Shown here one piece after another: positions 1 to 64,000 of a stretch of DNA of 64,000 nt (position 1 is its first letter; every line of letters starts with the position of its first letter). The notes under the pieces are model-generated. The model had not been told where the DNA came from, did no database searches, and saw only the letters and a program-made list of their open reading frames with translations. The stretch covers positions 4,030,001 to 4,094,000 of the forward strand of contig NZ_CP129613.1 in assembly GCF_030486405.1 (NCBI RefSeq). The letters run 5' to 3'. Both the position numbers and the translations under genes were made by a program. The DNA comes from Mycolicibacterium sp. HK-90 (GTDB lineage Bacteria > Actinomycetota > Actinomycetes > Mycobacteriales > Mycobacteriaceae).

Positions 1-1
1 C

Positions 2-283
2 CTGCACCCGCTGCAAAAAGCGTTCCTCGACTGCGACGGATTCCAGTGCGGCTACTGCACTCCCGGACAGATCTCGTCAGCCCGCGCAATGCTGGCCGAG
101 CACCGGCGCGGCGACCTCAGTATGGCGACCTTCGAAGGCACCAGGAACGACGTTCTGACCGGCTGCTCGCGGTTGACCAAGGCCGAAATTCGGGAACGCA
201 TGGCAGGCAACATCTGCCGTTGCGGCGCATACGCCAACATCGTCGAGGCCATCGAAAACGCCACCCGGGGCGGGGCTACATGA
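2..283 (+). CDS. 2Fe-2S subunit of a molybdenum hydroxylase (5'-truncated)
   Basis: The gene enters from the left edge; 93 residues are visible in the frame starting at base 2. Seen: the helical [2Fe-2S]-binding domain with the motifs QCGYCTPGQI and GNICRCGAY, which carry the CxxC...CxC ligands of the second cluster in xanthine-dehydrogenase-family small subunits. Known: these subunits (PaoA/YagT, CoxS type) pass electrons from the Mo centre to an FAD subunit. Its TGA overlaps the ATG of the FAD subunit (ATGA), so the two are translationally coupled. The N-terminal plant-type ferredoxin domain lies outside the window. Confidence 0.93.
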   Translation: MHPLQKAFLDCDGFQCGYCTPGQISSARAMLAEHRRGDLSMATFEGTRNDVLTGCSRLTKAEIRERMAGNICRCGAYANIVEAIENATRGGAT

Positions 284-1281
284 AGACCTTCGACTTTCGA
301 CACGCTGAATCCGTCGACGACGCCATCGACGCGGCCACGCACGGCGCCACGTACTTCGCCGGCGGAACGAACCTCTTCGATCTGATGAAGACCGGCGTTG
401 AGCAACCCTCCGCCTTGATCGACCTTCGCCGACTCGCGTTGACGTCGATCGCCACCACCGCCACCGGTGGGGTGTTCATCGAAGCCGGCGTCACCAACAG
501 CGCGCTGGCCAACCACCCTCTCATCCGCAGCCACTACCCGGTCGTGTCGCACGCCGTCCTCAGCGGAGCCACCACGCAGCTGCGCAACATGGCCACCGCA
601 GGTGGAAATCTGTTGCAGCGCACCCGATGCCCCTACTTCATGCAGACCGCCTTCTCCGAGTGCAACAAGCGCAAACCAGGAAGCGGTTGCGCCGCGATCA
701 ACGGATTCCACCGCGAACACGCGATTTTCGGCGCCAGCGACCACTGCGTGGCGATCCACCCGTCTGACCTGGCGGTGGCCCTGGCCATGCTGGACGCGGT
801 CGTGCACGTGCAGAACTCGACGGGACGACGCCGTATCCCGATCGACCAGTTCTTCGCGCTTCCGGGCCAGACACCCGAGAACGACAACACACTGCAACCG
901 CACGACCTGATCCTCGGGATCGAATTGCCGTCGTCGGATTTCAATGATCACTCTTGGTACTTAAAGGTCCGTGACCGGCACAGCTATGCCTTTGCGCTCG
1001 TGTCCGTCGCCGCAGGCCTGCGCATCCAGGATGGAGAGATCATCGATGCGGCCCTCGCCTTGGGCGGCGTAGCGGCCAAGCCCTGGCGGCTGCATGAGGC
1101 CGAATCAAGCCTCATCGGGCAACGGCCCGACGCAGAGGCCTTTCACACCGCCGCAGCCATCGCGATGGCTGATGCCCAACCGCTCACGCAAAACGCCTTC
1201 AAGGTCGACCTGGGCCGCCACAGCATCGTTCGAGCCCTGACCTTGGCCGCGGTCGATCGAGGAACCGATAGCAGCGTCTGA
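280..1281 (+). CDS. FAD-binding subunit of a molybdenum hydroxylase, PaoB-like
   Basis: 333 aa. Seen: N-terminal FAD domain with the AGGTN loop (about residues 27-31) and GATTQLRNMATAGGNLLQR, typical of CO-dehydrogenase/xanthine-dehydrogenase FAD subunits, followed by a Cys-rich insert with the motifs RCPYF and CNKRKPGSGC. That insert matches the extra [4Fe-4S] site of E. coli PaoB (periplasmic aldehyde oxidase PaoABC). It overlaps the 2Fe-2S gene by 4 bp. Odd: no Mo-cofactor large subunit follows, because the next gene is convergent, so the catalytic subunit must be upstream of the window or elsewhere. The start is ATG at 280; longer in-frame extensions upstream only cover the 2Fe-2S gene. 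Substrate (aldehyde or heteroaromatic) is not determinable. Confidence 0.9.
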   Translation: MKTFDFRHAESVDDAIDAATHGATYFAGGTNLFDLMKTGVEQPSALIDLRRLALTSIATTATGGVFIEAGVTNSALANHPLIRSHYPVVSHAVLSGATTQLRNMATAGGNLLQRTRCPYFMQTAFSECNKRKPGSGCAAINGFHREHAIFGASDHCVAIHPSDLAVALAMLDAVVHVQNSTGRRRIPIDQFFALPGQTPENDNTLQPHDLILGIELPSSDFNDHSWYLKVRDRHSYAFALVSVAAGLRIQDGEIIDAALALGGVAAKPWRLHEAESSLIGQRPDAEAFHTAAAIAMADAQPLTQNAFKVDLGRHSIVRALTLAAVDRGTDSSV

Positions 1282-1330
1282 CGGGTCTCCGTCAAACAAG
1301 CTGGAGTCGGTTCCGAGCTGAGCCGAACCC

Positions 1331-3148
1331 TCAGCCCCCGCCCTGTCCTCCCCCGGGGGCCGGGACCCACGGCAGGCCCGGGATCGTCGGGTACGGCGCG
1401 GTGGGACTCCACGGCGCCTGGGTTGTGGTGGGCGCCTGGGTGGTTGTCGGCGGCGCTTGCGTTGTCGTCGGAGGCGGCGCCTCGGTCGTGGGAGTCGGTG
1501 TGGGAGTGGGTGTCTCCGCCGGCGGTGGCGGGTTCTCCGACGGCGGCGCCTGCGGGGCGGGCTGCTGCACCGTCCGCGTCACCGTCTGGGGAGCGGGCGC
1601 GTCTTCGGTGATCTGCTGCGGCGCCGGTTCCTCGACCGGCGCGGCAGGCGCGGGCTCGTCAGGTGCCGGCGTCGTCGAGGTGACCGCCCTGGTGGTGGAC
1701 GCCGGACGGGTGGGCTCATCGCTGCCGGTGACGGTCACCAGCGCGGCCACCACGGCGACCAGTACCGCCGCGGCGCCGGCGCCCAGGATCACTGGTGGAC
1801 GTCGGTACCACGGTCGCGTCGCGATCTCGTCGTGGTCGGTCAGTTCACGCTCGCCGAACTCGAGCCGGGGCCGGGCCGTGGTGCGGCCACCTGCGGGTTC
1901 GAATCCGGTGTCGAAGTCGGTCCCGTAATCGTCGCCGTAGTCCTCGGCCCGGTAGTCGTCAACCGGCGCGACGTCGGGGACATCGTGGGCGTCGGACCAG
2001 GCCAGCGCCTGGGAGGCGGCCGGTGGCTCGGGTGCCACCAGGGCGGCAGCGGCGGTCGGCGGGGCCCCCGAGAACGAACCGGCCGAGGCGGGAGCCATCG
2101 CGGTCATGCCGTCTTCGGCCGTGCCGCGCACCGCGATCAGTCCCCCGCCGATGGCCGGCGTCAGTTCGGGCTGGGATGCGGTGATCACCGGCACTCGGAA
2201 GTGCTCGGACAGCGTCGTGGTGACGGCTGGGATGCGGGCGCCGCCGCCGGTGGTGGCCACGGCCACCAACTCGCCGGGGCGCAGCCCGCTGCGCTCGACC
2301 GCGTCCTGCAGCACTGCGGTGAACTCGCGCAGCGGTTCGGTGATCACGTCGTCGAGTTCGTTGCGGTTCAGCCGCACGTCGCTGCGGTGCCCCGGCAGTT
2401 CAGCGACCAGCGCGGTGACGGACTCCGTGGAAAGCCGTTCCTTGGCACGGCGGCATTCACTGCGCAGCCTGCCCAACGAGCCGATCGCCGAGGTGCCGGC
2501 CAGATCGATCGTCCCGGCCGCGGACAGATCGTTCACGACGCGGGTGAGCAGCCCTTGGTCGATCAGGTCACCGGACAGGTCGGGGTGCCGAATCGTCGGC
2601 GCGATGGGTTGGTACCCGCTGCTCGCGTCGGCCAGCGTGATGCTGGTGCCACTGCCACCGAAGTCGCACACGGCGATCACACCGCGGGTCGGCACCCCCG
2701 GGTTGTCCTGTAACGCGACCAGCGCCGCCACCGCGTCGGGGGTGAGCACCGGATCGCCGAGATCTGGTACGGCGGCCAGCGCGGTACGCAACGCCTCGAC
2801 CTGGTTGGGCCGCCAGTGCGCGGGGTGGGTGACGGCGATGGGATCAACCGGCGGACGTCCCCCGGTCAGGGTGCGCAACAGCGCCCCGAGCGCGTCGGCC
2901 ACCAGGTCTTCACCCCGGTGCGTCGAACCGTCGGGGGCCAGCATCCCGACCGGGTCGCCGACTCGTTCGACGAAGTCGGTCAGGATCAGACCGCGTTCGT
3001 TCAGATTGGGATTCTCGCTGGGTACGCCCACTTCGGGCGCCCGGTGCGGGAAGAGCGTCAGCACCGGCGACCGCGTCACCGCGGCGCGGCCCACCACCAC
3101 CGCAGTGAGGTTCGTCGATCCGATCGACAACCCGATCCCGTCAGCCAT
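1331..3148 (-). CDS. Hsp70-like ATPase domain fused to a membrane anchor and Pro/Thr-rich tail
   Basis: 605 aa. Seen: residues 1 to about 340 are an Hsp70/actin-fold nucleotide-binding domain (GLSIGSTNLTAVV at the N-terminus, CDFGGSGTSI phosphate-2 loop, VATTGGGARIPAV adenosine loop). A linker rich in acidic residues follows, then one membrane helix (about residues 450-472), then about 130 residues of Pro/Thr/Ala repeats ending in a Gly/Pro tail. There is no Hsp70 substrate-binding domain. Known: actinobacterial Hsp70-like proteins with this architecture exist and are largely uncharacterised. Inference: a cytoplasmic nucleotide-switch domain tethered to an external wall-spanning tail. It lies 64 bp downstream of the dehydrogenase gene at 3213-4286 on the same strand. 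Confidence 0.85.
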   Translation of the reverse strand: MADGIGLSIGSTNLTAVVVGRAAVTRSPVLTLFPHRAPEVGVPSENPNLNERGLILTDFVERVGDPVGMLAPDGSTHRGEDLVADALGALLRTLTGGRPPVDPIAVTHPAHWRPNQVEALRTALAAVPDLGDPVLTPDAVAALVALQDNPGVPTRGVIAVCDFGGSGTSITLADASSGYQPIAPTIRHPDLSGDLIDQGLLTRVVNDLSAAGTIDLAGTSAIGSLGRLRSECRRAKERLSTESVTALVAELPGHRSDVRLNRNELDDVITEPLREFTAVLQDAVERSGLRPGELVAVATTGGGARIPAVTTTLSEHFRVPVITASQPELTPAIGGGLIAVRGTAEDGMTAMAPASAGSFSGAPPTAAAALVAPEPPAASQALAWSDAHDVPDVAPVDDYRAEDYGDDYGTDFDTGFEPAGGRTTARPRLEFGERELTDHDEIATRPWYRRPPVILGAGAAAVLVAVVAALVTVTGSDEPTRPASTTRAVTSTTPAPDEPAPAAPVEEPAPQQITEDAPAPQTVTRTVQQPAPQAPPSENPPPPAETPTPTPTPTTEAPPPTTTQAPPTTTQAPTTTQAPWSPTAPYPTIPGLPWVPAPGGGQGGG

Positions 3149-3212
3149 GTCACCCCGTTTCGAGAAAGAACCCTATCCGGTAGTCCATCTCTTTTGACGG
3201 GGCCGGCGTTAC

Positions 3213-4286
3213 TTAGCGAATGGTCCCCAGTCCGGGAATCAAAGGTAGGTCCAGGGGCGTGACCCAGCCCGGCAAATGTTCGTTGACGGCAGGGACGGCG
3301 TTGAGCGCTCGCAGCCCGGTGGCCAGGCAACCTGCCGCGGCGGCATCCCGCCCGGAGCCGTCGGTGAACCGGAAGGCGGTCTCCTGGGAGATGCTCGGGG
3401 TGCCCTCGATGTCGACGCGGTAGACATCGTTGTCGTTTCCGGACGGCCAGTCCGGGGCGGCGTCCAGTCCGATGCGGTTGACGTGCTCGAGCTGGATGCG
3501 GGTCTCACCTCGGTAGACGCCGTTGATCGTGAAGCGCACCGCGGCGACGTTGCCGGCCGGGATGATGCCCTTGGCCGACTTTCGTTCTTCGGGGGTGATC
3601 CATTTGTCCCAGGTGGTGGTGATCTCGTCGAGCTCGATGCCCGCCGCGTGCGCGATCATGGGAACCGTTGCGCCCCAGGCGAAGATCAGGATGTCCGGGG
3701 TTTCCAGCAGCGCCCGCTGCTCCGGCGGCTTGCCGATGCCCATCTCGAACTCGTAGTCCCCGGTGTAGTTCGTGTAGTCCAGCAGCTCCGAAGCCCGCAC
3801 CCGGCGTATCTCCGAGCACAGACCCATCAACGTCATGGGGAACAGATCGTTCGCGAAACCCGGGTCGATGCCGGTGGTGAAACACGATGACTGGCCGGCC
3901 TCGCAGGCCTCGGTGATGGGCTCGATCCAGGCCGGCGGGTTCAGGTGCATCTTGGGCCACACCCAGGGCGTCATCGCGGTTGAGCAGACGTCGATGCCGG
4001 CGCGCAGGAACCGGGTGATCACGTCGATGTTGACGTCGGCATGGGCGGCCGTCGGTCCGTAATGCACCACCGCGTCCGGCTTGAGCGCGATGAGCGCCTC
4101 GACATCATCGGTGGCACGGACACCGACGGTGCTCCCGAGGCCGCAGATCTCGCCGGCATCGCGGCCGACCTTCTCCGGATTGCTGACGCCGACGCCGACG
4201 AGTTCGAACAACGGGTGTTTCAGGATCTCGGCGATCACCATCTGTCCGACGAATCCGGTGCCCCACACCACTACGCGTTTCCTCAC
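3213..4286 (-). CDS. DapB-N-like NAD(P)-dependent dehydrogenase
   Basis: 357 aa. Seen: N-terminal Rossmann motif VVVWGTGFVGQMV at the start, as in dihydrodipicolinate reductase N-domains and 2,4-diaminopentanoate dehydrogenase; a long C-terminal domain without the DapB catalytic motif. Known: mycobacteria carry several such DapB-like proteins of unassigned substrate. I choose the GTG at 4286 because the Rossmann fold begins right after it; the in-frame upstream extension (to 4481) is low-complexity and overlaps the divergent SDR. About 107 bp separate it from that SDR start, so the two probably share a promoter region. Function beyond oxidoreductase is unknown. Confidence 0.82.
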   Translation of the reverse strand: MRKRVVVWGTGFVGQMVIAEILKHPLFELVGVGVSNPEKVGRDAGEICGLGSTVGVRATDDVEALIALKPDAVVHYGPTAAHADVNIDVITRFLRAGIDVCSTAMTPWVWPKMHLNPPAWIEPITEACEAGQSSCFTTGIDPGFANDLFPMTLMGLCSEIRRVRASELLDYTNYTGDYEFEMGIGKPPEQRALLETPDILIFAWGATVPMIAHAAGIELDEITTTWDKWITPEERKSAKGIIPAGNVAAVRFTINGVYRGETRIQLEHVNRIGLDAAPDWPSGNDNDVYRVDIEGTPSISQETAFRFTDGSGRDAAAAGCLATGLRALNAVPAVNEHLPGWVTPLDLPLIPGLGTIR

Positions 4287-4393
4287 GACCACACCATAGG
4301 TGATACCGGTCACATCGGGAATCATCATGCCGCGATCAGCTTTGACCTCAACATCATTCGCTTTTATCGCACAACCCGCGGAGGTCCGACACC

Positions 4394-5140
4394 ATGACCA
4401 CACCAACCTTGACCGGACGCCGCGCACTGGTGACGGGAGGATCCCGCGGAATCGGCGCGGGCATCGTGCGACGGCTGGCATCCGACGGCGCCGCGGTGGC
4501 GTTCACCTACGGGGCATCTGCCGCCGAGGCCGACAAGCTGGTGGGCGAGCTGACTGCCGACGGCGCGAAGGTCGTGGCAATCCAGGCCGACAGCGCCGAT
4601 CCGGCACAAGTCGCAGCAGCCGTCGAGCAGTCGGTCGCCGATCTCGGCGGTCTGGACGTGCTGGTGAACAACGCCGGAGCCGCCTTCATCGCACCGATCG
4701 ACGACTTCCCGCAGGACCAGTTCGACCGCCTGGTAGCCATCAACATCGGCGGGGTGTACTCGGCCATCCGCCACGCGGTCGGCCATCTCGGCGAAGGCTC
4801 GCGGATCATCAACATCGGCAGCATCAACGCCGACCGGGTGCCGACCGGCGGCACGGCCGTGTACGCGATGACCAAGGGTGCGGTGTCTTCCCTGACGCGC
4901 GCCCTGGCTCGCGAGCTCGGACCCCGAGGGATCACCGTCAACAATGTGCAACCGGGTCCGATCGCCACCGATATGAACCCCGACGAAGGCGAATTCGCCG
5001 ATGCCGTGAGGCAAACCACCGCACTGGGCCGCTACGGACACACGAGCGACATCGCGGCGGTGGTGAGTTTTCTGGCCGGCCAAGAGTCCGGCTACGTCAC
5101 CGGGGCGAATTGGAACGTCGACGGCGGATTCACCGCCTAG
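4394..5140 (+). CDS. Short-chain dehydrogenase/reductase, copy 1 of a tandem pair
   Basis: 248 aa, classical SDR length. Seen: TGGSRGIG cofactor loop near residue 15, NNAG, catalytic Ser (GSINAD region) and YAMTK catalytic Tyr/Lys, C-terminal NVDGGFTA. A GCGGAGG ribosome site precedes the ATG. It is very similar to the SDR at 5760-6515, and a block of about 105 bp (around 4732-4841) is identical to the second copy except for one base. Its last 11 bp overlap the convergent TetR gene. Known: SDRs of this TetR-linked type often reduce quinones or xenobiotic carbonyls; substrate here unknown. Confidence 0.92.
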   Translation: MTTPTLTGRRALVTGGSRGIGAGIVRRLASDGAAVAFTYGASAAEADKLVGELTADGAKVVAIQADSADPAQVAAAVEQSVADLGGLDVLVNNAGAAFIAPIDDFPQDQFDRLVAINIGGVYSAIRHAVGHLGEGSRIINIGSINADRVPTGGTAVYAMTKGAVSSLTRALARELGPRGITVNNVQPGPIATDMNPDEGEFADAVRQTTALGRYGHTSDIAAVVSFLAGQESGYVTGANWNVDGGFTA

Positions 5141-5678
5141 GCCAGCCCGACAACGCCAGGTCGGCGACCGCATGCAGGTCCGCCCGGGTCGCCCCGCTCC
5201 TGGCCTGTATCGAAATCCCTTGGCACACCGCGGCAATCCACCGGGCGAGCGACATCGTATCCACATCGGACAGCTCGCCCACCGCCACGGCCTGGTCGAA
5301 TCGGTGCGCGAGCTCGTGTACGGACGCATCGCGAAACTCGGCCAGCCCGGCGGCATTTCCGACCAGCAGACAGCCGTGCGGGTCTCCTGAGGTGGCGTCC
5401 GCCGCGCCGTGCACCATGGCCTCGACCACCTCGCGCGCGGTGGGCCGCGAGAGGGCCGCGGCCACGTAGCCCCCGGGGCCCGCGACGTAACGCCGCTTGG
5501 CCCGTTCGAAGAGACCTTCCTTGGAGCCGAATTCGGCGTAGATGCCGCGCCGGTTCACACCGGTCGCGGCGGTCAGGTCGCTGATCGACACACCATCGAA
5601 GCCGCGGTCCCAGAACAGCTTCATCGCGATGTCCTCGACCTGATCCGCGTCGAACTCACGAGGTCGCCCTACCGCCAT
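5130..5678 (-). CDS. TetR/AcrR-family repressor
   Basis: 182 aa. Seen: N-terminal HTH (GRPREFDADQVEDIAMKLFW ... GVSISDLTAATGVNRRGIYA ... FGSKEGLF), standard for TetR proteins, followed by a variable ligand-binding domain. The ATG at 5678 has GGAGG just upstream; longer versions read into the antisense of the second SDR. It diverges from the SDR at 5760, with a perfect 12-bp palindrome between them, and its 3' end overlaps SDR copy 1 by 11 bp. Inference: it represses itself and the divergent SDR, released by a substrate or related electrophile. Confidence 0.9.
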   Translation of the reverse strand: MAVGRPREFDADQVEDIAMKLFWDRGFDGVSISDLTAATGVNRRGIYAEFGSKEGLFERAKRRYVAGPGGYVAAALSRPTAREVVEAMVHGAADATSGDPHGCLLVGNAAGLAEFRDASVHELAHRFDQAVAVGELSDVDTMSLARWIAAVCQGISIQARSGATRADLHAVADLALSGWPRR

Positions 5679-5721
5679 GACCCTCCCCTCGACAAATCCG
5701 ATTGACCTGAGCATACTTTGT

Positions 5722-5733
5722 AACCGATCGGTT
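5722..5733. promoter_or_regulatory. Candidate TetR operator (perfect palindrome)
   Basis: AACCGATCGGTT is a perfect 12-bp palindrome centred in the 81-bp gap between the divergent TetR and SDR starts. Flanks extend it loosely (GTAACCGATCGGTTCGT). ACCGATCGGT-type palindromes are typical of TetR operators, and the position between the regulator and its probable target supports the call. Confidence 0.7.
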
Positions 5734-5759
5734 CGTAACGAAGCTTGGAGGACAGCGAC

Positions 5760-6515
5760 ATGGTTGAAGTGATCGAGGCGCCCCTGACCGGACGCCGGGC
5801 CCTGGTGACGGGAGGATCCCGCGGGATCGGCGCGGACATCGTGCGACGACTCGCCGCCGACGGAGCCGCAGTGGCGTTCACCTACGCGGCGTCGGCCGCC
5901 GAGGCCGACAAGCTGGTCGCCGAGCTGACTGCCGACGGCGCGAAGGTCGTGGCGATCCAGGCCGACGCCGCCGACCCTACGCAGGTGGCCGCAGCTGTCG
6001 ACCAGAGCGTGACGGCACTTGGCGGACTCGACATCCTCGTCAACAACGCCGGCACGGCCTACCTCGCGCCGATCGGCGAATTCCCGCAGGAGCAGTTCGA
6101 CCGCGTGGTAGCCATCAACATCGGCGGGGTGTACTCGGCCATCCGCCACGCGGTCGGCCATCTCGGCGAAGGCTCACGGATCATCAACATCGGCAGCATC
6201 AACGCCGACCGGGTCCCGGAGCCCGGCCTGGCGATCTATGCGATGACCAAGGGTGCGGTGTCCTCGCTGACTCGCGGGCTGGCGCGTGAACTCGGGCCGC
6301 GCGGGATCACGGTCAACAATGTGCAGCCGGGCCCGATCGACACCGAGATGAACCCGGCTGAAGGCGAATCCGCAGCGGAGCGGCAGCGGGTCGGCGTTCT
6401 CGGCCGTTACGGGCACACCGGTGACGTGGCGGCCATCGTGAGCTTCCTGGCCGGCCCGGAGTCGACGTACGTCACGGGGGCGAACTGGAACGTCGACGGC
6501 GGCTACACCGTCTGA
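5760..6515 (+). CDS. Short-chain dehydrogenase/reductase, copy 2 of a tandem pair
   Basis: 251 aa. Seen: TGGSRGIG loop, NNAG, YAMTK, and C-terminal NVDGGYTV. The ATG at 5760 follows GGAGG at a good distance; an upstream TTG at 5745 is in frame but sits on that site. It is close to copy 1 along its length, with a nearly identical internal block (around 6107-6214), indicating recent duplication or gene conversion. It is the likely target of the divergent TetR. Four bases separate its stop from the convergent GH183-family gene. Confidence 0.92.
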   Translation: MVEVIEAPLTGRRALVTGGSRGIGADIVRRLAADGAAVAFTYAASAAEADKLVAELTADGAKVVAIQADAADPTQVAAAVDQSVTALGGLDILVNNAGTAYLAPIGEFPQEQFDRVVAINIGGVYSAIRHAVGHLGEGSRIINIGSINADRVPEPGLAIYAMTKGAVSSLTRGLARELGPRGITVNNVQPGPIDTEMNPAEGESAAERQRVGVLGRYGHTGDVAAIVSFLAGPESTYVTGANWNVDGGYTV

Positions 6516-6519
6516 CCGT

Positions 6520-7590
6520 TCACAGGTTGATCGGGTCCGGCTGCCGCGGTGTGTGGGCGGTGTCTTTCAGCTTGGCCTTGAATTGCATTGCCCGGTAGGG
6601 CCATCCGGCGTCGGTGTGCCATTGTGAGACCACCAGTCCGACCCCACCGGTGACGCCGAACCGGGAGCCCGGCAACAGGTACCCGCCGTACAGCTGGGCC
6701 ACGCGACTGCCCGCGTGGTCCTCGGTGTGCCAGGCCGATCCGAGAATGGGCGTCTGGACCGGTGTGGTGTGCATGTTGGCCACCGGCGAGGAGACCACCC
6801 GGTAGCCCAGGGCGTATGAGGACGCCAGGAACCCACCCAGCACCCATTTGTCGCGGGCCATGCGGCGGAAGCTCAGCTCGCCCCAGTGCTCGCCGGGCGG
6901 GGTGATCGGCGTGGCCCGGGAGCCCCACTGCCAGCGTCCGTCGGCGAATCCCCAACTGACGTACCGGGAGCGCCGGCCGAGGTCGCCGGGCCGGACCCGC
7001 ATCAGGATGATTCCCTTGTCGCGCTGAAATCCGGTGGCCACCACGTACACCCAGCCGTCGTCGGGATCGAAGTCCCACGACCAGCATTGGGCGTGGCCGT
7101 CGTGCAGACCCGCCGGGAACTTCGCCTGCTCGCCCAGATGCGTCCAGGACACCCCGCTGTCGTCGGAGCGCCAGATCTCGGTCCAGATGACGGTGCCGAA
7201 GCCACGGTTGACGATCGCGTGCAGATACAGCGAGTCCCCGACCCGCAGTAGATCCGACGGGATCACGGTGCTGATGCCGCCCCGCCGCCACCCTGACGCG
7301 GCCTCGTCGTGGATGTAGTGCCAAAGTTGCCGCGCATACGCGGGGTCCGGTCCGCCGGCGGATTCGTAGACGATCTCGTGGTTGGCGTCGCCGGTGCCGA
7401 TCAGTACGACCGGTGAGCGCCAATCGCCCTGCCCGACCCGGCGTCCGGAGAACGTGTCACCGAAGACCGACACCAGCTTGCCGTCGGGCGCGACGACAGA
7501 GGCACCCAGATCGGTGCAGGTGACCCCGAATCGGTCCGTGCGTCCCGGACCGGTGATGTCGACGACCTTGCCGTCGATCAGCGGCAGCAC
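6520..7590 (-). CDS. DUF4185 / GH183-family protein (predicted endo-D-arabinanase), no signal peptide
   Basis: 356 aa. Seen: repeated propeller-type strands with aromatic/Asp signatures (VFGDTFSG near the N-terminus, CWSWDFDPDDGWVYVV, SWGFADGRW, LGGFLASSY) matching DUF4185. Known: DUF4185 founded CAZy family GH183, endo-D-arabinanases acting on mycobacterial arabinogalactan/LAM arabinan. No signal peptide is visible, so export, if any, is unclear. Start is GTG at 7590 after a GGGGGA ribosome site. It lies 19 bp downstream of the secreted protein gene at 7610-8143, probably one transcript. A secreted paralogue is at 14671-15975. Confidence 0.8.
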   Translation of the reverse strand: MLPLIDGKVVDITGPGRTDRFGVTCTDLGASVVAPDGKLVSVFGDTFSGRRVGQGDWRSPVVLIGTGDANHEIVYESAGGPDPAYARQLWHYIHDEAASGWRRGGISTVIPSDLLRVGDSLYLHAIVNRGFGTVIWTEIWRSDDSGVSWTHLGEQAKFPAGLHDGHAQCWSWDFDPDDGWVYVVATGFQRDKGIILMRVRPGDLGRRSRYVSWGFADGRWQWGSRATPITPPGEHWGELSFRRMARDKWVLGGFLASSYALGYRVVSSPVANMHTTPVQTPILGSAWHTEDHAGSRVAQLYGGYLLPGSRFGVTGGVGLVVSQWHTDAGWPYRAMQFKAKLKDTAHTPRQPDPINL

Positions 7591-7609
7591 TCCCCCTGGC
7601 CCTCCCGAC

Positions 7610-8143
7610 CTAGGTGCACCACCGCAAGCCGCCCGGCTCGCAGTCCAGTGGATACACGTCGACCGGAAGTGACAGCGGCTCCTTGTATGCCAGCTTGAAC
7701 GGGAAGTGGAGGATCGCCGGCTCCAAACCGCAGACGGCGTTGTGGGCCACGCTGCGGGTGCCCGTCATCGCGATGTCGTCGAACTTGTAGGTCTCTGTGG
7801 TCGGCGCCCAGCTTCCGTCCGGGCACCGCATGCCCTCCAGCGAGGACGTCGAATACGTCCACAGTCCGCCGGTAAGCCGCGCGTCCCCGCCCTTGATCTC
7901 GCGGCTGGTCGCGACGTGCAGTCGACACGCCACCGCCAGTTCGAGAGGCTCACGCAGGTCTCCGACAACGGGGACGCAGGACGGGAAGACCGTGAAGGTC
8001 TGCGGGTCCATCCCGTCCTGGGTGTAGGTGTACACGCCCTGCATGACGGGTTCGGCCTGTGCCGGGCCGGCAATCCCCAGGCTGAGTCCGATTCCCAGGG
8101 CCGACATCAGGGCGGTCGCAGCCGCCGCGCGCTTGAAGGTCAC
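7610..8143 (-). CDS. Secreted protein of unknown function
   Basis: 177 aa. Seen: Sec signal peptide (basic start, hydrophobic core, AQA-E cleavage site near residue 31), then a roughly 145-residue mature domain with six Cys that could form disulfides and the closing motif CEPGGLRWCT. I do not recognise the family with certainty; small secreted proteins of this look are common in mycobacteria. GTG start at 8143. Upstream partner of the GH183-family gene, so a cell-envelope role is plausible but unproven. Confidence 0.75.
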   Translation of the reverse strand: MTFKRAAAATALMSALGIGLSLGIAGPAQAEPVMQGVYTYTQDGMDPQTFTVFPSCVPVVGDLREPLELAVACRLHVATSREIKGGDARLTGGLWTYSTSSLEGMRCPDGSWAPTTETYKFDDIAMTGTRSVAHNAVCGLEPAILHFPFKLAYKEPLSLPVDVYPLDCEPGGLRWCT

Positions 8144-8272
8144 AATGGGTGAGTATCGCAGTCTTCATCAGCGTCGTCACCGATATGGGTCCGGATGTGT
8201 CAGTCCGGCCCGCGGGGCGGCCCCAGCGGGTGAGCGTACCGGCGGATCGCCCGCGGTGATCCTGGAGAGATC

Positions 8273-9808
8273 GTGACCTCACGACCAGCGGTAAGAACGT
8301 TGGCGACAGTTCTGGTATTCGTGCTGGCTGCCTGTTCGACGGGCACCAGGGTGGACCTCGGCGACGAGGCGGCGGGCAATCTCATCGCCGCCATCGCGGG
8401 TGAACCCGATCAGCTCGACCCGCACCGCACCAGCGCGTACTTCTCGTTCGAGGTGTTGGAGAACGTGTTCGACACGCTCGTCGAACCCGACGAGAACCTG
8501 CAGATGCGCCCCGCGCTGGCGCGGTCGTGGGAGACCAGCCCAGACCAGCTCGTCTGGACGTTCCACCTGCGCGACGACGTGCGCTGGCATGACGGCAGCC
8601 CGTTCACCGCCGACGACGTGGTCTATTCCTACCGGCGGATCATCGACGAGAACCTCACCAACGTCGACAAATTCAGCGCCGTCAGCAGCGTCACCGCGCC
8701 GGATCGGGCGACGGTCCGGATCACCGTCCGCCAGCCGACGCCGAACCTGCTGACCAACCTCGGCGGGTTCAAGGGGATGGCGATCGTGCAGCGCGGCAAT
8801 GTCGAGAGCGGGCAGATCGCCACCCATCCGATCGGCACCGGCCCGTTCTCCTTCGCCGCACGCCGCAGCGGCGACTCGATCACCCTCAAGTCCAATCCCG
8901 GGTATTGGGGAGGCGCTCCCCCGATCTCCGGCGTGACATTCCGGTTCATCTCGGAGCCATCGACTGCGTTGTCGGCGTTGCAGGCCGGCGAGATCGACTG
9001 GACGGATTCGGTACCGCCGCAGCGGGTGGCCCAATTACGCGACGACGATTCGCTGACGTTGGCGGTCACCGCGGGCAATGACTACTGGTACCTCGCGCTC
9101 AACCAGGCCCGACCGCCGTGGAACGACCCACGGGTGCGCCAGGCCATCGCCTACGGCATCGACCGCGACGCGATCGCCGCAGCCACCAGTTACCGCACCG
9201 CCGAGGTCAATCAACTGGCGATCCCGCGGGGCAGCCCCTGGTTCACCGAGTACCACCGGTTCCGCTACGACATCCAAGAAGCCCAGACCCTTCTGGACCA
9301 GGCCGGTACCGCGCCACGGGATCTCGATCTCGACATGCTGGTCACCAGTGAGTACCCGGAGACGGTGACGGCAGCCCAGATCATCGCCGACAACCTTGCG
9401 CCCCTTGGCATCCAGGTGAACATCCGCACCGTGGACTTCGCGACATGGCTGGACGAGCAGAACACCGGACACTTCGACATGCTGATGATGGGCTGGCTGG
9501 GAAACATCGACCCGGACGATTTCTACTACGCCCAGCACCATACGAACGGGACCAGCAACGCCCAGAAGTTCTCCGACCCCGAGGTGGACCGGCTGCTCGA
9601 TGCCGGTCGCACCGAAATCGATGTCCCCCGACGAAAAGACATCTACGCCAAGGCCGCAACCAGGATCGCGGATCAAGTCAGCTACATCTACCTGTACAAC
9701 CCGTCGGTGATCCAGGCCTGGGGCAACAACCTGTCCGGGTATCAGGTGCGCCGCGACGGCGCGGTCCGGTTCCGCACCGCCGATCTGGATCGAGGTGAAA
9801 CCCGGTGA
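8273..9808 (+). CDS. Substrate-binding lipoprotein of a peptide/nickel-type ABC importer
   Basis: 511 aa. Seen: lipoprotein signal with lipobox VLAAC (Cys 21), then a family-5 solute-binding fold (GEPDQLDPHRTS, LARSWETSPD, TFHLRDDVRWHDGSPFTADDV, GTGPFSF). Known: these proteins bind oligopeptides, nickel complexes, glycosides or metallophores and deliver them to DppBC/NikBC-type permeases. GTG start with GGAGA upstream. Its stop overlaps the first permease start (GTGA), the first of several coupled junctions. The ligand cannot be read from sequence; the linked Cys-rich protein makes a metal-linked ligand worth considering. Confidence 0.93.
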   Translation: MTSRPAVRTLATVLVFVLAACSTGTRVDLGDEAAGNLIAAIAGEPDQLDPHRTSAYFSFEVLENVFDTLVEPDENLQMRPALARSWETSPDQLVWTFHLRDDVRWHDGSPFTADDVVYSYRRIIDENLTNVDKFSAVSSVTAPDRATVRITVRQPTPNLLTNLGGFKGMAIVQRGNVESGQIATHPIGTGPFSFAARRSGDSITLKSNPGYWGGAPPISGVTFRFISEPSTALSALQAGEIDWTDSVPPQRVAQLRDDDSLTLAVTAGNDYWYLALNQARPPWNDPRVRQAIAYGIDRDAIAAATSYRTAEVNQLAIPRGSPWFTEYHRFRYDIQEAQTLLDQAGTAPRDLDLDMLVTSEYPETVTAAQIIADNLAPLGIQVNIRTVDFATWLDEQNTGHFDMLMMGWLGNIDPDDFYYAQHHTNGTSNAQKFSDPEVDRLLDAGRTEIDVPRRKDIYAKAATRIADQVSYIYLYNPSVIQAWGNNLSGYQVRRDGAVRFRTADLDRGETR

Positions 9809-10791
9809 CCCAAAGGGCTGTGAGCACGTTTCGTACGAACCATCCGATCGTGGAGTTCCTGGCCCGGCGGCTGCTGTACTCGGCGGTGGTGCTGATCGGG
9901 GTGCTGGTGGTGGTGTTCGCCCTGGTTCACCTGGTGCCGGGCGACCCGGTCCGGATCGCCTTGGGCACCCGCTACACCCCGCAGGCCTACGACGCGCTGC
10001 GCACGGCCAGCGGGATGGACCGGCCTATCGTCGAGCAGTTCTTCTCCTATCTCGGGTCGGCGCTGACCGGCGATCTCGGGGTGAGTTTCCGCAACGGCGA
10101 CCCGGTCACCGTCACGCTGCTCGACCGGCTGCCGGCGACGTTGTCTCTCGGTGTGGTGGGCATTCTCATCGCGCTGGTGATCGCGCTGCCCGCCGGGATC
10201 TTCGCGGCGCTGCGCGAGGGGCGGGTCAGCGATGCGATCGTGCGGGTTGCCAGCCAGTTCGGGGTATCGGTGCCCGATTTCTGGTTGGGCATCCTGCTGA
10301 TCGGGCTGTTCGCCTCGACGCTCGGCTGGTTGCCGACATCCGGATACCGCCCGCTGCTGACGGATCCGGGTGGCTGGCTGCGCCACATCGTCCTGCCCGG
10401 TCTCACCGTCGGGTTGGTGGCCGCCGCGATCATGACCCGCTATGTGCGCTCGGCCGTGCTGGAGGTCGCCGCCATGGGCTATGTCCGCACCGCACGGTCG
10501 AAGGGGTTGGCACCACCGGTGGTGACCTTCCGCCACATCGTGCGTAACGCGCTGCTGCCGGTGCTGACCATCACCGGGATTCAGCTGGCCACCATCCTGG
10601 GCGGAGTCATCGTGGTGGAGGTGGTGTTCGCCTGGCCAGGCCTCGGCCGGTTGGTGTTCAATTCCGTTGCCGCACGCGACTATCCGGTGATCCAAGGCGC
10701 CGTGCTACTGATCGCGGTGCTGTTCTTGCTGATCAACCTGCTGGTGGATGTGCTGTACGCGATCGTCGACCCGAGGATCCGGCTGTCATGA
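9805..10791 (+). CDS. DppB-type ABC transporter permease
   Basis: 328 aa. Seen: N-terminal membrane helix followed by the OppB/DppB pattern (HLVPGDPVRIALG), several further membrane segments, the EAA-type cytoplasmic loop (YVRTARSKGL) that contacts the ATPase, and the C-terminal DVLYAIVDPRIRLS signature. GTG start overlaps the upstream stop by 4 bp, and its own stop overlaps the next ATG by 4 bp. Forms the membrane channel with the DppC-type partner. Confidence 0.95.
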   Translation: MTQRAVSTFRTNHPIVEFLARRLLYSAVVLIGVLVVVFALVHLVPGDPVRIALGTRYTPQAYDALRTASGMDRPIVEQFFSYLGSALTGDLGVSFRNGDPVTVTLLDRLPATLSLGVVGILIALVIALPAGIFAALREGRVSDAIVRVASQFGVSVPDFWLGILLIGLFASTLGWLPTSGYRPLLTDPGGWLRHIVLPGLTVGLVAAAIMTRYVRSAVLEVAAMGYVRTARSKGLAPPVVTFRHIVRNALLPVLTITGIQLATILGGVIVVEVVFAWPGLGRLVFNSVAARDYPVIQGAVLLIAVLFLLINLLVDVLYAIVDPRIRLS

Positions 10792-11669
10792 CCACCACCC
10801 AGGATTCCCGGGTCGCATCGTGGCGGCTGTTGTTGTCCAACCCGGTGACGGCGGTCAGCGCCGCGGTGCTGCTGGCGGTGCTGGTCGTCGCGGTGGCCGC
10901 GGCATGGATCGCCCCGTACGGCGTCAACGACATCGACGTGCCCAGCGCGCTGCAGGGTCCGAGCACTGCGCACTGGTTCGGCACCGATGAGCTTGGCCGC
11001 GACGTGTTCTCGCGCGTGCTGGTGGCCATCGCGGCCTCGCTCCGGGTCGCGGTGGTCTCGGTGGCGCTGGCCGCGGTGGTCGGGGTGCTGATCGGCGTGC
11101 TGGCCGGCTACCGGGGCGGCTGGATCGACAACGTGGTGATGCGCGTCGTCGACGTGATGTTCGCCTTCCCGGTGCTTCTGCTGGCGCTGGCGATCGTCGC
11201 GGTGCTCGGCCCCGGCATCACCACCACGATGCTGGCCATCGGCATCGTCTACATCCCGATCTTCGCGCGGGTGGCCCGGGCATCGGCAATGGGTGTGCGG
11301 GTGGAGCCGTTCGTCGCGGTGTCGCGGAGCATGGGAACCGGCGACGGCTACATCCTGGTCCGGCACATCCTGCCGAACATCACTGGGCCCTTGGTGGTTC
11401 AGCTGTCGCTGTCGCTGGCGTTCGCGATCCTGGCCGAGGCCGCGTTGTCGTTCCTGGGGTTGGGGATCCAGCCACCGGAACCGTCGCTGGGCCGGATGAT
11501 CTTCGACGCCCAGGGCTTCGTCACCCTGGCCTGGTGGATGGCGGTGTTCCCGGGCGCGGCGATCTTCGTGATGGTGTTGGCGTTCAACCTGTTCGGTGAC
11601 GGGCTGCGCGATGTGCTCGACCCCAAGCAGCGGACCTCGATCGAGGCCAGAAGGGCGGGACGGCGATGA
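10788..11669 (+). CDS. DppC-type ABC transporter permease
   Basis: 293 aa. Seen: OppC N-terminal helix, the HWFGTDELGRDVFSRVL motif, five or more membrane segments, and the EAA loop (VSRSMGTGDGYILVRHILPN). ATGA overlaps at both ends. Heterodimer partner of the DppB-type subunit. Confidence 0.95.
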   Translation: MTTTQDSRVASWRLLLSNPVTAVSAAVLLAVLVVAVAAAWIAPYGVNDIDVPSALQGPSTAHWFGTDELGRDVFSRVLVAIAASLRVAVVSVALAAVVGVLIGVLAGYRGGWIDNVVMRVVDVMFAFPVLLLALAIVAVLGPGITTTMLAIGIVYIPIFARVARASAMGVRVEPFVAVSRSMGTGDGYILVRHILPNITGPLVVQLSLSLAFAILAEAALSFLGLGIQPPEPSLGRMIFDAQGFVTLAWWMAVFPGAAIFVMVLAFNLFGDGLRDVLDPKQRTSIEARRAGRR

Positions 11670-13231
11670 CCTCACCGGTGCTGAAAGTCGGAGATCTGCG
11701 GGTGCGGATCGGCCGCCGCGAGATCGTGCGCGGTGTGTCGTTCGAGGTGCACCGCGAGCAGACGGTCGGCATCGTCGGTGAGTCCGGTTCGGGCAAGTCG
11801 ATGACCGTGCTGGCTGCCACCGGCCTGCTCGATGCGCCGGGCGCGGTGGTCACCGGTACCAGCACCCTGGCCGGTGATTCCCAGCTGATCGGGGCCTCGG
11901 CCCGGGCACTGCGCGCGGTGCACGGCAGTCGGATCGGATTCGTGTTCCAGGATCCGGGAACGTCGCTGAATCCACTGCTCACCCTGGAACGGCAGATCAC
12001 CGAAACCCTTGAGGCACACCGCAAGATGACCCGGCGGCAGGCCCGCGGACGCGCGGGCGAGCTGCTCGAGGCGGTCGGGCTCTCCCCCGACCGGCTCGAC
12101 GCGTATCCGCATCAGCTGTCCGGCGGGCAGCGCCAGCGGGTGATGATCGCCATCGCCCTGGCCTGCGACCCCGAACTGCTCATCGCCGACGAACCGACGA
12201 CGGCTCTGGATGTCACCACCCAGGCGCAGATCATCGACCTCATCGGCGATCTGCAACGGGATTTCGGCACCGCGGTGGTGTGGATCAGTCACGACCTCGG
12301 GGTGATCGGTCAGGTGGCCGACGAGGTGACGGTGCTTCGCGAGGGCGAGGTTGTCGAGCAGGCACCGATCCTTGAGGTCTTCGACCATCCGCAGCACCCG
12401 TATACCCGCGAACTGCTGGCAGCGCGCCCACTGGTGGACGGACCGGGGCCCGATCCCGCTCCCGCCGAAGCACCGGTTCTGTTGCGGGTCAACGGACTCG
12501 ACGTGCGATACGGCGCGGTCCGCGCGGTCGAGGACGTCTCGTTCGAACTCCGCCGGGCGACAACGCTCGGGATCGTCGGGGAATCCGGCTCGGGCAAGTC
12601 GACCGTGGCGGCCGCCCTCACCGGACTCGCCGAGCCGTCCTCGGGTACGGCGACGCTGGCGTCCGACGATGTGTTCGGCGGCGGGCGCGACCTGCGCCGG
12701 CGGATCAGCCTGGTGTTCCAGGACCCGTTCTCCTCACTGAACCCACGGGCCCGGGTCGGTGCCGCGATCGGCGAGCCGCTGCGGGTGCACCGGCTGTCCG
12801 TCGGCCGCCGGGCCCGAGCCGAGCGGGTGGCGCGATTACTCGAGCTCGTGGGTCTGCCAGTAGATTTCGCATCGCGCTATCCGCACGAGCTGTCCGGCGG
12901 GCAACGGCAGCGGGTCAGTATCGCCCGCGCGCTGGCCACCGAGCCCGACGTGCTGATCCTGGATGAGTCGACGGCGTCGCTGGACGTGTCGGTGCAGGCG
13001 CGGGTGCTGGACCTGTTGTCGGAGCTGCAGCGCGAGCTGGGCCTGACCTACCTGTTCATCGCGCACGACCTGGCCGTGGTGCACCGGATGTGCCACGACG
13101 TACTGGTGATGCGGGCCGGCGAGGTCGTCGAGTACGGCCCGGCCGCCGAGTTGTTCGCCGCGCCCCAACACGAGTACACCCGGACACTGCTGGCCGCGGT
13201 TCCGCCGGCGGCGCCGCGTGAGAAGGTGTGA
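11666..13231 (+). CDS. Double ABC ATPase (DppD-DppF fusion)
   Basis: 521 aa, two complete nucleotide-binding domains in one chain. Seen: two Walker A sites (GESGSGKS, about residues 38 and 308), two signature motifs (LSGGQRQRV), two Walker B segments (LLIADEP and VLILDES), each with a downstream H-loop. Known: fused OppD/F ATPases are common in actinobacterial Dpp/Opp/Nik systems and power uptake. ATGA overlap with the permease. Completes the transporter. Confidence 0.95.
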
Positions 13232-13234
13232 GCC

Positions 13235-13975
13235 ATGACTGCTCTGGATGGAAAGGTCGCGTTGGTCACCGGTGCCTCATCGGGTCTCGGCGCGGCGGTC
13301 GCCCAACTGTTCGCCGCCCGCGGTGCCTCGGTGTTCGGCGTCGCCCGCGACGCGGAACGGATGGCGACCGTGTTCGAGGACGTCCCGGGCGGGGCATACG
13401 CCTCCGTGGACGTCTCCTCCTCGGAGGCCTGCCGCGACGCGGTGACGCAATGCGTCGAGAAGTTCGGCCGGCTCGATGCGCTGATCAACGTCGCAGGTTT
13501 TCACCAGATGCGCCACACCGTGTCGGTGACCGACGAGGACTGGGACAAGGATCTCGCGGTCAATCTCAACGGGCCTTTCTTCCTGTGCCGGGCTGCCCTG
13601 CCGCATCTGCTGGAGACCGGCGGCAACATCGTCAACGTCGCGTCCATCGCCGGCATCGAAGGTGAGGTGTACTCCGCGGGTTACTGTGCGGCCAAGCACG
13701 GGCTGGTCGGCCTCACCCGCGCCCTGGCCATCGAGTTCACCTCGGAGCGCCTTCGCGTCAACGCGGTGTGCCCGGGCGGCATGCTCACACCGCAGACCAC
13801 CGAGTTCGCCGCGCCGGAGAACGCGGATTGGAATCTGATCATGAGGATCGCCGCCCCGCGCGGAATGATGGACGTCGCCGATGTCGCCAAGACCATCGCG
13901 TTCCTGGCCAGCGACGATGCCGCCGCGGTGCACGGCGCGGTCTACATCGTCGATGCGGGGAAGACGGCGGGATGA
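13235..13975 (+). CDS. Short-chain dehydrogenase/reductase in the transporter operon
   Basis: 246 aa. Seen: TGASSGLG cofactor loop, N-V-A-G variant of the NNAG motif, catalytic YCAAKHG, C-terminal DAGKTAG. It begins 3 bp after the ATPase stop and its stop overlaps the next ATG (ATGA), so it is translationally coupled to the transporter and to the Cys-rich protein. Inference: it oxidises or reduces something brought in by, or made alongside, the transporter; substrate unknown. Confidence 0.9.
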   Translation: MTALDGKVALVTGASSGLGAAVAQLFAARGASVFGVARDAERMATVFEDVPGGAYASVDVSSSEACRDAVTQCVEKFGRLDALINVAGFHQMRHTVSVTDEDWDKDLAVNLNGPFFLCRAALPHLLETGGNIVNVASIAGIEGEVYSAGYCAAKHGLVGLTRALAIEFTSERLRVNAVCPGGMLTPQTTEFAAPENADWNLIMRIAAPRGMMDVADVAKTIAFLASDDAAAVHGAVYIVDAGKTAG

Positions 13976-14352
13976 GCCCCGGCACTCTCACCCGCCCGTC
14001 GGAGCACAGCGTCGCGATCGCGGGATCGGTGGCGACGGCATCCAGCGCTGCCGTCGCCGGATCGGTCGCCACGGCATCCAGCGCCGCCGTGGCCGGATCG
14101 GCCGCCACTGTCTCCAGCGCGGCCGTGGCGGGCTCGGTGGCCACCGCAAGCAGCGCGGCGGTGGTCGGAAGTGCGCTCACCACACTGTCATTCGCGATGC
14201 TGGCCTGTCTGGCCTGCATCGGGTGTTTCGCGTGCGTGCGGTGTGTCGGATGCCTCGGGTGTGCCCGCTGCCGCGATTGTGTCGGATGCGTGGGCTGCTA
14301 CAACTGCTCGGGCCTGCGCAACGCCCGCGGTCTGCGCAACGTCCACATGTGA
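13972..14352 (+). CDS. Repeat-containing protein with twelve Cys at exact three-residue period
   Basis: 126 aa; family not recognised. Seen: residues 15-62 are four 12-residue repeats (consensus AVAGSVATASSA), then a short apolar stretch (about 63-78), then residues 79-112 in which every third residue is Cys (12 Cys: 79, 82, 85 ... 112), with pairs such as CIGCFACVRC and CVGCVGCYNC, then the tail GLRNARGLRNVH. The ATG overlaps the SDR stop by 4 bp, so it is expressed with the transporter operon. No signal peptide is clear. A strict Cx2C ladder suggests metal or cluster binding, or a ladder-like fold with stacked cysteines; a modified-peptide precursor is also possible. No function is assigned. 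Confidence 0.72.
   Translation: MSPGTLTRPSEHSVAIAGSVATASSAAVAGSVATASSAAVAGSAATVSSAAVAGSVATASSAAVVGSALTTLSFAMLACLACIGCFACVRCVGCLGCARCRDCVGCVGCYNCSGLRNARGLRNVHM
14014..14157 (+). repeat. Four tandem 36-bp repeats inside the Cys-rich protein gene
   Basis: Units start at 14014, 14050, 14086 and 14122, each 36 bp and in frame, encoding AVAGSVATASSA or a close variant. A fifth degenerate unit follows. Divergence between units is partly at third codon positions, so the peptide repeat is kept more strictly than the DNA. Confidence 0.85.
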
Positions 14353-14434
14353 ATCTTCGCCCCGAACGGTTCCCACCGCGCCCCGTCGCGCGCACGATAG
14401 GAGTGTCCGCCGGGTACGGCGAAGGGAGCGGACG

Positions 14435-14674
14435 ATGAAAGCCCACGTCGGCGATTTCCTGGTGGTCAAGGGAACCACCACCGAGCAGCACGAACAGCAT
14501 GCCGAGATCCTCGAGGTACGCAACGAGGACGGATCCCCACCGTATGTGGTGCGGTGGCTGGTCACCGGCCACGAGGCCACGGTCTATCCCGGCCCGGATG
14601 CGGTGGTGGTCTCGGCCGCCGAGCACTCCCGGGCCGCCGAGCGAGCGGCCGCCCGGTCGGACCGCCCGCACTAG
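14435..14674 (+). CDS. DUF1918 protein
   Basis: 79 aa. Seen: MKAHVGDFLVVKG at the N-terminus and DGSPPYVVRW, GHEATVYPGPDA, characteristic of the small DUF1918 proteins widespread in mycobacteria. The fold resembles a small SH3-like barrel; function unknown. Preceded by GGGAGCG. Its last 4 bp overlap the convergent GH183-family gene. Confidence 0.88.
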   Translation: MKAHVGDFLVVKGTTTEQHEQHAEILEVRNEDGSPPYVVRWLVTGHEATVYPGPDAVVVSAAEHSRAAERAAARSDRPH

Positions 14675-15975
14675 CCGGTGCCGAGCGAGGTCCGCATCAG
14701 CATGACGCTGTAGTCCGACCAGCGCGACAGCGTGAAGTACAGGTCGCCGCCGCTCGACCACGGATGGATGTAGGGCGCGTAGATGCCGCCGGGTATCGCC
14801 GTCGAACTGACGATGGTCTTGGCCTGACTCCACGGCCCCTCGGGTTTGTCGGCGGTCCGCATCACCACCGCCGACAGCGTGTTGGTGTAGAGCATGACGA
14901 ACTTCTTCAGGTGGTCGTTCCACGCCACCGACATCTCGCTGCCCGGTGCCCACACCACCTGCACGGCCAGGAACGGGAAGCCCTTGAGCCAGCCGAACGG
15001 CGTGTAGTACTCGTAGGCCGACTTGTCGGCGACAGCGCTCTCCACCACCCGGTACAGGAACGGCATGCCGCCGCGACCGGCCCCGGTGCCATAGGCGTAC
15101 ACGTAGCCGCCGGACCGCACGTAGGCCGCCATCTGAAAGTTCTGGTCGCCCCAGCTGAACGCCACGCCGGGCACGGTGTTGAACCAGCTCGGCCGGATGC
15201 TGGTGGCCGGAACCCGCCATGTCTCGCCGTTGTCGGTGGATACCGCGACCGCCGAGAAGTTCGTCGACCACTGGCCGGCCGAACCCCATTGGCTGACCGA
15301 CATGAAGTTGACGTATTGCGTTGTCCCGACCGCTATCCCGGCAGTCGGGATGATGGTGACCTCCGTCGCGGCCAGACGCAGGCTCTGGATCACCTGGCGG
15401 GAGAAGTTGGGCCGGGCGGCATCCACCGGCGATCCGGCGTAGATGTTGCCGGGCACCGGGTTCGGTATCGCCATGCCGTCGGCCAGGTTGCGGTCGGCAC
15501 TGCGGAACAGGGTGTTCTTACGCCATTCCTGGTCGGGGACACTGCAATTGCCGAAGGTGTCGCCGAATGCGATGAGCACCTGGTTGTTGGCACCGGCTTG
15601 GCCGTTGTCCCAGACGATCCCGAGGTCGGCGCCGGAGATGCCGAAGCGCGAGTAGCTGTCGGTGTTGGGTCCGGTGATCCAGTCGACCTGGGTGGCCGCC
15701 GATGCCGCCGGCGCGGCCGCCGCGCGGGCCGCGGTGTTCGGCGCGACGGCGGTGTCCTTGGCCGCCTCCGGGGTGGCCGCGGTACTGACCGGTTTGCGGC
15801 CGATGGGCAGGTGCAGGACCGGCAGCTGCGGTCGCGTCGGCGTGGCCGAGCGTGCCGAGACACCCGTCGGGACCGAGCAGGGATCGGCCGCCGCGGTCGG
15901 AACATCGAGCGGGGCGACCGCCAGCACGACGGCGCAGACAGACGTCAGAGTCATCAGGCGACGGAGAGCCGGCAT
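14671..15975 (-). CDS. Secreted DUF4185 / GH183-family protein (predicted endo-D-arabinanase)
   Basis: 434 aa. Seen: Sec signal peptide (hydrophobic core then AAADP, cleavage near residue 31), a linker rich in Ala/Pro, then the DUF4185 domain from about residue 100 (GPNTDSYSRFGISGADLGIV, IAFGDTFGNC, PSWFNTVPGVAF, MSVAWNDHLKKFVMLYTN, YAPYIHPWSS). Known: DUF4185 is CAZy GH183, acting on D-arabinan of the mycobacterial wall. Secretion puts it where arabinogalactan and LAM are. It is a clear paralogue of the leaderless protein at 6520-7590. Confidence 0.82.
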   Translation of the reverse strand: MPALRRLMTLTSVCAVVLAVAPLDVPTAAADPCSVPTGVSARSATPTRPQLPVLHLPIGRKPVSTAATPEAAKDTAVAPNTAARAAAAPAASAATQVDWITGPNTDSYSRFGISGADLGIVWDNGQAGANNQVLIAFGDTFGNCSVPDQEWRKNTLFRSADRNLADGMAIPNPVPGNIYAGSPVDAARPNFSRQVIQSLRLAATEVTIIPTAGIAVGTTQYVNFMSVSQWGSAGQWSTNFSAVAVSTDNGETWRVPATSIRPSWFNTVPGVAFSWGDQNFQMAAYVRSGGYVYAYGTGAGRGGMPFLYRVVESAVADKSAYEYYTPFGWLKGFPFLAVQVVWAPGSEMSVAWNDHLKKFVMLYTNTLSAVVMRTADKPEGPWSQAKTIVSSTAIPGGIYAPYIHPWSSGGDLYFTLSRWSDYSVMLMRTSLGTG

Positions 15976-16156
15976 GACGCACCTTTCGGGCTGACGCGGA
16001 AACGGATCGGCGCTGTGCCCCCGGAGCGCATTTCACTGTGACAATAGTTGCCACAGAGGCAATTGGGGTTTTGCCAGCAACGATCGCGATCGATCCGTTA
16101 CCGCGTCGAGACACCGGGGAGGCGCGCCCGCGCCTTCGGTGCGTCAGGGACCGCCG

Positions 16157-16981
16157 CTAGCCGCCCGGCACCACCAGGACCGGCCGGAAGGTGCGCTGCA
16201 ACGTCGCCGACGCCACGCTGCCCAGGAGTATTTTCTTGAGCGCCGAACGCCCTCGCGACCCGACCACCAAGACACCGGCACGCTGCTCGTCAGCAAATGC
16301 CACCAGCGCGTCGGCGGTGGCCCCGGCGCCGGAGCCACGGAATCGGCGCACGCGATGTGCGGCCTCGGCCTCGGCATCGGCGGTGTCACCGTCGTCGACC
16401 GCGACCGAGATCACCTCACGGTCGGGGAACAACGCGCGAGCCGCGGCCAGTGCCCGCTCGGCGCCGTCCGAGCCGTCGACACCGACCACGACCGGGCCGT
16501 CGGCCACCGCCTCGTACTCGGCAGAGACCATGTGCTGCGACACCACCAGCACGGCGCGGGGCGCGTGGTGCACCACGAGATCCGACACGCTGCCCAGCTT
16601 CGAATCGGTGGCGCCGATACCGCGGGCACCGACGATCAACACGTCGGGCTCAAGCTGTTCGGCGACCTGCGCCAACCCCAGACCCTCGCCGGCCCAGGTC
16701 CGTTTGACGAGCGCCTCGGGCTGCCACCCGGCGGCTCGCGCCAGGGTGACCCCGATGTCGACCAACCGGGCGGCCTCACCTTCGCTCTCGCTGTCCACGA
16801 GATCGATCAACTCGTCGACGTTGCGGGCCGAATGCCGCAGCCGGGCCCGCAGGCCCTTGCTGCCGAATGGCGGGGTGCACAGATACACGACGACCGCATC
16901 GGCCCCCGGGAACAGGGCGGCGCCGCTGCCGATCGCCGCATTGGCCGCCAGCGACCCGTCGTAGCCGAGCACAACCTTCAT
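16157..16981 (-). CDS. Tandem universal stress protein
   Basis: 274 aa, two USP domains. Seen: each domain starts with a VVLGYDGS / VVVGVDGS strand and ends with an ATP-binding loop (GARGIGATDSKLGSVSD and GSRGRSALKKILLGSVAS). Known: tandem USPs such as Rv2623 are ATP-binding members of the dormancy regulon and modulate growth. Start chosen at ATG 16981 after AAGGGGAAG, directly before the first beta strand. A DosR-like box lies about 31-50 bp upstream. Monocistronic by layout. Confidence 0.9.
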   Translation of the reverse strand: MKVVLGYDGSLAANAAIGSGAALFPGADAVVVYLCTPPFGSKGLRARLRHSARNVDELIDLVDSESEGEAARLVDIGVTLARAAGWQPEALVKRTWAGEGLGLAQVAEQLEPDVLIVGARGIGATDSKLGSVSDLVVHHAPRAVLVVSQHMVSAEYEAVADGPVVVGVDGSDGAERALAAARALFPDREVISVAVDDGDTADAEAEAAHRVRRFRGSGAGATADALVAFADEQRAGVLVVGSRGRSALKKILLGSVASATLQRTFRPVLVVPGG

Positions 16982-17011
16982 CTGCTTCCCCTTATCCATT
17001 CGTGCGTGCGA

Positions 17012-17031
17012 TTCCAGACTAAAGGGCCGGT
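17012..17031 (-). promoter_or_regulatory. DosR-like box upstream of the universal stress protein gene
   Basis: Read on the minus strand the 20 bases are ACCGGCCCTTTAGTCTGGAA. Against the DosR consensus TTSGGGACTWWAGTCCCSAA I count 14 of 20 matches, with the central CTTTAGTC intact. It sits about 40 bp from the USP start codon, where DosR boxes usually lie, and tandem USPs are typical DosR targets. Weak half-site ends keep confidence moderate. Confidence 0.42.
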
Positions 17032-17120
17032 CGCGGTGCCCGGCATCTTCGCGCACCGAACGGGAAACAGGTAGCCGGCTACCCTATCGGCCGCGTGTCC
17101 CCGCGGCGGACGCTTCGAGC

Positions 17121-18686
17121 ATGGACGCGACCGTCATCACCTGCGGTGCCGGAACCGAACTTCGTGCCCAGACGTTTCGGCGATGGGTGTGGGGTGCGGC
17201 CGGCATCAGCGTCGCCGGCGGCGGGACCGTCGGCGCGTTCCTGGCGTTCGCGGCGCCTATCGTGTTGAGCCCGACCGACACCCAACGCCTGCTGACGCGC
17301 GGAGGCACCGTGCTGATCGTGTTCCTTGCGGTCGCGGTTCCGGTGATGCTGAGGGTGCGGCGTCACCGGTTCGCCGCCAGTACCGCCTGGCTCAGCGAGG
17401 GCCGCCCACCCACCCCGACCGAGCAGCGGATGACGCTGGGCGCCTCGGGTGAGGCGGTGCGATTGTCAGGCGCGGTATGGGGTGTCGGCGCGGTGGTCTT
17501 CGGGTCGCTGGCGCTCACGCAGCAGGTGTCCACCGCCGTGTACATCTTCAGCGTCGTGGCCCTGGGCGGCATCTCGACCAGTGCGGTCTGGTACCTGGTC
17601 GTCGAACGGGTGATGCGTCCGGTGTCGGCCCGGGCGCTCGACGGCGCGGCCCCGGACCGGCAGTTCGGGCCGACGATCGGGCGCAGGCTGATGATGGCGT
17701 GGCTGCTGGCCACCGGGGTCCCCTTGTTCGGCGTCGCGGTGCTGGCGGCCGGCTATCTGGCCGGCGTCGGTTTCCGGGCCCACCGGACCTTCGCGGCCAT
17801 CCTGATCCTGGTGGCAGTGGCGATCGTGGTGGGTCTGTTCGCCATTCTGATCGCCATCCGCTCGGTCACCGAGCGGGTGACCGCGCTGCGCCGCGCGCTG
17901 GCCCAGGTGCGGGCGGGTGACTTCGGCGCACGGGTCGAGGTTGACGACGCGAGCGAAATCGGACGGCTCCAAGCCGGTTTCAACACCATGGCGGCGGGGC
18001 TGGCCGAACGCGAACGCATTCGCGACACCTTCGGCACCTACGTGGATCGCGATGTGGCCGAGCACATTCTGTGCGCCGCCGGGTCGGTGGAAGCCCAGGA
18101 GGTAGACGTCACCCTGATGTTCGTCGACGTCCGCGGATTCACCACACTCGCCGAACGGCTACAGCCCACCGAGGTGGTCACCACGCTCAACAGGTTGTAC
18201 GAGCGGATCGTCCCGATCGTGCACGAGCACGGGGGCCACGTCGACAAGTACGCGGGCGACGGCCTGATGGCGGTGTTCGGTGCGCCGCGACGCCAGGATC
18301 ATCACGCCGATGACGCGCTGGGTGCCGCGCTGCGGATCGCCGAGGCGGTGCGGGAGGAGTTCCGGGGCGCCCTCTCGGTGGGTGTGGGCCTGAATACCGG
18401 ACCGGTGGTAGCCGGAAATGTCGGCGGCGCAGGACGTTTGGAGTTCTCCGTGATCGGCGACGCGGTGAACGTCGCGGCCCGGGTCGAGACCGCGACCCGC
18501 CAGACCGGCGACACCGTGCTGCTCACCGCCGCCACATTGAGTCAACTGACCGGGGACACAGGCGGTTTCGAGCTGCGGCCGGGGTTGGCACTCAAGGGCA
18601 AGACCACCCCGGTGACGGTGTACGCGCCGGCGCTTCAGCGCTCGCCGTACTCGATCGGCGGTTCGGACGAATCGACCTTGCCGTAG
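17121..18686 (+). CDS. Membrane class III adenylate cyclase with HAMP domain
   Basis: 521 aa. Seen: six membrane helices in residues 20-250, a HAMP linker (about 245-300, ending near GFNTMAAGLAERERIRDTFG), then a cyclase catalytic domain with metal site MFVDVRGFT, substrate loop DKYAGDGLMAVFG and transition-state region VIGDAVNVAARVE. Known: the same architecture as the Rv1318c-Rv1320c/Rv3645 group, which makes cAMP. Lys and Asp of DKYAGDG are the adenine-selecting and second metal-site region. Its 3' end overlaps the convergent kinase gene by 52 bp. Confidence 0.92.
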   Translation: MDATVITCGAGTELRAQTFRRWVWGAAGISVAGGGTVGAFLAFAAPIVLSPTDTQRLLTRGGTVLIVFLAVAVPVMLRVRRHRFAASTAWLSEGRPPTPTEQRMTLGASGEAVRLSGAVWGVGAVVFGSLALTQQVSTAVYIFSVVALGGISTSAVWYLVVERVMRPVSARALDGAAPDRQFGPTIGRRLMMAWLLATGVPLFGVAVLAAGYLAGVGFRAHRTFAAILILVAVAIVVGLFAILIAIRSVTERVTALRRALAQVRAGDFGARVEVDDASEIGRLQAGFNTMAAGLAERERIRDTFGTYVDRDVAEHILCAAGSVEAQEVDVTLMFVDVRGFTTLAERLQPTEVVTTLNRLYERIVPIVHEHGGHVDKYAGDGLMAVFGAPRRQDHHADDALGAALRIAEAVREEFRGALSVGVGLNTGPVVAGNVGGAGRLEFSVIGDAVNVAARVETATRQTGDTVLLTAATLSQLTGDTGGFELRPGLALKGKTTPVTVYAPALQRSPYSIGGSDESTLP

Positions 18687-20206
18687 CTCATGATAGTCAG
18701 CCCGTCCGGCCCGACCTGGTATACGGCGCCGTCGGCGGGATTGGTGGCCACGAAGCCGTTGCCGGACCGTTCCGCTGTCGGGATCTGGAGGTTGGCGCCG
18801 TCGCTGAGCCGCTCACCACGGTAGGAGAAGCTGTCCGGACCGGACTGGCAGATCACCGCCAGTGAGGAGGCGGTCCGGATCACGGCGGCCGGGGTGGTGC
18901 CCTCGACGCACCGGGCGGTGTGGCCGACGAAACCCTGCTCGTCGGTGCCGCTGACGTTGGCGGTGGCCGATCCCGTGGCGGTCGTGGTGGTCGGCGACCC
19001 GGCGTTCGTTTCCGACGGGCTCGGCACAGTCAGCGTCTCCCGGGTGGATGCGCCGTCACCGCCACTGGCGAGGATCGCCGCCAGCACACCGGCGATGCCG
19101 AGCAGCCCGACCGACACCAGGATCAGGGTGAGCTGGGCGCGGGTGAGCCGCGGTTTACCCGCCGGGGCCGGCCGGTTCTGAGGTGGTGGCGGCGGTGGCG
19201 GTGGATACGGCGTGTAACCCGTGTGTTCGGGGTTGGGGTAGATCGACGAGAACTCGCGGGTGCTCGGCGGCTGCGGCTTCGGCGGCGCGGGGGGCGGTGT
19301 CGGTGCGGGCGGCGGTGCCACCGCGGGCACCGCCGGGATGACGGGCGCTGCGGGTGCGGGCGGCGTAACGCCGGTGGCGGCCGCCCGGGCGGCCTTGGCG
19401 AGTTCACCCGCACTGCCGTACCGGTTCGCGGCGTCCTTGGCCATCCCCTTGGCCACGACGTCGTCGAAGGCGCGCGGTATCCCGCGGCGCATGATGCTCG
19501 GCCGCGGCTGCGGGGAGAACATGTGCGCACTCATCAACTGGCGCAGATCGCCGGTCTCGAACGGGGGCCGGCCGATCACCATCTCGTAGAGCAGGCAGGT
19601 CAGCGCGTACACATCGGCGGCCGGACCCACCGGGTCCCCGGAGAACCGTTCCGGCGCCATGTAGGCGCTGGATCCGATCAGCACGCCCGTCATCGTGACA
19701 CTGGCCTCACCGCCGACGTGGGCGATGCCGAAATCCACCAGATAGGCGAAGTCGTCCGGGGTCAGCAGCACGTTCTCGGGTTTGATGTCGCGGTGCACCA
19801 GACCGTCGGCGTGTGCGGCGTCCAGGGCCGCGGCCACCTGCGCGACGATCGAGACCGCCCGTTCGGGGGTCAGGGGGCCGTTCGTGCGCAGCAGCTCCTT
19901 GACGCTGGCGCCCTCGACCAGTCGCATGTCGATGTACAGGACGCCGTCGATCTCGCCGAAATCGTGGACCGGGATCACGTGCGGTTCCTGCAGGCGCGCC
20001 GCCACCCGCGACTCACGCCGGAACCGCTCCTGAAAGCTCGTGTCCGCGGCGATCTCGGTCCGCAGCAGCTTGACCGCCACCATGCGTTCCTTGACGGTGT
20101 CGTAGGCCCGGTAGACCTCCCCCATTCCGCCGACACCGATCAGCGACTTCAACTCGTAGGGTCCGAACCGGGTGCCGAGGCGCGAGGCACCAGGGGGCGG
20201 GGTCAT
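18635..20206 (-). CDS. Receptor Ser/Thr protein kinase (PknE/H/J-like)
   Basis: 523 aa. Seen: kinase domain (about residues 17-275) with P-loop GVGGMGEVYRA, VAVKLL Lys, HRDIKPENVLL catalytic loop, DFG, and GSSAYMAPERFSG activation segment; a long Pro/Ala-rich juxtamembrane region; one membrane helix (about 375-400); then an external domain of about 100 residues with two Cys (TARCVEG ... AVICQSG). Known: mycobacterial receptor STPKs sense envelope signals and phosphorylate cell-wall and regulatory targets. Start at ATG 20206; the upstream in-frame extension is low-complexity. The last 52 bp overlap the adenylate cyclase gene. Confidence 0.92.
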   Translation of the reverse strand: MTPPPGASRLGTRFGPYELKSLIGVGGMGEVYRAYDTVKERMVAVKLLRTEIAADTSFQERFRRESRVAARLQEPHVIPVHDFGEIDGVLYIDMRLVEGASVKELLRTNGPLTPERAVSIVAQVAAALDAAHADGLVHRDIKPENVLLTPDDFAYLVDFGIAHVGGEASVTMTGVLIGSSAYMAPERFSGDPVGPAADVYALTCLLYEMVIGRPPFETGDLRQLMSAHMFSPQPRPSIMRRGIPRAFDDVVAKGMAKDAANRYGSAGELAKAARAAATGVTPPAPAAPVIPAVPAVAPPPAPTPPPAPPKPQPPSTREFSSIYPNPEHTGYTPYPPPPPPPPQNRPAPAGKPRLTRAQLTLILVSVGLLGIAGVLAAILASGGDGASTRETLTVPSPSETNAGSPTTTTATGSATANVSGTDEQGFVGHTARCVEGTTPAAVIRTASSLAVICQSGPDSFSYRGERLSDGANLQIPTAERSGNGFVATNPADGAVYQVGPDGLTIMSYGKVDSSEPPIEYGER

Positions 20207-20321
20207 TGCGCGATCCTTTCCGGTTGCACCACGCCCCCGGGCAGGGGCCGGCACACGGTCGTCTCGGTGACGAGGATAGTTCGACCGCGGCCCGGCCCGC
20301 CGAGACCGGTGTCCGGCCTCG

Positions 20322-21578
20322 TCAGTCGAACGACGAGTGCGGCGCCCCGATACCCGGGTCGATCTGCACCGGCCCGGACGCCGTCGGGGCGACCGGGAAA
20401 TCGAAGATGGCGGTGGGGATGTACACCGTCGCACAGGCATTCGGGATGTCCACCACTCCGGACAGCCTGCCCTCGATCGGCGCCGCGCCCAGCAGCAGAT
20501 ACGCCTGCTCCGGGCTGTAGCCGAACTTGGTCAGATAGTCGATGGCGTGTAGGCAGGCCCGCTGGTAGGACAGGTGCGAGTCGAGGTAGTGCTGCTCACC
20601 GTCCAGGGTGACCGACGTTCCGGAGAAGGCCAGCCACTCGGAGTACTGCGGGTCGGTGTTACCGGGCATGAAAATTGCGTTCTCGCTCACACCGTAGGTC
20701 TCCATCCCGCCGGGGATCACGTCCACTCGCAGGTCGATGAAGCCGCCCATCTCGATGGCGCCGCAGAAGGTGATCTCACCATCGCCCTGCGAGAAGTGCA
20801 GGTCGCCCACCGAGAGGTTGGCACCGTCGACGAACACCGGGTAGAACACCCGGCTGCCCTTGGTCAGGTTCTTGATGTCCTGGTTGCCGCCGTTCTCCCG
20901 CGGCGGTGCGGTACGGGCGGCCTCGGCGGCGGCCGTGGTGAACGCGTCGCCGGTCAACCCGCCGAGGATCGCGTCGCGCGGCTCGGGCGGCAGGGCCAGC
21001 GGCGGCACCCGGTCGGGGTCGGTGGCGATCAGCGCGGCCTCCCGGGTGTTCCAGGTGCCGAGCAGCTTGGCCGACGGCGCGGTGCCCATCAGCCCGGGGT
21101 GGACGATGCCGGTGAACTCGACGTGCGGCACATGGCGTGAGGTGGCCTTCTGCCCGGAGAAGTCCCAGATCGCCTTGTAGGCGTCGGGGAACTGATCCGT
21201 GAGGAATCCGCCGCCGTTGAGTTTGGGGAAGATACCGGTGTAGCCCCAGCCCTGGCCGGCCAGCGGCCCGGAATCCTCCTGCGGGATCGGGCCGACGTCG
21301 AGGATGTCGACGATCAGCAGGTCACCGGGCTTGGCGCCCTCGACGGCGATCGGTCCCGAGAGTACGTGCACCGTGGTCAGCGGTGCGTTGAGGATGTCGT
21401 CGGCCGAATCGTCGTTGACGATCGCCCCGTCGAACCACTCGCGGCAATGCACCCGGAACGAGTCGCCCTGTTTGACCGTCACCGCCGCCGGGATGTCGGG
21501 GTGCCACCGGTTGTGACCGAGCTTCTCCTGCTCGGTGAACTTCTTGGTCGAGTCGAGCGGGAACACAACTTCGGGCAT
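20322..21578 (-). CDS. fmdA: Formamidase/acetamidase
   Basis: 418 aa, the usual FmdA length. Seen: FmdA/AmdA family signatures (GHNRWHPDIPAAVTVKQGD, HVLSGPIAVEGAKPGDLL, HPGLMGTAPS, GDLHFSQGDGEITFCGAIEMGG). Known: hydrolyses formamide to formate and ammonia. It lies 18 bp downstream of an fmdB-type gene and at the 3' end of the catabolic cluster that starts at 30087, so released formamide may be one of its substrates. Very conserved; substrate preference (formamide over acetamide) is inferred from closer resemblance to FmdA than to AmdA. Confidence 0.9.
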   Translation of the reverse strand: MPEVVFPLDSTKKFTEQEKLGHNRWHPDIPAAVTVKQGDSFRVHCREWFDGAIVNDDSADDILNAPLTTVHVLSGPIAVEGAKPGDLLIVDILDVGPIPQEDSGPLAGQGWGYTGIFPKLNGGGFLTDQFPDAYKAIWDFSGQKATSRHVPHVEFTGIVHPGLMGTAPSAKLLGTWNTREAALIATDPDRVPPLALPPEPRDAILGGLTGDAFTTAAAEAARTAPPRENGGNQDIKNLTKGSRVFYPVFVDGANLSVGDLHFSQGDGEITFCGAIEMGGFIDLRVDVIPGGMETYGVSENAIFMPGNTDPQYSEWLAFSGTSVTLDGEQHYLDSHLSYQRACLHAIDYLTKFGYSPEQAYLLLGAAPIEGRLSGVVDIPNACATVYIPTAIFDFPVAPTASGPVQIDPGIGAPHSSFD

Positions 21579-21596
21579 ATGTCCTCCTTCAGGACT

Positions 21597-21887
21597 TCAG
21601 GGACGGGGCAACTTCTGATGCAGCGGGTTGGTGGTGACCTTCTGTCGCCGCATCCCCGGCGACGGGGCCGGCGTGGAGACGACGGCCGGGCGGTCGGCAG
21701 TGCCCCGAGTCGCGTCCTGCAGGGCCATCGCGGACCGGTCTGCGCGGCCGAGGTTCGGCGAGGAGATCATCCGGCGGGCCGCCGCGCCGCAGCCCGGGCA
21801 GTCGATCACGTCGGGGCGGGCGTTCATCGAGTACATCTTGTTCGTCACGCCGCAACCGGATTCGCAGCGAAATTCGTAGAGAACCAA
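21597..21887 (-). CDS. fmdB: FmdB-type zinc-ribbon regulatory protein
   Basis: 96 aa. Seen: N-terminal VLYEFRCESGC and, 20 residues on, DCPGCGAAARRM, a CxxxC...CxxC zinc ribbon of the FmdB family, then a disordered Pro/Thr tail. Known: FmdB proteins accompany formamidase genes and are suspected regulators. The likely start is TTG at 21887 with GAAGGA upstream; ATG is not available near the conserved start. Directly precedes fmdA. Confidence 0.85.
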   Translation of the reverse strand: MVLYEFRCESGCGVTNKMYSMNARPDVIDCPGCGAAARRMISSPNLGRADRSAMALQDATRGTADRPAVVSTPAPSPGMRRQKVTTNPLHQKLPRP

Positions 21888-22038
21888 CAGGTTTCCTTCA
21901 CGTTGCGGGGTACTCGTCTGTCGATGAACGTCACATTACCGACGCCCGCCCGCCTCGGCAGGGCAGTTGGAGAACAAAACACCGCAGCTCGATCAGGCTG
22001 TAGATCTCTACAGTGAAAGTCCCGGGGGTGGTACCCGG

Positions 22039-23262
22039 TTATGGCCGGGTACGCGGCGCTCGCCCCGCACCGGGCTGGATCGCCTTGTCCTGCACCGGCT
22101 TCGCCGCGGCGGTCCCGCCCATCCCCATGTTCCGGGCGGCCCACAGCGCGATCCGGAAGTTGGTCCGGTCGGTTTCGTCGAGCGGGTTGGCGCCGGTGAG
22201 TTCGGCGATCTTGGCCAGCCGGTTGCGCAGCGTGTTGACATGCACGTACAGCTGGCCGGCCGCCGTCGAGATGTCGTTGCCCGGGGCCAGAAACGCTTCC
22301 AGGGAGGACACCAGGTAGGCGTTGTTGAGCTTGTCGTGGTCGACCAGCGGCACCAGGAGGCGATGCACGAACGGCACCAGCCGGACTTTCGGCACCGCCG
22401 CCAGCAGTCCGTCGAGGGTCGCGATCTCCTCGATGTGCACCGGACGCCGCCACCGGATCCCCTCGCGCAACGCTTCCAGCGCCTCCGGAATCGCGTACAC
22501 CATGGCCTGCGCATCCGGTGCGATGGCCACCCCGCACACCAGATCGGAGGCGGCCAGGTCGGCGGCGAACTGCTCGGTCTGGGGGCACAGGGCCACGATG
22601 CGGTCGTCCAGTACCGCGACCGCGCCCGAATGGCGGTCCACGAGCTGGTGCACCCGGGTGTGGACATCGGAGGTGAACGCGCACACCGCGACCGGCGCAC
22701 CGGCCAGACCGGATCCGACGAGCGCGGTTTCGATCGGACCGACACCGAGGGTTCCCGCCACGAACCAGCGCAGTATCGATCCGAGGTCACGCTCCCGCGT
22801 ACCGATCTCCCGGTCGGCGATTCTCATCGAATCCGCCCAGTCCACGATCCTCCGGAACGGGACCGCGGCATGTTGCGCCAGCAGCGGAAGATCCTCGTCG
22901 AGGCAGGCCTGGACCAGCGCGGCCGGGGGTTCGTCGAACAGATCCCCCAGGCCGACGAGCAACGCGGTGACCCCGCGCCCGCTCAAGGTGGTGACGTAGC
23001 GCCGGATCGAATCCTCCGGCTGATCGGCTACGGGCACCCCGATGCTGAGAATCAGCTCCTCCCCCGACAGGTACTGCGACGGGTCGGTGAGTTCGGTGGG
23101 GTACACATAGCGGATCGGCCGGTCGAGATCGCGGATCGGTGTCAACGTGTCGACGTGCAGGCTCGGCTGGTCCAGGAGTTCCCTGAGCAGGACGGTGCCG
23201 TCGTGCGGAGTTGGCTGCACGGTCACACCGTCCCTGTCCCTCAGTAGGTCGTCGACGGACAT
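22039..23262 (-). CDS. PucR-family transcriptional regulator
   Basis: 407 aa. Seen: N-terminal PucR-like domain (MSVDDLLRDRDGVTV ... YVYPTELTDPSQYLSGEELI), a central sensor-like region, and a C-terminal helix-turn-helix (LYVHVNTLRNRLAKIAELTG) of the PucR/CdaR C-terminal type. Known: these regulators control purine, ureide, and amino-acid-derived catabolic genes. It is on the same strand, 60 bp downstream of the Rieske reductase gene, and probably controls the cluster 23323-30087; a candidate operator is at 30176-30204. Confidence 0.88.
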   Translation of the reverse strand: MSVDDLLRDRDGVTVQPTPHDGTVLLRELLDQPSLHVDTLTPIRDLDRPIRYVYPTELTDPSQYLSGEELILSIGVPVADQPEDSIRRYVTTLSGRGVTALLVGLGDLFDEPPAALVQACLDEDLPLLAQHAAVPFRRIVDWADSMRIADREIGTRERDLGSILRWFVAGTLGVGPIETALVGSGLAGAPVAVCAFTSDVHTRVHQLVDRHSGAVAVLDDRIVALCPQTEQFAADLAASDLVCGVAIAPDAQAMVYAIPEALEALREGIRWRRPVHIEEIATLDGLLAAVPKVRLVPFVHRLLVPLVDHDKLNNAYLVSSLEAFLAPGNDISTAAGQLYVHVNTLRNRLAKIAELTGANPLDETDRTNFRIALWAARNMGMGGTAAAKPVQDKAIQPGAGRAPRTRP

Positions 23263-23322
23263 CGGAATACTTCGGCAGGTGCGGCGGTCATGGCTGCGGA
23301 GTCTAGGGCCATGGCCGCGTTC

Positions 23323-24264
23323 TCACAGGTCGAGCGTGATCTTCCCACCGCGAGAACGGGATACGCAGATCATCATCGAGGTGTTCGCCGCGCGTTCGGC
23401 CTCGGTGAGCAGATCGTCGCGATGGTCGATCTCGCCGGCGAGCACCTTGGTCTCGCACGTGCCACAGAACCCGCCCGTGCAGGAGAACGCGGTGTCCGGA
23501 GCGACCTCCAGGACGGCTTCCAGCACGCTCTGGTCCGGCCGGACCTGCACAGTGGCACCGCTGCGCGCCAGTTCCACCTCGAACGCGCCGTCGCCGGCGG
23601 GATCAGCGGGCGGCTGCGGTGCGGTGGCGAACCTCTCGACGTGCAGTTCGACTGCCGGGTAGCGGGCGCTGAGCTCGCCGACGGCGGTCAGCATGGCCGC
23701 GGGGCCGCAACAGTAGACGTGGGTACCGGCCGGGCTGTCGGCGAACACCCGGTCGAGGTCGGGCAACCCCATCTCGTCCTGCGGGACCAACTCGACCCCG
23801 TCCATGCCGGCCAGTCGGTCGGCGAACGCCATCGCGGCCCGGTTGCGACCGCCGTAGACCAACGTGAACGCGGGACCTCCCGGGGCGCCGCGCAACTCGT
23901 CGATCATCGCCGATATCGGGGTGATGCCGATACCGCCGGCGATGAAGACGTAGCGAGCTGCCGGGCCCAGCGCGAAGGCGTTCTGGGGTGCACCGACCTC
24001 TACGACGTCCCCGATGCGCAGCATCTCGTGAATTTCGCGGGAACCTCCGCGCCCGTCCGCGACCCGCAGGACCGCGATCGTGTAGTGGTACGGATCGTCG
24101 CGGGGTCCGCACAACGAGTACTGCCGGACCCGTCCGGACGGCAACGTGATGGCGATGTGCGCACCGGCTGCCCATTCGGGCAGCCGGTCGCCGGTCGGGC
24201 TCGCGAGCACCACCGAGATCACCTCGGTGGCCTCCAGCCGCAGTTGAATGACGTGAAGCTTCAT
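23323..24264 (-). CDS. PDR/VanB-type oxidoreductase, reductase of the Rieske oxygenase
   Basis: 313 aa. Seen: flavin domain with RQYSLCGPRDD, NAD domain with FIAGGIGITPISAM, C-terminal plant-type ferredoxin domain with CTGGFCGTC and a later Cys (ICVSRS). Known: class IA phthalate-dioxygenase-reductase family; carries electrons from NAD(P)H via FMN and a [2Fe-2S] cluster to the Rieske terminal oxygenase. It starts 19 bp after the oxygenase stop, confirming the pair. Confidence 0.93.
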   Translation of the reverse strand: MKLHVIQLRLEATEVISVVLASPTGDRLPEWAAGAHIAITLPSGRVRQYSLCGPRDDPYHYTIAVLRVADGRGGSREIHEMLRIGDVVEVGAPQNAFALGPAARYVFIAGGIGITPISAMIDELRGAPGGPAFTLVYGGRNRAAMAFADRLAGMDGVELVPQDEMGLPDLDRVFADSPAGTHVYCCGPAAMLTAVGELSARYPAVELHVERFATAPQPPADPAGDGAFEVELARSGATVQVRPDQSVLEAVLEVAPDTAFSCTGGFCGTCETKVLAGEIDHRDDLLTEAERAANTSMMICVSRSRGGKITLDL

Positions 24265-24283
24265 GCGGGTCGCGGTCGCCGGC

Positions 24284-25342
24284 TCAGACGCGGGCGTGGC
24301 CGTTTTCGGCGGGAACCTCGGCCTGTGCCGCGATCAGCTCCCGTTCCTGCTGGATGGTCTGCACCGCGTGCTGCGTCGCGCGGCGATAGTTCAAGGTGTA
24401 GATGTCGGCCGGAGCCGAAACCTCGAACGCCTGCCCGGCCAGCGGAACCTCCTTGGGCTCAAGGCCTTCGAGCACCGGGGTGTCTTCGTTGAAGACCTTG
24501 GTCTCGATCTCCAGGATCTCGTCGACGGTTCCGCCCCGGAAGTCCTTGTCGGTCGCCACCGCCCAGAAGATGATGCATTTTTCGTAGCTCACGGGCGAGG
24601 GGAAGTCGACGAGATACCGCTTGCCCAGCGGCTCGCCGAAGTCGTAGAGGATGGTCGCGATGCCCGGCGCGTAGGAGTGGTAGTGCATCCAGGCGTCACC
24701 CACATCGGAGAAGTCCGAATCGGGGACCCCCGGATAGAAGTACGACGCCCACACCTCACGCCCGTCGCGTCTGACGGCGAGCTCGTCCACCACCGGGTTC
24801 ACCTCCCCCATCGACGGCGCGTGCACGAACGGGAAGTGCGCCATGTCCCGGAAGTTCTCGGTGGCCGCCATGAACCCGCACTCGGCGTGGATGGGCTGCG
24901 CCGCACGCCATTCCAGTTCCAGATCCGCGATCTCGGGGGGATGCGGTAGATCGAACACCGGCTCCCCCAGGCAGGTCCAGACATGCTCGAAGCGCTCGAT
25001 CACCGGATAGGACTTGATCTCCGCCTTCGGCGGAATCCGTTGCCCCTCGGCCAGTGACGGGATGCGAGCGCATTGACCGGTCTGACCGTCGAACTGCCAC
25101 CCGTGGTACGGGCAGGCGATGTTGTCGCCGACGACGGTGCCGTTTGCGAGATTGCCGCCCCGGTGGATGCAGCGTCGATCGGTCACCCGCGCCGCGCCGG
25201 TGGAATCCCGGAACACCACCAGGTTCTGGTCGAGCAGCGTGGCGGACTGCGGGGTGTCGATGTCCTGGGACCGGGCCACCACGAACCACACATGTTGGTA
25301 GGCCTCGCGCAACTTGTCCGGGGTCAATGCATCACGTTTCAT
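24284..25342 (-). CDS. Rieske non-heme iron oxygenase, catalytic subunit
   Basis: 352 aa. Seen: Rieske cluster ligands C58-x-H60 and C77-x2-H80 (CIHRGG ... CPYHGW), and the mononuclear iron motif DMAHFPFVH in the C-terminal domain. Its size and single-gene reductase partner fit VanA/phthalate-type oxygenases (demethylases or hydroxylases). ATG at 25342 follows AAGGAGAA. Located between the deacetylase-fold gene and the reductase. Substrate unknown; the operon suggests a nitrogen-rich compound. Confidence 0.92.
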   Translation of the reverse strand: MKRDALTPDKLREAYQHVWFVVARSQDIDTPQSATLLDQNLVVFRDSTGAARVTDRRCIHRGGNLANGTVVGDNIACPYHGWQFDGQTGQCARIPSLAEGQRIPPKAEIKSYPVIERFEHVWTCLGEPVFDLPHPPEIADLELEWRAAQPIHAECGFMAATENFRDMAHFPFVHAPSMGEVNPVVDELAVRRDGREVWASYFYPGVPDSDFSDVGDAWMHYHSYAPGIATILYDFGEPLGKRYLVDFPSPVSYEKCIIFWAVATDKDFRGGTVDEILEIETKVFNEDTPVLEGLEPKEVPLAGQAFEVSAPADIYTLNYRRATQHAVQTIQQERELIAAQAEVPAENGHARV

Positions 25343-25353
25343 CGGGATTCTCC

Positions 25354-26241
25354 TTACGGTTCGGCGGTCGCGTTCAGTTCGGGGCGGGTCAGCGTGCGCG
25401 GGGTCAGCGCCTGTTCGCGGACATGGCCGGCGAGCTCGGCCATCCCCGCGACCCACACGTCGTCCATGGCGCAGACGTCGGCGATGAACTCGCGCAACGC
25501 GGCTGCACGGCCCGGACGACCACTGAGGAAAGGATGGTTGGTCAGGATCCAGGCACCGCCGACATCACGCATCGCGTCGAGTTCGGCGCGCCACAGCTCG
25601 ATGGCCTTCGCGGGGGTTTCGATCAGTCCGGTACCGGAGAAGTCGGGGACAAAGCAGTACTGCTGCCAATCGTCCAACGCCCAGCTCACCGGCAGCTCCA
25701 CCAGAGCGGACCCGTCATCCACGGCCAGTTCGTACGGGTGGTCGGAGTCCATCAAGGTGGAGTCGTAGAGGAAGCCGAACTCAGCGAGCAATTTCGGTGT
25801 GTGCCAGTTCATCTCCCACATCGGGGCGCGATAGCCGACCGGTGTCACCCCCACCACGTCCTGCAGCGCCCGCAGGCCGCGCTCGAGGATCTCGCGCTCG
25901 GTCTGCTCGTCGACGCCGACCAACGACTCGTGCAGGTAGCCGTGGTGGGCGATCTCGTGGCCGGCCGCTGCGATGGACCGGATCGGTTCCGGATGCCGGT
26001 GTGCGGTGTAACCGGGCACGAAAAAGGTTGCCGGAACCTGCAAATCGTCGAGGATCGCCAGCAGGCGCGGAATGCCGACCAAGGGGCCGTACGCCTGGTG
26101 AGACATCGCCCCCATCCGGTCGGCGAAGGCCGGATCGGTGGTCAACAGCGGAGATTCGGCGTCCACGTCGAAGGTGAACGCGACGGCGCAGCGCTTTCCT
26201 TCAGGCCACGACACCGGCCCTGCGGGTGTCAAGGGAGTCAT
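25354..26241 (-). CDS. Polysaccharide-deacetylase-fold hydrolase, possible amide or ring hydrolase
   Basis: 295 aa. Seen: NodB-type motif 1 (FTFDVDAESP) and motif 2 (HHGYLHES), leaderless. Known: leaderless members of this fold in nitrogen catabolism include PuuE allantoinases and cyclic-imidase-like enzymes, which open amide rings rather than deacetylate sugars. The ATG overlaps the ureohydrolase stop by 4 bp and the Rieske gene follows at 11 bp, so a catabolic C-N hydrolase role is more likely than a cell-wall role. Inference, not shown. Confidence 0.85.
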   Translation of the reverse strand: MTPLTPAGPVSWPEGKRCAVAFTFDVDAESPLLTTDPAFADRMGAMSHQAYGPLVGIPRLLAILDDLQVPATFFVPGYTAHRHPEPIRSIAAAGHEIAHHGYLHESLVGVDEQTEREILERGLRALQDVVGVTPVGYRAPMWEMNWHTPKLLAEFGFLYDSTLMDSDHPYELAVDDGSALVELPVSWALDDWQQYCFVPDFSGTGLIETPAKAIELWRAELDAMRDVGGAWILTNHPFLSGRPGRAAALREFIADVCAMDDVWVAGMAELAGHVREQALTPRTLTRPELNATAEP

Positions 26242-27212
26242 TGTCGAACCTTTCTTCCGAACACGGACAGGAATTCCCAGACGACGTTGGCGGCGGCGAT
26301 CGCGGTGATCTCGGCGTGGTCGTAGGCGGGTGACACCTCCACGACGTCGACGCCGACCAGGTTCACACTGTCGAGCCCGCGCACGATCTCGAGCAGCTCC
26401 CGGCTGGTCATGCCACCGGCTTCCGGCGTGCCGGTGCCCGGAGCGTGCGCCGGGTCGAGCACGTCGATGTCGACCGAGACGTACACCGGCGCGTCCCCGA
26501 CCCGCTCGCGGATGCGCGCGAGGATGACCTCGGTCCCGAGTGCGTCGATCTGCCGACAGGTGATGCAGGAGAAGCCGAAGTTCGCGTCCTCGACCAGATC
26601 CTGCTTGTCGTAGATGGATCCGCGCACTCCGACATGCACGCTGCGGTCGAGCAGCAGACCCTCCTCGAAGGCCCGCCGGAACGGTGAGCCGTGGGTGAGG
26701 TCGGCCCCGTAGTAACTGTCCCAGGTGTCGAGGTGCGCGTCGAAATGCACCAGCGCCACCGGGCCGTGCGCGGCGTGCACCGCGCGCAGCGACGGCAGTG
26801 CCACCGAGTGGTCGCCGCCGAGGATCACCGCACGTGTCCCGTCGGCCTGCAGTTCGGTCAACTGCGCGGCCACCTGGTCGACCGCCTGGGCGATGTCGAA
26901 CGGATTGCACGCGATGTCGCCGGCGTCGGCGAACTGGCAGACGTCGAAGGGTTTGATGTCGAGTTCCGGGTTGTAGCCGCGGATCAGACGTGAGCCCTGA
27001 CGAATCGCGTTGGGGCCGAACCGGGCTCCCGGCCGGTAGGTCACGGCACTGTCGAACGGTACCCCGACCACCACGACGTCGGCCCGCGGCACGTCCGACA
27101 ACCGCGGTAGCCGGGCGAACGTCGTCCACCCCGCGTAGCGGGGCTGCACCTGGGGATCCGCAGGGCCCACGATCGCGTCGCGGGCGTTGTCCCCGGGTAT
27201 TGCTTGGTTCAT
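26238..27212 (-). CDS. Ureohydrolase (agmatinase / guanidinobutyrase type)
   Basis: 324 aa. Seen: binuclear Mn site motifs [14 protein letters not shown] and [14 protein letters not shown]. The segment DTWDSYYGADLTHGSPFRRA resembles guanidinobutyrase/guanidinopropionase rather than E. coli agmatinase. Known: removes urea from a guanidino compound; relatives remove formamide from formimino compounds. Overlaps the deacetylase-fold gene (ATGA) and lies 12 bp after an SDR. A close paralogue is at 53941-54888. Confidence 0.9.
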   Translation of the reverse strand: MNQAIPGDNARDAIVGPADPQVQPRYAGWTTFARLPRLSDVPRADVVVVGVPFDSAVTYRPGARFGPNAIRQGSRLIRGYNPELDIKPFDVCQFADAGDIACNPFDIAQAVDQVAAQLTELQADGTRAVILGGDHSVALPSLRAVHAAHGPVALVHFDAHLDTWDSYYGADLTHGSPFRRAFEEGLLLDRSVHVGVRGSIYDKQDLVEDANFGFSCITCRQIDALGTEVILARIRERVGDAPVYVSVDIDVLDPAHAPGTGTPEAGGMTSRELLEIVRGLDSVNLVGVDVVEVSPAYDHAEITAIAAANVVWEFLSVFGRKVRQ

Positions 27213-27224
27213 TGATTGCCTTTC

Positions 27225-27932
27225 CTAGACACGATTTCGGGACAGCCCGCCATCGACGTTGACGATCTGCCCCACAGCCGCGCCGAGTTGGCGCTGGCTC
27301 AACAGACCGATGACCGCGGCAGCCTGTTCGACGCTGCCGGTCCGCCCACCCGGCGGTGATCCGGCGGACCCGTCACAGACCGACCACTCCGATTCCAGGG
27401 CACCGAGGGCGACCGCGTTCACTCCGACGCCGAATCCGCCGAAGTCACGGGTCAGGGTTTTGGTGAGCGCGACGATTCCACCGGCGGCGGTGGCAACGGC
27501 CGCCAGGCCGTCACCGCCGACGTGCCAGCGTGAGGTGGTCAGCACGATGCGGCCGCCGGTTTCGTTGTGCCGCATGTGGTCTGCGGCCGCCTGCGCGTAC
27601 AGAAAGCTACCGGTGAGGGTGGCGTCGACGTGCGCCCAGAAGTCGGTCATCGCCTGTTCGGTAAACGGCGCCACCACCGGCAGCCCGTGCGCCACGATCA
27701 GAACGTCGATACCGCCCAGGTGCGCCGCGGCCTTGGCCACCGCCTGACCCACCTCGGCCCGGTCCGTCGGGTCGGCGGTCAGCGTGACCTGCCCGGCCGG
27801 CCCCGGATCACCGCCTGGGGTCACCGTTCCCACGGTGAGCGCACCGCGTCCGGCGAAATGATCGCGCACCGCGCGGCCGAGCCTGGTGTCGACACCCGTG
27901 ATGAGCACCCGATCCGATGAGGTCATCGTCAT
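27225..27932 (-). CDS. Short-chain dehydrogenase-like protein, divergent active site
   Basis: 235 aa. Seen: an N-terminal Rossmann start (VLITGVDTRLGRAVR) that departs from the usual TGxxxGxG, SDR-like middle, C-terminal NVDGGLSRNR. The normal YxxxK catalytic pair is not evident (region reads AVATAAGGIVALTK), so it may be a cofactor-binding or altered SDR. The ATG overlaps the next SDR's stop (ATGA). Role in the cluster unknown. Confidence 0.82.
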   Translation of the reverse strand: MTMTSSDRVLITGVDTRLGRAVRDHFAGRGALTVGTVTPGGDPGPAGQVTLTADPTDRAEVGQAVAKAAAHLGGIDVLIVAHGLPVVAPFTEQAMTDFWAHVDATLTGSFLYAQAAADHMRHNETGGRIVLTTSRWHVGGDGLAAVATAAGGIVALTKTLTRDFGGFGVGVNAVALGALESEWSVCDGSAGSPPGGRTGSVEQAAAVIGLLSQRQLGAAVGQIVNVDGGLSRNRV

Positions 27933-28630
27933 ATCACCGTTCCGCTGTTGACCGACAACACTTCTCCACACAGGAAGACGTCCTCTTCGAGCAGGCCCCG
28001 GATAAGTTCGGCCACCTCGGTGGGCAGTGCGATGCGCCGGGCCGGCAGCGTCGCCACGAATTCCTCTGCGCGTTCCCACGAATCGGCTTCGAGCAGCGGG
28101 GTGTCGCACGGACCGGGTGCCACGGCGTTGACCCGGATGCCGTCAGCGGCCACCTCGGCGGCGATGCTGCGCAGCAAGCTGAGCGCAGCCCCCTTGGCCG
28201 CGGCGTAATGGGCATCGTTGCTGCCACCGCCGATCGCCCGCTCCGAGGCGATGCCGACGATGCGCCCGCTTCCCTGCCGGCGCATCCCGGGCAGGACAGC
28301 CCGGCACACGTGGGCCAGACCGCCCACATGGACCCGCAACATCCGCTCCCAGGCCGCCTGATCGATGTCCAGCGCCGGGGTCTCCGCGTAGTGCCCGGCA
28401 CAGATCACCGCGGCATCGATCCGCCCGAAGGTGTTGTGTACCTGCGTGATCGCCTCGTCGACAGCGGCCTCGTCGGCGACGTCGGCGACGATCCACAGGT
28501 CGGTGTCGGGCGCCGGTTCCCGGGAGATCGACGCAACGGTCCAGCCTCGATCACGCAGCAGCGCGGCGATCGCCGCCCCGATACCGCTGCCGGCCCCGGT
28601 CACCACCGCCACGTGCCGGACGGCACTCAC
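27929..28630 (-). CDS. Short-chain dehydrogenase/reductase
   Basis: 233 aa. Seen: TGAGSGIG cofactor loop, Y-A-A-A-K catalytic pair (HYAAAKGAAL), NAVAPGP. GTG start at 28630, overlapping the permease stop by 4 bp (GTGA), and ATGA overlap with the next SDR. Likely oxidises an alcohol or amine-derived intermediate of the imported compound. Confidence 0.88.
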   Translation of the reverse strand: MSAVRHVAVVTGAGSGIGAAIAALLRDRGWTVASISREPAPDTDLWIVADVADEAAVDEAITQVHNTFGRIDAAVICAGHYAETPALDIDQAAWERMLRVHVGGLAHVCRAVLPGMRRQGSGRIVGIASERAIGGGSNDAHYAAAKGAALSLLRSIAAEVAADGIRVNAVAPGPCDTPLLEADSWERAEEFVATLPARRIALPTEVAELIRGLLEEDVFLCGEVLSVNSGTVI

Positions 28631-30087
28631 ACCGGCTCCTTCAGCGCCTCGGCCTCGGCTGCCGTGGGCTCGTCGGGCTTGGGCTGCCCCACTTTTCGGG
28701 CCTTCACGATCACGGTGCCGAGCGCCAGGATCACACCCATCGCGACGAAGAACGCCCAGTTGATGTACCAGGAGTCGGAAACGGTGCGCGGCCAGACGAT
28801 GTTGACGAACTCGAAGCCCACCCACAGCACCGCCAGCACCGCCACCGGGGTGCCGTACCGGCCGAGGTTCCACGGCCCGGGCTCCCACCTGCCCCGCAAC
28901 CGCGCGACCAGCCCGGTCAACAGCGGGAACAGGAATGCCAGGTAGTAGCCGCCTGCGGTGAAGGTGACCAGCACCGAGTAGACGTCGGTCGCCGAGATCA
29001 GGTACACGAAGGCCCCGATGATCGTGGTGACGATGATCGCGTAGATCGGCTGGGCTTCGGCCTTGGACAGCTTGACCAGGATGCGCGAGGCCGGCAGAAC
29101 CTCGTCGCGGGCGAAAGACCAGATGACCCGCGAAGCCGACGCTTGGAGCGCGAGAAAGCTTGCCAGGAAACCGATCACGAAGGCGAACAGGATCGGTTTC
29201 ACCGCCGCGTCGCCGAGTGCACTGCTGAGTACGTAGGTGACGGGGTCGGACACCTCACCCGAGGTGACCTTGTCGAAGTCGGGCACCGCGAGGGTCACGG
29301 CCAGCGATGCGTACGCAATCACCAAGGCGATGAAGGCGATCGAGAACAGCATGGCCCTCGGCACGTTGCGTCGTGGTTCCTTGACCTCCTCGGCGATCGC
29401 ACCGGCACTCTCGAAGCCCAGGATGGACCAGCCGGTGAAGGCCAGCGCCGCCAGGAACGGACCCGATGCGTAGGCCCAGGTCCAGCCGCTGTTCAGGTCG
29501 ATGCCGTGCAGAACGGCGTCGAACCCGTGGTGGCGGTGAAAGATCAGCAGGTAGGTACCCAGTCCGACGGACGCCACGATCTCGGCGATGATGCTGCCCA
29601 CCATCAGCGCCTTCAGCAGACCGCGGCCCAGAACGTTGGCTCCGGTGCCGGCGAGCAGGATGAGCAGCGCGATCGTGCTCTGCTGTACGGCGGTGGGGCG
29701 CTCGATCCCGACCAGCTGGGCCAGGAATCCGGCACCGGCATAGGCGACCGTGGCCATGATGATGACCAGTGCCCACATGTACACCCAGCCGGCGAACCAG
29801 CCGGCCACCTCCCCGGCCAGCCGCTTGGTCCACTGGTAGATCGAACCTTCGAACGGCCACCGCGACACCAGTTCCGCGAATGCCATCGCGACGATGAACT
29901 GGCCGGTCCCCACGATCACGAATGTCCACCAGAAGCCGGGACCCGCTGTCGACAGCGACAGACCGTAGATCCCGTACATCGCAACGATGGGAGAGATGAA
30001 CGCGAACGCAAATGCGAACGCTGACCACAGCGAGAACTCGCGCTTCAGTTCTACTGGCGCAGAGTCTATTTGGCTGCCAGACGCCAT
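28627..30087 (-). CDS. APC-superfamily amino acid/polyamine permease
   Basis: 486 aa. Seen: about 12 membrane helices, the APC motif GPGFWWTF and [27 protein letters not shown] loop pieces. Known: import of amino acids, polyamines or related cationic compounds. ATG at 30087 after AAAGGTGG; first gene of the 23.3-30.1 kb operon, with a candidate operator about 90-115 bp upstream. A basic, nitrogen-rich substrate fits the downstream ureohydrolase. Confidence 0.9.
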
Positions 30088-30175
30088 ATGTACCACCTTT
30101 CGCCGCCACCAAGACACCGAAGTATGGACATGGGCATCGGCCGGCGGCAGCCGAAAATGCCAATACCGGGTTGGG

Positions 30176-30204
30176 CCTACAGTCGCGCGGTCGTGGACTG
30201 TAGG
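30176..30204. promoter_or_regulatory. Candidate operator: 9-bp inverted repeat upstream of the permease operon
   Basis: CCTACAGTC (30176-30184) and GACTGTAGG (30196-30204) are perfect inverted arms with an 11-bp spacer, centre-to-centre 20 bp (two helical turns). A further CCTACA follows at 30206. It lies between the divergent permease operon and the BacA-type gene, 89-117 bp from the permease start. The likely binder is the PucR regulator encoded downstream, by position only. Confidence 0.5.
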
Positions 30205-30375
30205 GACCTACAACCGCACACCGGCTCCCGAAACATCGCCGTTGTGCGGACGTCATATTGGGCGTCACCGCGAGCGAAGTGCCGAGTGCGCTCACGGTGT
30301 TGCGCTCAGGTCGGGTCGTGCCGCTGCGGTAGCTTCACGCAGACGTCTCTGGCAGTCGGCAGATCAGGAGCGGCC

Positions 30376-32313
30376 GTGGTGAATGACCTCAAACCGTTCT
30401 CGCCCTCGATCGACTGGAGCGCCGAGCTGTTGCACTCCCTGTGGTGGCTGGCGCAGGCCTGGGCCGTCACCGCCGCCTGCACCGTGGGCGTGCTCATCCT
30501 GCTCGCCCGCTTCACCACCTGGGGCCGGCAGTTCTGGGCCGTCACCGGCGCGTACTTCACCGGACGCCACAGCGTGAAGCCGTGGGCGGTGTTGGCCGCG
30601 ATGTTGCTGTCGGTGATCGTCGACGTCCGGTTGGCGGTGCTGTTCAGCTATCAGAGCAACGATCTGTACACCGCCGCCCAGGTTGCCGTGGAGGGGTTGG
30701 CCACCGACAACGACGCGGTGCGAGATTCCGGTATCAGGGGTTTCTGGATCGCCTTGCTCATCTTTTCGGTGCTGGCGGCGATCCTGGTCACCCGAGTCCT
30801 GGTCGACTTGTTCATGACGCAGCGCTTCATGCTGGCCTGGCGCACCTGGCTGACCGACCGGCTCACTGGAGACTGGCTCGACGGCCGCGCCTACTACCGG
30901 TCCCGGTTCATCGACAAAGCCATCGACAATCCCGATCAACGCATCCAGTCCGACATCGACGTGTTCACCGCGCTGTCCGGGCCGCAACCCAACACCCCGC
31001 ACCAGACCAGCAGCGGCACGCTGCCTTTCGGCGCGATCCGGTCGATAGTCTCGGTCATCTCGTTCACCTCGATCCTGTGGAACCTGTCGGGCGATCTCAA
31101 CCTCTTCGGTGTCGAGATCCCGCGCGCGCTGTTCTGGTCGGTGTTCGTCTACGTCGCGTTCGCCACCGTGATCGCCTTCGCGCTGGGCCGTCCGCTTATC
31201 CGGCTGTCGTTCAACAACGAGAAGTTCAACGCCGCGTTCCGGTACGCGTTGGTGCGGCTGCGCGACGCGGCGGAGTCGGTCGCGCTCTACCGCGGCGAGA
31301 AGGTCGAGCGGTCACAGCTGCGGCAACGATTCGCCGCCGTCGTCACCAACTACAAGCGCTTCGTGAACCGGACCATGGTGTTCACCGGCTGGAACCTGTC
31401 GATGAGCCACATCATCATTCCGCTGCCGTGGGCGCTTCAGGCACCGCGGTTGTTCACCGGCCAGATCCAGCTCGGGGCGGTCAACCAGTCGGTCGCCGCC
31501 TTCGGAGCCATCCAGGACGCGTTGTCGTTCTTCCGCAATTCCTATGACACCTTCGCGGGCTACCGCGCCTCGATCATCCGGTTGCACGGACTGGTCGCCG
31601 CCGACGAACAGAGCCGCGAACTGCCCAAGCTGGACGTGACGAAACTTCCGGCAGGTGCCGATTCCCTCGTCGAGCTGAACGATGTGGAGGTACGCAACCC
31701 CGCCGGCGAGCAGTTGATCGACGATCTCACGCTGACCCTGGCCGCCGGCGAGGCGATGATCATCACCGGCAAGTCGGGCACCGGCAAGACCACCCTGTTG
31801 CGCAGCATCGCCCAGCTGTGGCCGTACGCCTCGGGTGCGGTGCGATGCCCGCTGGGCGACAACGAGACGCTCTACCTGTCCCAGGTGCCCTACGTTCCCC
31901 TCGGCGACCTGCGCACGGTGGTGTCCTACCCGCACCAACCCGGGGAGCTGCCCGACAAGGCACTGCAGGAGGCCCTGCTGGCGGTGGCCCTGCCGCGCTA
32001 TGTCGACCGGCTCGGCGAGGACGGTGACTGGGCCAAGGTGCTCTCCCCCGGCGAGCAGCAGCGTGTCGCGTTCGCCCGGGTGCTGCTGACCAAGCCAAAG
32101 GTGGTGTTCCTCGACGAGGCGACCTCGGCGCTCGACGAACCACTCGAGTTCATGATCTACAGCCTGATCCGGCGCGAGCTGCCCGACACGGTGTTGGTGA
32201 GTGTCACCCACCGCAGCACGGTCCATCGGCATCACAACACCCACCTGGAACTGCTCGGCGAAGGTCGATGGCGGCTCGGACGCGTCGAGGAGCCCGAACC
32301 GGTGGGCGGGTGA
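30376..32313 (+). CDS. bacA: SbmA/BacA-type ABC transporter (Rv1819c-like)
   Basis: 645 aa, close to Rv1819c (639 aa). Seen: SbmA/BacA membrane domain in residues 1 to about 420 with at least six helices, then one ABC ATPase (Walker [10 protein letters not shown], signature LSPGEQQRV, Walker [13 protein letters not shown]). Known: Rv1819c imports hydrophilic molecules including vitamin B12 and some peptides; it has an exporter fold but works as an importer. Start GTG at 30376 (or 30379) after AGGAG at 30366. Divergent from the catabolic operon. Confidence 0.88.
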
Positions 32314-32465
32314 GCCGTACCGAAGTGCCTGCTGGGGAAGGCTGGCGACCCGTTGTCGTGGCCCATCTGGTAAGACGGTGGCACGACACGACGTAGTAAG
32401 GGAAGGCTGCGCACACTGCCCGACGGCTGCGTCGCGCGCTCCCTACCGACCACCAAGGGTTCCTG

Positions 32466-35312
32466 ATGGCCGATTCCAGAGCCCCCCACACGGGGGTTGC
32501 TCGATGGATCCGTCGATTCGCCATTCCGGTGATTGTCGGCTGGATCGCTCTCCTCGCATATCTGAGCATCACCGTTCCTCCACTCGAGGTGGTCGGGCAG
32601 ATGCGATCGGTGTCGATGAGCCCCAGCGACGCACCGTCGGTGATCGCGATGAAGCGGGTCGGCGCGGTGTTCGACGAGTTCCATTCGGACAGCTCGGCGA
32701 TGATCGTGTTGGAGGCCGAGGACAAGCTCGACGATGCGGCGCACCGGTTCTACAACGACATGGTCGACCGGCTGGAGGCCGACAAGGCGCATGTCGAGCA
32801 CGTCCAGGACTTCTGGGGTGACCCGCTGACCGAAGCCGGGGCCCAGAGCAACGACGGTAAAGCCACCTACGTGCAGGTGTACCTGGCCGGCAACATGGGT
32901 GAGGCGCTGGCCAACGAATCGGTGGAGGCCGTCCAGAAGCTCATCTCCGAACTGTCGCCGCCGCCCGGGCTCAAGGTCTACGTCACCGGCCCCACTGCGC
33001 TCGCCGCCGATCAGCAGATCTCCGGTGACCGCAGCGTCAAGATCATCGAGGCCGTCACCTTCGCGGTCATCATCACGATGCTGCTGCTGGTCTACCGGTC
33101 GATCATCACGGTGATCCTGGTGCTGCTGATGGTGGTGATCGAGCTCTCGGCGGCCCGCGCTGTGGTGGCATTCCTGGGCTATCACGAGTTGATCGGCCTT
33201 TCGACCTTCGCCACGCAGCTTCTGGTCACCCTCGCCATCGCCGCGGCCACCGACTACGCGATCTTCCTGATCGGCCGATATCAGGAAGCCCGGGGCGTCG
33301 GGGAGGACCGAGAGCAGGCGTACTACACGATGTTCCATGGCACCGCGCACGTGGTGCTCGGTTCCGGTATGACCATCGCCGGCGCGACGTTGTGTCTGCA
33401 TTTCACCCGGCTCCCCTATTTCCAGACTCTCGGTATTCCGATGGCCGTGGGCATGACGGTCACGGTGCTGGCGGCCCTGACTTTGGGGCCGGCGGTGATC
33501 ACCGTGGCCAGTCGATTCGGCAAGGTGCTCGAACCCAAGCGCGCCATGCGGATTCGCTTCTGGCGACGCCTGGGGGCCTTCGTGGTCCGCTGGCCGGGTC
33601 CGGTGCTGCTCGGCACCATCCTGTTGTCGCTGGTCGGTCTGCTCACGCTGCCGGGCTACCGGACCAATTACAACGATCGCAACTACCTGCCCACCGATCT
33701 GCCGGCGCAGGAAGGGTTCGCCGCAGCCGACCGGCATTTTTCGGCGGCGAAGATGAACCCCGAGTTGCTGCTGATCGAAACCGACCACGACGTTCGCAAT
33801 TCGGCGGACTTCCTGGTGATCGACCGGATCGCCAAGCGGGTCTTCGAGGTGCAGGGGGTCGGCAGTGTGCAGGCCATCACCCGCCCGCAGGGTGAGCCGC
33901 TGGAGTTCAGCACCATTCCCGCCCAGATGAGCATGGGCGGGGTCATGCAGACCATGAACCGCAAGTACCTCACCGACCGCGCCGACGACATGCTGCTGCA
34001 GGCCGATGAGATGCAGAAGACCATCAACACGATGGATCAGATGATCGTGCTGATGAACGAGATGAGCTCGATCACCCACAACATGGTCGGCCAGATGGAT
34101 GTGATGGTCGAGGACGTCAAGGAACTCCGCGACCACATCTCCGATTTCGACGACTTCCTGCGCCCCTTACGCAACTACCTGTACTGGGAGCCGCACTGCT
34201 ACAACATCCCGGTCTGTCAGTCGATGCGCTCGGTGTTCGACGGCCTCGACGGTGTCGACGCCATGACCGAGACCATGGAGCAGCTGATGCCCGACATGCA
34301 TCGCCTCGACGAACTGATGCCCCAGATGGCCGCGATGATGCAGCCGCAGATCGCGACCATGCGGAACATGAAGACGATGATGCTGACCATGCATCAGACC
34401 CAGAAGGGTCTGCAGGATCAGATGGCCGAGATGCAGGACAACCAGACCGCCATGGGCACGGCGTTCAACGACTCCAAGAACGACGACACCTTCTACCTTC
34501 CGCCGGAAACCTTCAACAACGCCGATTTCAAGCGCGGCATGAAGAGCTTCATCTCGCCGGACGGAAAAGCGGTGCGTTTCATCATCTCTCACGAGGGTGA
34601 CCCGCTGACGCCGGAAGGCATCGGCATCATCGACGGCATCAAGCTGGCCGCCAAAGAGGCCATGAAGGGCACGCCCTGGCAGGGTTCCAAGATCTACATG
34701 GGAGGCACCGCCTCGGCCTTCAAGGACATGCAGGAAGGCAACAATTACGACCTGATCATCGCCGGGATCTCGGCACTGTGCCTGATTTTCATCATCATGC
34801 TGATCATCACGCGAAGCCTGGTGGCCGCGGCGGTGATCGTCGGCACCGTGCTGGTCTCGCTGGGAACGTCGTTCGGTCTGTCGGTCCTGGTGTGGCAGCA
34901 CCTGCTCGGGATCGAACTGCACTTCATGGTGATGGCCATGGCGGTGATCGTGCTGTTGGCCGTCGGTGCGGATTACAACCTGCTGTTGGTGGCGCGACTC
35001 AAAGAGGAACTGCCCGCCGGTATCAACACCGGCATCATCCGGGCCATGGGCGGCAGCGGGTCGGTGGTGACCGCGGCCGGGCTGGTGTTCGCCTTCACCA
35101 TGATGTCGATGGTGGTCAGCGAGATGATCGTGGTGGCCCAGGTCGGTTCGACGATCGGGCTGGGCCTGCTGTTCGACACCCTGGTGATCCGATCCTTCAT
35201 GACGCCGTCGATCGCGGCGTTGATGGGCCCGTGGTTCTGGTGGCCACAGCGGGTGCGTCAGCGCCCGGCACGCGGTGTGGTGGCGCGGGCGATGGAGCGG
35301 TCGCGCACCTGA
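32466..35312 (+). CDS. MmpL-family RND transporter
   Basis: 948 aa, MmpL4/5-type size. Seen: 12 membrane helices, two conserved Asp-Tyr pairs in the proton path ([12 protein letters not shown] and [12 protein letters not shown]), and a Met- and Gln-rich coiled-coil segment (about residues 495-660, with repeats such as [13 protein letters not shown] and [14 protein letters not shown]), typical of MmpL4/5 periplasmic coils. Known: exports lipids or siderophores, usually with an MmpS partner; none is adjacent here. A broken TetR gene follows. Inference: substrate may be envelope lipid or siderophore; not decidable. Confidence 0.92.
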
Positions 35313-35316
35313 GCGT

Positions 35317-35744
35317 TCAGGTCCGCTGCTCCGTCTGGATGTAGGCCGCGAGGACGTCCAGATCAGGTTTCCGATCCCGGCCCCCTTCGGCGCGGACAGC
35401 CCTTCGGCCAGATGGAGAACGCCCGCCAGACGATGTCGACGATCAGTGCGGTACGGGCCGGGTCGACATTTCGTCCTCGAAGGTGGGCAGGTCGGCCAGC
35501 GTTTCGGCCAGGTCACCGAATCCCTTGTCCACCACGGCCATCAGCAGTCCGTTGAGGTCGCCGAAGTGGTACTGGACCACGCCCCATGTCACCCCGGCCC
35601 GCCCGGTATGTTCCGGACACTGGGCGGGGTGAACCCTTCGTCCAGGATGCAACGCACCGTTTCGGCGATGACCGCGTCACGGGTGCGTTCGGCGCGGGCC
35701 TGACTTCCGGTGGCCTGCCGTCGTGGGCGCGGTGTGATCCTCAT
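35317..35744 (-). pseudogene. Frameshifted TetR-family regulator remnant
   Basis: Reading the minus strand from ATG 35744, a normal TetR start is visible (RAERTRDAVIAETVRCILDE), which hits a TGA at 35589-35591. In another frame the HTH continues (AGVTWGVVQYHFGDLNGLLM, DKGFGDLAETLADLP) to a stop at 35443. Further on, shifted again, are LIVDIVWRAFS and a last helix LDVLAAYIQTEQRT ending at 35317. At least two frameshifts break the gene. It probably once regulated the upstream MmpL. Confidence 0.78.
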
Positions 35745-35780
35745 CCCTCGAGCCGTCCGTCACCGCCAAACCATCGTTAA

Positions 35781-35799
35781 TTAGGTTAGGCTAAGCTGC
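35781..35799 (+). promoter_or_regulatory. IdeR iron box
   Basis: TTAGGTTAGGCTAAGCTGC matches the mycobacterial IdeR/DtxR consensus TTAGGTTAGGCTAACCTAA at 16 of 19 positions, including the first 14 without a mismatch. It sits upstream of the GltB-like gene and after the pseudogene. Known: iron-loaded IdeR binding here represses the downstream promoter; repression is lifted in low iron. No other convincing iron box was seen in the window. Confidence 0.82.
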
Positions 35800-35896
35800 C
35801 CGATCGTGGCCGGCCGCTGACCACGCGTCCCGCATCGAGGCCAGCGGGTCGCTCAACGACGAGGTACCCCGCGAGCAACACACCATCACACGCCGG

Positions 35897-38800
35897 GTGC
35901 GCGCATCCGGCGCCTGGGTGAGGAGAGCGCGCCTGAACGGCCTGTACAACCCGGACCACGAAAAGAGCAGCTGCGGCGTCGGCTTCCTGACCCGAAAGGA
36001 CGGCGTCCAGACCCACGAGGTCATTCGCAAGCTCCATGAGGCCCTGTGCGCGGTGCCGCACCGCGGCGGAATGTCCTCGGAGGGCGTCGGCGACGGCGCG
36101 GGAGTCAACTTGGACCTGTCCCTGCGCTTCTTCGGCGAACTGACCGGCCGAGATGATCTGCAACTCGGACAGTTCGGGGTCGGCAACTTCTTTCTGCCGA
36201 CAGACCCTGAACAGCACGCTGCCGCCGAGTCGGTGATCGAACAGGCCCTTTTGGCGCAGGGCTTCACAATTCTGCTCAAACGCGATGTACCCGTCGACAA
36301 TTCAGCGATCCGGCCGGCGGCGGTCAAGTATCAGCTGCCCATTCGGCAATGGGTGTTCCTGACCTGTGCCGACGCAATCGCCGATCGCGACATCCACGAC
36401 GCGTTGATGGCCATCGAAGCCATCGCCTACACCGAACTGCCGGGACTGTATCCACTCTCGCTGAGCGCACGCACCCAGGTCCTCAAGGGCCGGCTCAACT
36501 CGAACGAGGTGGTGCCGTACTTCCGCGATCTGTCGGACCCGCGCATGGAAGTGCACTCGATGTTCTTCCATACCCGGTTCTCGACCAACACCGCGCCGAA
36601 CGCGACCATGGCCCAACCATTTCGGTTCATGGCGCACAACGGTGAACTCAACACCGACAAGAAGAACCGGCTCTCCGACAATGCGATCGCCCGCGCCCGC
36701 AACCGGGCGATCGTGCGGCCGGTCGGCCAGTCCGACAGTTGCCGCCTCGACCAGACCCTGCAGAACCGCGTGCTGGAGGACGGTCTGGACCTGGTCACCG
36801 CCGTGGTCGCGATGATGCCGCCGGCGTGGGAGAACGACACCACGCTGTCGCCGCCGGTACGGGCCATGCTGGAGTACTTCAGCCTGTACGAAGAGAAGAA
36901 CGACGGGCCCGCCGCACTGATCTTCGGCGACGGCACGATCGTCGGTGCGCGGCTGGACCGGCTGGGGCTGCGGCCGCTGCGCACCGTCGAGACCACCGAA
37001 TACCTCGGAGTGATGTCTGAGGCCGGACAGGTCTACTTCCCGCCGGAGCAGGTGGTCCGGCGCGGCCGCATCGAGGCCGGGGGCATGCTCTACTACGACC
37101 ACGCCGAACGCCGGTCCTACACCACCACCGAAGCACTGGAAAAGCTTGCAGCTCAGGCTGATTACCCGGCCATGCTCGACGCTGCCCGGATCAACCTCGG
37201 CGACGTTCCCGCCGTCGCACCCGAGAATCAACTCTCACCCGCGCGCTACCACGGTGACCTCGACCGGCATCAGCGATACGTCGCGTACTCGCTGAACCAG
37301 GAGAGCTTCAAGTTCCTGATGGACCCGATGCTGGCGACCGGCCAGGAGAAGATCTCGGCCATGGGATACGGCGCCGCGATCAACGCGCTGTCCAACCACG
37401 AGGGTGGGATCGCCCGCTACTTCTCCCAGCGGTTCGCGCAGGTGACCAACCCGCCTCTGGACAGCATCCGCGAAGCCGACGGCATGACGCTGCGGGTCGC
37501 CCTTGGCGCCAAGCCCAACAGCGGGGCCACCCCCGCCCCCCAGATCGTGGTCCCGTCACCGATTCTCACCCACCGTGACATGCTCAAGATCCGGGATCAG
37601 CAGCACAGCCCCGTGCGGCGGTTCGGCATGCGGTACCGGATCGAACTCGGCGATGCCACGGCCAACGCCACGGCATTGGTGCGCGCCATCGACGCACTGT
37701 GCGACGACGTGGAGGCGTTCGCGCGGGAGTCCGGTGGCATCGCGGTCATCTCTGATCGACACGTGGAACGCGAGCTGGCGGCGATGCCGCTCACCATCGT
37801 CATCTCGGCGATCAATCAGCGGCTGATCGAAGAGGGCCTGCGCCTGCGGGTTTCGGTGATCGCCGAGAGCGGTCAGTTGTCCTCATCGCACCACATCGCG
37901 ACGGTGCTCGGCTTCGGGGCCTCGGCGGTGTACCCGCTGGCCGTGCAGATGCGTGCCGAAGAGAAGTTCGGCGACGGGGCCGACGAGGCGTTCAAGCGGT
38001 TCGCCAAGGCCGCGGAGAAATCGCTCATGAAGACCATGGGCCGGGTCGGGTTGTGTACGGCCGAAAGCTACATCGGTGGTGAGTTCTTCGAGCCCAGCTA
38101 CCTCGACACCGGAGATCCGGTACTGCACCGCTACTTTCCGAACGTCGTCTCCCCCGTCGCCGGGGTGGGCTTCGGCACCCTGGCCGACACGGTCGCCGAC
38201 TGGCACGCCCGGGCACTGGCGGTCACCGGCGAGAAGGACATTCCACTGCTCGGCCTGTTCAAGGAGCGGGCCGAGGGCGCCGGACATTCATACGGTACGA
38301 CGGCAGTGCGCGGATTCGTCGACATGACCGAGGAGTCCATCTCATTCGGCGACGAGGCCCGGCCTGAGAACCCCGGCATGGCGGATCCGGTGTTCCTGCG
38401 GGGGTTGCCGCTGCACCAACTCGAAGGCGCGTTCGGTCTCGACGACGAGGCCTACCGCAACAACAGCTTCGACGAGCTGACCCCGCGCGCCATCAACAGC
38501 TTCGACATCACCCCCGGGTACCGAAGTTTCGTGTTCGCGATGAACACCGAGCGCACCCGGCGCCCGGCGGCGCTGCGTGATGTTCTGGCTTTTCCGGCCG
38601 ACGTCAGCTTCCTGCACACCGCCGCCGAATTCCGGACCGAACTGGGTCAGTTCCCCAGGCACGGCAACAACAGCTTCAAGGTGCGCGGCCTGAGCTGCAC
38701 GCAGGTGGGTGACGAGTTCACGCTGCGGCTGCATCACGGCCCCGGACGCCTCGGTGCGCTGGCCGATTCGCTACGGGAGCGGTTCAGCGCCGACATCCTC

Positions 38801-41377
38801 GACTCCGAGGTCATCGGCGATCGACTATGGCTGCGAGCCGCCGGTGAAGCCCTGCACTACCTGGAAAACGTGCACACCGCACCCAGCTCGATCCCGCTGG
38901 CCTCGGTACAGCCGGCCAGCGAGATCGCGTCCACCCTGGCCTCGGGAGCAATGAGTCACGGCGCCCTGGTCGCACCGGCGCACGAGGCGGTGGCACACGG
39001 CACCAACATGGTCGGCGGCCTGTCCAACTGCGGCGAGGGAGGTGAGCATCTCACCCGCTACGGCACGATCCGCGGCTCGCGCATCAAGCAGTTCGCCTCC
39101 GGGCGGTTCGGAGTGTGGGCAGGCTATCTCGCCGACCCGATGCTGCGGGAGCTGGAGATCAAGATCGGGCAAGGCGCCAAACCCGGTGAAGGCGGCCAAC
39201 TCCCGGCACCCAAGGTCACCGTGCAGATCGCCGCCGCACGTGGAGGCACCCCCGGGGTCGAATTGGTGTCCCCGCCTCCCCACCACGACACGTACTCGAT
39301 CGAGGACCTCGCCCAGCTGATCCACGACTGCAAGGCCGCTCGCGTGCGGGTCATCGTGAAGCTGGTCTCCTCCGAGGGCATCGGCACCATCGCGGTCGGG
39401 GTCGCCAAGGCCGGCGCCGACGTGATCAACGTCGCGGGCAACACCGGTGGCACCGGCGCGGCAGCCGTCACCAGCCTCAAGTACGCCGGGCGGTCCGCCG
39501 AGATCGGTGTTGCCGAGGTACATCAAGCCCTGTGCGCCAACGGTATCCGGCAGAAGGTGGTGCTGCGCTGCTCGGGTGCGCATCAAACCGCCGGCGATGT
39601 GGTGAAGTCAGCACTGCTCGGCGCCGACAGTTTCGAGTTCGGCACCACCGCGCTGATGATGCTCAAGTGCGTGATGGCCAAGAACTGCAACATCAAGTGC
39701 CCGGCCGGACTGACCACGAATGCCGAGGTGTTCGAGGGTGATCCGCGGGCATTGGCCCAGTACCTGTTGAACATCTCGCACGAGGTCCGCGAGATCCTGG
39801 CCACCCTGGGCCTGTCCTCGCTGCGCGCCGCGCGCGGGCGCAGCGATCTGCTGCATCTGCTGGATCATCCGTCGAGCATCGGCCGGCTGGACCTGCGCGC
39901 CATGCTCGCCGTCGCCGACGAGTTCGTCGTCGACGAACCGATCTACATGGAGAAGGACTACACCATCGACGACGGGTTCCTGGCCCAGCTCGATCTCGAC
40001 GGCGTGGCCATGACGCCGGTGTCGCTGACCAATCAGAACAAGAGCGTGGGCGGCCAGTTGGCGATCGACATCGAGCGGATGCTCAACCACGAGAATGCTT
40101 CCGGCACCGCTGTCACGGCCGATGACCGGGGGCGACGTTATCTGCTGCCCGACAGCGTGATGATCGCCACGACCGGATCCGCGGGCCAGAGCTACGGCGT
40201 GTTCTGCAATGACGGTATGTCCCTGGTGCACTCGGGAACCTGCAACGACGGGGTCGGCAAGAGCGCCTGCGGCGGCACGATCGTGGTTCGCTCCCCCGGC
40301 GGCGGATCGGCCGCGCCAGGGGGCAATGTGCTGATCGGCAACTTCGCCTTGTTCGGCGCTTCGGGCGGCCGCCTGTTCGTCGAGGGTGAGGCCGGTGACC
40401 GTTTCGCGGTCCGCAACTCCGGCGCCACCGCCGTCGTCGAAGGCGCCGGAGAATTCCTGTGCGAGTACATGACCAACGGCGCGGTGCTCAACATCGGCGG
40501 ATTCGGCAAGGGTGTCGCCAACGGGATGAGCGGCGGCTTCCTGTACCAGTACGACCCGACCGGTGCCCTCGGATCGAAGGTCAGCACCGACTCGGCCGTC
40601 GTCGCCCCGATCACCGGCGCCCCGTTCCACGAGGTGGCCGCGCGCACGATGCTGGAATGGCACGTCACCGCCACCGGCTCCGCCAAAGGTTCGGCACTGC
40701 TGGATGATTGGGACACCACGCGCCACCATCTGGTGTACGTGATGCCGCGGGCCCTGCTGCAGTATCAGGATTCCGATGCGATCCTGGCCGCCAAGACCCG
40801 CAAGGAACTGCTCGACGAACTCGCCACCTCGCTGGCGGCGTTTCAGGTGCACAAGTTCAAGCGGTCCTACCGTGATCGACACGTGGTACTCGGTGGATCG
40901 GTTCCCGGCTACGGTGATACCGATACCGAGGAGATGTTCGTCCTGCTCAACACCTACACGGTGCTGAACATGGCGCAGCAGCTGGTTCTTTCGCGGATGC
41001 CAGACGTGGACGATGTGGCCGACCCCCGCGTCGGCAAGGCGGTACGCAATCTCGTCTTGACCGAGGACTTCTTCCTGATCCAGAAGCTGCAGAAGCACGC
41101 CCGTGAGGCAATCGAGGTGTTCAGCGACGAAGATCTCGCGGTGTTCATCGCCCACAAGCGGATCACCGACTACAAGAACGCGCTGACGCAACGCAATGTG
41201 CTGTCGACCGACAGCCTGGGGACCTACGGCTGGATCCTGTTCCAGGACGCCAAGAACACCGAGAAGATCGGTCGGCTGCCGTCGTTCGAAGAGCTGTTCG
41301 CCCATCAGGTGATTCCGGTGATCTCCGGACCCCTCGCCGCCGGTGCGGCCCGAGCCGAACAGGTGAAGAGCGTATGA
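35897..41377 (+). CDS. Oversized glutamate synthase large-subunit-like protein under an iron box
   Basis: 1,826 aa from GTG 35897; GltB is usually about 1,500. A better ribosome site (AGGAG) precedes CTG 35933, so the true start may lie 12 codons later. Seen: class II glutaminase domain (Cys 26 in SSCGVGF, RFSTNT, NGELN, GDGAG), central domain about 470-760, FMN domain about 1005-1350, GXGXG helix about 1360-1600. The [3Fe-4S] motif is C1258-x5-C1264-x3-C1268, one residue shorter than the usual x5/x4. Extra segments: about 100 residues at 898-997 and about 205 at the C-terminus (from 1622). Known: GltB makes two glutamates from glutamine and 2-oxoglutarate using electrons from GltD. Here a diflavin reductase follows instead (ATGA overlap). 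A glutamate synthase or another amidotransferase. Confidence 0.88.
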   Translation: MRASGAWVRRARLNGLYNPDHEKSSCGVGFLTRKDGVQTHEVIRKLHEALCAVPHRGGMSSEGVGDGAGVNLDLSLRFFGELTGRDDLQLGQFGVGNFFLPTDPEQHAAAESVIEQALLAQGFTILLKRDVPVDNSAIRPAAVKYQLPIRQWVFLTCADAIADRDIHDALMAIEAIAYTELPGLYPLSLSARTQVLKGRLNSNEVVPYFRDLSDPRMEVHSMFFHTRFSTNTAPNATMAQPFRFMAHNGELNTDKKNRLSDNAIARARNRAIVRPVGQSDSCRLDQTLQNRVLEDGLDLVTAVVAMMPPAWENDTTLSPPVRAMLEYFSLYEEKNDGPAALIFGDGTIVGARLDRLGLRPLRTVETTEYLGVMSEAGQVYFPPEQVVRRGRIEAGGMLYYDHAERRSYTTTEALEKLAAQADYPAMLDAARINLGDVPAVAPENQLSPARYHGDLDRHQRYVAYSLNQESFKFLMDPMLATGQEKISAMGYGAAINALSNHEGGIARYFSQRFAQVTNPPLDSIREADGMTLRVALGAKPNSGATPAPQIVVPSPILTHRDMLKIRDQQHSPVRRFGMRYRIELGDATANATALVRAIDALCDDVEAFARESGGIAVISDRHVERELAAMPLTIVISAINQRLIEEGLRLRVSVIAESGQLSSSHHIATVLGFGASAVYPLAVQMRAEEKFGDGADEAFKRFAKAAEKSLMKTMGRVGLCTAESYIGGEFFEPSYLDTGDPVLHRYFPNVVSPVAGVGFGTLADTVADWHARALAVTGEKDIPLLGLFKERAEGAGHSYGTTAVRGFVDMTEESISFGDEARPENPGMADPVFLRGLPLHQLEGAFGLDDEAYRNNSFDELTPRAINSFDITPGYRSFVFAMNTERTRRPAALRDVLAFPADVSFLHTAAEFRTELGQFPRHGNNSFKVRGLSCTQVGDEFTLRLHHGPGRLGALADSLRERFSADILDSEVIGDRLWLRAAGEALHYLENVHTAPSSIPLASVQPASEIASTLASGAMSHGALVAPAHEAVAHGTNMVGGLSNCGEGGEHLTRYGTIRGSRIKQFASGRFGVWAGYLADPMLRELEIKIGQGAKPGEGGQLPAPKVTVQIAAARGGTPGVELVSPPPHHDTYSIEDLAQLIHDCKAARVRVIVKLVSSEGIGTIAVGVAKAGADVINVAGNTGGTGAAAVTSLKYAGRSAEIGVAEVHQALCANGIRQKVVLRCSGAHQTAGDVVKSALLGADSFEFGTTALMMLKCVMAKNCNIKCPAGLTTNAEVFEGDPRALAQYLLNISHEVREILATLGLSSLRAARGRSDLLHLLDHPSSIGRLDLRAMLAVADEFVVDEPIYMEKDYTIDDGFLAQLDLDGVAMTPVSLTNQNKSVGGQLAIDIERMLNHENASGTAVTADDRGRRYLLPDSVMIATTGSAGQSYGVFCNDGMSLVHSGTCNDGVGKSACGGTIVVRSPGGGSAAPGGNVLIGNFALFGASGGRLFVEGEAGDRFAVRNSGATAVVEGAGEFLCEYMTNGAVLNIGGFGKGVANGMSGGFLYQYDPTGALGSKVSTDSAVVAPITGAPFHEVAARTMLEWHVTATGSAKGSALLDDWDTTRHHLVYVMPRALLQYQDSDAILAAKTRKELLDELATSLAAFQVHKFKRSYRDRHVVLGGSVPGYGDTDTEEMFVLLNTYTVLNMAQQLVLSRMPDVDDVADPRVGKAVRNLVLTEDFFLIQKLQKHAREAIEVFSDEDLAVFIAHKRITDYKNALTQRNVLSTDSLGTYGWILFQDAKNTEKIGRLPSFEELFAHQVIPVISGPLAAGAARAEQVKSV

Positions 41378-43107
41378 AAATCGCGTACATCCCCGAAGAC
41401 GCTCCGTTCAACGAGGATCAGCGGGCCTGGATCTCGGGATTTCTCGCCGGGTTGCATTCCCGACTGGCGATGAGCTCCGCGGCCCCACCCCCGTCCACCG
41501 AAGCGACGGGTCCGCGCCCGGCACTGCGGGTCCTGTACGGCACCCAGACCGGTAATGCCGAAGGCGTGGCGGGTGACACCGCCGCCGCGGCCAAGGCCCA
41601 GGGGTTCGATGTGACCGTGAGCGGTCTGGACGAGATCACCCTCGAGGAGTTCGCGGGGTTGAGCTACGTCCTCATCGTGACGTCCACCTATGGCGAAGGC
41701 GAGATGCCCGACAACGCCGAATTGTTCTGGGAGGCACTGTCCTCGACGCAGGCACCGCGCCTGGAGGCGATGTCCTATGGTGTGCTGGCGCTCGGCGACA
41801 CCAGCTACGACGGGTTCTGCCAGGCAGGCAAGCTGCTGGACACCCGACTGGAACAGCTCGGCGCCAGCCGGGTCGTCGGCCGCGCCGACTGCGACGTCGA
41901 TTACGAGGCGCAGGCCGCCGAGTGGGTGCACGGCGCGGTGGGCTCTCTGGTCACGCTCGCGGGGGCGAGCGGATCACCGGGCACTCCCCCGCCGAGCACC
42001 GTGGCCCGTTCGGGCTGGACCCGGAAGAACCCGTTCTCCGCAGCGCTGCCGGTCAACCGGCTGTTGTCCGGCGCCGGTTCGGGCAAGGAGATCCGGCATT
42101 TCGAGTTCGCGCTCGCCGACAGCGGTATCGCCTATGAGGCCGGAGATGCGCTGGCAGTGGTACCGGAGAACGATCCGGCGCTCGTCGAAGCGATCGCGGC
42201 GCATTTCCGGGTCTCCACCGACACCCTTGTCGACGGCGAGCCGCTGGGTGATCTACTCGGCCATCGCTACGAGATCAGCACGCCGTCAAAGGATCTGCTG
42301 AGCGAGGTGGAGAGCCGCGCCGAGCACGAGGAGTTCTCACACGCCCTGCGCGGCGGCGTCAAGGAAGTACTGGAACGCTGGCTGTACGGCAAGGATGTGC
42401 TGGACGTCCTACGCATCGGCGGCGATGTACTCAGCCTGGAGGAGTTCGTCGGCCTGCTCAAGCCTCTGCAGCACCGGGCCTACTCCATCTCGTCGAGTTC
42501 GCTGGCCCATCCCGACAGCATCCACCTCACGGTGGCGAGCGTGCGCTACCGCAACACCGGGCGCGACCGCGGAGGAGTGTGTTCGACCTTCCTCGCCGAC
42601 CGCTGCGGTACCGCGCGAATCTTCCTGCAGCCAAACAAGTCGTTCCGGGTACCCGCCGACGATGTACCGATGATCATGGTCGGCCCCGGCACCGGCATCG
42701 CCCCGTTCCGGGCCTTCCTGCAGGAGCGCGAACAGCGCGGTGCCGATGGCAGAAATTGGTTGTTCTTCGGCGACCAGCACCGCGAGCATGACTTCATCTA
42801 CGCCGACGAGATCGCCGCCTGGCAGGATTCCGGTCTGCTCAACCGATTGGACCTGGCCTTCTCCCGCGACCAGACCGACAAGGTGTATGTGCAGACCCGG
42901 ATGCGGGAGAACGGCGCAGAACTCTTCGCCTGGCTACAGGACGGCGGCCACTTCTATGTGTGCGGCGACGCGTCCCGCATGGCCAAGGACGTCGACAGCG
43001 CCCTGCACGACATCGTCGGTGAGCACGGCGGCCTCCGCATAGATGAGGCGACCGAGTACGTCAACACCCTCAAACGGGAGAAACGGTACGTGCGCGATGT
43101 GTACTGA
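41374..43107 (+). CDS. CysJ-type diflavin NADPH reductase
   Basis: 577 aa. Seen: N-terminal segment of about 50 residues (APFNEDQRAWISGFLAGLHS, as in CysJ-type proteins), flavodoxin domain about 50-195 (YGTQTGNAE, TSTYGEGEMPDNA, LGDTSYDGFC), FAD domain with RAYSISSSS and GGVCSTFLA, NADPH domain with GPGTGIAPFRAFLQERE, and C-terminal YVRDVY. Known: CysJ, P450 reductase and relatives move electrons from NADPH through FAD and FMN to a partner. No iron-sulfur site is present. It overlaps the GltB-like gene by 4 bp and the HemS-like gene by 11 bp. No sulfite reductase CysI is nearby, so the partner is most likely the GltB-like or HemS-like protein. Confidence 0.92.
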   Translation: MKIAYIPEDAPFNEDQRAWISGFLAGLHSRLAMSSAAPPPSTEATGPRPALRVLYGTQTGNAEGVAGDTAAAAKAQGFDVTVSGLDEITLEEFAGLSYVLIVTSTYGEGEMPDNAELFWEALSSTQAPRLEAMSYGVLALGDTSYDGFCQAGKLLDTRLEQLGASRVVGRADCDVDYEAQAAEWVHGAVGSLVTLAGASGSPGTPPPSTVARSGWTRKNPFSAALPVNRLLSGAGSGKEIRHFEFALADSGIAYEAGDALAVVPENDPALVEAIAAHFRVSTDTLVDGEPLGDLLGHRYEISTPSKDLLSEVESRAEHEEFSHALRGGVKEVLERWLYGKDVLDVLRIGGDVLSLEEFVGLLKPLQHRAYSISSSSLAHPDSIHLTVASVRYRNTGRDRGGVCSTFLADRCGTARIFLQPNKSFRVPADDVPMIMVGPGTGIAPFRAFLQEREQRGADGRNWLFFGDQHREHDFIYADEIAAWQDSGLLNRLDLAFSRDQTDKVYVQTRMRENGAELFAWLQDGGHFYVCGDASRMAKDVDSALHDIVGEHGGLRIDEATEYVNTLKREKRYVRDVY

Positions 43108-43936
43108 GGGGCGACGCTGCCCGAACTGCCCCGCCAAGCGGATTGTGGCCGGGCCCAAGATCATTGCCCAGGCTCTCCCATTCCTCGGCACCGTGGTGTC
43201 CGTCACCGCGAACGATGCCGCACTGCTCAGCCATACCGGCGCGTACCTGGCACCGGCCCTTCCGGGCGAGGCGCTGCGCTGCGGCGACGAGTACATCGGG
43301 CTCCGGCTGCACCCGGCGTTGATCCGCGACACATTCCTCACGTCGCGGGCCCTGACGTTAGCCGGCGAAACCGGAACTCACCGCGCGTATTTCACGCCTC
43401 TGTCGGACAGCCTTTCCATTCAGGCACTCGAAGCGGCGCCTGCCGGAGACACCGAACCGGTTGAGCCCATCGACTGGTCGGCAGTGAACTGGAGCGACAC
43501 CGACCAGCTGACCCACCTGGATGCGCTCACTCCCGAGCGTTACCAGGTGTTGCCCTTCACCGGCGCGCGCCAGATCGACCCACGCGTCGTACCTCATCTG
43601 CTCGCCCACATCGTCGACATGGACCTCCCCTTCACCGTCGGCGTTCCCGCCGGCGGATGCGTGCAGTTCCACCGCGGCCGGGCCGCGATGTTCGACGGAT
43701 CCGGCCCGCATTTCTCGGTGGTGTTCGGCGCCGCCCGATACGTGATGGATCCGGTGTTCGTGGCGGAATGCTGGGTGACGCAGGCGCCGAGCGCCGTCGG
43801 GCTGACGTCCGCCCTGGAGCTATATGACCACAGCAACCGCTGCATCACCGTCATCACCCAGACCGGTCCGCTGTGCGAACATCTGCACGAGGCCTGGGAA
43901 GCGATCGCGGCGTCGCTGCCCGAGTGCGAGCGATAG
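43097..43936 (+). CDS. HemS/ChuS-type heme-handling protein
   Basis: 279 aa (HemS is about 345). Seen: two HemS repeats: the first at about 25-110 (LPFLGTVVSVTANDAALLSHTG), the second at about 130-270 (DTDQLTHLDAL, VPAGGCVQFHRG, ECWVTQAPSAVGLTSALELYD). The position of the HemS axial His in the TDxHQFF motif reads D here (SDTDQLT), so heme ligation may differ. N-terminal MCTEGRRCPNC has three Cys (2, 8, 11) not usual in HemS. Known: HemS/ChuS bind and can degrade heme, taking electrons from reductases. ATG 43097 overlaps the reductase end by 11 bp. Confidence 0.78.
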   Translation: MCTEGRRCPNCPAKRIVAGPKIIAQALPFLGTVVSVTANDAALLSHTGAYLAPALPGEALRCGDEYIGLRLHPALIRDTFLTSRALTLAGETGTHRAYFTPLSDSLSIQALEAAPAGDTEPVEPIDWSAVNWSDTDQLTHLDALTPERYQVLPFTGARQIDPRVVPHLLAHIVDMDLPFTVGVPAGGCVQFHRGRAAMFDGSGPHFSVVFGAARYVMDPVFVAECWVTQAPSAVGLTSALELYDHSNRCITVITQTGPLCEHLHEAWEAIAASLPECER

Positions 43937-43947
43937 ATTCAGCGGCA

Positions 43948-44088
43948 CTACCGCATGAGCAGCGCGGCCTCATGTGGGGTGACCAAGCGCTCCTGCTTGG
44001 CGGGATACCGCCGGCTCTTGATGGGGCAACGGATCAACGAGAGGGCGATCCGCGCGGGTCGCGTGTCAACTGTTCGGCTGATGTACAC
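43948..44088 (-). CDS. Possible small protein, 46 aa
   Basis: Reading the minus strand from GTG 44088 gives 46 residues, basic and Cys/Arg-containing (ALSLIRCPIKSRRYPAKQER, ending ALLMR). Third codon positions are nearly all G/C, as in real genes here, and GGAGTG lies about 9 bp upstream. It sits between the convergent HemS-like gene and the small secreted protein gene on the same strand. No homologue recognised, and the length is short enough to arise by chance. Confidence 0.3.
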   Translation of the reverse strand: MYISRTVDTRPARIALSLIRCPIKSRRYPAKQERLVTPHEAALLMR

Positions 44089-44163
44089 GGCGGTTCACTC
44101 CGTTCCTCTGGTTGACCAGTTCTCGGCTCGGTATCGGATACACGGTTCGTGGGGACCCGGGGT

Positions 44164-44508
44164 TCACGGGTCGCCGGGCAGCACCGGCACCCCGGGGATC
44201 ATCGGGTAGGCCCCGGTGGGCTGCTCAACAGTGCCGACCGGTTGCTGAACAATGCCGGCCGGTCCGCCGAGAGCGGGTTGAGCAGGAGGGCCTCCGGTCA
44301 GGATCGAGAACAGCGACGCGTAGTCGTCGATGGCGCTGACCAACGCACCAGGGTCGAACGGCACCGCGGGCGCCTGGTCGTCGGTGGCAAGCGGCGTCCG
44401 GGGCGCGGCTGTGGCGGATGCGTTGCTCACCGCCAGGACCGCCAATGGACCCGCGAGGATCAACGCCGCATACCCGAGTCGCCGGCCAAACGCGCTATAT
44501 GCAGACAT
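44164..44508 (-). CDS. Small secreted protein, hypothetical
   Basis: 114 aa. Seen: Sec signal peptide (GRRLGYAALILAGPLAVLAV core, ATAAP cleavage near residue 35), then an 80-residue mature part rich in Pro, Gly and Ala, without Cys. No family recognised. Start ATG at 44508 with GGAG upstream; an inverted repeat (GTGCA-N4-TGCAC) sits at 44534-44547, just upstream. Confidence 0.65.
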   Translation of the reverse strand: MSAYSAFGRRLGYAALILAGPLAVLAVSNASATAAPRTPLATDDQAPAVPFDPGALVSAIDDYASLFSILTGGPPAQPALGGPAGIVQQPVGTVEQPTGAYPMIPGVPVLPGDP

Positions 44509-44533
44509 GCTGATCTCCTCGATCTGACGTGAG

Positions 44534-44547
44534 GTGCATTAGTGCAC
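44534..44547. promoter_or_regulatory. Short palindrome upstream of the small secreted protein gene
   Basis: GTGCA-TTAG-TGCAC, perfect 5-bp arms with a 4-bp spacer, 26-39 bp upstream of the ATG at 44508. The place suits an operator but no regulator is linked. Chance occurrence is possible. Confidence 0.3.
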
Positions 44548-44808
44548 TTGAGTCACTTTGGAAACACTGGTCTGCAACGGTCACATTTGGGGCACGACAG
44601 CGTCACAAATCGCACCCTATGGCGTGGCTTTGCCTATACCCGACAGCAGCTGTGAGAGCCTGCCGCACCCGTGGGCGAGGCGCGGGCCCGTCGGTTGCCA
44701 CAACAGGGACGACGGTTGTTTGAGATCGGAACTACCTGGTTGTTTGTCGCGTCAATATCGTCCAACTGCCTTTGCCCACATTGATACGGTGCGGCGAGAG
44801 GAACGGGG
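44548..44808. other. Intergenic region with no gene
   Basis: About 260 bp between the divergent small secreted protein and lipoprotein genes. AT content is above the local average, as for promoter DNA. No RNA gene, repeat or convincing open frame was seen. AGAGGAACGGG before 44809 serves the lipoprotein gene. Confidence 0.6.
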
Positions 44809-45291
44809 ATGCCCATGACGAAGCACATCACAACCTGCATTATCGGGGCGGTGGCGATCGGTCTGGCCGCAACGGCGTGCGGTCCGATGACCGAGCAGGC
44901 CGCAGCCACGACCACGACATCCCCGCCCGCCCCCACCGCGGGCGCCGGCGGCGAATCGGGGGCGTCGCTGCTGCCGACCCCGGCGGACGTACGGCAGACC
45001 AGAGGGCCCGACGACATCGCCGACGGTGGCATCCACCTGCACTATCAGATCGACGGGTCGCCGACTGAGGTGATGACCACGTACAAGAGCGCACTGCAGA
45101 ACAAGGGATGGACGGTCACCACGATCATCAGCTCAAGCGGCGGCGGTGGCGGCGGGGCCACCTACACCGGCACGCACGGCGATGCCTACGGAGTGTTCGA
45201 CGGCGGTGGGTACGACAACACCACCTACGTCGACGTGTGCACCTGGCCGGCGAAACCGGCAAACCCCAACTGCAGCCGGGGCGATCGTTAG
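44809..45291 (+). CDS. Lipoprotein, hypothetical
   Basis: 160 aa. Seen: lipobox LAATAC (Cys 24), a Thr/Pro/Ala spacer, then a small domain with IHLHYQIDGSPTEVMTTYKSALQNKGW, a pattern seen in mycobacterial lipoproteins that carry short alpha/beta repeats, and a Gly-rich loop. Final pair CTWPAKPANPNC may form a disulfide. Function unknown; surface-anchored. Monocistronic. Confidence 0.8.
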   Translation: MPMTKHITTCIIGAVAIGLAATACGPMTEQAAATTTTSPPAPTAGAGGESGASLLPTPADVRQTRGPDDIADGGIHLHYQIDGSPTEVMTTYKSALQNKGWTVTTIISSSGGGGGGATYTGTHGDAYGVFDGGGYDNTTYVDVCTWPAKPANPNCSRGDR

Positions 45292-45465
45292 CGACGCTCC
45301 GTCCGCCCGGTTGCGCATCGCGTCGCCGAAGCTGCGATGGCGATAGGTCGTGTTCGGCGGCCACCCATCGAAATCGAATTTCAGGTGTTCTGAAATCACA
45401 ACGTAGCCAACGTGTTGCGTGCGATCTACCCATCGTTGGCCGTTGGTCGCCTTACGCTTGAGTGC

Positions 45466-47931
45466 ATGTCCGGCCCGCCCCCGCGGTCGCGGGAAACGGT
45501 TGCCAAGCTGGCCATGCATTGTGTGCTGGCCGGTTTGCTTGCGGCGGCCCTCCTGTTCCCTGTCGTCGGCGGCGTCGGGATCATGACCGCGCGCCTGTCC
45601 GACACGGTCGCACAGGATTCGGCGCAGGTGCTGAAGGGCGAAGCGCCGATCGTCACCACCATGGTCGACACCTCGGGCAAGCCGATCGCCTGGTTGTACG
45701 AGCAACGTCGATGGGCGGTGCCCAGCGATCGCATCGCCGACACCATGAAGTTGGCCATCGTGTCGATCGAGGACAAGCGTTTCGTCGAGCACAACGGGGT
45801 GGACGTACAGGGCACCCTGAACGGGTTCATCGGCTACATGCGGGGCATCGACGACGTGCGCGGCGGGTCGACCATCGAGCAGCAGTACGTCAAGAACTAC
45901 AACCTGCTGGTCAAGGCGAAAACCGACGCCGAGCGCCGCGCCGCCGTCGAGGTCACCCCGGCCCGCAAGCTCCGCGAGATGCGGATCGCGCTGGCGATGG
46001 ACAAGACCCTGCCCAAAGGGGAGATCCTGACCCGGTATCTGAACCTGGTGGCGTTCGGCAACGGCGCCTTCGGGGTCCAGGACGCCGCGCGCACCTATTT
46101 CGGCGTCGACGCCGCAGACCTCACGTGGCCGCAGGCCGCCCTGCTGGCCGGGGTGGTCCGGTCGACGAGCTCACTCAATCCCTACACCAATCCCGACGGC
46201 GCCCTGGCACGGCGCAACCTCGTGCTCGACACCCTGATCGACTATCTGCCCGACCGCGCGGAGGAACTCCGTGCGGCCAAGGCCACCCCGTTGGGCGTGC
46301 TGCCGCAGGCCGACCCGCTGCCCCAAGGCTGCATCGCCGCCGGCGACCGCGCATTCTTCTGCGAGTACGTGCTGCAGTACCTGGCGCGGGCCGGGCTGAC
46401 CATGGAGGACATCGCGCGCAACGGATACCTGATCCGCACCACCCTGGACCCCAAGGTGCAGGACAGCGTGAAATCGGCGGTGGACAAGTACGCCAACCCG
46501 AACGCTGACGGTGTCGCGAGCGTGATGAGCGTGATCACCCCCGGCAAGGAGGCCCACCGGGTGGTCGCGATGGCCGACAGCCGCACCTACGGGCTCGATC
46601 TCGACGCCAACCAGACGGTGCAGCCACAGCCGTTTTCGTTGGTCGGCGATGGCGCCGGGTCGATATTCAAGGTCTTCACCACCGCCGCCGCGCTCGAGAT
46701 GGGCCTGGGCATCAACGCTCAACTCGATGTCCCCGGGACGTTCATGGGCCGAGGCCTGGGCAGCAGCGATACCCCCGGATGCCCGAAAGAGACCTGGTGT
46801 GTGCGCAACGCCAGAGGTTTCCGCAGCCCGCTGAACGTCACCGATGCGCTGGCCCAGTCGCCCAACACCGCGTTCGCCAAACTCATCTCACAGATCGGGG
46901 TGCCGCGGGCGGTGGACATGGCGGTCCGGCTCGGGTTGAGGTCATACGCCGAACCCGGCAGCGCCCGCGCCTACCACCCCGACTCCGACGAGAGCATCGC
47001 CGACTACGTCAAGCGCCAGAACATCGGATCGTTCACGCTCGGCCCACTCGAACTCAACCCACTCGAATTGGCAAATGTGGGCGCAACTCTGGCCTCCGGC
47101 GGGACCTGGTGCCCGCCGAACCCGATCGACAAGATGTTCGATCGCAACGGCCGCGAGGTGAAAGTGGAGACGGTCCCGTGCGATCAAGCCGTTCCCGAGG
47201 GTCTGGCCAATACGCTGGCCAACGCGCTCGGCAAAGATCACACGGGCGGGACCGCCACCGGCGCAGCGAGTTCGGTCGGCTGGAAGCTGCCGATGTCCGG
47301 CAAGACCGGTACCACCGAGGCCCACCGCTCGTCGGGTTTCCTCGGCTTCACCAACCGGTACTCCGCGGCCAATTACATCTTCGACGACTCCCCGTCACCG
47401 TCGGGATTGTGCTCGTATCCGTTGCACAAGTGCGGCAGCGGCAACTTGTACGGCGGCACCGAGCCGGCGTTGACCTGGTATGCGGCAATGGAACCGATCG
47501 CCGAGTACTTCGGCCCCCTGGCCCTGCCGCCCACGGATCCGCGCTACGTCGACGGCGGGCCGGGCAGCCACGTGCCCAGTGTGACCGGCATGAAGCTCGA
47601 AGAGGCACGGAAGCGACTGCTGGACGCCGGTTTCCAGGTCGCCGACAAACCCACACCCGTCAACAACACCGCCACGAGGGGTTCGGTGGTCGGAACGACG
47701 CCGAGCGGCAAGACCATCCCCGGCTCGGTCGTCACGATCAACACCAGCACTGGGTATGTTCCTCCGCCGCCACCGGTCTTCGTCCCGCGACCCGAGATCC
47801 CACCGCCGCCATCGATGCCCAATGAGCTGGGACCACCCCCGCCGCCCAACGTCGTCCTGATTCCCGGGCTGCCGCCGATAACGCTGCCCCCACCTGCACC
47901 GCCACCGCCGCCACCACCACCGCCTGCGTGA
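45466..47931 (+). CDS. PonA2-type bifunctional penicillin-binding protein with PASTA domain
   Basis: 821 aa. Seen: N-terminal membrane anchor, transglycosylase domain (EDKRFVEH with catalytic Glu, GGSTIEQQYVKN), transpeptidase domain with SIFK (SxxK), SPNTAFAK (SxN) and SGKTGT (KTG), one PASTA domain (VPSVTGMKLEEARKRLLDAG) and a Pro-rich tail. Known: closest to PonA2 of M. tuberculosis (about 810 aa). The usual whiB4 neighbour is absent, so this may be the extra PonA paralogue present in some fast growers. ATG at 45466 chosen; upstream in-frame residues are not conserved. Confidence 0.9.
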   Translation: MSGPPPRSRETVAKLAMHCVLAGLLAAALLFPVVGGVGIMTARLSDTVAQDSAQVLKGEAPIVTTMVDTSGKPIAWLYEQRRWAVPSDRIADTMKLAIVSIEDKRFVEHNGVDVQGTLNGFIGYMRGIDDVRGGSTIEQQYVKNYNLLVKAKTDAERRAAVEVTPARKLREMRIALAMDKTLPKGEILTRYLNLVAFGNGAFGVQDAARTYFGVDAADLTWPQAALLAGVVRSTSSLNPYTNPDGALARRNLVLDTLIDYLPDRAEELRAAKATPLGVLPQADPLPQGCIAAGDRAFFCEYVLQYLARAGLTMEDIARNGYLIRTTLDPKVQDSVKSAVDKYANPNADGVASVMSVITPGKEAHRVVAMADSRTYGLDLDANQTVQPQPFSLVGDGAGSIFKVFTTAAALEMGLGINAQLDVPGTFMGRGLGSSDTPGCPKETWCVRNARGFRSPLNVTDALAQSPNTAFAKLISQIGVPRAVDMAVRLGLRSYAEPGSARAYHPDSDESIADYVKRQNIGSFTLGPLELNPLELANVGATLASGGTWCPPNPIDKMFDRNGREVKVETVPCDQAVPEGLANTLANALGKDHTGGTATGAASSVGWKLPMSGKTGTTEAHRSSGFLGFTNRYSAANYIFDDSPSPSGLCSYPLHKCGSGNLYGGTEPALTWYAAMEPIAEYFGPLALPPTDPRYVDGGPGSHVPSVTGMKLEEARKRLLDAGFQVADKPTPVNNTATRGSVVGTTPSGKTIPGSVVTINTSTGYVPPPPPVFVPRPEIPPPPSMPNELGPPPPPNVVLIPGLPPITLPPPAPPPPPPPPPA

Positions 47932-48127
47932 CGCCGGAGCGCTGCTAGCGCCGGGCGCAGCGGCCAGCCTGCCAGTACTCGGCTCCGAGCAACGTCGCCC
48001 GCCGGCACAGAGTCGCCATTTGTGCTGGCTAGCGGCGCAAACCTGCCCACACGTTTGAATATCGACGGATCTGGCAATTCCTGTCGCCGACAACGTTTCA
48101 GTTGCTACCGAGAGGATCGGACTGACC

Positions 48128-48283
48128 ATGATTGTGCTCGGCATCATCCTTCTGTTGATCGGCTACTTCGCAGGTATCTCGATCCTCTACACGATCGGCG
48201 GCATCCTCGTGGTGATCGGGATCATCCTGTGGATCCTCGGGGCCGTCGGCCGTCCGGTGGGAGGTCGAAAAGTCTGGTTCTAG
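48128..48283 (+). CDS. DUF6131 micro-membrane protein
   Basis: 51 aa. Seen: two hydrophobic stretches (MIVLGIILLLIGYFAG and GILVVIGIILWILGAVG) and the basic end GRPVGGRKVWF, typical of the mycobacterial DUF6131 family. A GAGAGGA site lies upstream. Function unknown; likely a small hairpin membrane protein. Confidence 0.82.
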   Translation: MIVLGIILLLIGYFAGISILYTIGGILVVIGIILWILGAVGRPVGGRKVWF

Positions 48284-48318
48284 TGCACCGCAACTGATTC
48301 AGCAGAGTCAGCCGGTGT

Positions 48319-49026
48319 CTATGTACCTATGGGAGGCGTGTCCACCCGTGCCGAGATCTGCTTGACGATCTTGACGGCCGAGTCGGCCGGGTTCGCGCTG
48401 CAGGTGTTGACGTCGATCACCACATTGTTGTTGGCGGCCAACGCCCGACCGCAGGCCCACCCGCCTGCCTGAGCGTTGGACTGGGTGGCGATCGTGCTCA
48501 GTACTCCATCCTTCTCGGCGATGGGTCCGACGTGCCACCGTGTGCCCGACTGGGTGTGGGTGTACTGCTTGCACTCGGGCCACTGGCGGACCGAGGAGTC
48601 GTAGAAAGCCTTGGCCTGTTGGGCGTCGGCGAATCGGACCACGGCCTGCTTGGCGTAGTGAAGGAAGACGTCGGGCTCCCGCAACGTCATCTCCTGCTCG
48701 TCGGTGTATCCGCTGTCGGCGTACACGGGCGCTTGCGCGGCACCGTCGACCGCGAGGCACTGCCGGGGCTCCATCGTGCCGCTGTCGTCGGACATCCGCG
48801 AGTCGGTATTCGTGATTTCCATGCCCTTCGCCGCCATCGCCGCATTGATCTGTTCGGTCGAAAGCAGCAATCGGGGCAGGGTTTTCTGTCTCAGTGGCTC
48901 GGGAGGAAACGAGGTGATCATCGGCTTGGCCGGCGTTGTCTCGACTGCTTGTTCCGTTGACCCGCCGCAGCCCGCAGCGAGGGCGCAAACAGCGGCGATG
49001 GTGATCGTGGTGGTCACAAAGCGCAT
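48319..49026 (-). CDS. Lipoprotein with PknH-type extracellular sensor domain
   Basis: 235 aa. Seen: lipobox ALAAGC (Cys 20), then a roughly 190-residue domain matching the PknH C-terminal sensor-like family (paired Cys: RQCLAV, PECKQY, WACGRALAANNNVVIDVNTC). Known: the same fold occurs in lipoproteins such as LppH and in PknH; ligand unknown. Likely disulfide-bonded and surface-exposed. Confidence 0.85.
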   Translation of the reverse strand: MRFVTTTITIAAVCALAAGCGGSTEQAVETTPAKPMITSFPPEPLRQKTLPRLLLSTEQINAAMAAKGMEITNTDSRMSDDSGTMEPRQCLAVDGAAQAPVYADSGYTDEQEMTLREPDVFLHYAKQAVVRFADAQQAKAFYDSSVRQWPECKQYTHTQSGTRWHVGPIAEKDGVLSTIATQSNAQAGGWACGRALAANNNVVIDVNTCSANPADSAVKIVKQISARVDTPPIGT

Positions 49027-49234
49027 TCGTCATTCCCCATTTCTGCGCTGTCAGATCTGAGTCACGGTGACGTTGCCCGTAATGGACAAATTCAGAAAAA
49101 CAGCGACGGAAAGATCGACGCAGAACATTTCTCGTCGCATTCGAATACTTTTCGCAACCGTTACCGAAACACCACCAGCCCCGAGGTGGAGGGCATCGAC
49201 GCCCAGCCTGGCTTGGCGACACTCTTGCATCGTC

Positions 49235-49275
49235 AGTATGCATTCCGTACCGTTGGAGAATACGATTTGCATACT
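49235..49275. promoter_or_regulatory. Inverted-repeat operator of the AbiE-type pair
   Basis: Arms at 49235-49249 (AGTATGCATTCCGTA) and 49261-49275 (TACGATTTGCATACT) are inverted copies sharing AGTATGCA and CGTA, 12 of 15 positions, 11-bp spacer. It ends 9 bp before the antitoxin start. Known: AbiEi antitoxins bind inverted repeats in their own promoter. Confidence 0.68.
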
Positions 49276-49284
49276 CAAGGGGTG

Positions 49285-49932
49285 ATGGCGCTGACCCGAA
49301 GCACTCCCATTCCGGTGGACCTCGCCCAGGCACCGCTGAGGACGATTCGCCCCAGCGACGCGGTGAGCGTCTACGCCCATCCTCGGGCTCAGCTAGTGCG
49401 GCTTGCCGAGAATGGGCTACTGCACCGACTCGCCGACGGGTATTACGTCGTTGTCCCTCAGGACATGGTGGGTCGCAGGTGGATACCCGGGCTCGAATCG
49501 GCTGCAGCCGGCATCGCATCGGCCATCTACGGAGTCGAGAACGTCATCGTGATGGGCGTGAGCGCAGCACGCCTGCACGGGGTGATTCCCCGAGCCTTGG
49601 CCACTGCTGTTGTAGCTGTGCCACGACAGCATCGACCAATCGTGTTATCGGACCGGCCAGCGACCATCCGGTTCGTCAAACGCGACACCAGCAGCCTGGA
49701 CGCCGAGCGCGTTCGCACAGAGTTGGGTCCGACGTTGGCAACCACGCCCGAGCAGACGGTGCTTGATCTGGCCCATCGTCCCGCACTCGGCGACGCCGAA
49801 GCAGACGTCTCATCGGCCATCGCCGCGCTCTTCGCGCGCAGCGACCAGGCCCGTCTTCGGCAACTCGCGACGGAGCAGCGCAGATTGGCCTCGCTCCGCC
49901 GTGCCGAAGACTGGGTACGCGGGTTGCCATGA
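49285..49932 (+). CDS. AbiEi-type antitoxin (type IV toxin-antitoxin)
   Basis: 215 aa from ATG 49285 (GTG 49282 also possible). Seen: N-terminal winged-helix of the AbiEi kind (PSDAVSVYAHPRAQLVRLAE, LHRLADGYYVVVP) and C-terminal AbiEi domain (GVSAARLHGVIPRALATAVV, TTPEQTVLDLAHRP). Known: binds the operator and neutralises AbiEii. It overlaps the toxin gene by 4 bp. Local base composition is less GC-rich than neighbours, suggesting horizontal arrival. Confidence 0.85.
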   Translation: MALTRSTPIPVDLAQAPLRTIRPSDAVSVYAHPRAQLVRLAENGLLHRLADGYYVVVPQDMVGRRWIPGLESAAAGIASAIYGVENVIVMGVSAARLHGVIPRALATAVVAVPRQHRPIVLSDRPATIRFVKRDTSSLDAERVRTELGPTLATTPEQTVLDLAHRPALGDAEADVSSAIAALFARSDQARLRQLATEQRRLASLRRAEDWVRGLP

Positions 49933-50690
49933 ACCAGGACGAACGCGACACGGTGGCAACACAGTTCGGGGTCTCCACCGAACAGGTCGAACGCGATCAC
50001 CTGATCTCACACCTGCTGGCATTTCTCAGCCGCAGCTTCGGTGACCGGATTCATTTCATTGGCGGCACCGCCCTTGCCCGCACACACCTTCCGGAAGGCC
50101 GGCTCAGCGAGGACATCGACCTGGTTGCAGTCGGCAGCCGTAAGGAAGTGGCGCGCGATCTCGACATTGCACTTCCGCGTTCGGTGGCTCGCACCCACGG
50201 CAGGATCACCGTCGAGCCTGCGTTGAGCACTACCGCGGACACTCTCCCCGTGCTACTGCGCCCGTTGGACGGGAATCCTGTGCGGCTACAACTGTTGTCG
50301 CCCCGAGACCGAGTTGTATGGCCGACCGAACGCCGTGAGCTTGTGCAGCGCTACACGGACGCCCCTCCCGCCACCCTCAACGTCCCAACGCTGCCGGCAT
50401 TCGCCGCGTCCAAGACGGCGACATGGGCCGATCGACATGCGGCGCGCGATCTTTGGGACCTCTGGGCCCTCAGCGGACTCGGAGCTATCGACGCCAACGC
50501 GGCAACGCTGTTTCGGCGGTATGGCCCCACCAATAAGGCTCCTGGTAGGTACATCTTCCAGCGTGCACCATCTTCGGCCGAATGGCACGCACAGTTGGCC
50601 GGGCAGACCAGACTCACCATCTCCGCAGTCGAAGCGCTAGCCGCGGTCCGCAATGCCTGGCAGCAGGCCGTTTCTACCGACACGCAGTAG
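49929..50690 (+). CDS. AbiEii-type nucleotidyltransferase toxin
   Basis: 253 aa. Seen: GGTALARTH followed by EGRLSEDIDLV, the GG(T/S)...DxD nucleotidyltransferase core of AbiEii/MenT proteins, then helical domain with HAARDLWDLWAL. Known: MenT toxins add nucleotides to tRNA acceptor stems and stop growth. It ends 14 bp from the 3' end of tRNA-Met. ATGA overlap with the antitoxin. Confidence 0.86.
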   Translation: MNQDERDTVATQFGVSTEQVERDHLISHLLAFLSRSFGDRIHFIGGTALARTHLPEGRLSEDIDLVAVGSRKEVARDLDIALPRSVARTHGRITVEPALSTTADTLPVLLRPLDGNPVRLQLLSPRDRVVWPTERRELVQRYTDAPPATLNVPTLPAFAASKTATWADRHAARDLWDLWALSGLGAIDANAATLFRRYGPTNKAPGRYIFQRAPSSAEWHAQLAGQTRLTISAVEALAAVRNAWQQAVSTDTQ

Positions 50691-50704
50691 GTCACCGCTT
50701 TGAG

Positions 50705-50778
50705 TGGGGCGGGCGGGGCTCGAACCCGCGACCAATGGATTATGAGTCCACGGCTCTAACCGACTGAGCTACCGCCCC
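50705..50778 (-). tRNA. tRNA-Met (elongator), anticodon CAT
   Basis: A complete 74-nt cloverleaf on the minus strand: acceptor GGGGCGG/CCGCCCC, D arm GCTC...GAGC, anticodon stem GTGGA/TCCAT with loop CTCATAA (CAT, plus-strand 50742-50744), T arm GCGGG-TTCGAGC-CCCGC, discriminator A, CCA not encoded. CAT could also be Ile2, but stems match actinobacterial elongator Met rather than Ile. Not an initiator: the first acceptor pair is G-C and the anticodon stem lacks the GGG/CCC run. Confidence 0.92.
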
Positions 50779-50866
50779 CGGGCGCATCTGCGCGGCAATA
50801 TGGTCGCACATGGCGAAGCCACCGAGCCAAATGAGGGCCCGCGGTGACACCAGGCCCAGTGGGATC

Positions 50867-51898
50867 ATGGCGAACGTGCTCTCTCATGCGTTCGCCTCCG
50901 ACAACGCCGCGCCCGCACACCCGAAGGTGATCGATGCGATCGCCGCGGCCAACGCCGGCGCCGTCGCGTCCTACGGGAACGACCCGGCCACCCAGCGAGC
51001 GGCCGAGGTCATCAGGGCCTCATTCGACTCCCCCGACGCCGAGGTGCTGTTCGCGCTGACCGGCACCGCGGCCAACGTCATCGCGCTGGCCTCGGCGGTC
51101 CGGCCGTGGCACGAGATCCTGTGTAGCGACGTGGCGCATTCACTGGTCGACGAGGCCGGCGGCCCGGTCCGGCTCTCGGGCGCCCAGTTGACCCAGCTGC
51201 CCAGTGACAACGGCCTGATCGACCCGTCCGTGCTCGACACTGCGGTGTCCCGGCGCGGGCCGGTGCACCACTCGCAGCCCCGCATCGTCACCATCACCCA
51301 GTCCACCGAGAACGGCCGGGTCTGGACACCGCAGGCCGTCAAGGACTTCGTCGACCATGCCCACGATCTCGATCTGCTGGTCCACGTCGACGGCTCCCGC
51401 ATCGCCAATGCGATTGCCGCGCTCGATGTCTCGCCGCGAGAAGCCATTGCCGACGCCGATATCGTGACGGTCGGCGGCACCAAGAACGGCATGCTGATGG
51501 GCGACGCGATCCTGGTGCGTCGCCCGGAGCTGTTCGACGGAATTCACTTCGTGCAGAAGCAGATCGGCCAACTGGCCAGCAAGCAGCGCTTCGTCGCGGC
51601 CCAGTTCGAGGCGATGCTGCACGATGGGCTGTGGCTGCGGACGGCAACCCATGCCAACCGGATGGCCACCCGGCTCAGCGCAGGATTGTCTGCTCTGGGG
51701 CTCACACTGTCCTGCCCCACCGAGGCCAACGAGGTGTTCGTCGACCTCGAACCCGCCACTTACGACGTGGTCTCGGCGAGCTACGCCGTGCACCGCCCCG
51801 ACCCGCTACGGCCCGCCGTGCGCTTCGTCTGCTCATGGGCCACCACGGAGGCCGAAGTGGACCAGGTTCTGGAATTGCTCGCCTCGGTTTCTACGTGA
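50867..51898 (+). CDS. Threonine aldolase family PLP enzyme
   Basis: 343 aa. Seen: aldolase/fold-type I features (FASDNAAPAHPKV, YGNDPATQRAAEV, LVHVDGSRIANAI, PLP lysine in TVGGTKNGML). Known: beta-elimination/aldol class enzymes splitting L-allo-threonine or related hydroxy amino acids to glycine and an aldehyde. Start at ATG 50867; an earlier ATG at 50810 adds 19 residues of low conservation. It ends in a hairpin shared with the convergent gene. Confidence 0.85.
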   Translation: MANVLSHAFASDNAAPAHPKVIDAIAAANAGAVASYGNDPATQRAAEVIRASFDSPDAEVLFALTGTAANVIALASAVRPWHEILCSDVAHSLVDEAGGPVRLSGAQLTQLPSDNGLIDPSVLDTAVSRRGPVHHSQPRIVTITQSTENGRVWTPQAVKDFVDHAHDLDLLVHVDGSRIANAIAALDVSPREAIADADIVTVGGTKNGMLMGDAILVRRPELFDGIHFVQKQIGQLASKQRFVAAQFEAMLHDGLWLRTATHANRMATRLSAGLSALGLTLSCPTEANEVFVDLEPATYDVVSASYAVHRPDPLRPAVRFVCSWATTEAEVDQVLELLASVST

Positions 51899-51941
51899 GG
51901 GCAGTGGTTTCGGCCTCAAAGTCGCAACCCTCAGGTAGAAA
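51888..51941. terminator. Hairpin between convergent genes
   Basis: TTTCTACGTGAGGG (51888-51901) and CCCTCAGGTAGAAA (51928-51941) pair at 13 of 14 positions around a 26-nt loop. The left arm contains the aldolase stop codon. It lies between the aldolase gene and the convergent CMD gene, so it can terminate either transcript, or mark an old repeat insertion. Confidence 0.5.
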
Positions 51942-51966
51942 ACAGCGCAAACCAGGCCTGAAAACC

Positions 51967-52779
51967 TCAGCTGTAGATGGGTTGCCCGTCGGCGCCGAGC
52001 CGGTACTGCTCGGTGCCCTCGTCGACGCGGGCCGCATCGGCGCCGAGCGCGACAGCCACTTTGTTGCAGGCGTTGCGCATGACGTCCAGGGTGAGTTCGA
52101 CGGCCTCGTCCTGCGAAAAGTGTTGGCGTAGCTCATCACCGGACACGCCGGCCGGGGTCCAGATCAACGCGTCGACATAGCGCAACGCGGCCTTGTGCCG
52201 ATCGGACAGATCGGAATTCTCGAAGTCGTCGATGGCGTCGTAATCCGATTCGGTGGCGCCGGCCTCCAGTGCCGCGGACTCCCGCAATGACTTGCACAGC
52301 CGGCAGTTGTGCTGGCGGGCCCCGCGCAGCCGCACGATTTCCGAGGTCACCGGATCGAGCGCACGCATCCGCCCCACGGCCGGAACGAAGGTGTCCAGCA
52401 CATAGTCGGCGGGGTTGGTGTCGTGATCCCAATCCACCGGCCCGGCGGGCCAGTCCACGCCGACCGCCGCCAGCCCGGCACGCATCCGCGGCACGAAGTC
52501 CGCCACGTAGATCAGCGTGGACACGGTGAACACGTCGGGCCCGAGCAGATCGGAGAAGGCCGCCCGCTGGGCGGCGTTGATCCCGGTCACGTCGATGCTG
52601 AACTGCTCGGCGAATTCGGTGACCATCGGATCGACGGTGCCGCCGCGGGTTTCGGCCGGCAGCGGCGCCAACCCCACCGCCGAGGCACACACCTCACGCA
52701 CGTCGGCGTTGATATCGGCCAGTCGTGGCGGCGACAGTGCGACCAGGTGCGTCAACTCGCTGAGCAGATCGGCAGACAC
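51967..52779 (-). CDS. Carboxymuconolactone decarboxylase/AhpD-like protein
   Basis: 270 aa. Seen: CRLCKSLRESA, the CxxC redox pair of the AhpD-like CMD family, followed by helices (DLSDRHKAALRYVDALIW). Known: AhpD-type proteins act as thiol peroxidase partners; many members are of unknown role. GTG start at 52779. Longer frames upstream have no support. Lies 37 bp downstream of the Lrp gene. Confidence 0.78.
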   Translation of the reverse strand: MSADLLSELTHLVALSPPRLADINADVREVCASAVGLAPLPAETRGGTVDPMVTEFAEQFSIDVTGINAAQRAAFSDLLGPDVFTVSTLIYVADFVPRMRAGLAAVGVDWPAGPVDWDHDTNPADYVLDTFVPAVGRMRALDPVTSEIVRLRGARQHNCRLCKSLRESAALEAGATESDYDAIDDFENSDLSDRHKAALRYVDALIWTPAGVSGDELRQHFSQDEAVELTLDVMRNACNKVAVALGADAARVDEGTEQYRLGADGQPIYS

Positions 52780-52816
52780 ATCCGCAGTATCCACCACCAC
52801 GGCCGCCCTCGTGGGA

Positions 52817-53722
52817 TTACCCGGACCCCGAAACCATCGCCTCCAGACCGGAGGCATAGCTCTCCTTGACCACGTCCAGGTGCACCCAGCTCTCGACGAC
52901 ACCGACCCCCGGCAGCGCCCGGATCGCATCGAGGATCTCGACCAACTGTGCCGCCGAGAACGCCCGCACCGTGGCCAACAAGTCGAAGCGTCCGAGTGTG
53001 CGGGCCACGAAGATCACCGATCGCATGCCGACCAGTGCCGCCACCACCTCGTCGCCGGCTCCGGTCAGCCGGATGCCGAGCCCGAGCGCGCTCTGCCGGT
53101 CCTGCCCGGAATGCCGGACCACGGCTCCGATCCGCACCACCTGCGATTCGACCAACCGCACCACACGCCGTCGCGCTCCCGCGGGTGAAAGGCCCACCAT
53201 CTCCGCGAGATCCACGTAGGACGCCCGCCCGTCGTCCTGCAACGCGCGCAGCAGCGCCAGATCCAGATCGTCGACCTCGACGCTGACCTCACCGATCGGG
53301 CCGACCACGTCACGCAGCACCTCGACATAGGTGAGGGTATCGACCCCCACCACGCCCGACATCGCGCGCAATTCGGCGATCACGCCGTCGACGTCGCGAA
53401 TCGAGCCGACCCGCACCTCCGCGATCAATCCGTAGGCCCCGCTGGTCAGCGACAGGAACGCGATGTCGGCGCGCTCCGCGAGGTTCGCGGCGATCCCGGC
53501 GACGGGCCCGTCGACCATCACACTGACATGGGCCAGCGCACCGCGGCCGAGCACCGCGGGGTGGACGACACCGCGGACCACCACCTGCCCGCCGTCGATC
53601 AGGCGCTGGATCCGGGCGGCGGCGGCCGAGCGGGACAGCCCCACCCGCTGCGCGATGTCGCGGTGCGTCAGCCGCCCGTCGGCCTCGAGCAGGCTGATGA
53701 TCGCCTCATCCATCTCGTCCAT
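52817..53722 (-). CDS. Tandem Lrp/AsnC-family regulator
   Basis: 301 aa, two Lrp modules in one chain. Seen: HTH 1 (about 2-45: DIAQRVGLSRSAAAARIQRL), RAM-type ligand domain, second HTH (about 155-195: DLAEMVGLSPAGARRRVVRL) and second RAM. Known: Lrp proteins sense amino acids and control amino-acid metabolism. Divergent from the guanidinobutyrase operon and so probably its regulator. A palindrome (53747-53760) lies just upstream of its own start. Confidence 0.87.
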   Translation of the reverse strand: MDEMDEAIISLLEADGRLTHRDIAQRVGLSRSAAAARIQRLIDGGQVVVRGVVHPAVLGRGALAHVSVMVDGPVAGIAANLAERADIAFLSLTSGAYGLIAEVRVGSIRDVDGVIAELRAMSGVVGVDTLTYVEVLRDVVGPIGEVSVEVDDLDLALLRALQDDGRASYVDLAEMVGLSPAGARRRVVRLVESQVVRIGAVVRHSGQDRQSALGLGIRLTGAGDEVVAALVGMRSVIFVARTLGRFDLLATVRAFSAAQLVEILDAIRALPGVGVVESWVHLDVVKESYASGLEAMVSGSG

Positions 53723-53746
53723 TCGGGCACCGCCTGAAATTCGGTC

Positions 53747-53760
53747 GAAGAATTATCTTC
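53747..53760. promoter_or_regulatory. Candidate Lrp-type operator
   Basis: GAAGA-ATTA-TCTTC is a 5-4-5 palindrome with an AT-rich centre, like Lrp half-sites, 25-38 bp upstream of the Lrp gene start and in the divergent region. Moderate support from position only. Confidence 0.35.
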
Positions 53761-53875
53761 ACAAATCTACCGGCACAAAGATCACCACCGAGGCTATCCG
53801 CCGGTTCTTCTGACTGAAATGACGCGGGCCGCCGTCATATCAATATTTTTGGAATGCCTCTGATGATCGAAGTGA

Positions 53876-53904
53876 TTGCACGTGATGAACTGCGGGTTTA
53901 CCGT
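53876..53904 (+). promoter_or_regulatory. Candidate sigma-A-type promoter of the guanidinobutyrase operon
   Basis: TTGCAC at 53876-53881, 17-bp spacer, TACCGT at 53899-53904 (fits TAnnnT). That puts transcription start about 30 bp from the ATG at 53941, with AGAGGA as the ribosome site. Spacing is right; bases at -10 are imperfect. Confidence 0.45.
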
Positions 53905-53940
53905 AACGCAGATCACTACAACGACAGAGGAAGTGACAGC

Positions 53941-54888
53941 ATGACCGCCCCGATCGGACCCGTCGACGCATCGAAGATCCCACGCTTCGCCGGGCCGGCC
54001 ACCTTCGCCCGGTTGCCCCGTCTCGACCAGGTGAAAAAGGCGGACGTGGTCGTGGCCGGGGTGCCGTTCGACTCCGGCGTCTCCTACCGTCCCGGCGCCC
54101 GCTTCGGCCCCACCCATGTGCGCGAGTCGTCACGGTTGCTGCGCCCGTACAACCCAGCGATGGACGTGTCTCCTTTCGAGCTCGTCCAGGTCGCCGATGC
54201 CGGCGATATCGCGGTGAACCCGTTCAACATCCACGAGGCGATCGAGACCATCGAAGGCGCGGCCCGCGACCTCACATCCGACGGGACCAAACTGGTGACC
54301 ATCGGTGGTGACCACACCATCGCGCTCCCTCTGCTCCGCGCCGTGGCCGCCAAGCACGGCCCCGTCGCGCTGGTGCACTTCGACGCCCATCTGGACACCT
54401 GGGACACCTACTTCGGGGCCGAGTACACCCACGGCACGCCGTTCCGCCGCGCCGTCGAGGAGGGCGTCCTCGACACCGAGGCGCTGTCCCACGTCGGCAC
54501 CCGCGGGCCGTTGTACGGCAAGAAGGATCTCGAGGACGACCGCCGGTTCGGGTTCGGCATCGTCACCTCGTCCGACGTGTACTACCAGGGCGTGCGCGAG
54601 GTCGTGGACAAGCTGCGTCAGCGTCTCGGAAACCGTCCCGTTTACGTGTCGATCGACATCGACGTGCTCGACCCGGCGCATGCGCCCGGCACCGGCACCC
54701 CCGAGGCCGGCGGTATGACCAGCCGCGAGCTGCTGGAAATCCTGCGCGGGTTCCGGGGGCTGAACCTGGTCGGCGCCGATGTCGTCGAGGTGGCCCCGGC
54801 GTACGACCACGCCGAGATCACCGGCGTGGCCGCATCGCACGTCGCCTACGACCTGGTGTCCCTGCTGGCCTTGGGGCCCGATGCGTAA
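53941..54888 (+). CDS. Ureohydrolase, probable guanidinobutyrase
   Basis: 315 aa. Seen: Mn-binding [14 protein letters not shown] and [35 protein letters not shown], as in guanidinobutyrase/guanidinopropionase. Known: GbuA splits 4-guanidinobutyrate into GABA and urea. The next gene is an AruI-like decarboxylase, which supports that specificity (arginine transaminase route). Closely related to the ureohydrolase at 26238-27212. It overlaps the TPP-enzyme gene by 8 bp. Confidence 0.88.
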
Positions 54889-56485
54889 CGGGGGCGACGT
54901 TGTCGTCGAGACCCTTACCGCGCTGGGTGTCTCGCATGTGTTCGGGATCCCCGGGCAGAACGCGCTCGGGCTGTTCGACGCCATCCGGCGCAGTAACCTG
55001 ACCTTCGTCAGCTCCCGGGTGGAGAACAACTCCGCCTTCGGCGCCGACGGCTACAGCCGCGTCACCGGCCAGGTCGGCGTGCTGTTCCTGTCTACCGGCC
55101 CGGGCGCGTTGACCGCCCTCGGCGCGCTGCAGGAGGCCTACGCGAGCGGTGTTCCGGTGCTCGTGATCGCCAGCCAGGTACCGCGCTCCGGCATGGGGCT
55201 GCGCCGCGGCATGCTGCACCAGCTCGATGATCAGAAGGCCAGCGCGGTCAATGTCACGAAAAGCGTTGCCACCGTACGGCAGGCCGCCGAGATCCCCAGC
55301 CTGATCGCCGATGCCTATGCGTTGGCCCGGTCAGCACCGGCCGGCCCGACGTGGGTGGAAATCCCCCAGGACGTGCTGTTGGAGCCGACGACGGTGCCGC
55401 CGGTGAGTTCCCTTGGGGCGACGCCGACGCAGCGTGCCCCGCGGACCGAGTTGATCGAGCAAGCCGCGAGCCTGCTGAACAGCGCCGACAAACCGGTCAT
55501 CCTGGCCGGCGGCGGCGTGCGCCGCTCCCCCGGTGGCCCGGAGGCCTTGGTGGCGCTGGCCGAAAAACTCGGCGCCCCGGTGGTTTCCACGGTGGGCGGC
55601 AAGGGCGCCATCGGCTTCGACCATCGGCTGTCGGCCGCATCGTGGATCGAGGACCGCCACACCACCGAGATGATGGAGAACGCCGATGTGCTGCTGGCCG
55701 TCGGCACCGCGATGGGTGAGGTCACCAGCAACTACTTCACGTTTGCGCCGCGCGGCCGGCTGATCCACGTCGATGCCGAGGCCCGCGTGCTGGAGGCCAA
55801 CCATCCCGCACTCGCCATCCACGCCGACGCCGCACGAGCCATGCTGGCACTCGCCGAGCAGGTCGACCCCCGTGACACCACCGCCGGTGCTGCGCAGGCG
55901 GCCGAACTGCGGAAAGCGGTGCAGGACAGGCTGGCCGGGCAAGACCTGGCCACCGAACTGCAACTGATGGCCGACCTGCGGGCCGCCGTGCCGTCGGCCA
56001 CACACACCTTCTGGGACATGACGATCGCCGGATACTGGGCCTGGTCGGCCTGGGATCCACAGGACGGCGCCTTCCATTCCGCTCAGGGCGCAGGCGGTCT
56101 GGGCTTCGCCTTCCCCGCCGCGCTGGCCGCCGCGATCGCCACCGGCGAGCGCACCTTCGCGGTGTCGGGCGACGGCGGCGGCATGTACTCGATCGCCGAG
56201 CTCGCCACCGCACGCCAGCACGACGCCAACGTCACCTGGCTGATCGTCGATGACGGCGGTTACGGCATCTTGCGCGAGTACATGACCGCCGAATTCGGCA
56301 CGGCGACCGCCACCGAACTGGCCCGCCCCGACTTCGCCCGGCTCGCAGAGAGTTTCGGCATTCCCGCGCACACCGCCACCCCGGACAACGTCGGCGAGAT
56401 CGTGGCCGCCACCTTCGGCACCGACGGCCCCGCCGTCGTCGTGCTGCCCGCAATACTCAGCATGTTCGCCCCCACTCACCTCTGA
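54881..56485 (+). CDS. ThDP-dependent decarboxylase, AruI-like (2-ketoarginine decarboxylase?)
   Basis: 534 aa. Seen: acetolactate-synthase fold: catalytic Glu in SSRVENN, central domain ([11 protein letters not shown]), ThDP/Mg site [11 protein letters not shown]...DDGGYG (D where N is usual). Known: AruI of Pseudomonas decarboxylates 5-guanidino-2-oxopentanoate to 4-guanidinobutyraldehyde. Placement between a guanidinobutyrase and a symporter makes this the best guess; acetolactate synthase or another 2-oxoacid decarboxylase is possible. ATG 54881, inside the upstream gene's last codons. Confidence 0.78.
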
Positions 56486-56501
56486 CCGAAGGATTGACAT
56501 C

Positions 56502-57983
56502 GTGGGTAAACCAGTCGATATCGCGATCGTCGTCATCTATCTGCTCGCGATGCTCGCCTTCGGATTCTGGGGCAAGACCCGCACCAAGGACTCCGCCGAC
56601 TTCCTGGTCGCGGGCCGCCGCCTCGGGCCCACGTTGTACACCGGCACCATGGCCGCCGTCGTGCTCGGCGGCGCCTCGACGGTGGGCGGCGTCGGCCTTG
56701 GCTACAAATGGGGCATCTCCGGCATGTGGCTGGTGGTGGCGATCGCCGTCGGTCTGCTGGCACTGAGCCTCTTCTTCGCCGGACCCATTCAGCGCCTTCG
56801 CGTTTACACCGTCGCACAGATGCTCAGCCTGCGCTACGGCGTCGACGCCACCTCGGCCTCCGGGGTCGTCATGGCGGCCTACACCCTGATGCTGTCGGTC
56901 ACTTCGACCATCGCCTACGCGACGGTGTTCAACGTGCTGTTCGGCACGGGACGAACACTTTCCGTGGTAATCGGCGGCATGGTTGTCATGTTGTACTCGG
57001 CGATCGGCGGCATGTGGTCCATCACGCTGACCGACATGGTGCAGTTCATCCTCAAGACCATCGGGGTGTTCTTCCTGCTGCTGCCGTTCACCTGGAACAA
57101 GGCCGGCGGATTCGACGGTATCCGGGAACGGGCCGGCGACGCGGTATTCGACCTCACCGCGATCGGCACCGAGACCATCATCACGTTCTTCGTCGTCTAC
57201 AGCTTCGGAATGCTGATCGGACAGGACATCTGGCAGCGGGTGTTCACCGCTCGCTCCCCGCAGGTCGCCCGCTGGGGTGGCACGACAGCCGCGCTCTACT
57301 GCGTGCTGTACGGCATCGCCGGGGCTCTGATCGGCATGGCCGCATCGACATTCATGCCCGACATCGAAGCCAAGGACGATGTGTACGCCCAGATCGCCGA
57401 GGCGATTCTGCCCGTCGGGATCAGCGGCCTTGTGCTGGCCGCGGCCGTCGCCGCGATGATGTCGACCGCGTCGGGCGCACTGATCGCCACCGCCACGGTG
57501 GCGCGCACCGACATCAAGCCGATGCTGGCGCGCCTGCTCGGCAAGCCCACCGCCACCCGCGACGACACCGAGAACCCGGAAGTGGATGTGCATTCCGACC
57601 GCCGCTACGTCGCGGTGCTCGGCGTCGTCGTCATCATCATCGCCGCCCTGCTCAACGACGTGGTCGGCGCGCTGACCATCGCCTACGACATTCTCGTCGG
57701 CGGTCTGCTGGTGCCGATCCTCGGCGGATTCCTGTGGAAACGCGCCACCGGTGCCGGCGCGCTGGCCGCGATGGCGGTCGGCACCGCGGTCACCCTGGGC
57801 ACGATGGCGATCGTGGGCGACGTGCTGGCCAACGAGCCCATCTACTACGGCCTGCTGGCCAGCCTGCTCACCTACATCGCGGTCAGCCTGGCGACACCCC
57901 GCACCCGCCCCGAGGTGCTGCAGGTCTGGGATGATCGGCTCAGCGGCCGCGATACCGCCGACGTTCCCATGGCCACGTCATGA
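56502..57983 (+). CDS. Sodium:solute symporter (SSS family)
   Basis: 493 aa. Seen: 13 or so membrane helices, N-terminal VIYLLAMLAFGFW, GRRLGPTLYTGTMAAVV, and the SSS core (GAASTVGG-like, SATSGALIATATVARTD region). Known: Na+-coupled uptake of amino acids, carboxylates, sugars or urea-like compounds. GTG start, 16 bp after the decarboxylase stop. Likely imports the substrate of this catabolic operon (arginine or guanidino acid). Its 3' end overlaps the convergent membrane-protein gene by 44 bp. Confidence 0.88.
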   Translation: MGKPVDIAIVVIYLLAMLAFGFWGKTRTKDSADFLVAGRRLGPTLYTGTMAAVVLGGASTVGGVGLGYKWGISGMWLVVAIAVGLLALSLFFAGPIQRLRVYTVAQMLSLRYGVDATSASGVVMAAYTLMLSVTSTIAYATVFNVLFGTGRTLSVVIGGMVVMLYSAIGGMWSITLTDMVQFILKTIGVFFLLLPFTWNKAGGFDGIRERAGDAVFDLTAIGTETIITFFVVYSFGMLIGQDIWQRVFTARSPQVARWGGTTAALYCVLYGIAGALIGMAASTFMPDIEAKDDVYAQIAEAILPVGISGLVLAAAVAAMMSTASGALIATATVARTDIKPMLARLLGKPTATRDDTENPEVDVHSDRRYVAVLGVVVIIIAALLNDVVGALTIAYDILVGGLLVPILGGFLWKRATGAGALAAMAVGTAVTLGTMAIVGDVLANEPIYYGLLASLLTYIAVSLATPRTRPEVLQVWDDRLSGRDTADVPMATS

Positions 57984-58608
57984 GCGCCCACACCCCCGCC
58001 ACCAGGGCGCTGGCCACCAGTACGTAGACCGGCCACGGGCCCATCAGATCGAGTAGTGACGCAGTGGCGGGTTTGGCGTTGAGGAAGCCGTAGTTGGTAC
58101 CGGCGATCGCGTTGAACGCCATGGTTCCGAGCGCCCACGCCGCCGTAACCACCACCACGAGCCGATAACTGCGCCAGTCGGGCCGCATCCCGCGACCCCA
58201 GGTCAAATAGATTGCCGCCCAGACCACCAGCAGATGTATCGACCAGAACGCCAGGAACTCGTAGTGCGGGAAATCCGGGCTCTTGAGCACCGGGGAGGCC
58301 AGCGCCTGGGTGCTCAGCACCAGACCCCAGTAGTAGGTCAGCACGTAGGCCCATCGACGTTGTGACCACAGCGCAAACGCCCCGACGACGGTGGCCAGGT
58401 CGGTCAATCGCAGCGGCACCGAGCGCTCGATCGACGGTGGGATGAGGGTGTAGACGAGCATCGCTAGGTAGATCGCGGCTGTCACTGTGCCTAGGATGCG
58501 GCCGAAAACCCGGGATTGATCTTCGGTCTGGCGGCGGCCCAGCCAGACCAGCAGCACCGCCCCGACAACGAACACGGCGATGGCGACCCAGTGTGACGGG
58601 CCGTACAC
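57940..58608 (-). CDS. TIGR02206-type integral membrane protein
   Basis: 222 aa. Seen: six or seven membrane helices, N-terminal GPSHWVAIAVFVVGAVLL, YYWGLVLSTQAL. Known: TIGR02206/YwaF-like membrane proteins of unknown function. GTG start at 58608. Its stop lies inside the SSS symporter gene on the other strand (44-bp overlap). No partner gene evident. Confidence 0.75.
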   Translation of the reverse strand: MYGPSHWVAIAVFVVGAVLLVWLGRRQTEDQSRVFGRILGTVTAAIYLAMLVYTLIPPSIERSVPLRLTDLATVVGAFALWSQRRWAYVLTYYWGLVLSTQALASPVLKSPDFPHYEFLAFWSIHLLVVWAAIYLTWGRGMRPDWRSYRLVVVVTAAWALGTMAFNAIAGTNYGFLNAKPATASLLDLMGPWPVYVLVASALVAGVWALMTWPWERRRYRGR

Positions 58609-58649
58609 CGTGAATTGCCGTTGCGAGAGGACGTTCGGCTCCTTCTAGC

Positions 58650-60011
58650 TCATTGCGCCTGGCTCACCGAGGACATGTGGAAATCCGGGATCCGCAGCGT
58701 CGGCATCGACGCCCGGGTCGCCCAGTCGCCCCACTCGCGCGGCAGGGTGACCTCGCTGAGGCCGGCCTCGGTGGCCCGCCGCAACAGGTCCAGTGGGCTT
58801 TCGTTGAACCGGAAGTTGTTCACCGCGGCGGTGACCTCGCCGTCCTCGATCAGGTAGACGCCGTCGCGGGTCAACCCCGTCAGCAACAACACCGTCGGGT
58901 CGACCTCGCGGATGTACCACAGCGTGCTCAACAGCAGGCCGCGCTCGGTGCCGGCGATCATGTCGGCCAGATCTTTTGCGCCGCCGGTCATGAGCAGATT
59001 GTCGGCGGGGACCGCCACCGGCGTGCCGTACTCGGCGGCCACCGCCCGCGGGTAGGCCAGCGCATGGACCACCCCGTCGCGGATCCAGTCCACCCGGCCG
59101 ATGTCCATGCCGTTGTCGAAGATCGACACCCGCTCAGAGGAACTCGGCACCGCGACGAACGGTTGGCAGGCCAACCGGTCGGCGATCGGGTCGGAGTACA
59201 GGGTCAGCCCCAGATCGGTGAGCTTCTCCCCGACCCGGGTGCCGCCGGGCGCGGACAGCGCGGTGCGCCCTTCCTGCGCTCCGCGACCGTCCATGGCCCA
59301 GGTCAGGTAGATCATCATGTCGGCCACCGTGGACGGCGGCATCAGGGTCTCGTACCGGCCGGCAGGCAAGTCGATCGTTCGCTGCGCCCAGCCGAGCTTC
59401 AAAGACAACTCGTCCAGCAGCGAATCCACCTGCACGTCAACGAAATCGGGTGTGCTCACCCCGGCCCAGGCGCTCGCCCCATCGCGCTTGGCATTGATCT
59501 CCACCGATCCGGTCGGCTGGGTATATCTTCGGCGCAGCCCGGTCGAGGTGGCCACGAACGTCGTCTCCATGACGTGTCGCGCGTACCCGTAGAGCCGGTC
59601 GGAGCCGGCGAACCCCTTGGCCAGGTCGTCGGCGATGCCGGTGAACACCTGCGCGCTGGTGCCCTCGACCGGTGCATCCCAGTCGGCGGGTATGCCCGCC
59701 CCCGGCAGCGGTGGTGCGGCATCGCGTGCCTCAGGTGAGGCAGCCGCCGACTGTTGCGCGGCGGCAACCAGTTCCGGGATCACCGCGGGATCCACCTCGG
59801 TGGAGCGGACCGACCCGACATGGGCCTTGTCCCCCCGCCGCACGATCGAGATCACGGTGGTGGTGCGGCTGACCGTCTCACCGTTGGTGGTCATCGAGTT
59901 TCCGGCCCAGCGCAACGAGGCGTCCGATCGGTCGGTAACCAGGACCATGGTTTCCGTGCCGGAACCCGCGGCCGCCAAGGCGATGTCGACGACCTGCTGT
60001 GCGCCGATCAT
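58650..60011 (-). CDS. tldE: TldE/PmbA-type subunit of the TldD-TldE protease
   Basis: 453 aa. Seen: TldD/PmbA fold (IFDNGMDIGRVDWIRDG, NNFRFNESPLDLLRRATEAG). Lacks the HExxxH zinc site, as PmbA does. Known: heterodimerises with TldD; the pair cleaves unstructured peptides and processes some modified peptides. The ATG overlaps the tldD stop by 4 bp. Confidence 0.9.
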   Translation of the reverse strand: MIGAQQVVDIALAAAGSGTETMVLVTDRSDASLRWAGNSMTTNGETVSRTTTVISIVRRGDKAHVGSVRSTEVDPAVIPELVAAAQQSAAASPEARDAAPPLPGAGIPADWDAPVEGTSAQVFTGIADDLAKGFAGSDRLYGYARHVMETTFVATSTGLRRRYTQPTGSVEINAKRDGASAWAGVSTPDFVDVQVDSLLDELSLKLGWAQRTIDLPAGRYETLMPPSTVADMMIYLTWAMDGRGAQEGRTALSAPGGTRVGEKLTDLGLTLYSDPIADRLACQPFVAVPSSSERVSIFDNGMDIGRVDWIRDGVVHALAYPRAVAAEYGTPVAVPADNLLMTGGAKDLADMIAGTERGLLLSTLWYIREVDPTVLLLTGLTRDGVYLIEDGEVTAAVNNFRFNESPLDLLRRATEAGLSEVTLPREWGDWATRASMPTLRIPDFHMSSVSQAQ

Positions 60012-61525
60012 CGGCCGCCCTCCGTCCGGGTGTTGAGCACATTGATGCCGCGGAACAGCGCACTCGGGCAGCCGTGGCTGACCGGTGCCACCTGACCGGG
60101 CTGCGCCTTGCCGCAGTTGAACGCCCCACCCAGACGCCAGGTCGACGGTCCGCCAACGGCTTCCATCGCACCCCAGAAGTCGGTGGTGGTGGCCTGATAC
60201 GCCACGTCACGCAGCTGACCGTCCAACCGGCCGTCGCAGATCCGGTAGAACCGCTGGCCGGTGAACTGGAAGTTGTACCGCTGCATGTCGATTGACCAGG
60301 ATTTGTCCCCGACGATGTAGATGCCGTCGGACACCCGTGAGATCAGGTCGTCGGTACTGAGGTCCTCGGGACCGGGCTGCAGCGACACGTTGGCCATCCG
60401 CTGGATCGGCACGTGATGGGGAGAGTCGGCATACGAGCAGCCGTTGGAGCGGGCTTGCCCGAGGCGGGGCGCGAACACCCGGTCCAGCTGATAGCCGACG
60501 AAGATGCCGTCGCGCACCAGGTCCCAGCTCTGCGCCCGGACGCCCTCGTCGTCGAAACCGACCGATGCCAGACCGAATTCCACGGTGCGGTCGGCGGTCA
60601 CGTTCATCACCGGCGAGCCGTAACGCATGGTGCCCAGCTTGTCCGGGGTGGCGAAGGACGTACCGGCGTAGGCGGCCTCGTAGCCGATGGCCCGGTCGTA
60701 TTCGGTGGCGTGCCCGATCGATTCGTGGATGGTCAGCCACAGGTTGGACGGGTCGATCACCAGATCGGTGGGGCCGGCGATCACCGAGGGCGCCTTGGTC
60801 TTCTCGGCCAGCAGCGTCGGAAGTTCGGACAGCTCGGAGGTCCAGTCCCACACGTCATCGCCGGCGAGGGCTTCCCAGCCTCGCGCTGTCGGCGGCGCCA
60901 GTGTGCGCATGGTCTCGAAGCTTCCGGCGGCGGAGTCGACGGCCACCGCCTCCATCGTCGGCATCACCCGCACCCGCTGCTGGGTGATTGAGGACCCGAA
61001 GGTGTCGGCGTAGAAGGTCTGCTCCTTGACCGCGTGCACTCCGGCCGACACGTGGTCGACGCCGTCGGCCGCCAGCAGCCGGTCGGAGTATTCGGCGAGC
61101 AGGGCGATCTTGTCGGCGGCCGGCACCGTGAACGGATCGACGCCGTAATCGGATACCCAGGTCACGTCGGAGTAGACCGGTTCGGCGGCCAGCTCGATCC
61201 GCTCGGCGTTCAGCGGTCCCAACGTCGTGGCGACCTGCACGGCCCGCCGCGCCGTGTCGGCGGCAACGCCCGGGGCCAGTTCGGCGTGGGAGGCGAAACC
61301 CCACGCACCGTCCACGATCACCCGCACCGCCAGTCCGACCTCACGGTTGACCACGGAGGTCTCCAGTTCGCCGTCGCGCAGCTGGATGATCTCGGTGGTG
61401 ATGCGGTGAATCCGCAGATCGGCATAGCTGGCGCCGGCGGCGGCTGCCGCGGTCAGCGCCGCGTCAGCCAGCTCGGACCGGGGCAGCTCGAGGAAATCGG
61501 CGTCCACACGTCGTTGAGCTGTCAC
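60008..61525 (-). CDS. tldD: TldD metalloprotease subunit
   Basis: 505 aa. Seen: HExxxH zinc motif HESIGHATE at about residue 265, conserved C-terminal FNCGKAQPGQ and SHGCP. Known: catalytic subunit of the TldD-TldE metalloprotease. First gene of the coupled pair. Confidence 0.92.
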   Translation of the reverse strand: MTAQRRVDADFLELPRSELADAALTAAAAAGASYADLRIHRITTEIIQLRDGELETSVVNREVGLAVRVIVDGAWGFASHAELAPGVAADTARRAVQVATTLGPLNAERIELAAEPVYSDVTWVSDYGVDPFTVPAADKIALLAEYSDRLLAADGVDHVSAGVHAVKEQTFYADTFGSSITQQRVRVMPTMEAVAVDSAAGSFETMRTLAPPTARGWEALAGDDVWDWTSELSELPTLLAEKTKAPSVIAGPTDLVIDPSNLWLTIHESIGHATEYDRAIGYEAAYAGTSFATPDKLGTMRYGSPVMNVTADRTVEFGLASVGFDDEGVRAQSWDLVRDGIFVGYQLDRVFAPRLGQARSNGCSYADSPHHVPIQRMANVSLQPGPEDLSTDDLISRVSDGIYIVGDKSWSIDMQRYNFQFTGQRFYRICDGRLDGQLRDVAYQATTTDFWGAMEAVGGPSTWRLGGAFNCGKAQPGQVAPVSHGCPSALFRGINVLNTRTEGGR

Positions 61526-61560
61526 GCCCCCACGGTAGCGGCGCCGCGCGGCAACTCAGC

Positions 61561-62115
61561 TCAGGCCCGGGCAAGGCGGCTCAACCAGGTCTCGACATCG
61601 CGGTGGCGCGTGAACCGGACGGTGTGTAGGTGGGGCAACTGTGGGCCCAACGCGGGGATGGTGTCGCGGAGCTTGTTTCGCGTCCGGAAACCCCAGCGCA
61701 GGATGTGGTCTGGGTCGGTGAAGATCGTGCGCAGTGGCGGTTCGACGTTGCCGTTCCACAGTTCGACGCGGCGGACGCGTCTGCGAACAGTGCGACGAGT
61801 CAACTGACGCATGGCCACCGGGGTCGGCAGGTCGAGCCACAGCAGTGTGTCGGCGCGCGCCAGGATCTGGCCGCGCACGGCGCGGTACTGCCATTCGATC
61901 ACCCAGGAATCTCCCGCGATGAACTGTTCGACGTCGCTGATGAACGTGGGGCGGGGCTCCCACCCCGGTCCGTGATAGAGACTGTCGATCTCGACGTACG
62001 GAAGGTCGAATTGTCGGGACAGCCGCGTCGCGAGGGTTGTCTTGCCAGCCCCCGTCGTCCCGGCGACGGCGATGCGCCGCGGCTCCCAGGTCACTGGATC
62101 TTGGGCCGTCAACAC
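61561..62115 (-). CDS. P-loop kinase-like protein, topology-modulation type
   Basis: 184 aa. Seen: Walker A GTTGAGKTTLA near the start, the DSLYHGPGWEPRP motif and LWLDLPTPVAMRQLTRRTVRRR typical of adenylate-kinase-like/FlaR proteins. GTG start at 62115. Function unknown. The divergent sulfatase starts 33 bp away, so promoters overlap. Confidence 0.8.
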   Translation of the reverse strand: MLTAQDPVTWEPRRIAVAGTTGAGKTTLATRLSRQFDLPYVEIDSLYHGPGWEPRPTFISDVEQFIAGDSWVIEWQYRAVRGQILARADTLLWLDLPTPVAMRQLTRRTVRRRVRRVELWNGNVEPPLRTIFTDPDHILRWGFRTRNKLRDTIPALGPQLPHLHTVRFTRHRDVETWLSRLARA

Positions 62116-62148
62116 CAGACCGATCGTAGCGAGGCCTAACGTGAGGTC

Positions 62149-63813
62149 ATGGCAGAGCTCAGCAGACGGACAGTCCTAGGTGGTGCGGCAGTGGCGGCCG
62201 GTGCGGCGGCGGTCGGATTCGGCGGCTACGAACTGCTGGGCCAACGCAGTCGGGACACGACGGGACAGCCCAACATCCTGGTCGTCATCGTGGACCAAAT
62301 GCGGGCGCCGCAGTGGTTCCCCGATACGCAACAGCTAGGCGCTTTGTTGCCGAATCTCGACCGGTTGCGGGCACGCAGCACCTCTTTCGGCTCGCACTAC
62401 AGTGCGTCGAACATGTGCACTCCGTCGCGCGGGGTGCTGACCACCGGCCTCTATTCACACCAGACCGGCTGCCTGTACACCGGCGAGGGACCCACCGAGT
62501 CGACCCTGGCGGCCCGCTTCCCCACCTGGGGCACGATGCTGCGCGACGCCGGATACCGCACCTGGTGGTGGGGCAAATGGCATCTGGGCAGTGCGGCCGA
62601 CAACACGCCGGACGGGCTGGACGTCCACGGCTTCGCCGGGGGCACCTATCCCTCCCCCAACGGCGCACCCAACCAGGGCCTGCGACAGGACCCGTCGATC
62701 GTGGACCAGTTCACCGGATGGTTCGATGCCCACGCCGACGGCGGCCCGTGGTGCACGACGGTGTCGCTGGTCAACCCGCACGACATCTGCTGGTGGCCGA
62801 AAAACCCTCTGCCGGAGGATGTTCCGCGCCGGTTCACCGCCCAGCCGGCGAACTTCGAAACCGCCGAAGACCTGCGGCGCCGCGGCAAACCCCAGCTGCA
62901 GATCGACTACATGAACTTCATGTCGCCGCTGATGACCGGCGCGATGGACTACACCGGACCCGATGCGGCAGCACAGTGGGCGCGGTGCCTGGACATGTAC
63001 CTGTGGCTACACCAGGAGGTCGACACCCAAATCGGCCGCGTGCTCGACACTTTGGCGGCCCGGCCGGAGATCGATGACAACACGGTCGTGGTGTTCACCT
63101 CCGACCACGGCGAGTACGCGGGTTCGCACGGCCTGCGCGGCAAGGGCGCCGCGGTCTACGAGGAGAGCATCCGGGTACCCCTCTACATCCGCGATCCATC
63201 TGGTCATCTGACACCTGGACCAGGCGACACCCGCACGCAGTTGACTTCCAGTGCCGACCTGGCCGCGCTGCTACTCACCATCGCGCACGGTGGGGCGGGC
63301 TGGCGGTCGGACTCCCGCTACTCGTACCTGTCCGGTCGGGCCGACATCGCCGGCATGGCCGCCGACGCCGCGGCACCGGGCCGACCCTGGATCGCGCACG
63401 CCACCGACGACATGTCGGTGGAAGAAATGGCCGCCCTGCTGAAATCACCACTGGCGCAGAAGATATTCGGGGCTGCCCCGCCGACCGAGATCCCGACGTC
63501 GGCACCCAGTCACATCGTCGCCGTGCGGACCCCCGAGGCCAAGCTCGGCATGTACACGTACTGGAAGCCGGGCGGCATGGACATCGACACCTCGCGGCCC
63601 ATCCATCACGAGTTGTACGACTACTCAACGCCTTCCGGCAAGCACGAGCTCGACAACCTGGCCGGCCGCAGCGCCAAGCAGGCCGACCTGCAGGCACTGC
63701 TCGACAACGAGGTGTTGCCGGAGTTGCGGGCACCGCTGCCGGACTTCCTCGATGAGGCGCAGGAGCAGGGGTTGGCGAATATGAGGGAGCTCGCGGAGCT
63801 TCGCGGAGGCTGA
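62149..63813 (+). CDS. Tat-exported sulfatase
   Basis: 554 aa. Seen: twin-arginine signal SRRTVLGG followed by an Ala-rich hydrophobic core, metal-binding VDQMRAP, and CTPSRG, the CxPSR motif converted to formylglycine. C-terminal metal site SDHGEY. Known: type I sulfatases hydrolyse sulfate esters and need a formylglycine-generating enzyme. Exported, so the target is probably outside the cell. Its stop codon lies within the first unit of a tandem repeat. Confidence 0.9.
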   Translation: MAELSRRTVLGGAAVAAGAAAVGFGGYELLGQRSRDTTGQPNILVVIVDQMRAPQWFPDTQQLGALLPNLDRLRARSTSFGSHYSASNMCTPSRGVLTTGLYSHQTGCLYTGEGPTESTLAARFPTWGTMLRDAGYRTWWWGKWHLGSAADNTPDGLDVHGFAGGTYPSPNGAPNQGLRQDPSIVDQFTGWFDAHADGGPWCTTVSLVNPHDICWWPKNPLPEDVPRRFTAQPANFETAEDLRRRGKPQLQIDYMNFMSPLMTGAMDYTGPDAAAQWARCLDMYLWLHQEVDTQIGRVLDTLAARPEIDDNTVVVFTSDHGEYAGSHGLRGKGAAVYEESIRVPLYIRDPSGHLTPGPGDTRTQLTSSADLAALLLTIAHGGAGWRSDSRYSYLSGRADIAGMAADAAAPGRPWIAHATDDMSVEEMAALLKSPLAQKIFGAAPPTEIPTSAPSHIVAVRTPEAKLGMYTYWKPGGMDIDTSRPIHHELYDYSTPSGKHELDNLAGRSAKQADLQALLDNEVLPELRAPLPDFLDEAQEQGLANMRELAELRGG

Positions 63814-63902
63814 GCCGACTAATAAGGCACGGAGGCTGAGCCGACAAACAGGCACGGAGGCTGAGCCGACAAAACAGGCACGGAGGCTGAGCTGACAAAA
63901 CC
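63804..63902. repeat. Four tandem repeats of about 26 bp over the sulfatase stop
   Basis: Units start at 63804, 63830, 63855 and 63881 (spacing 26, 25, 26), each beginning CGGAGGCTGAGCCGAC (last unit GCTGAC). The sulfatase TGA (63811-63813) lies in the first. Units differ in the linker (TAATAAGGCA, AAACAGGCA, AAAACAGGCA). Looks like slippage-driven duplication of the gene's 3' end. Confidence 0.8.
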
Positions 63903-63969
63903 GCTTCCGGGCGACGCCCGACGTACTAGCGTCTGTTCGACGTCGTTCGTTCGCCAGGAGGTTCGCGTC

Positions 63970-64000
63970 ATGCGTGTGTTGGTCACCGGCGGTACCGGAT
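63970..64000 (+). CDS. NAD-dependent epimerase/dehydratase (3'-truncated)
   Basis: Only ten residues are visible, MRVLVTGGTG, the start of an extended SDR/NAD-dependent epimerase. CCAGGAGG lies 9 bp upstream. The gene runs off the right edge. Confidence 0.65.
   Translation, partial: MRVLVTGGTG

Follow-up and report, generated by a model that had tools for sequence, protein, structure and literature searches.

A divergent glutamate synthase large subunit linked to a CysJ-type diflavin reductase: a candidate glutamate synthase without GltD in Mycolicibacterium sp. HK-90

Glutamate synthases are commonly taught to receive their electrons by one of two routes, from GltD or from ferredoxin. The window analysed here, the whole stretch of 64,000 nucleotides from Mycolicibacterium sp. 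HK-90, contains a locus that raises the question of whether a diflavin reductase can take this place: an IdeR-like box is followed by gltB2, which encodes a divergent glutamate synthase large subunit, by the gene of a CysJ-like diflavin reductase (DFR) and by a HemS-like gene, with overlaps of 4 and 11 bp between successive genes (Table 1). This three-gene set behind an IdeR-like box had been described in a first-pass annotation and was confirmed by the box match, the open reading frames and Pfam. The start codon of gltB2 is uncertain and possibly lies a few codons downstream of the GTG, since similarity to most relatives begins at approximately residue 12–15.

Table 1. Features of the gltB2 locus (positions within the window).
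Feature	Position	Strand	Basis
IdeR/DtxR-type iron box (predicted)	35781..35799	+	16/19 to consensus
gltB2, divergent glutamate synthase large subunit, 1826 aa from GTG	35897..41377	+	Pfam, PDB sequence matches, own clade
Predicted N-terminal nucleophile cysteine codon, Cys26, SSCGVGF	35972..35974	+	CGVG[F/L] in 79/81
GltB2 insertion, ~93 aa, residues 905-997	38609..38887	+	Sequence comparison, model
[3Fe-4S] ligand motif, shortened to C-x5-C-x3-C	39668..39700	+	81/81 GltB2
GltB2 C-terminal extension, residues 1621-1826	40757..41374	+	All-helical in model
DFR, CysJ-type NADPH-FAD-FMN diflavin reductase, 577 aa	41374..43107	+	Pfam, NCBIfam; gltB2 neighbour in 80/80 loci
HemS/ChuX-like protein, 279 aa, accessory third gene, ATG 43097	43097..43936	+	PF05171

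GltB2 and the neighbouring reductase

GltB2 exhibits the Pfam domains GATase_2, Glu_syn_central, Glu_synthase and GXGXG in the order typical of GltB, all far above their gathering scores, and a PDB sequence search (E 0.001) returned glutamate synthases only. It thereby shares with the large subunit of GltBD (E. coli, Azospirillum; PDB 1ea0, 6s6s; Bacillus, 7mfm) the N-terminal cysteine amidotransferase, the FMN barrel, the three cluster cysteines and the GXGXG domain. The amidotransferase site of GltB (N-terminal Cys, HNGE) is present: the motifs HTRFSTNT and HNGELN occur in 81/81 GltB2 sequences and CGVG[F/L] in 79 of them, the other two rows being gapped at that position. QGAKPGEGGQLP is also conserved in all 81.

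Unlike ordinary GltB, GltB2 falls into a separate, fully supported clade of the tree, is only 36–37% identical (approximately) to the two canonical paralogues of its host genome and, at 1027.6 bits, does not reach the equivalog cut-off of NCBIfam PRK11750 (1047 bits). Both paralogues carry the canonical C-x5-C-x4-C motif, whereas all 81 GltB2 sequences have C-x5-C-x3-C; as the three cluster cysteines are retained, the protein would count as iron-sparing and not as iron-free. Where ordinary GltB has its DG[G/Q/K] loop, GltB2 carries S and A, so that substrate or kinetics could differ. GltB2 also has an insertion of about 90 residues in most members (about 93 here, with alternating strands and helices in the model; absent from two more divergent relatives) and a C-terminal extension of approximately 170–200 residues, all-helical in the model, which is a candidate docking domain for the reductase. 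In Pfam neither region had a match, even with E allowed up to 10; PDB profile searches returned one weak designed protein for the insertion (E 0.19) and nothing up to E 5 for the C-terminal extension, and a structure search with model residues 780–1826 ranked glutamate synthases first, with the extension barely probed, so that it may still have a known fold.

In ferredoxin-dependent glutamate synthases, flavodoxin can substitute for ferredoxin. These enzymes (Synechocystis; PDB 1llw, 1ofd) are further examples of a GltB-type protein working without GltD; unlike them, gltB2 shares its operon with an NADPH diflavin reductase, and GltB2 scores somewhat lower against them than against the NADPH types.

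The reductase contains Flavodoxin_1, FAD_binding_1 and NAD_binding_1 domains and displays, over its full length, the FMN-FAD-NADPH architecture of CysJ, the flavoprotein of NADPH sulfite reductase (PDB 6efv, 9c91). Among 33 DFR sequences, GPGTG[IV]AP and CG[DS]A were found in every one, the FAD pattern in 31 and the FMN-loop pattern in 25. The best score of the window's reductase is to a sulfite reductase subunit: it lies above the cut-off of NCBIfam PRK06214 (sulfite reductase subunit alpha; 454.6 vs 432 bits), and hence DFR could also have a role with a different partner. It nevertheless differs from CysJ in scoring below the TIGR01931 equivalog cut-off (588.4 vs 668.15 bits) and in its linkage to gltB2; DFRs with this linkage are 57–60% identical to that of the window, compared with 38–42% for the distinct second full-length diflavin reductase that is present in 6/10 genomes checked.

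Linkage of the pair and replacement of GltBD

The DFR gene lies directly downstream of gltB2 in all 80 loci retrieved (Actinobacteria, alpha-, beta- and gammaproteobacteria), where a GltBD-type NADPH-GOGAT would have a GltD gene adjoining gltB, and also in 3/3 held-out genomes from a separate draw outside the 80. The three-gene order anticipated for other genomes thus holds without a break for GltB2-DFR, but the third gene is missing in most loci. Distribution of the pair is patchy: the pair was detected in four of 200 Mycobacteriales genomes, host genome included (E 1e-250), and in 3/99 genomes from the family of P. ananatis. No report of a GltB paired with a diflavin reductase was found among open-licence papers.

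Examination of 50 genomes (50 of the 80 loci) revealed ordinary GltB and GltD alongside GltB2 in 40 (E at most 8.7e-91); in the other ten, four of which are MAGs and four of which were re-checked using E. coli GltB, neither another full-length GltB nor a clear GltD was found. Genomes with GltB2 as the sole full-length GltB found include Pantoea, Erwinia, Mixta and SAR92. A separate dedicated partner for GltB2, named at the outset as grounds for abandoning the link with DFR, was not found in the ten genomes without a clear GltD. At the four Erwiniaceae loci checked, the pair occupies the site between npr-mtgA-arcB and sspB-sspA-rpsI-rplM-zapE, which are the genes around E. coli gltBD, and looks like a housekeeping enzyme; at three SAR92/Porticoccaceae loci it is found between aroB and hemE.

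Genetic data come from P. ananatis, which according to one publication lacks a protein closely homologous to the E. coli GOGAT; its gltB product and an Agrobacterium GOGAT share 64% identity, and gltB knockout is reported there, citing Hara 2012, to cause Glu auxotrophy (PMC12364357); polarity on DFR may contribute to this effect. Judged by identity, the gene knocked out is that of GltB2: the P. ananatis GltB2 is 67–68% identical to Agrobacterium GltB2 and is the only GltB match in the P. ananatis genome (G038).

Iron boxes upstream of gltB2

The box of the window, TTAGGTTAGGCTAAGCTGC, has three mismatches to the IdeR consensus used here, is the single match within the window and was matched by none in 100 shuffles; located in the promoter region, this predicted 19-bp site would place the operon in the IdeR/DtxR regulon. 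Across the whole genome (6.49 Mb), five places with at most three mismatches were obtained (six hits, one palindromic place being scored on both strands) versus one for a reversed-pattern control. Another of these places is situated between genes for a Lys/Orn N-monooxygenase and a siderophore-interacting protein and a further one directly ahead of a DUF2470 gene, DUF2470 being presumably linked to heme, while the ORFs scanned around the two remaining places included no iron gene. Upstream IdeR-like sites with at most six mismatches were identified in 16 of 21 actinobacterial loci, compared with 4/1266 control chunks consisting mostly of coding DNA, and five loci had no box within this limit; the held-out genomes displayed sites with 4–5 mismatches in 3/3 cases.

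As judged from such predicted sites, iron boxes are a recurring feature of the actinobacterial loci and probably also of those in Rhizobiaceae, where the published TGA-N9-TCA motif is found in 12/17 loci. We rely on this count and set aside that of a second pattern, TTGACT-N6-7-TC (16/17 vs 3/1057 control chunks), since the latter had been obtained from the very sequences used for counting. Fur and ICE/Irr boxes upstream of gltB2 showed no convincing enrichment but scattered single sites, e.g. Fur-like sites with six mismatches at loci L026 and L034. No Fur-like box stood out upstream of gltB2 in the Erwiniaceae loci, and therefore the pair does not have iron responsiveness as a general feature. 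Of the low-iron role originally proposed, the part concerning Actinobacteria stands: the recurring boxes support an iron-sparing role there and, as a hint, in Rhizobiaceae, but it does not extend to the housekeeping-like copies of Erwiniaceae.

The HemS-like gene, competing explanations and the proposed enzyme

The HemS-like protein carries the PF05171 domain (42.9 bits, cut-off 24) of the hemin-degrading factors HemS and ChuS (PDB 2j0p, 4imh), but is shorter than these (279 aa vs about 345), very divergent (weak alignment to HemS in the PDB, best E 0.0021) and encoded in linkage with a glutamate synthase. Loktanella and Yoonia have a fourth gene behind the HemS-family gene, that of Loktanella being a siderophore-interacting protein by Pfam. 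The first-pass annotation had offered as a second proposal that DFR supplies the HemS-like protein with electrons to cleave heme, with GltB2 as partner or product user. As the main function of DFR in low iron, this would suit the gene overlap seen here, the HemS-family gene behind DFR in 21/80 loci (by clustering) and in 3/3 held-out genomes, a HemS-family divergence that tracks that of GltB2 (r = 0.90, 22 sequences) and the fourth gene; however, 59/80 loci, including 17 enterobacterial and three SAR92/Porticoccaceae, keep GltB2-DFR without an adjoining HemS-family gene in the same clustering, and the reported P. ananatis genetics point to glutamate. HemS accompanies GltB2-DFR repeatedly but is dispensable: since most loci retain the pair without it, service to HemS was rejected as the main function of the reductase, and the proposal, which is thus not supported, appears very unlikely.

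It is equally improbable that GltB2-DFR acts, where GltBD is also present, as an amidotransferase-reductase on an acceptor other than 2-oxoglutarate, with glutamate made only by the Erwiniaceae and SAR92 branches. Retention of ordinary GltB and GltD in 40 of the 50 genomes and the altered DG[G/Q/K] loop would be in keeping with this, but the catalytic motifs are identical in GltBD-replacing and non-replacing branches and the GltB2 proteins of the window and of P. ananatis are 66% identical over the aligned protein. Less improbable, but still unlikely, is a reading in which the enzyme is a glutamate synthase but the benefit is tolerance of oxygen or oxidative stress, there being no labile [4Fe-4S] cluster, and the iron boxes are a by-product: the Erwiniaceae copies, at a housekeeping site with no visible Fur-like box, speak in its favour, whilst the IdeR-like boxes of actinobacterial loci (16/21) and the TGA-N9-TCA motifs of Rhizobiaceae (12/17) argue against it.

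The core of the original reading, a glutamate synthase with GltD exchanged for a diflavin reductase, is strongly supported by the unbroken linkage, the ten of 50 genomes without another GltB or a clear GltD, the Erwiniaceae site and the published P. ananatis auxotrophy. Because of these natural GltBD replacements and the auxotrophy, GltB2-DFR is most likely an NADPH glutamate synthase with the diflavin reductase in place of GltD. NADPH would reduce DFR, FAD first and FMN next; the flavodoxin-like domain of DFR would then dock on GltB2, the helices of the C-terminal domain together with the altered [3Fe-4S] surface being the probable site, and electrons would pass from DFR to the cluster and on to the FMN of GltB2. 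The N-terminal Cys amidotransferase site would free ammonia from glutamine, which would be channelled to 2-oxoglutarate to give glutamate. Ordinary GltBD contains approximately 11 iron atoms per unit; DFR would perform the task of GltD without two [4Fe-4S] clusters, reducing this cost to about 3. In Actinobacteria, including this mycobacterium, IdeR would repress the operon at plentiful iron and GltB2-DFR would take over from ordinary GltBD when iron is scarce, with the HemS-like gene as a co-inherited companion from the iron regulon, possibly for heme handling, outside the catalytic unit. We consider this explanation as a whole (an NADPH glutamate synthase of GltB2 and DFR, an IdeR-repressed stand-in for GltBD, the HemS-like protein a companion) to be probable. 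A more far-reaching version strikes us as distinctly doubtful: a third glutamate synthase class with DFR docked on a novel domain at the C-terminus, which passed between phyla by horizontal transfer as an iron-sparing module and has displaced GltBD at least twice, and in whose three-gene form the HemS-like protein couples heme or iron status to the enzyme, e.g. it may take electrons from the same reductase or provide the iron of the GltB2 cluster.

Glutamate synthase holds a central position in nitrogen metabolism. An all-flavin third route, if true, would mean that ammonium assimilation has to be re-annotated for entire lineages: GltB2-DFR appears to be the sole glutamate synthase of the genomes searched from Pantoea, Erwinia and SAR92. 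Since P. ananatis serves industrial production, the missing reductase is also of practical interest. If true, the exchange of GltD for DFR would spare iron in central metabolism in a way comparable to the substitution of flavodoxin for ferredoxin.

The gltB2 operon and its reductase

The host genome is a single contig of 6.49 Mb, with the window at positions 4030001-4094000. ORF, Pfam and box searches of the window confirmed the three genes and the IdeR box as described in the first-pass annotation: gltB2, encoding a divergent glutamate synthase large subunit, the gene of a CysJ-type diflavin reductase (DFR) and a HemS-like gene.

Features of the operon, its setting and further diflavin reductases (window coordinates unless a genome or locus is named; G000, genome of the window)
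Feature	Coordinates	Strand	Remarks
MMPL-family transporter	32466-35312	plus	948 aa; end ~470 bp ahead of the iron box
TetR-like divergent stretch	~35520-35743	minus	regulator start by eye, seemingly interrupted; stops within the translated frame
IdeR-like box	35781-35799		upstream of gltB2
gltB2	35897-41377	plus
CSGA loop of GltB2	~39567-39595		in the Glu_synthase domain
DFR gene	41374-43107
HemS-like gene	43097-43936
Further diflavin reductase (L097)	G000:C1:2368954-2370507		513 aa; 53% identical to DFR
Further diflavin reductase (L098)	G000:C1:3832918-3834621		C-terminal end of a 1348-aa ORF
Second diflavin reductase-like gene in one relative	L117:10616-11767		after the three-gene operon

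The loci compared were the best 80 of 590 confirmed candidates from a genome contig scan, among which the nearest relatives of the window gltB2 were mostly from mycobacteria and Nocardia. The reductase belongs to GltB2: its gene lies immediately 3' of gltB2 in 80/80 of these loci. A separate sample of 200 Mycobacteriales genomes (GltB2 at E 1e-250 or better) gave three further genomes besides the window's own, all outside the 80-locus set (nucleotide identity to any of the 80 at best 74%) and all with the gene order GltB2, DFR, HemS. GltB2 and DFR distances correlate (r = 0.88, n = 33 sequences, 0/2000 permutations), a correlation also expected from shared ancestry alone.

GltB2 is homologous to GltB but departs from the GltBD type on two defining points, being without a GltD partner and having a different cluster spacing. 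Where ordinary GltB carries a DG[G/Q/K] loop, the window protein reads CSGA; the S and A are invariant in 45 aligned GltB2 sequences, and SGAHQ is present in 52/81.

Natural replacement of GltBD

GltB2 most likely works like GltB. The core of the first-pass proposal, a glutamate synthase with DFR replacing GltD, is supported by natural replacements and published genetics. We searched 50 genomes from the 80 loci, near-duplicates dropped, a selection in which shares do not represent frequencies: 40 held both ordinary GltB and GltD (E at most 8.7e-91), and in ten, of unstated completeness, GltB2 was the sole full-length GltB match, with no clear GltD. These ten were Pantoea agglomerans, P. ananatis, Erwinia, Mixta, Winslowiella, a record labelled Enterobacter ludwigii and four MAGs (two SAR92, one Porticoccaceae, one Tepidamorphaceae). 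Two of them contained distant GltD-family matches (G031: 28% identity, 2.9e-38, open frame of 598 aa; G033: 34%, 7.6e-60, 651 aa). An E. coli GltB query against the four MAGs retrieved GltB2 only, except that the Tepidamorphaceae MAG also gave two short GltB-like pieces. All five Erwiniaceae genomes and the one labelled Enterobacter gave a clear GDH-family match, and the four MAGs gave nothing beyond weak ones, in a search that could miss large NAD-GDHs.

In the four Erwiniaceae loci checked, the GltB2-DFR pair is bordered by npr-mtgA-arcB at one end and by sspB-sspA-rpsI-rplM-zapE at the other; the same npr-mtgA-arcB and sspB-side genes flank gltBD in E. coli K-12, although there yhcC intervenes towards one set of genes and a longer stretch towards the other. 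Clustering placed arcB-side families in 17/17 and sspB-side families in 15/17 enterobacterial loci among the best 80 of 590. In the SAR92 and Porticoccaceae loci (three, Pfam on one) the pair stands between aroB and hemE, which we take to be the ordinary place of gltBD in pseudomonads. The Pantoea and SAR92 groups are separate and well supported, and they branch at distant places on the GltB2 tree, so that GltBD has probably been replaced at least twice, and this natural replacement points to the function of the pair. Among 99 genomes of the P. ananatis family, GltB2 occurred in three, one of which also had ordinary GltB; of 57 others with a match, nearly all showed ordinary GltB only, a few of them only fragments, and 39, mostly under 2.5 Mb, gave no GltB match. 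G336, a genome of this family with ordinary GltB alongside a GltB2 84% identical to that of P. ananatis, is possibly an intermediate of replacement.

P. ananatis AJ13355 is described as lacking a close homologue of the E. coli GOGAT and as carrying a gltB that shares 64% identity with the Agrobacterium tumefaciens one (PMC12364357); the same article, citing a 2012 genome paper, states that gltB knockout leads to glutamate auxotrophy, and its main text seemingly does not discuss the reductase. Since GltB2 of the P. ananatis strain used here shares 67-68% identity with Agrobacterium GltB2, the gene knocked out was very probably that of GltB2. We consider it quite probable that GltB2 and DFR form an NADPH-dependent glutamate synthase, with direct electron transfer from DFR to GltB2 and a low-iron role as putative parts of this reading.

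Possible alternative partners of the reductase

In the ten genomes with GltB2 as only full-length GltB, the DFR copy next to gltB2 shares 57-60% identity with the window DFR, and it is not the sole diflavin reductase of these organisms: a second full-length one (38-42% to the window DFR) occurs in six of the ten, and is split in one more. The window DFR scores above the NCBIfam cut-off of PRK06214 (sulfite reductase subunit alpha) and below that of CysJ, which counts against a clean separation and slightly lowers our confidence in the glutamate synthase reading. By eye, the ORF that ends in L098, in the window's own genome, resembles assimilatory nitrate reductase.

The other suggestion of the first-pass annotation, that DFR feeds the HemS-like protein, was not supported, as clustering found a HemS-family gene after DFR in just 21/80 loci; a weak tblastn match indicates a possible further one in L040. 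Seven HemS-like stretches taken from other loci were searched with Pfam: five exceeded the PF05171 cut-off of 24, and two, one of them a 145-aa part, fell short with scores of 20.5 and 19.4. HemS presence on the GltB2 tree (16/46) required six changes, where shuffling gave a mean of 13.4 (0/2000 as low), and HemS-like divergence tracks GltB2 (r = 0.90, n = 22 sequences); the HemS-like gene thus appears to be a recurrent companion, repeatedly lost or gained. Loktanella and Yoonia carry a fourth gene after HemS; for Loktanella, Pfam identifies its product as a siderophore-interacting protein. We read the HemS-like protein as probably serving heme handling within the same iron regulon.

Putative iron control by branch

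IdeR-like places with at most three mismatches to the consensus numbered five in the whole genome, versus one for the reversed pattern. Besides the operon box, one lies between Lys/Orn N-monooxygenase and siderophore-interacting protein genes and another ahead of a gene for DUF2470, presumably linked to heme; the remaining two had no iron gene among the neighbouring ORFs scanned. In all three extra Mycobacteriales genomes, the site closest to the IdeR consensus within the 12-kb stretch falls immediately upstream of gltB2, with 4-5 mismatches. Among the best 80 of 590, a site with at most six mismatches occurred within 350 bp upstream of gltB2 in 16/21 actinobacterial loci and in none of the other five, versus 4/1266 control chunks, mostly coding, from the same loci. 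The RirA motif, as published in PMC8822346, is TGA-N9-TCA; it was present in 12/17 Rhizobiaceae loci from the same 80 versus 87/1057 control chunks, ten of the 12 sites sharing one conserved promoter position, although these loci are related to one another. Rhizobiaceae loci (among L021-L086) also display a conserved promoter-like block upstream of gltB2, TTGACT...TC, and ~20-30 bp after it a AGGTCAGCA/CTGAC-like inverted repeat.

No Fur-like site stood out upstream of gltB2 in the gammaproteobacterial loci, in keeping with a housekeeping role of GltB2-DFR there. Given this distribution of iron boxes by branch, iron sparing is a reading that we propose for those branches that also carry GltBD.
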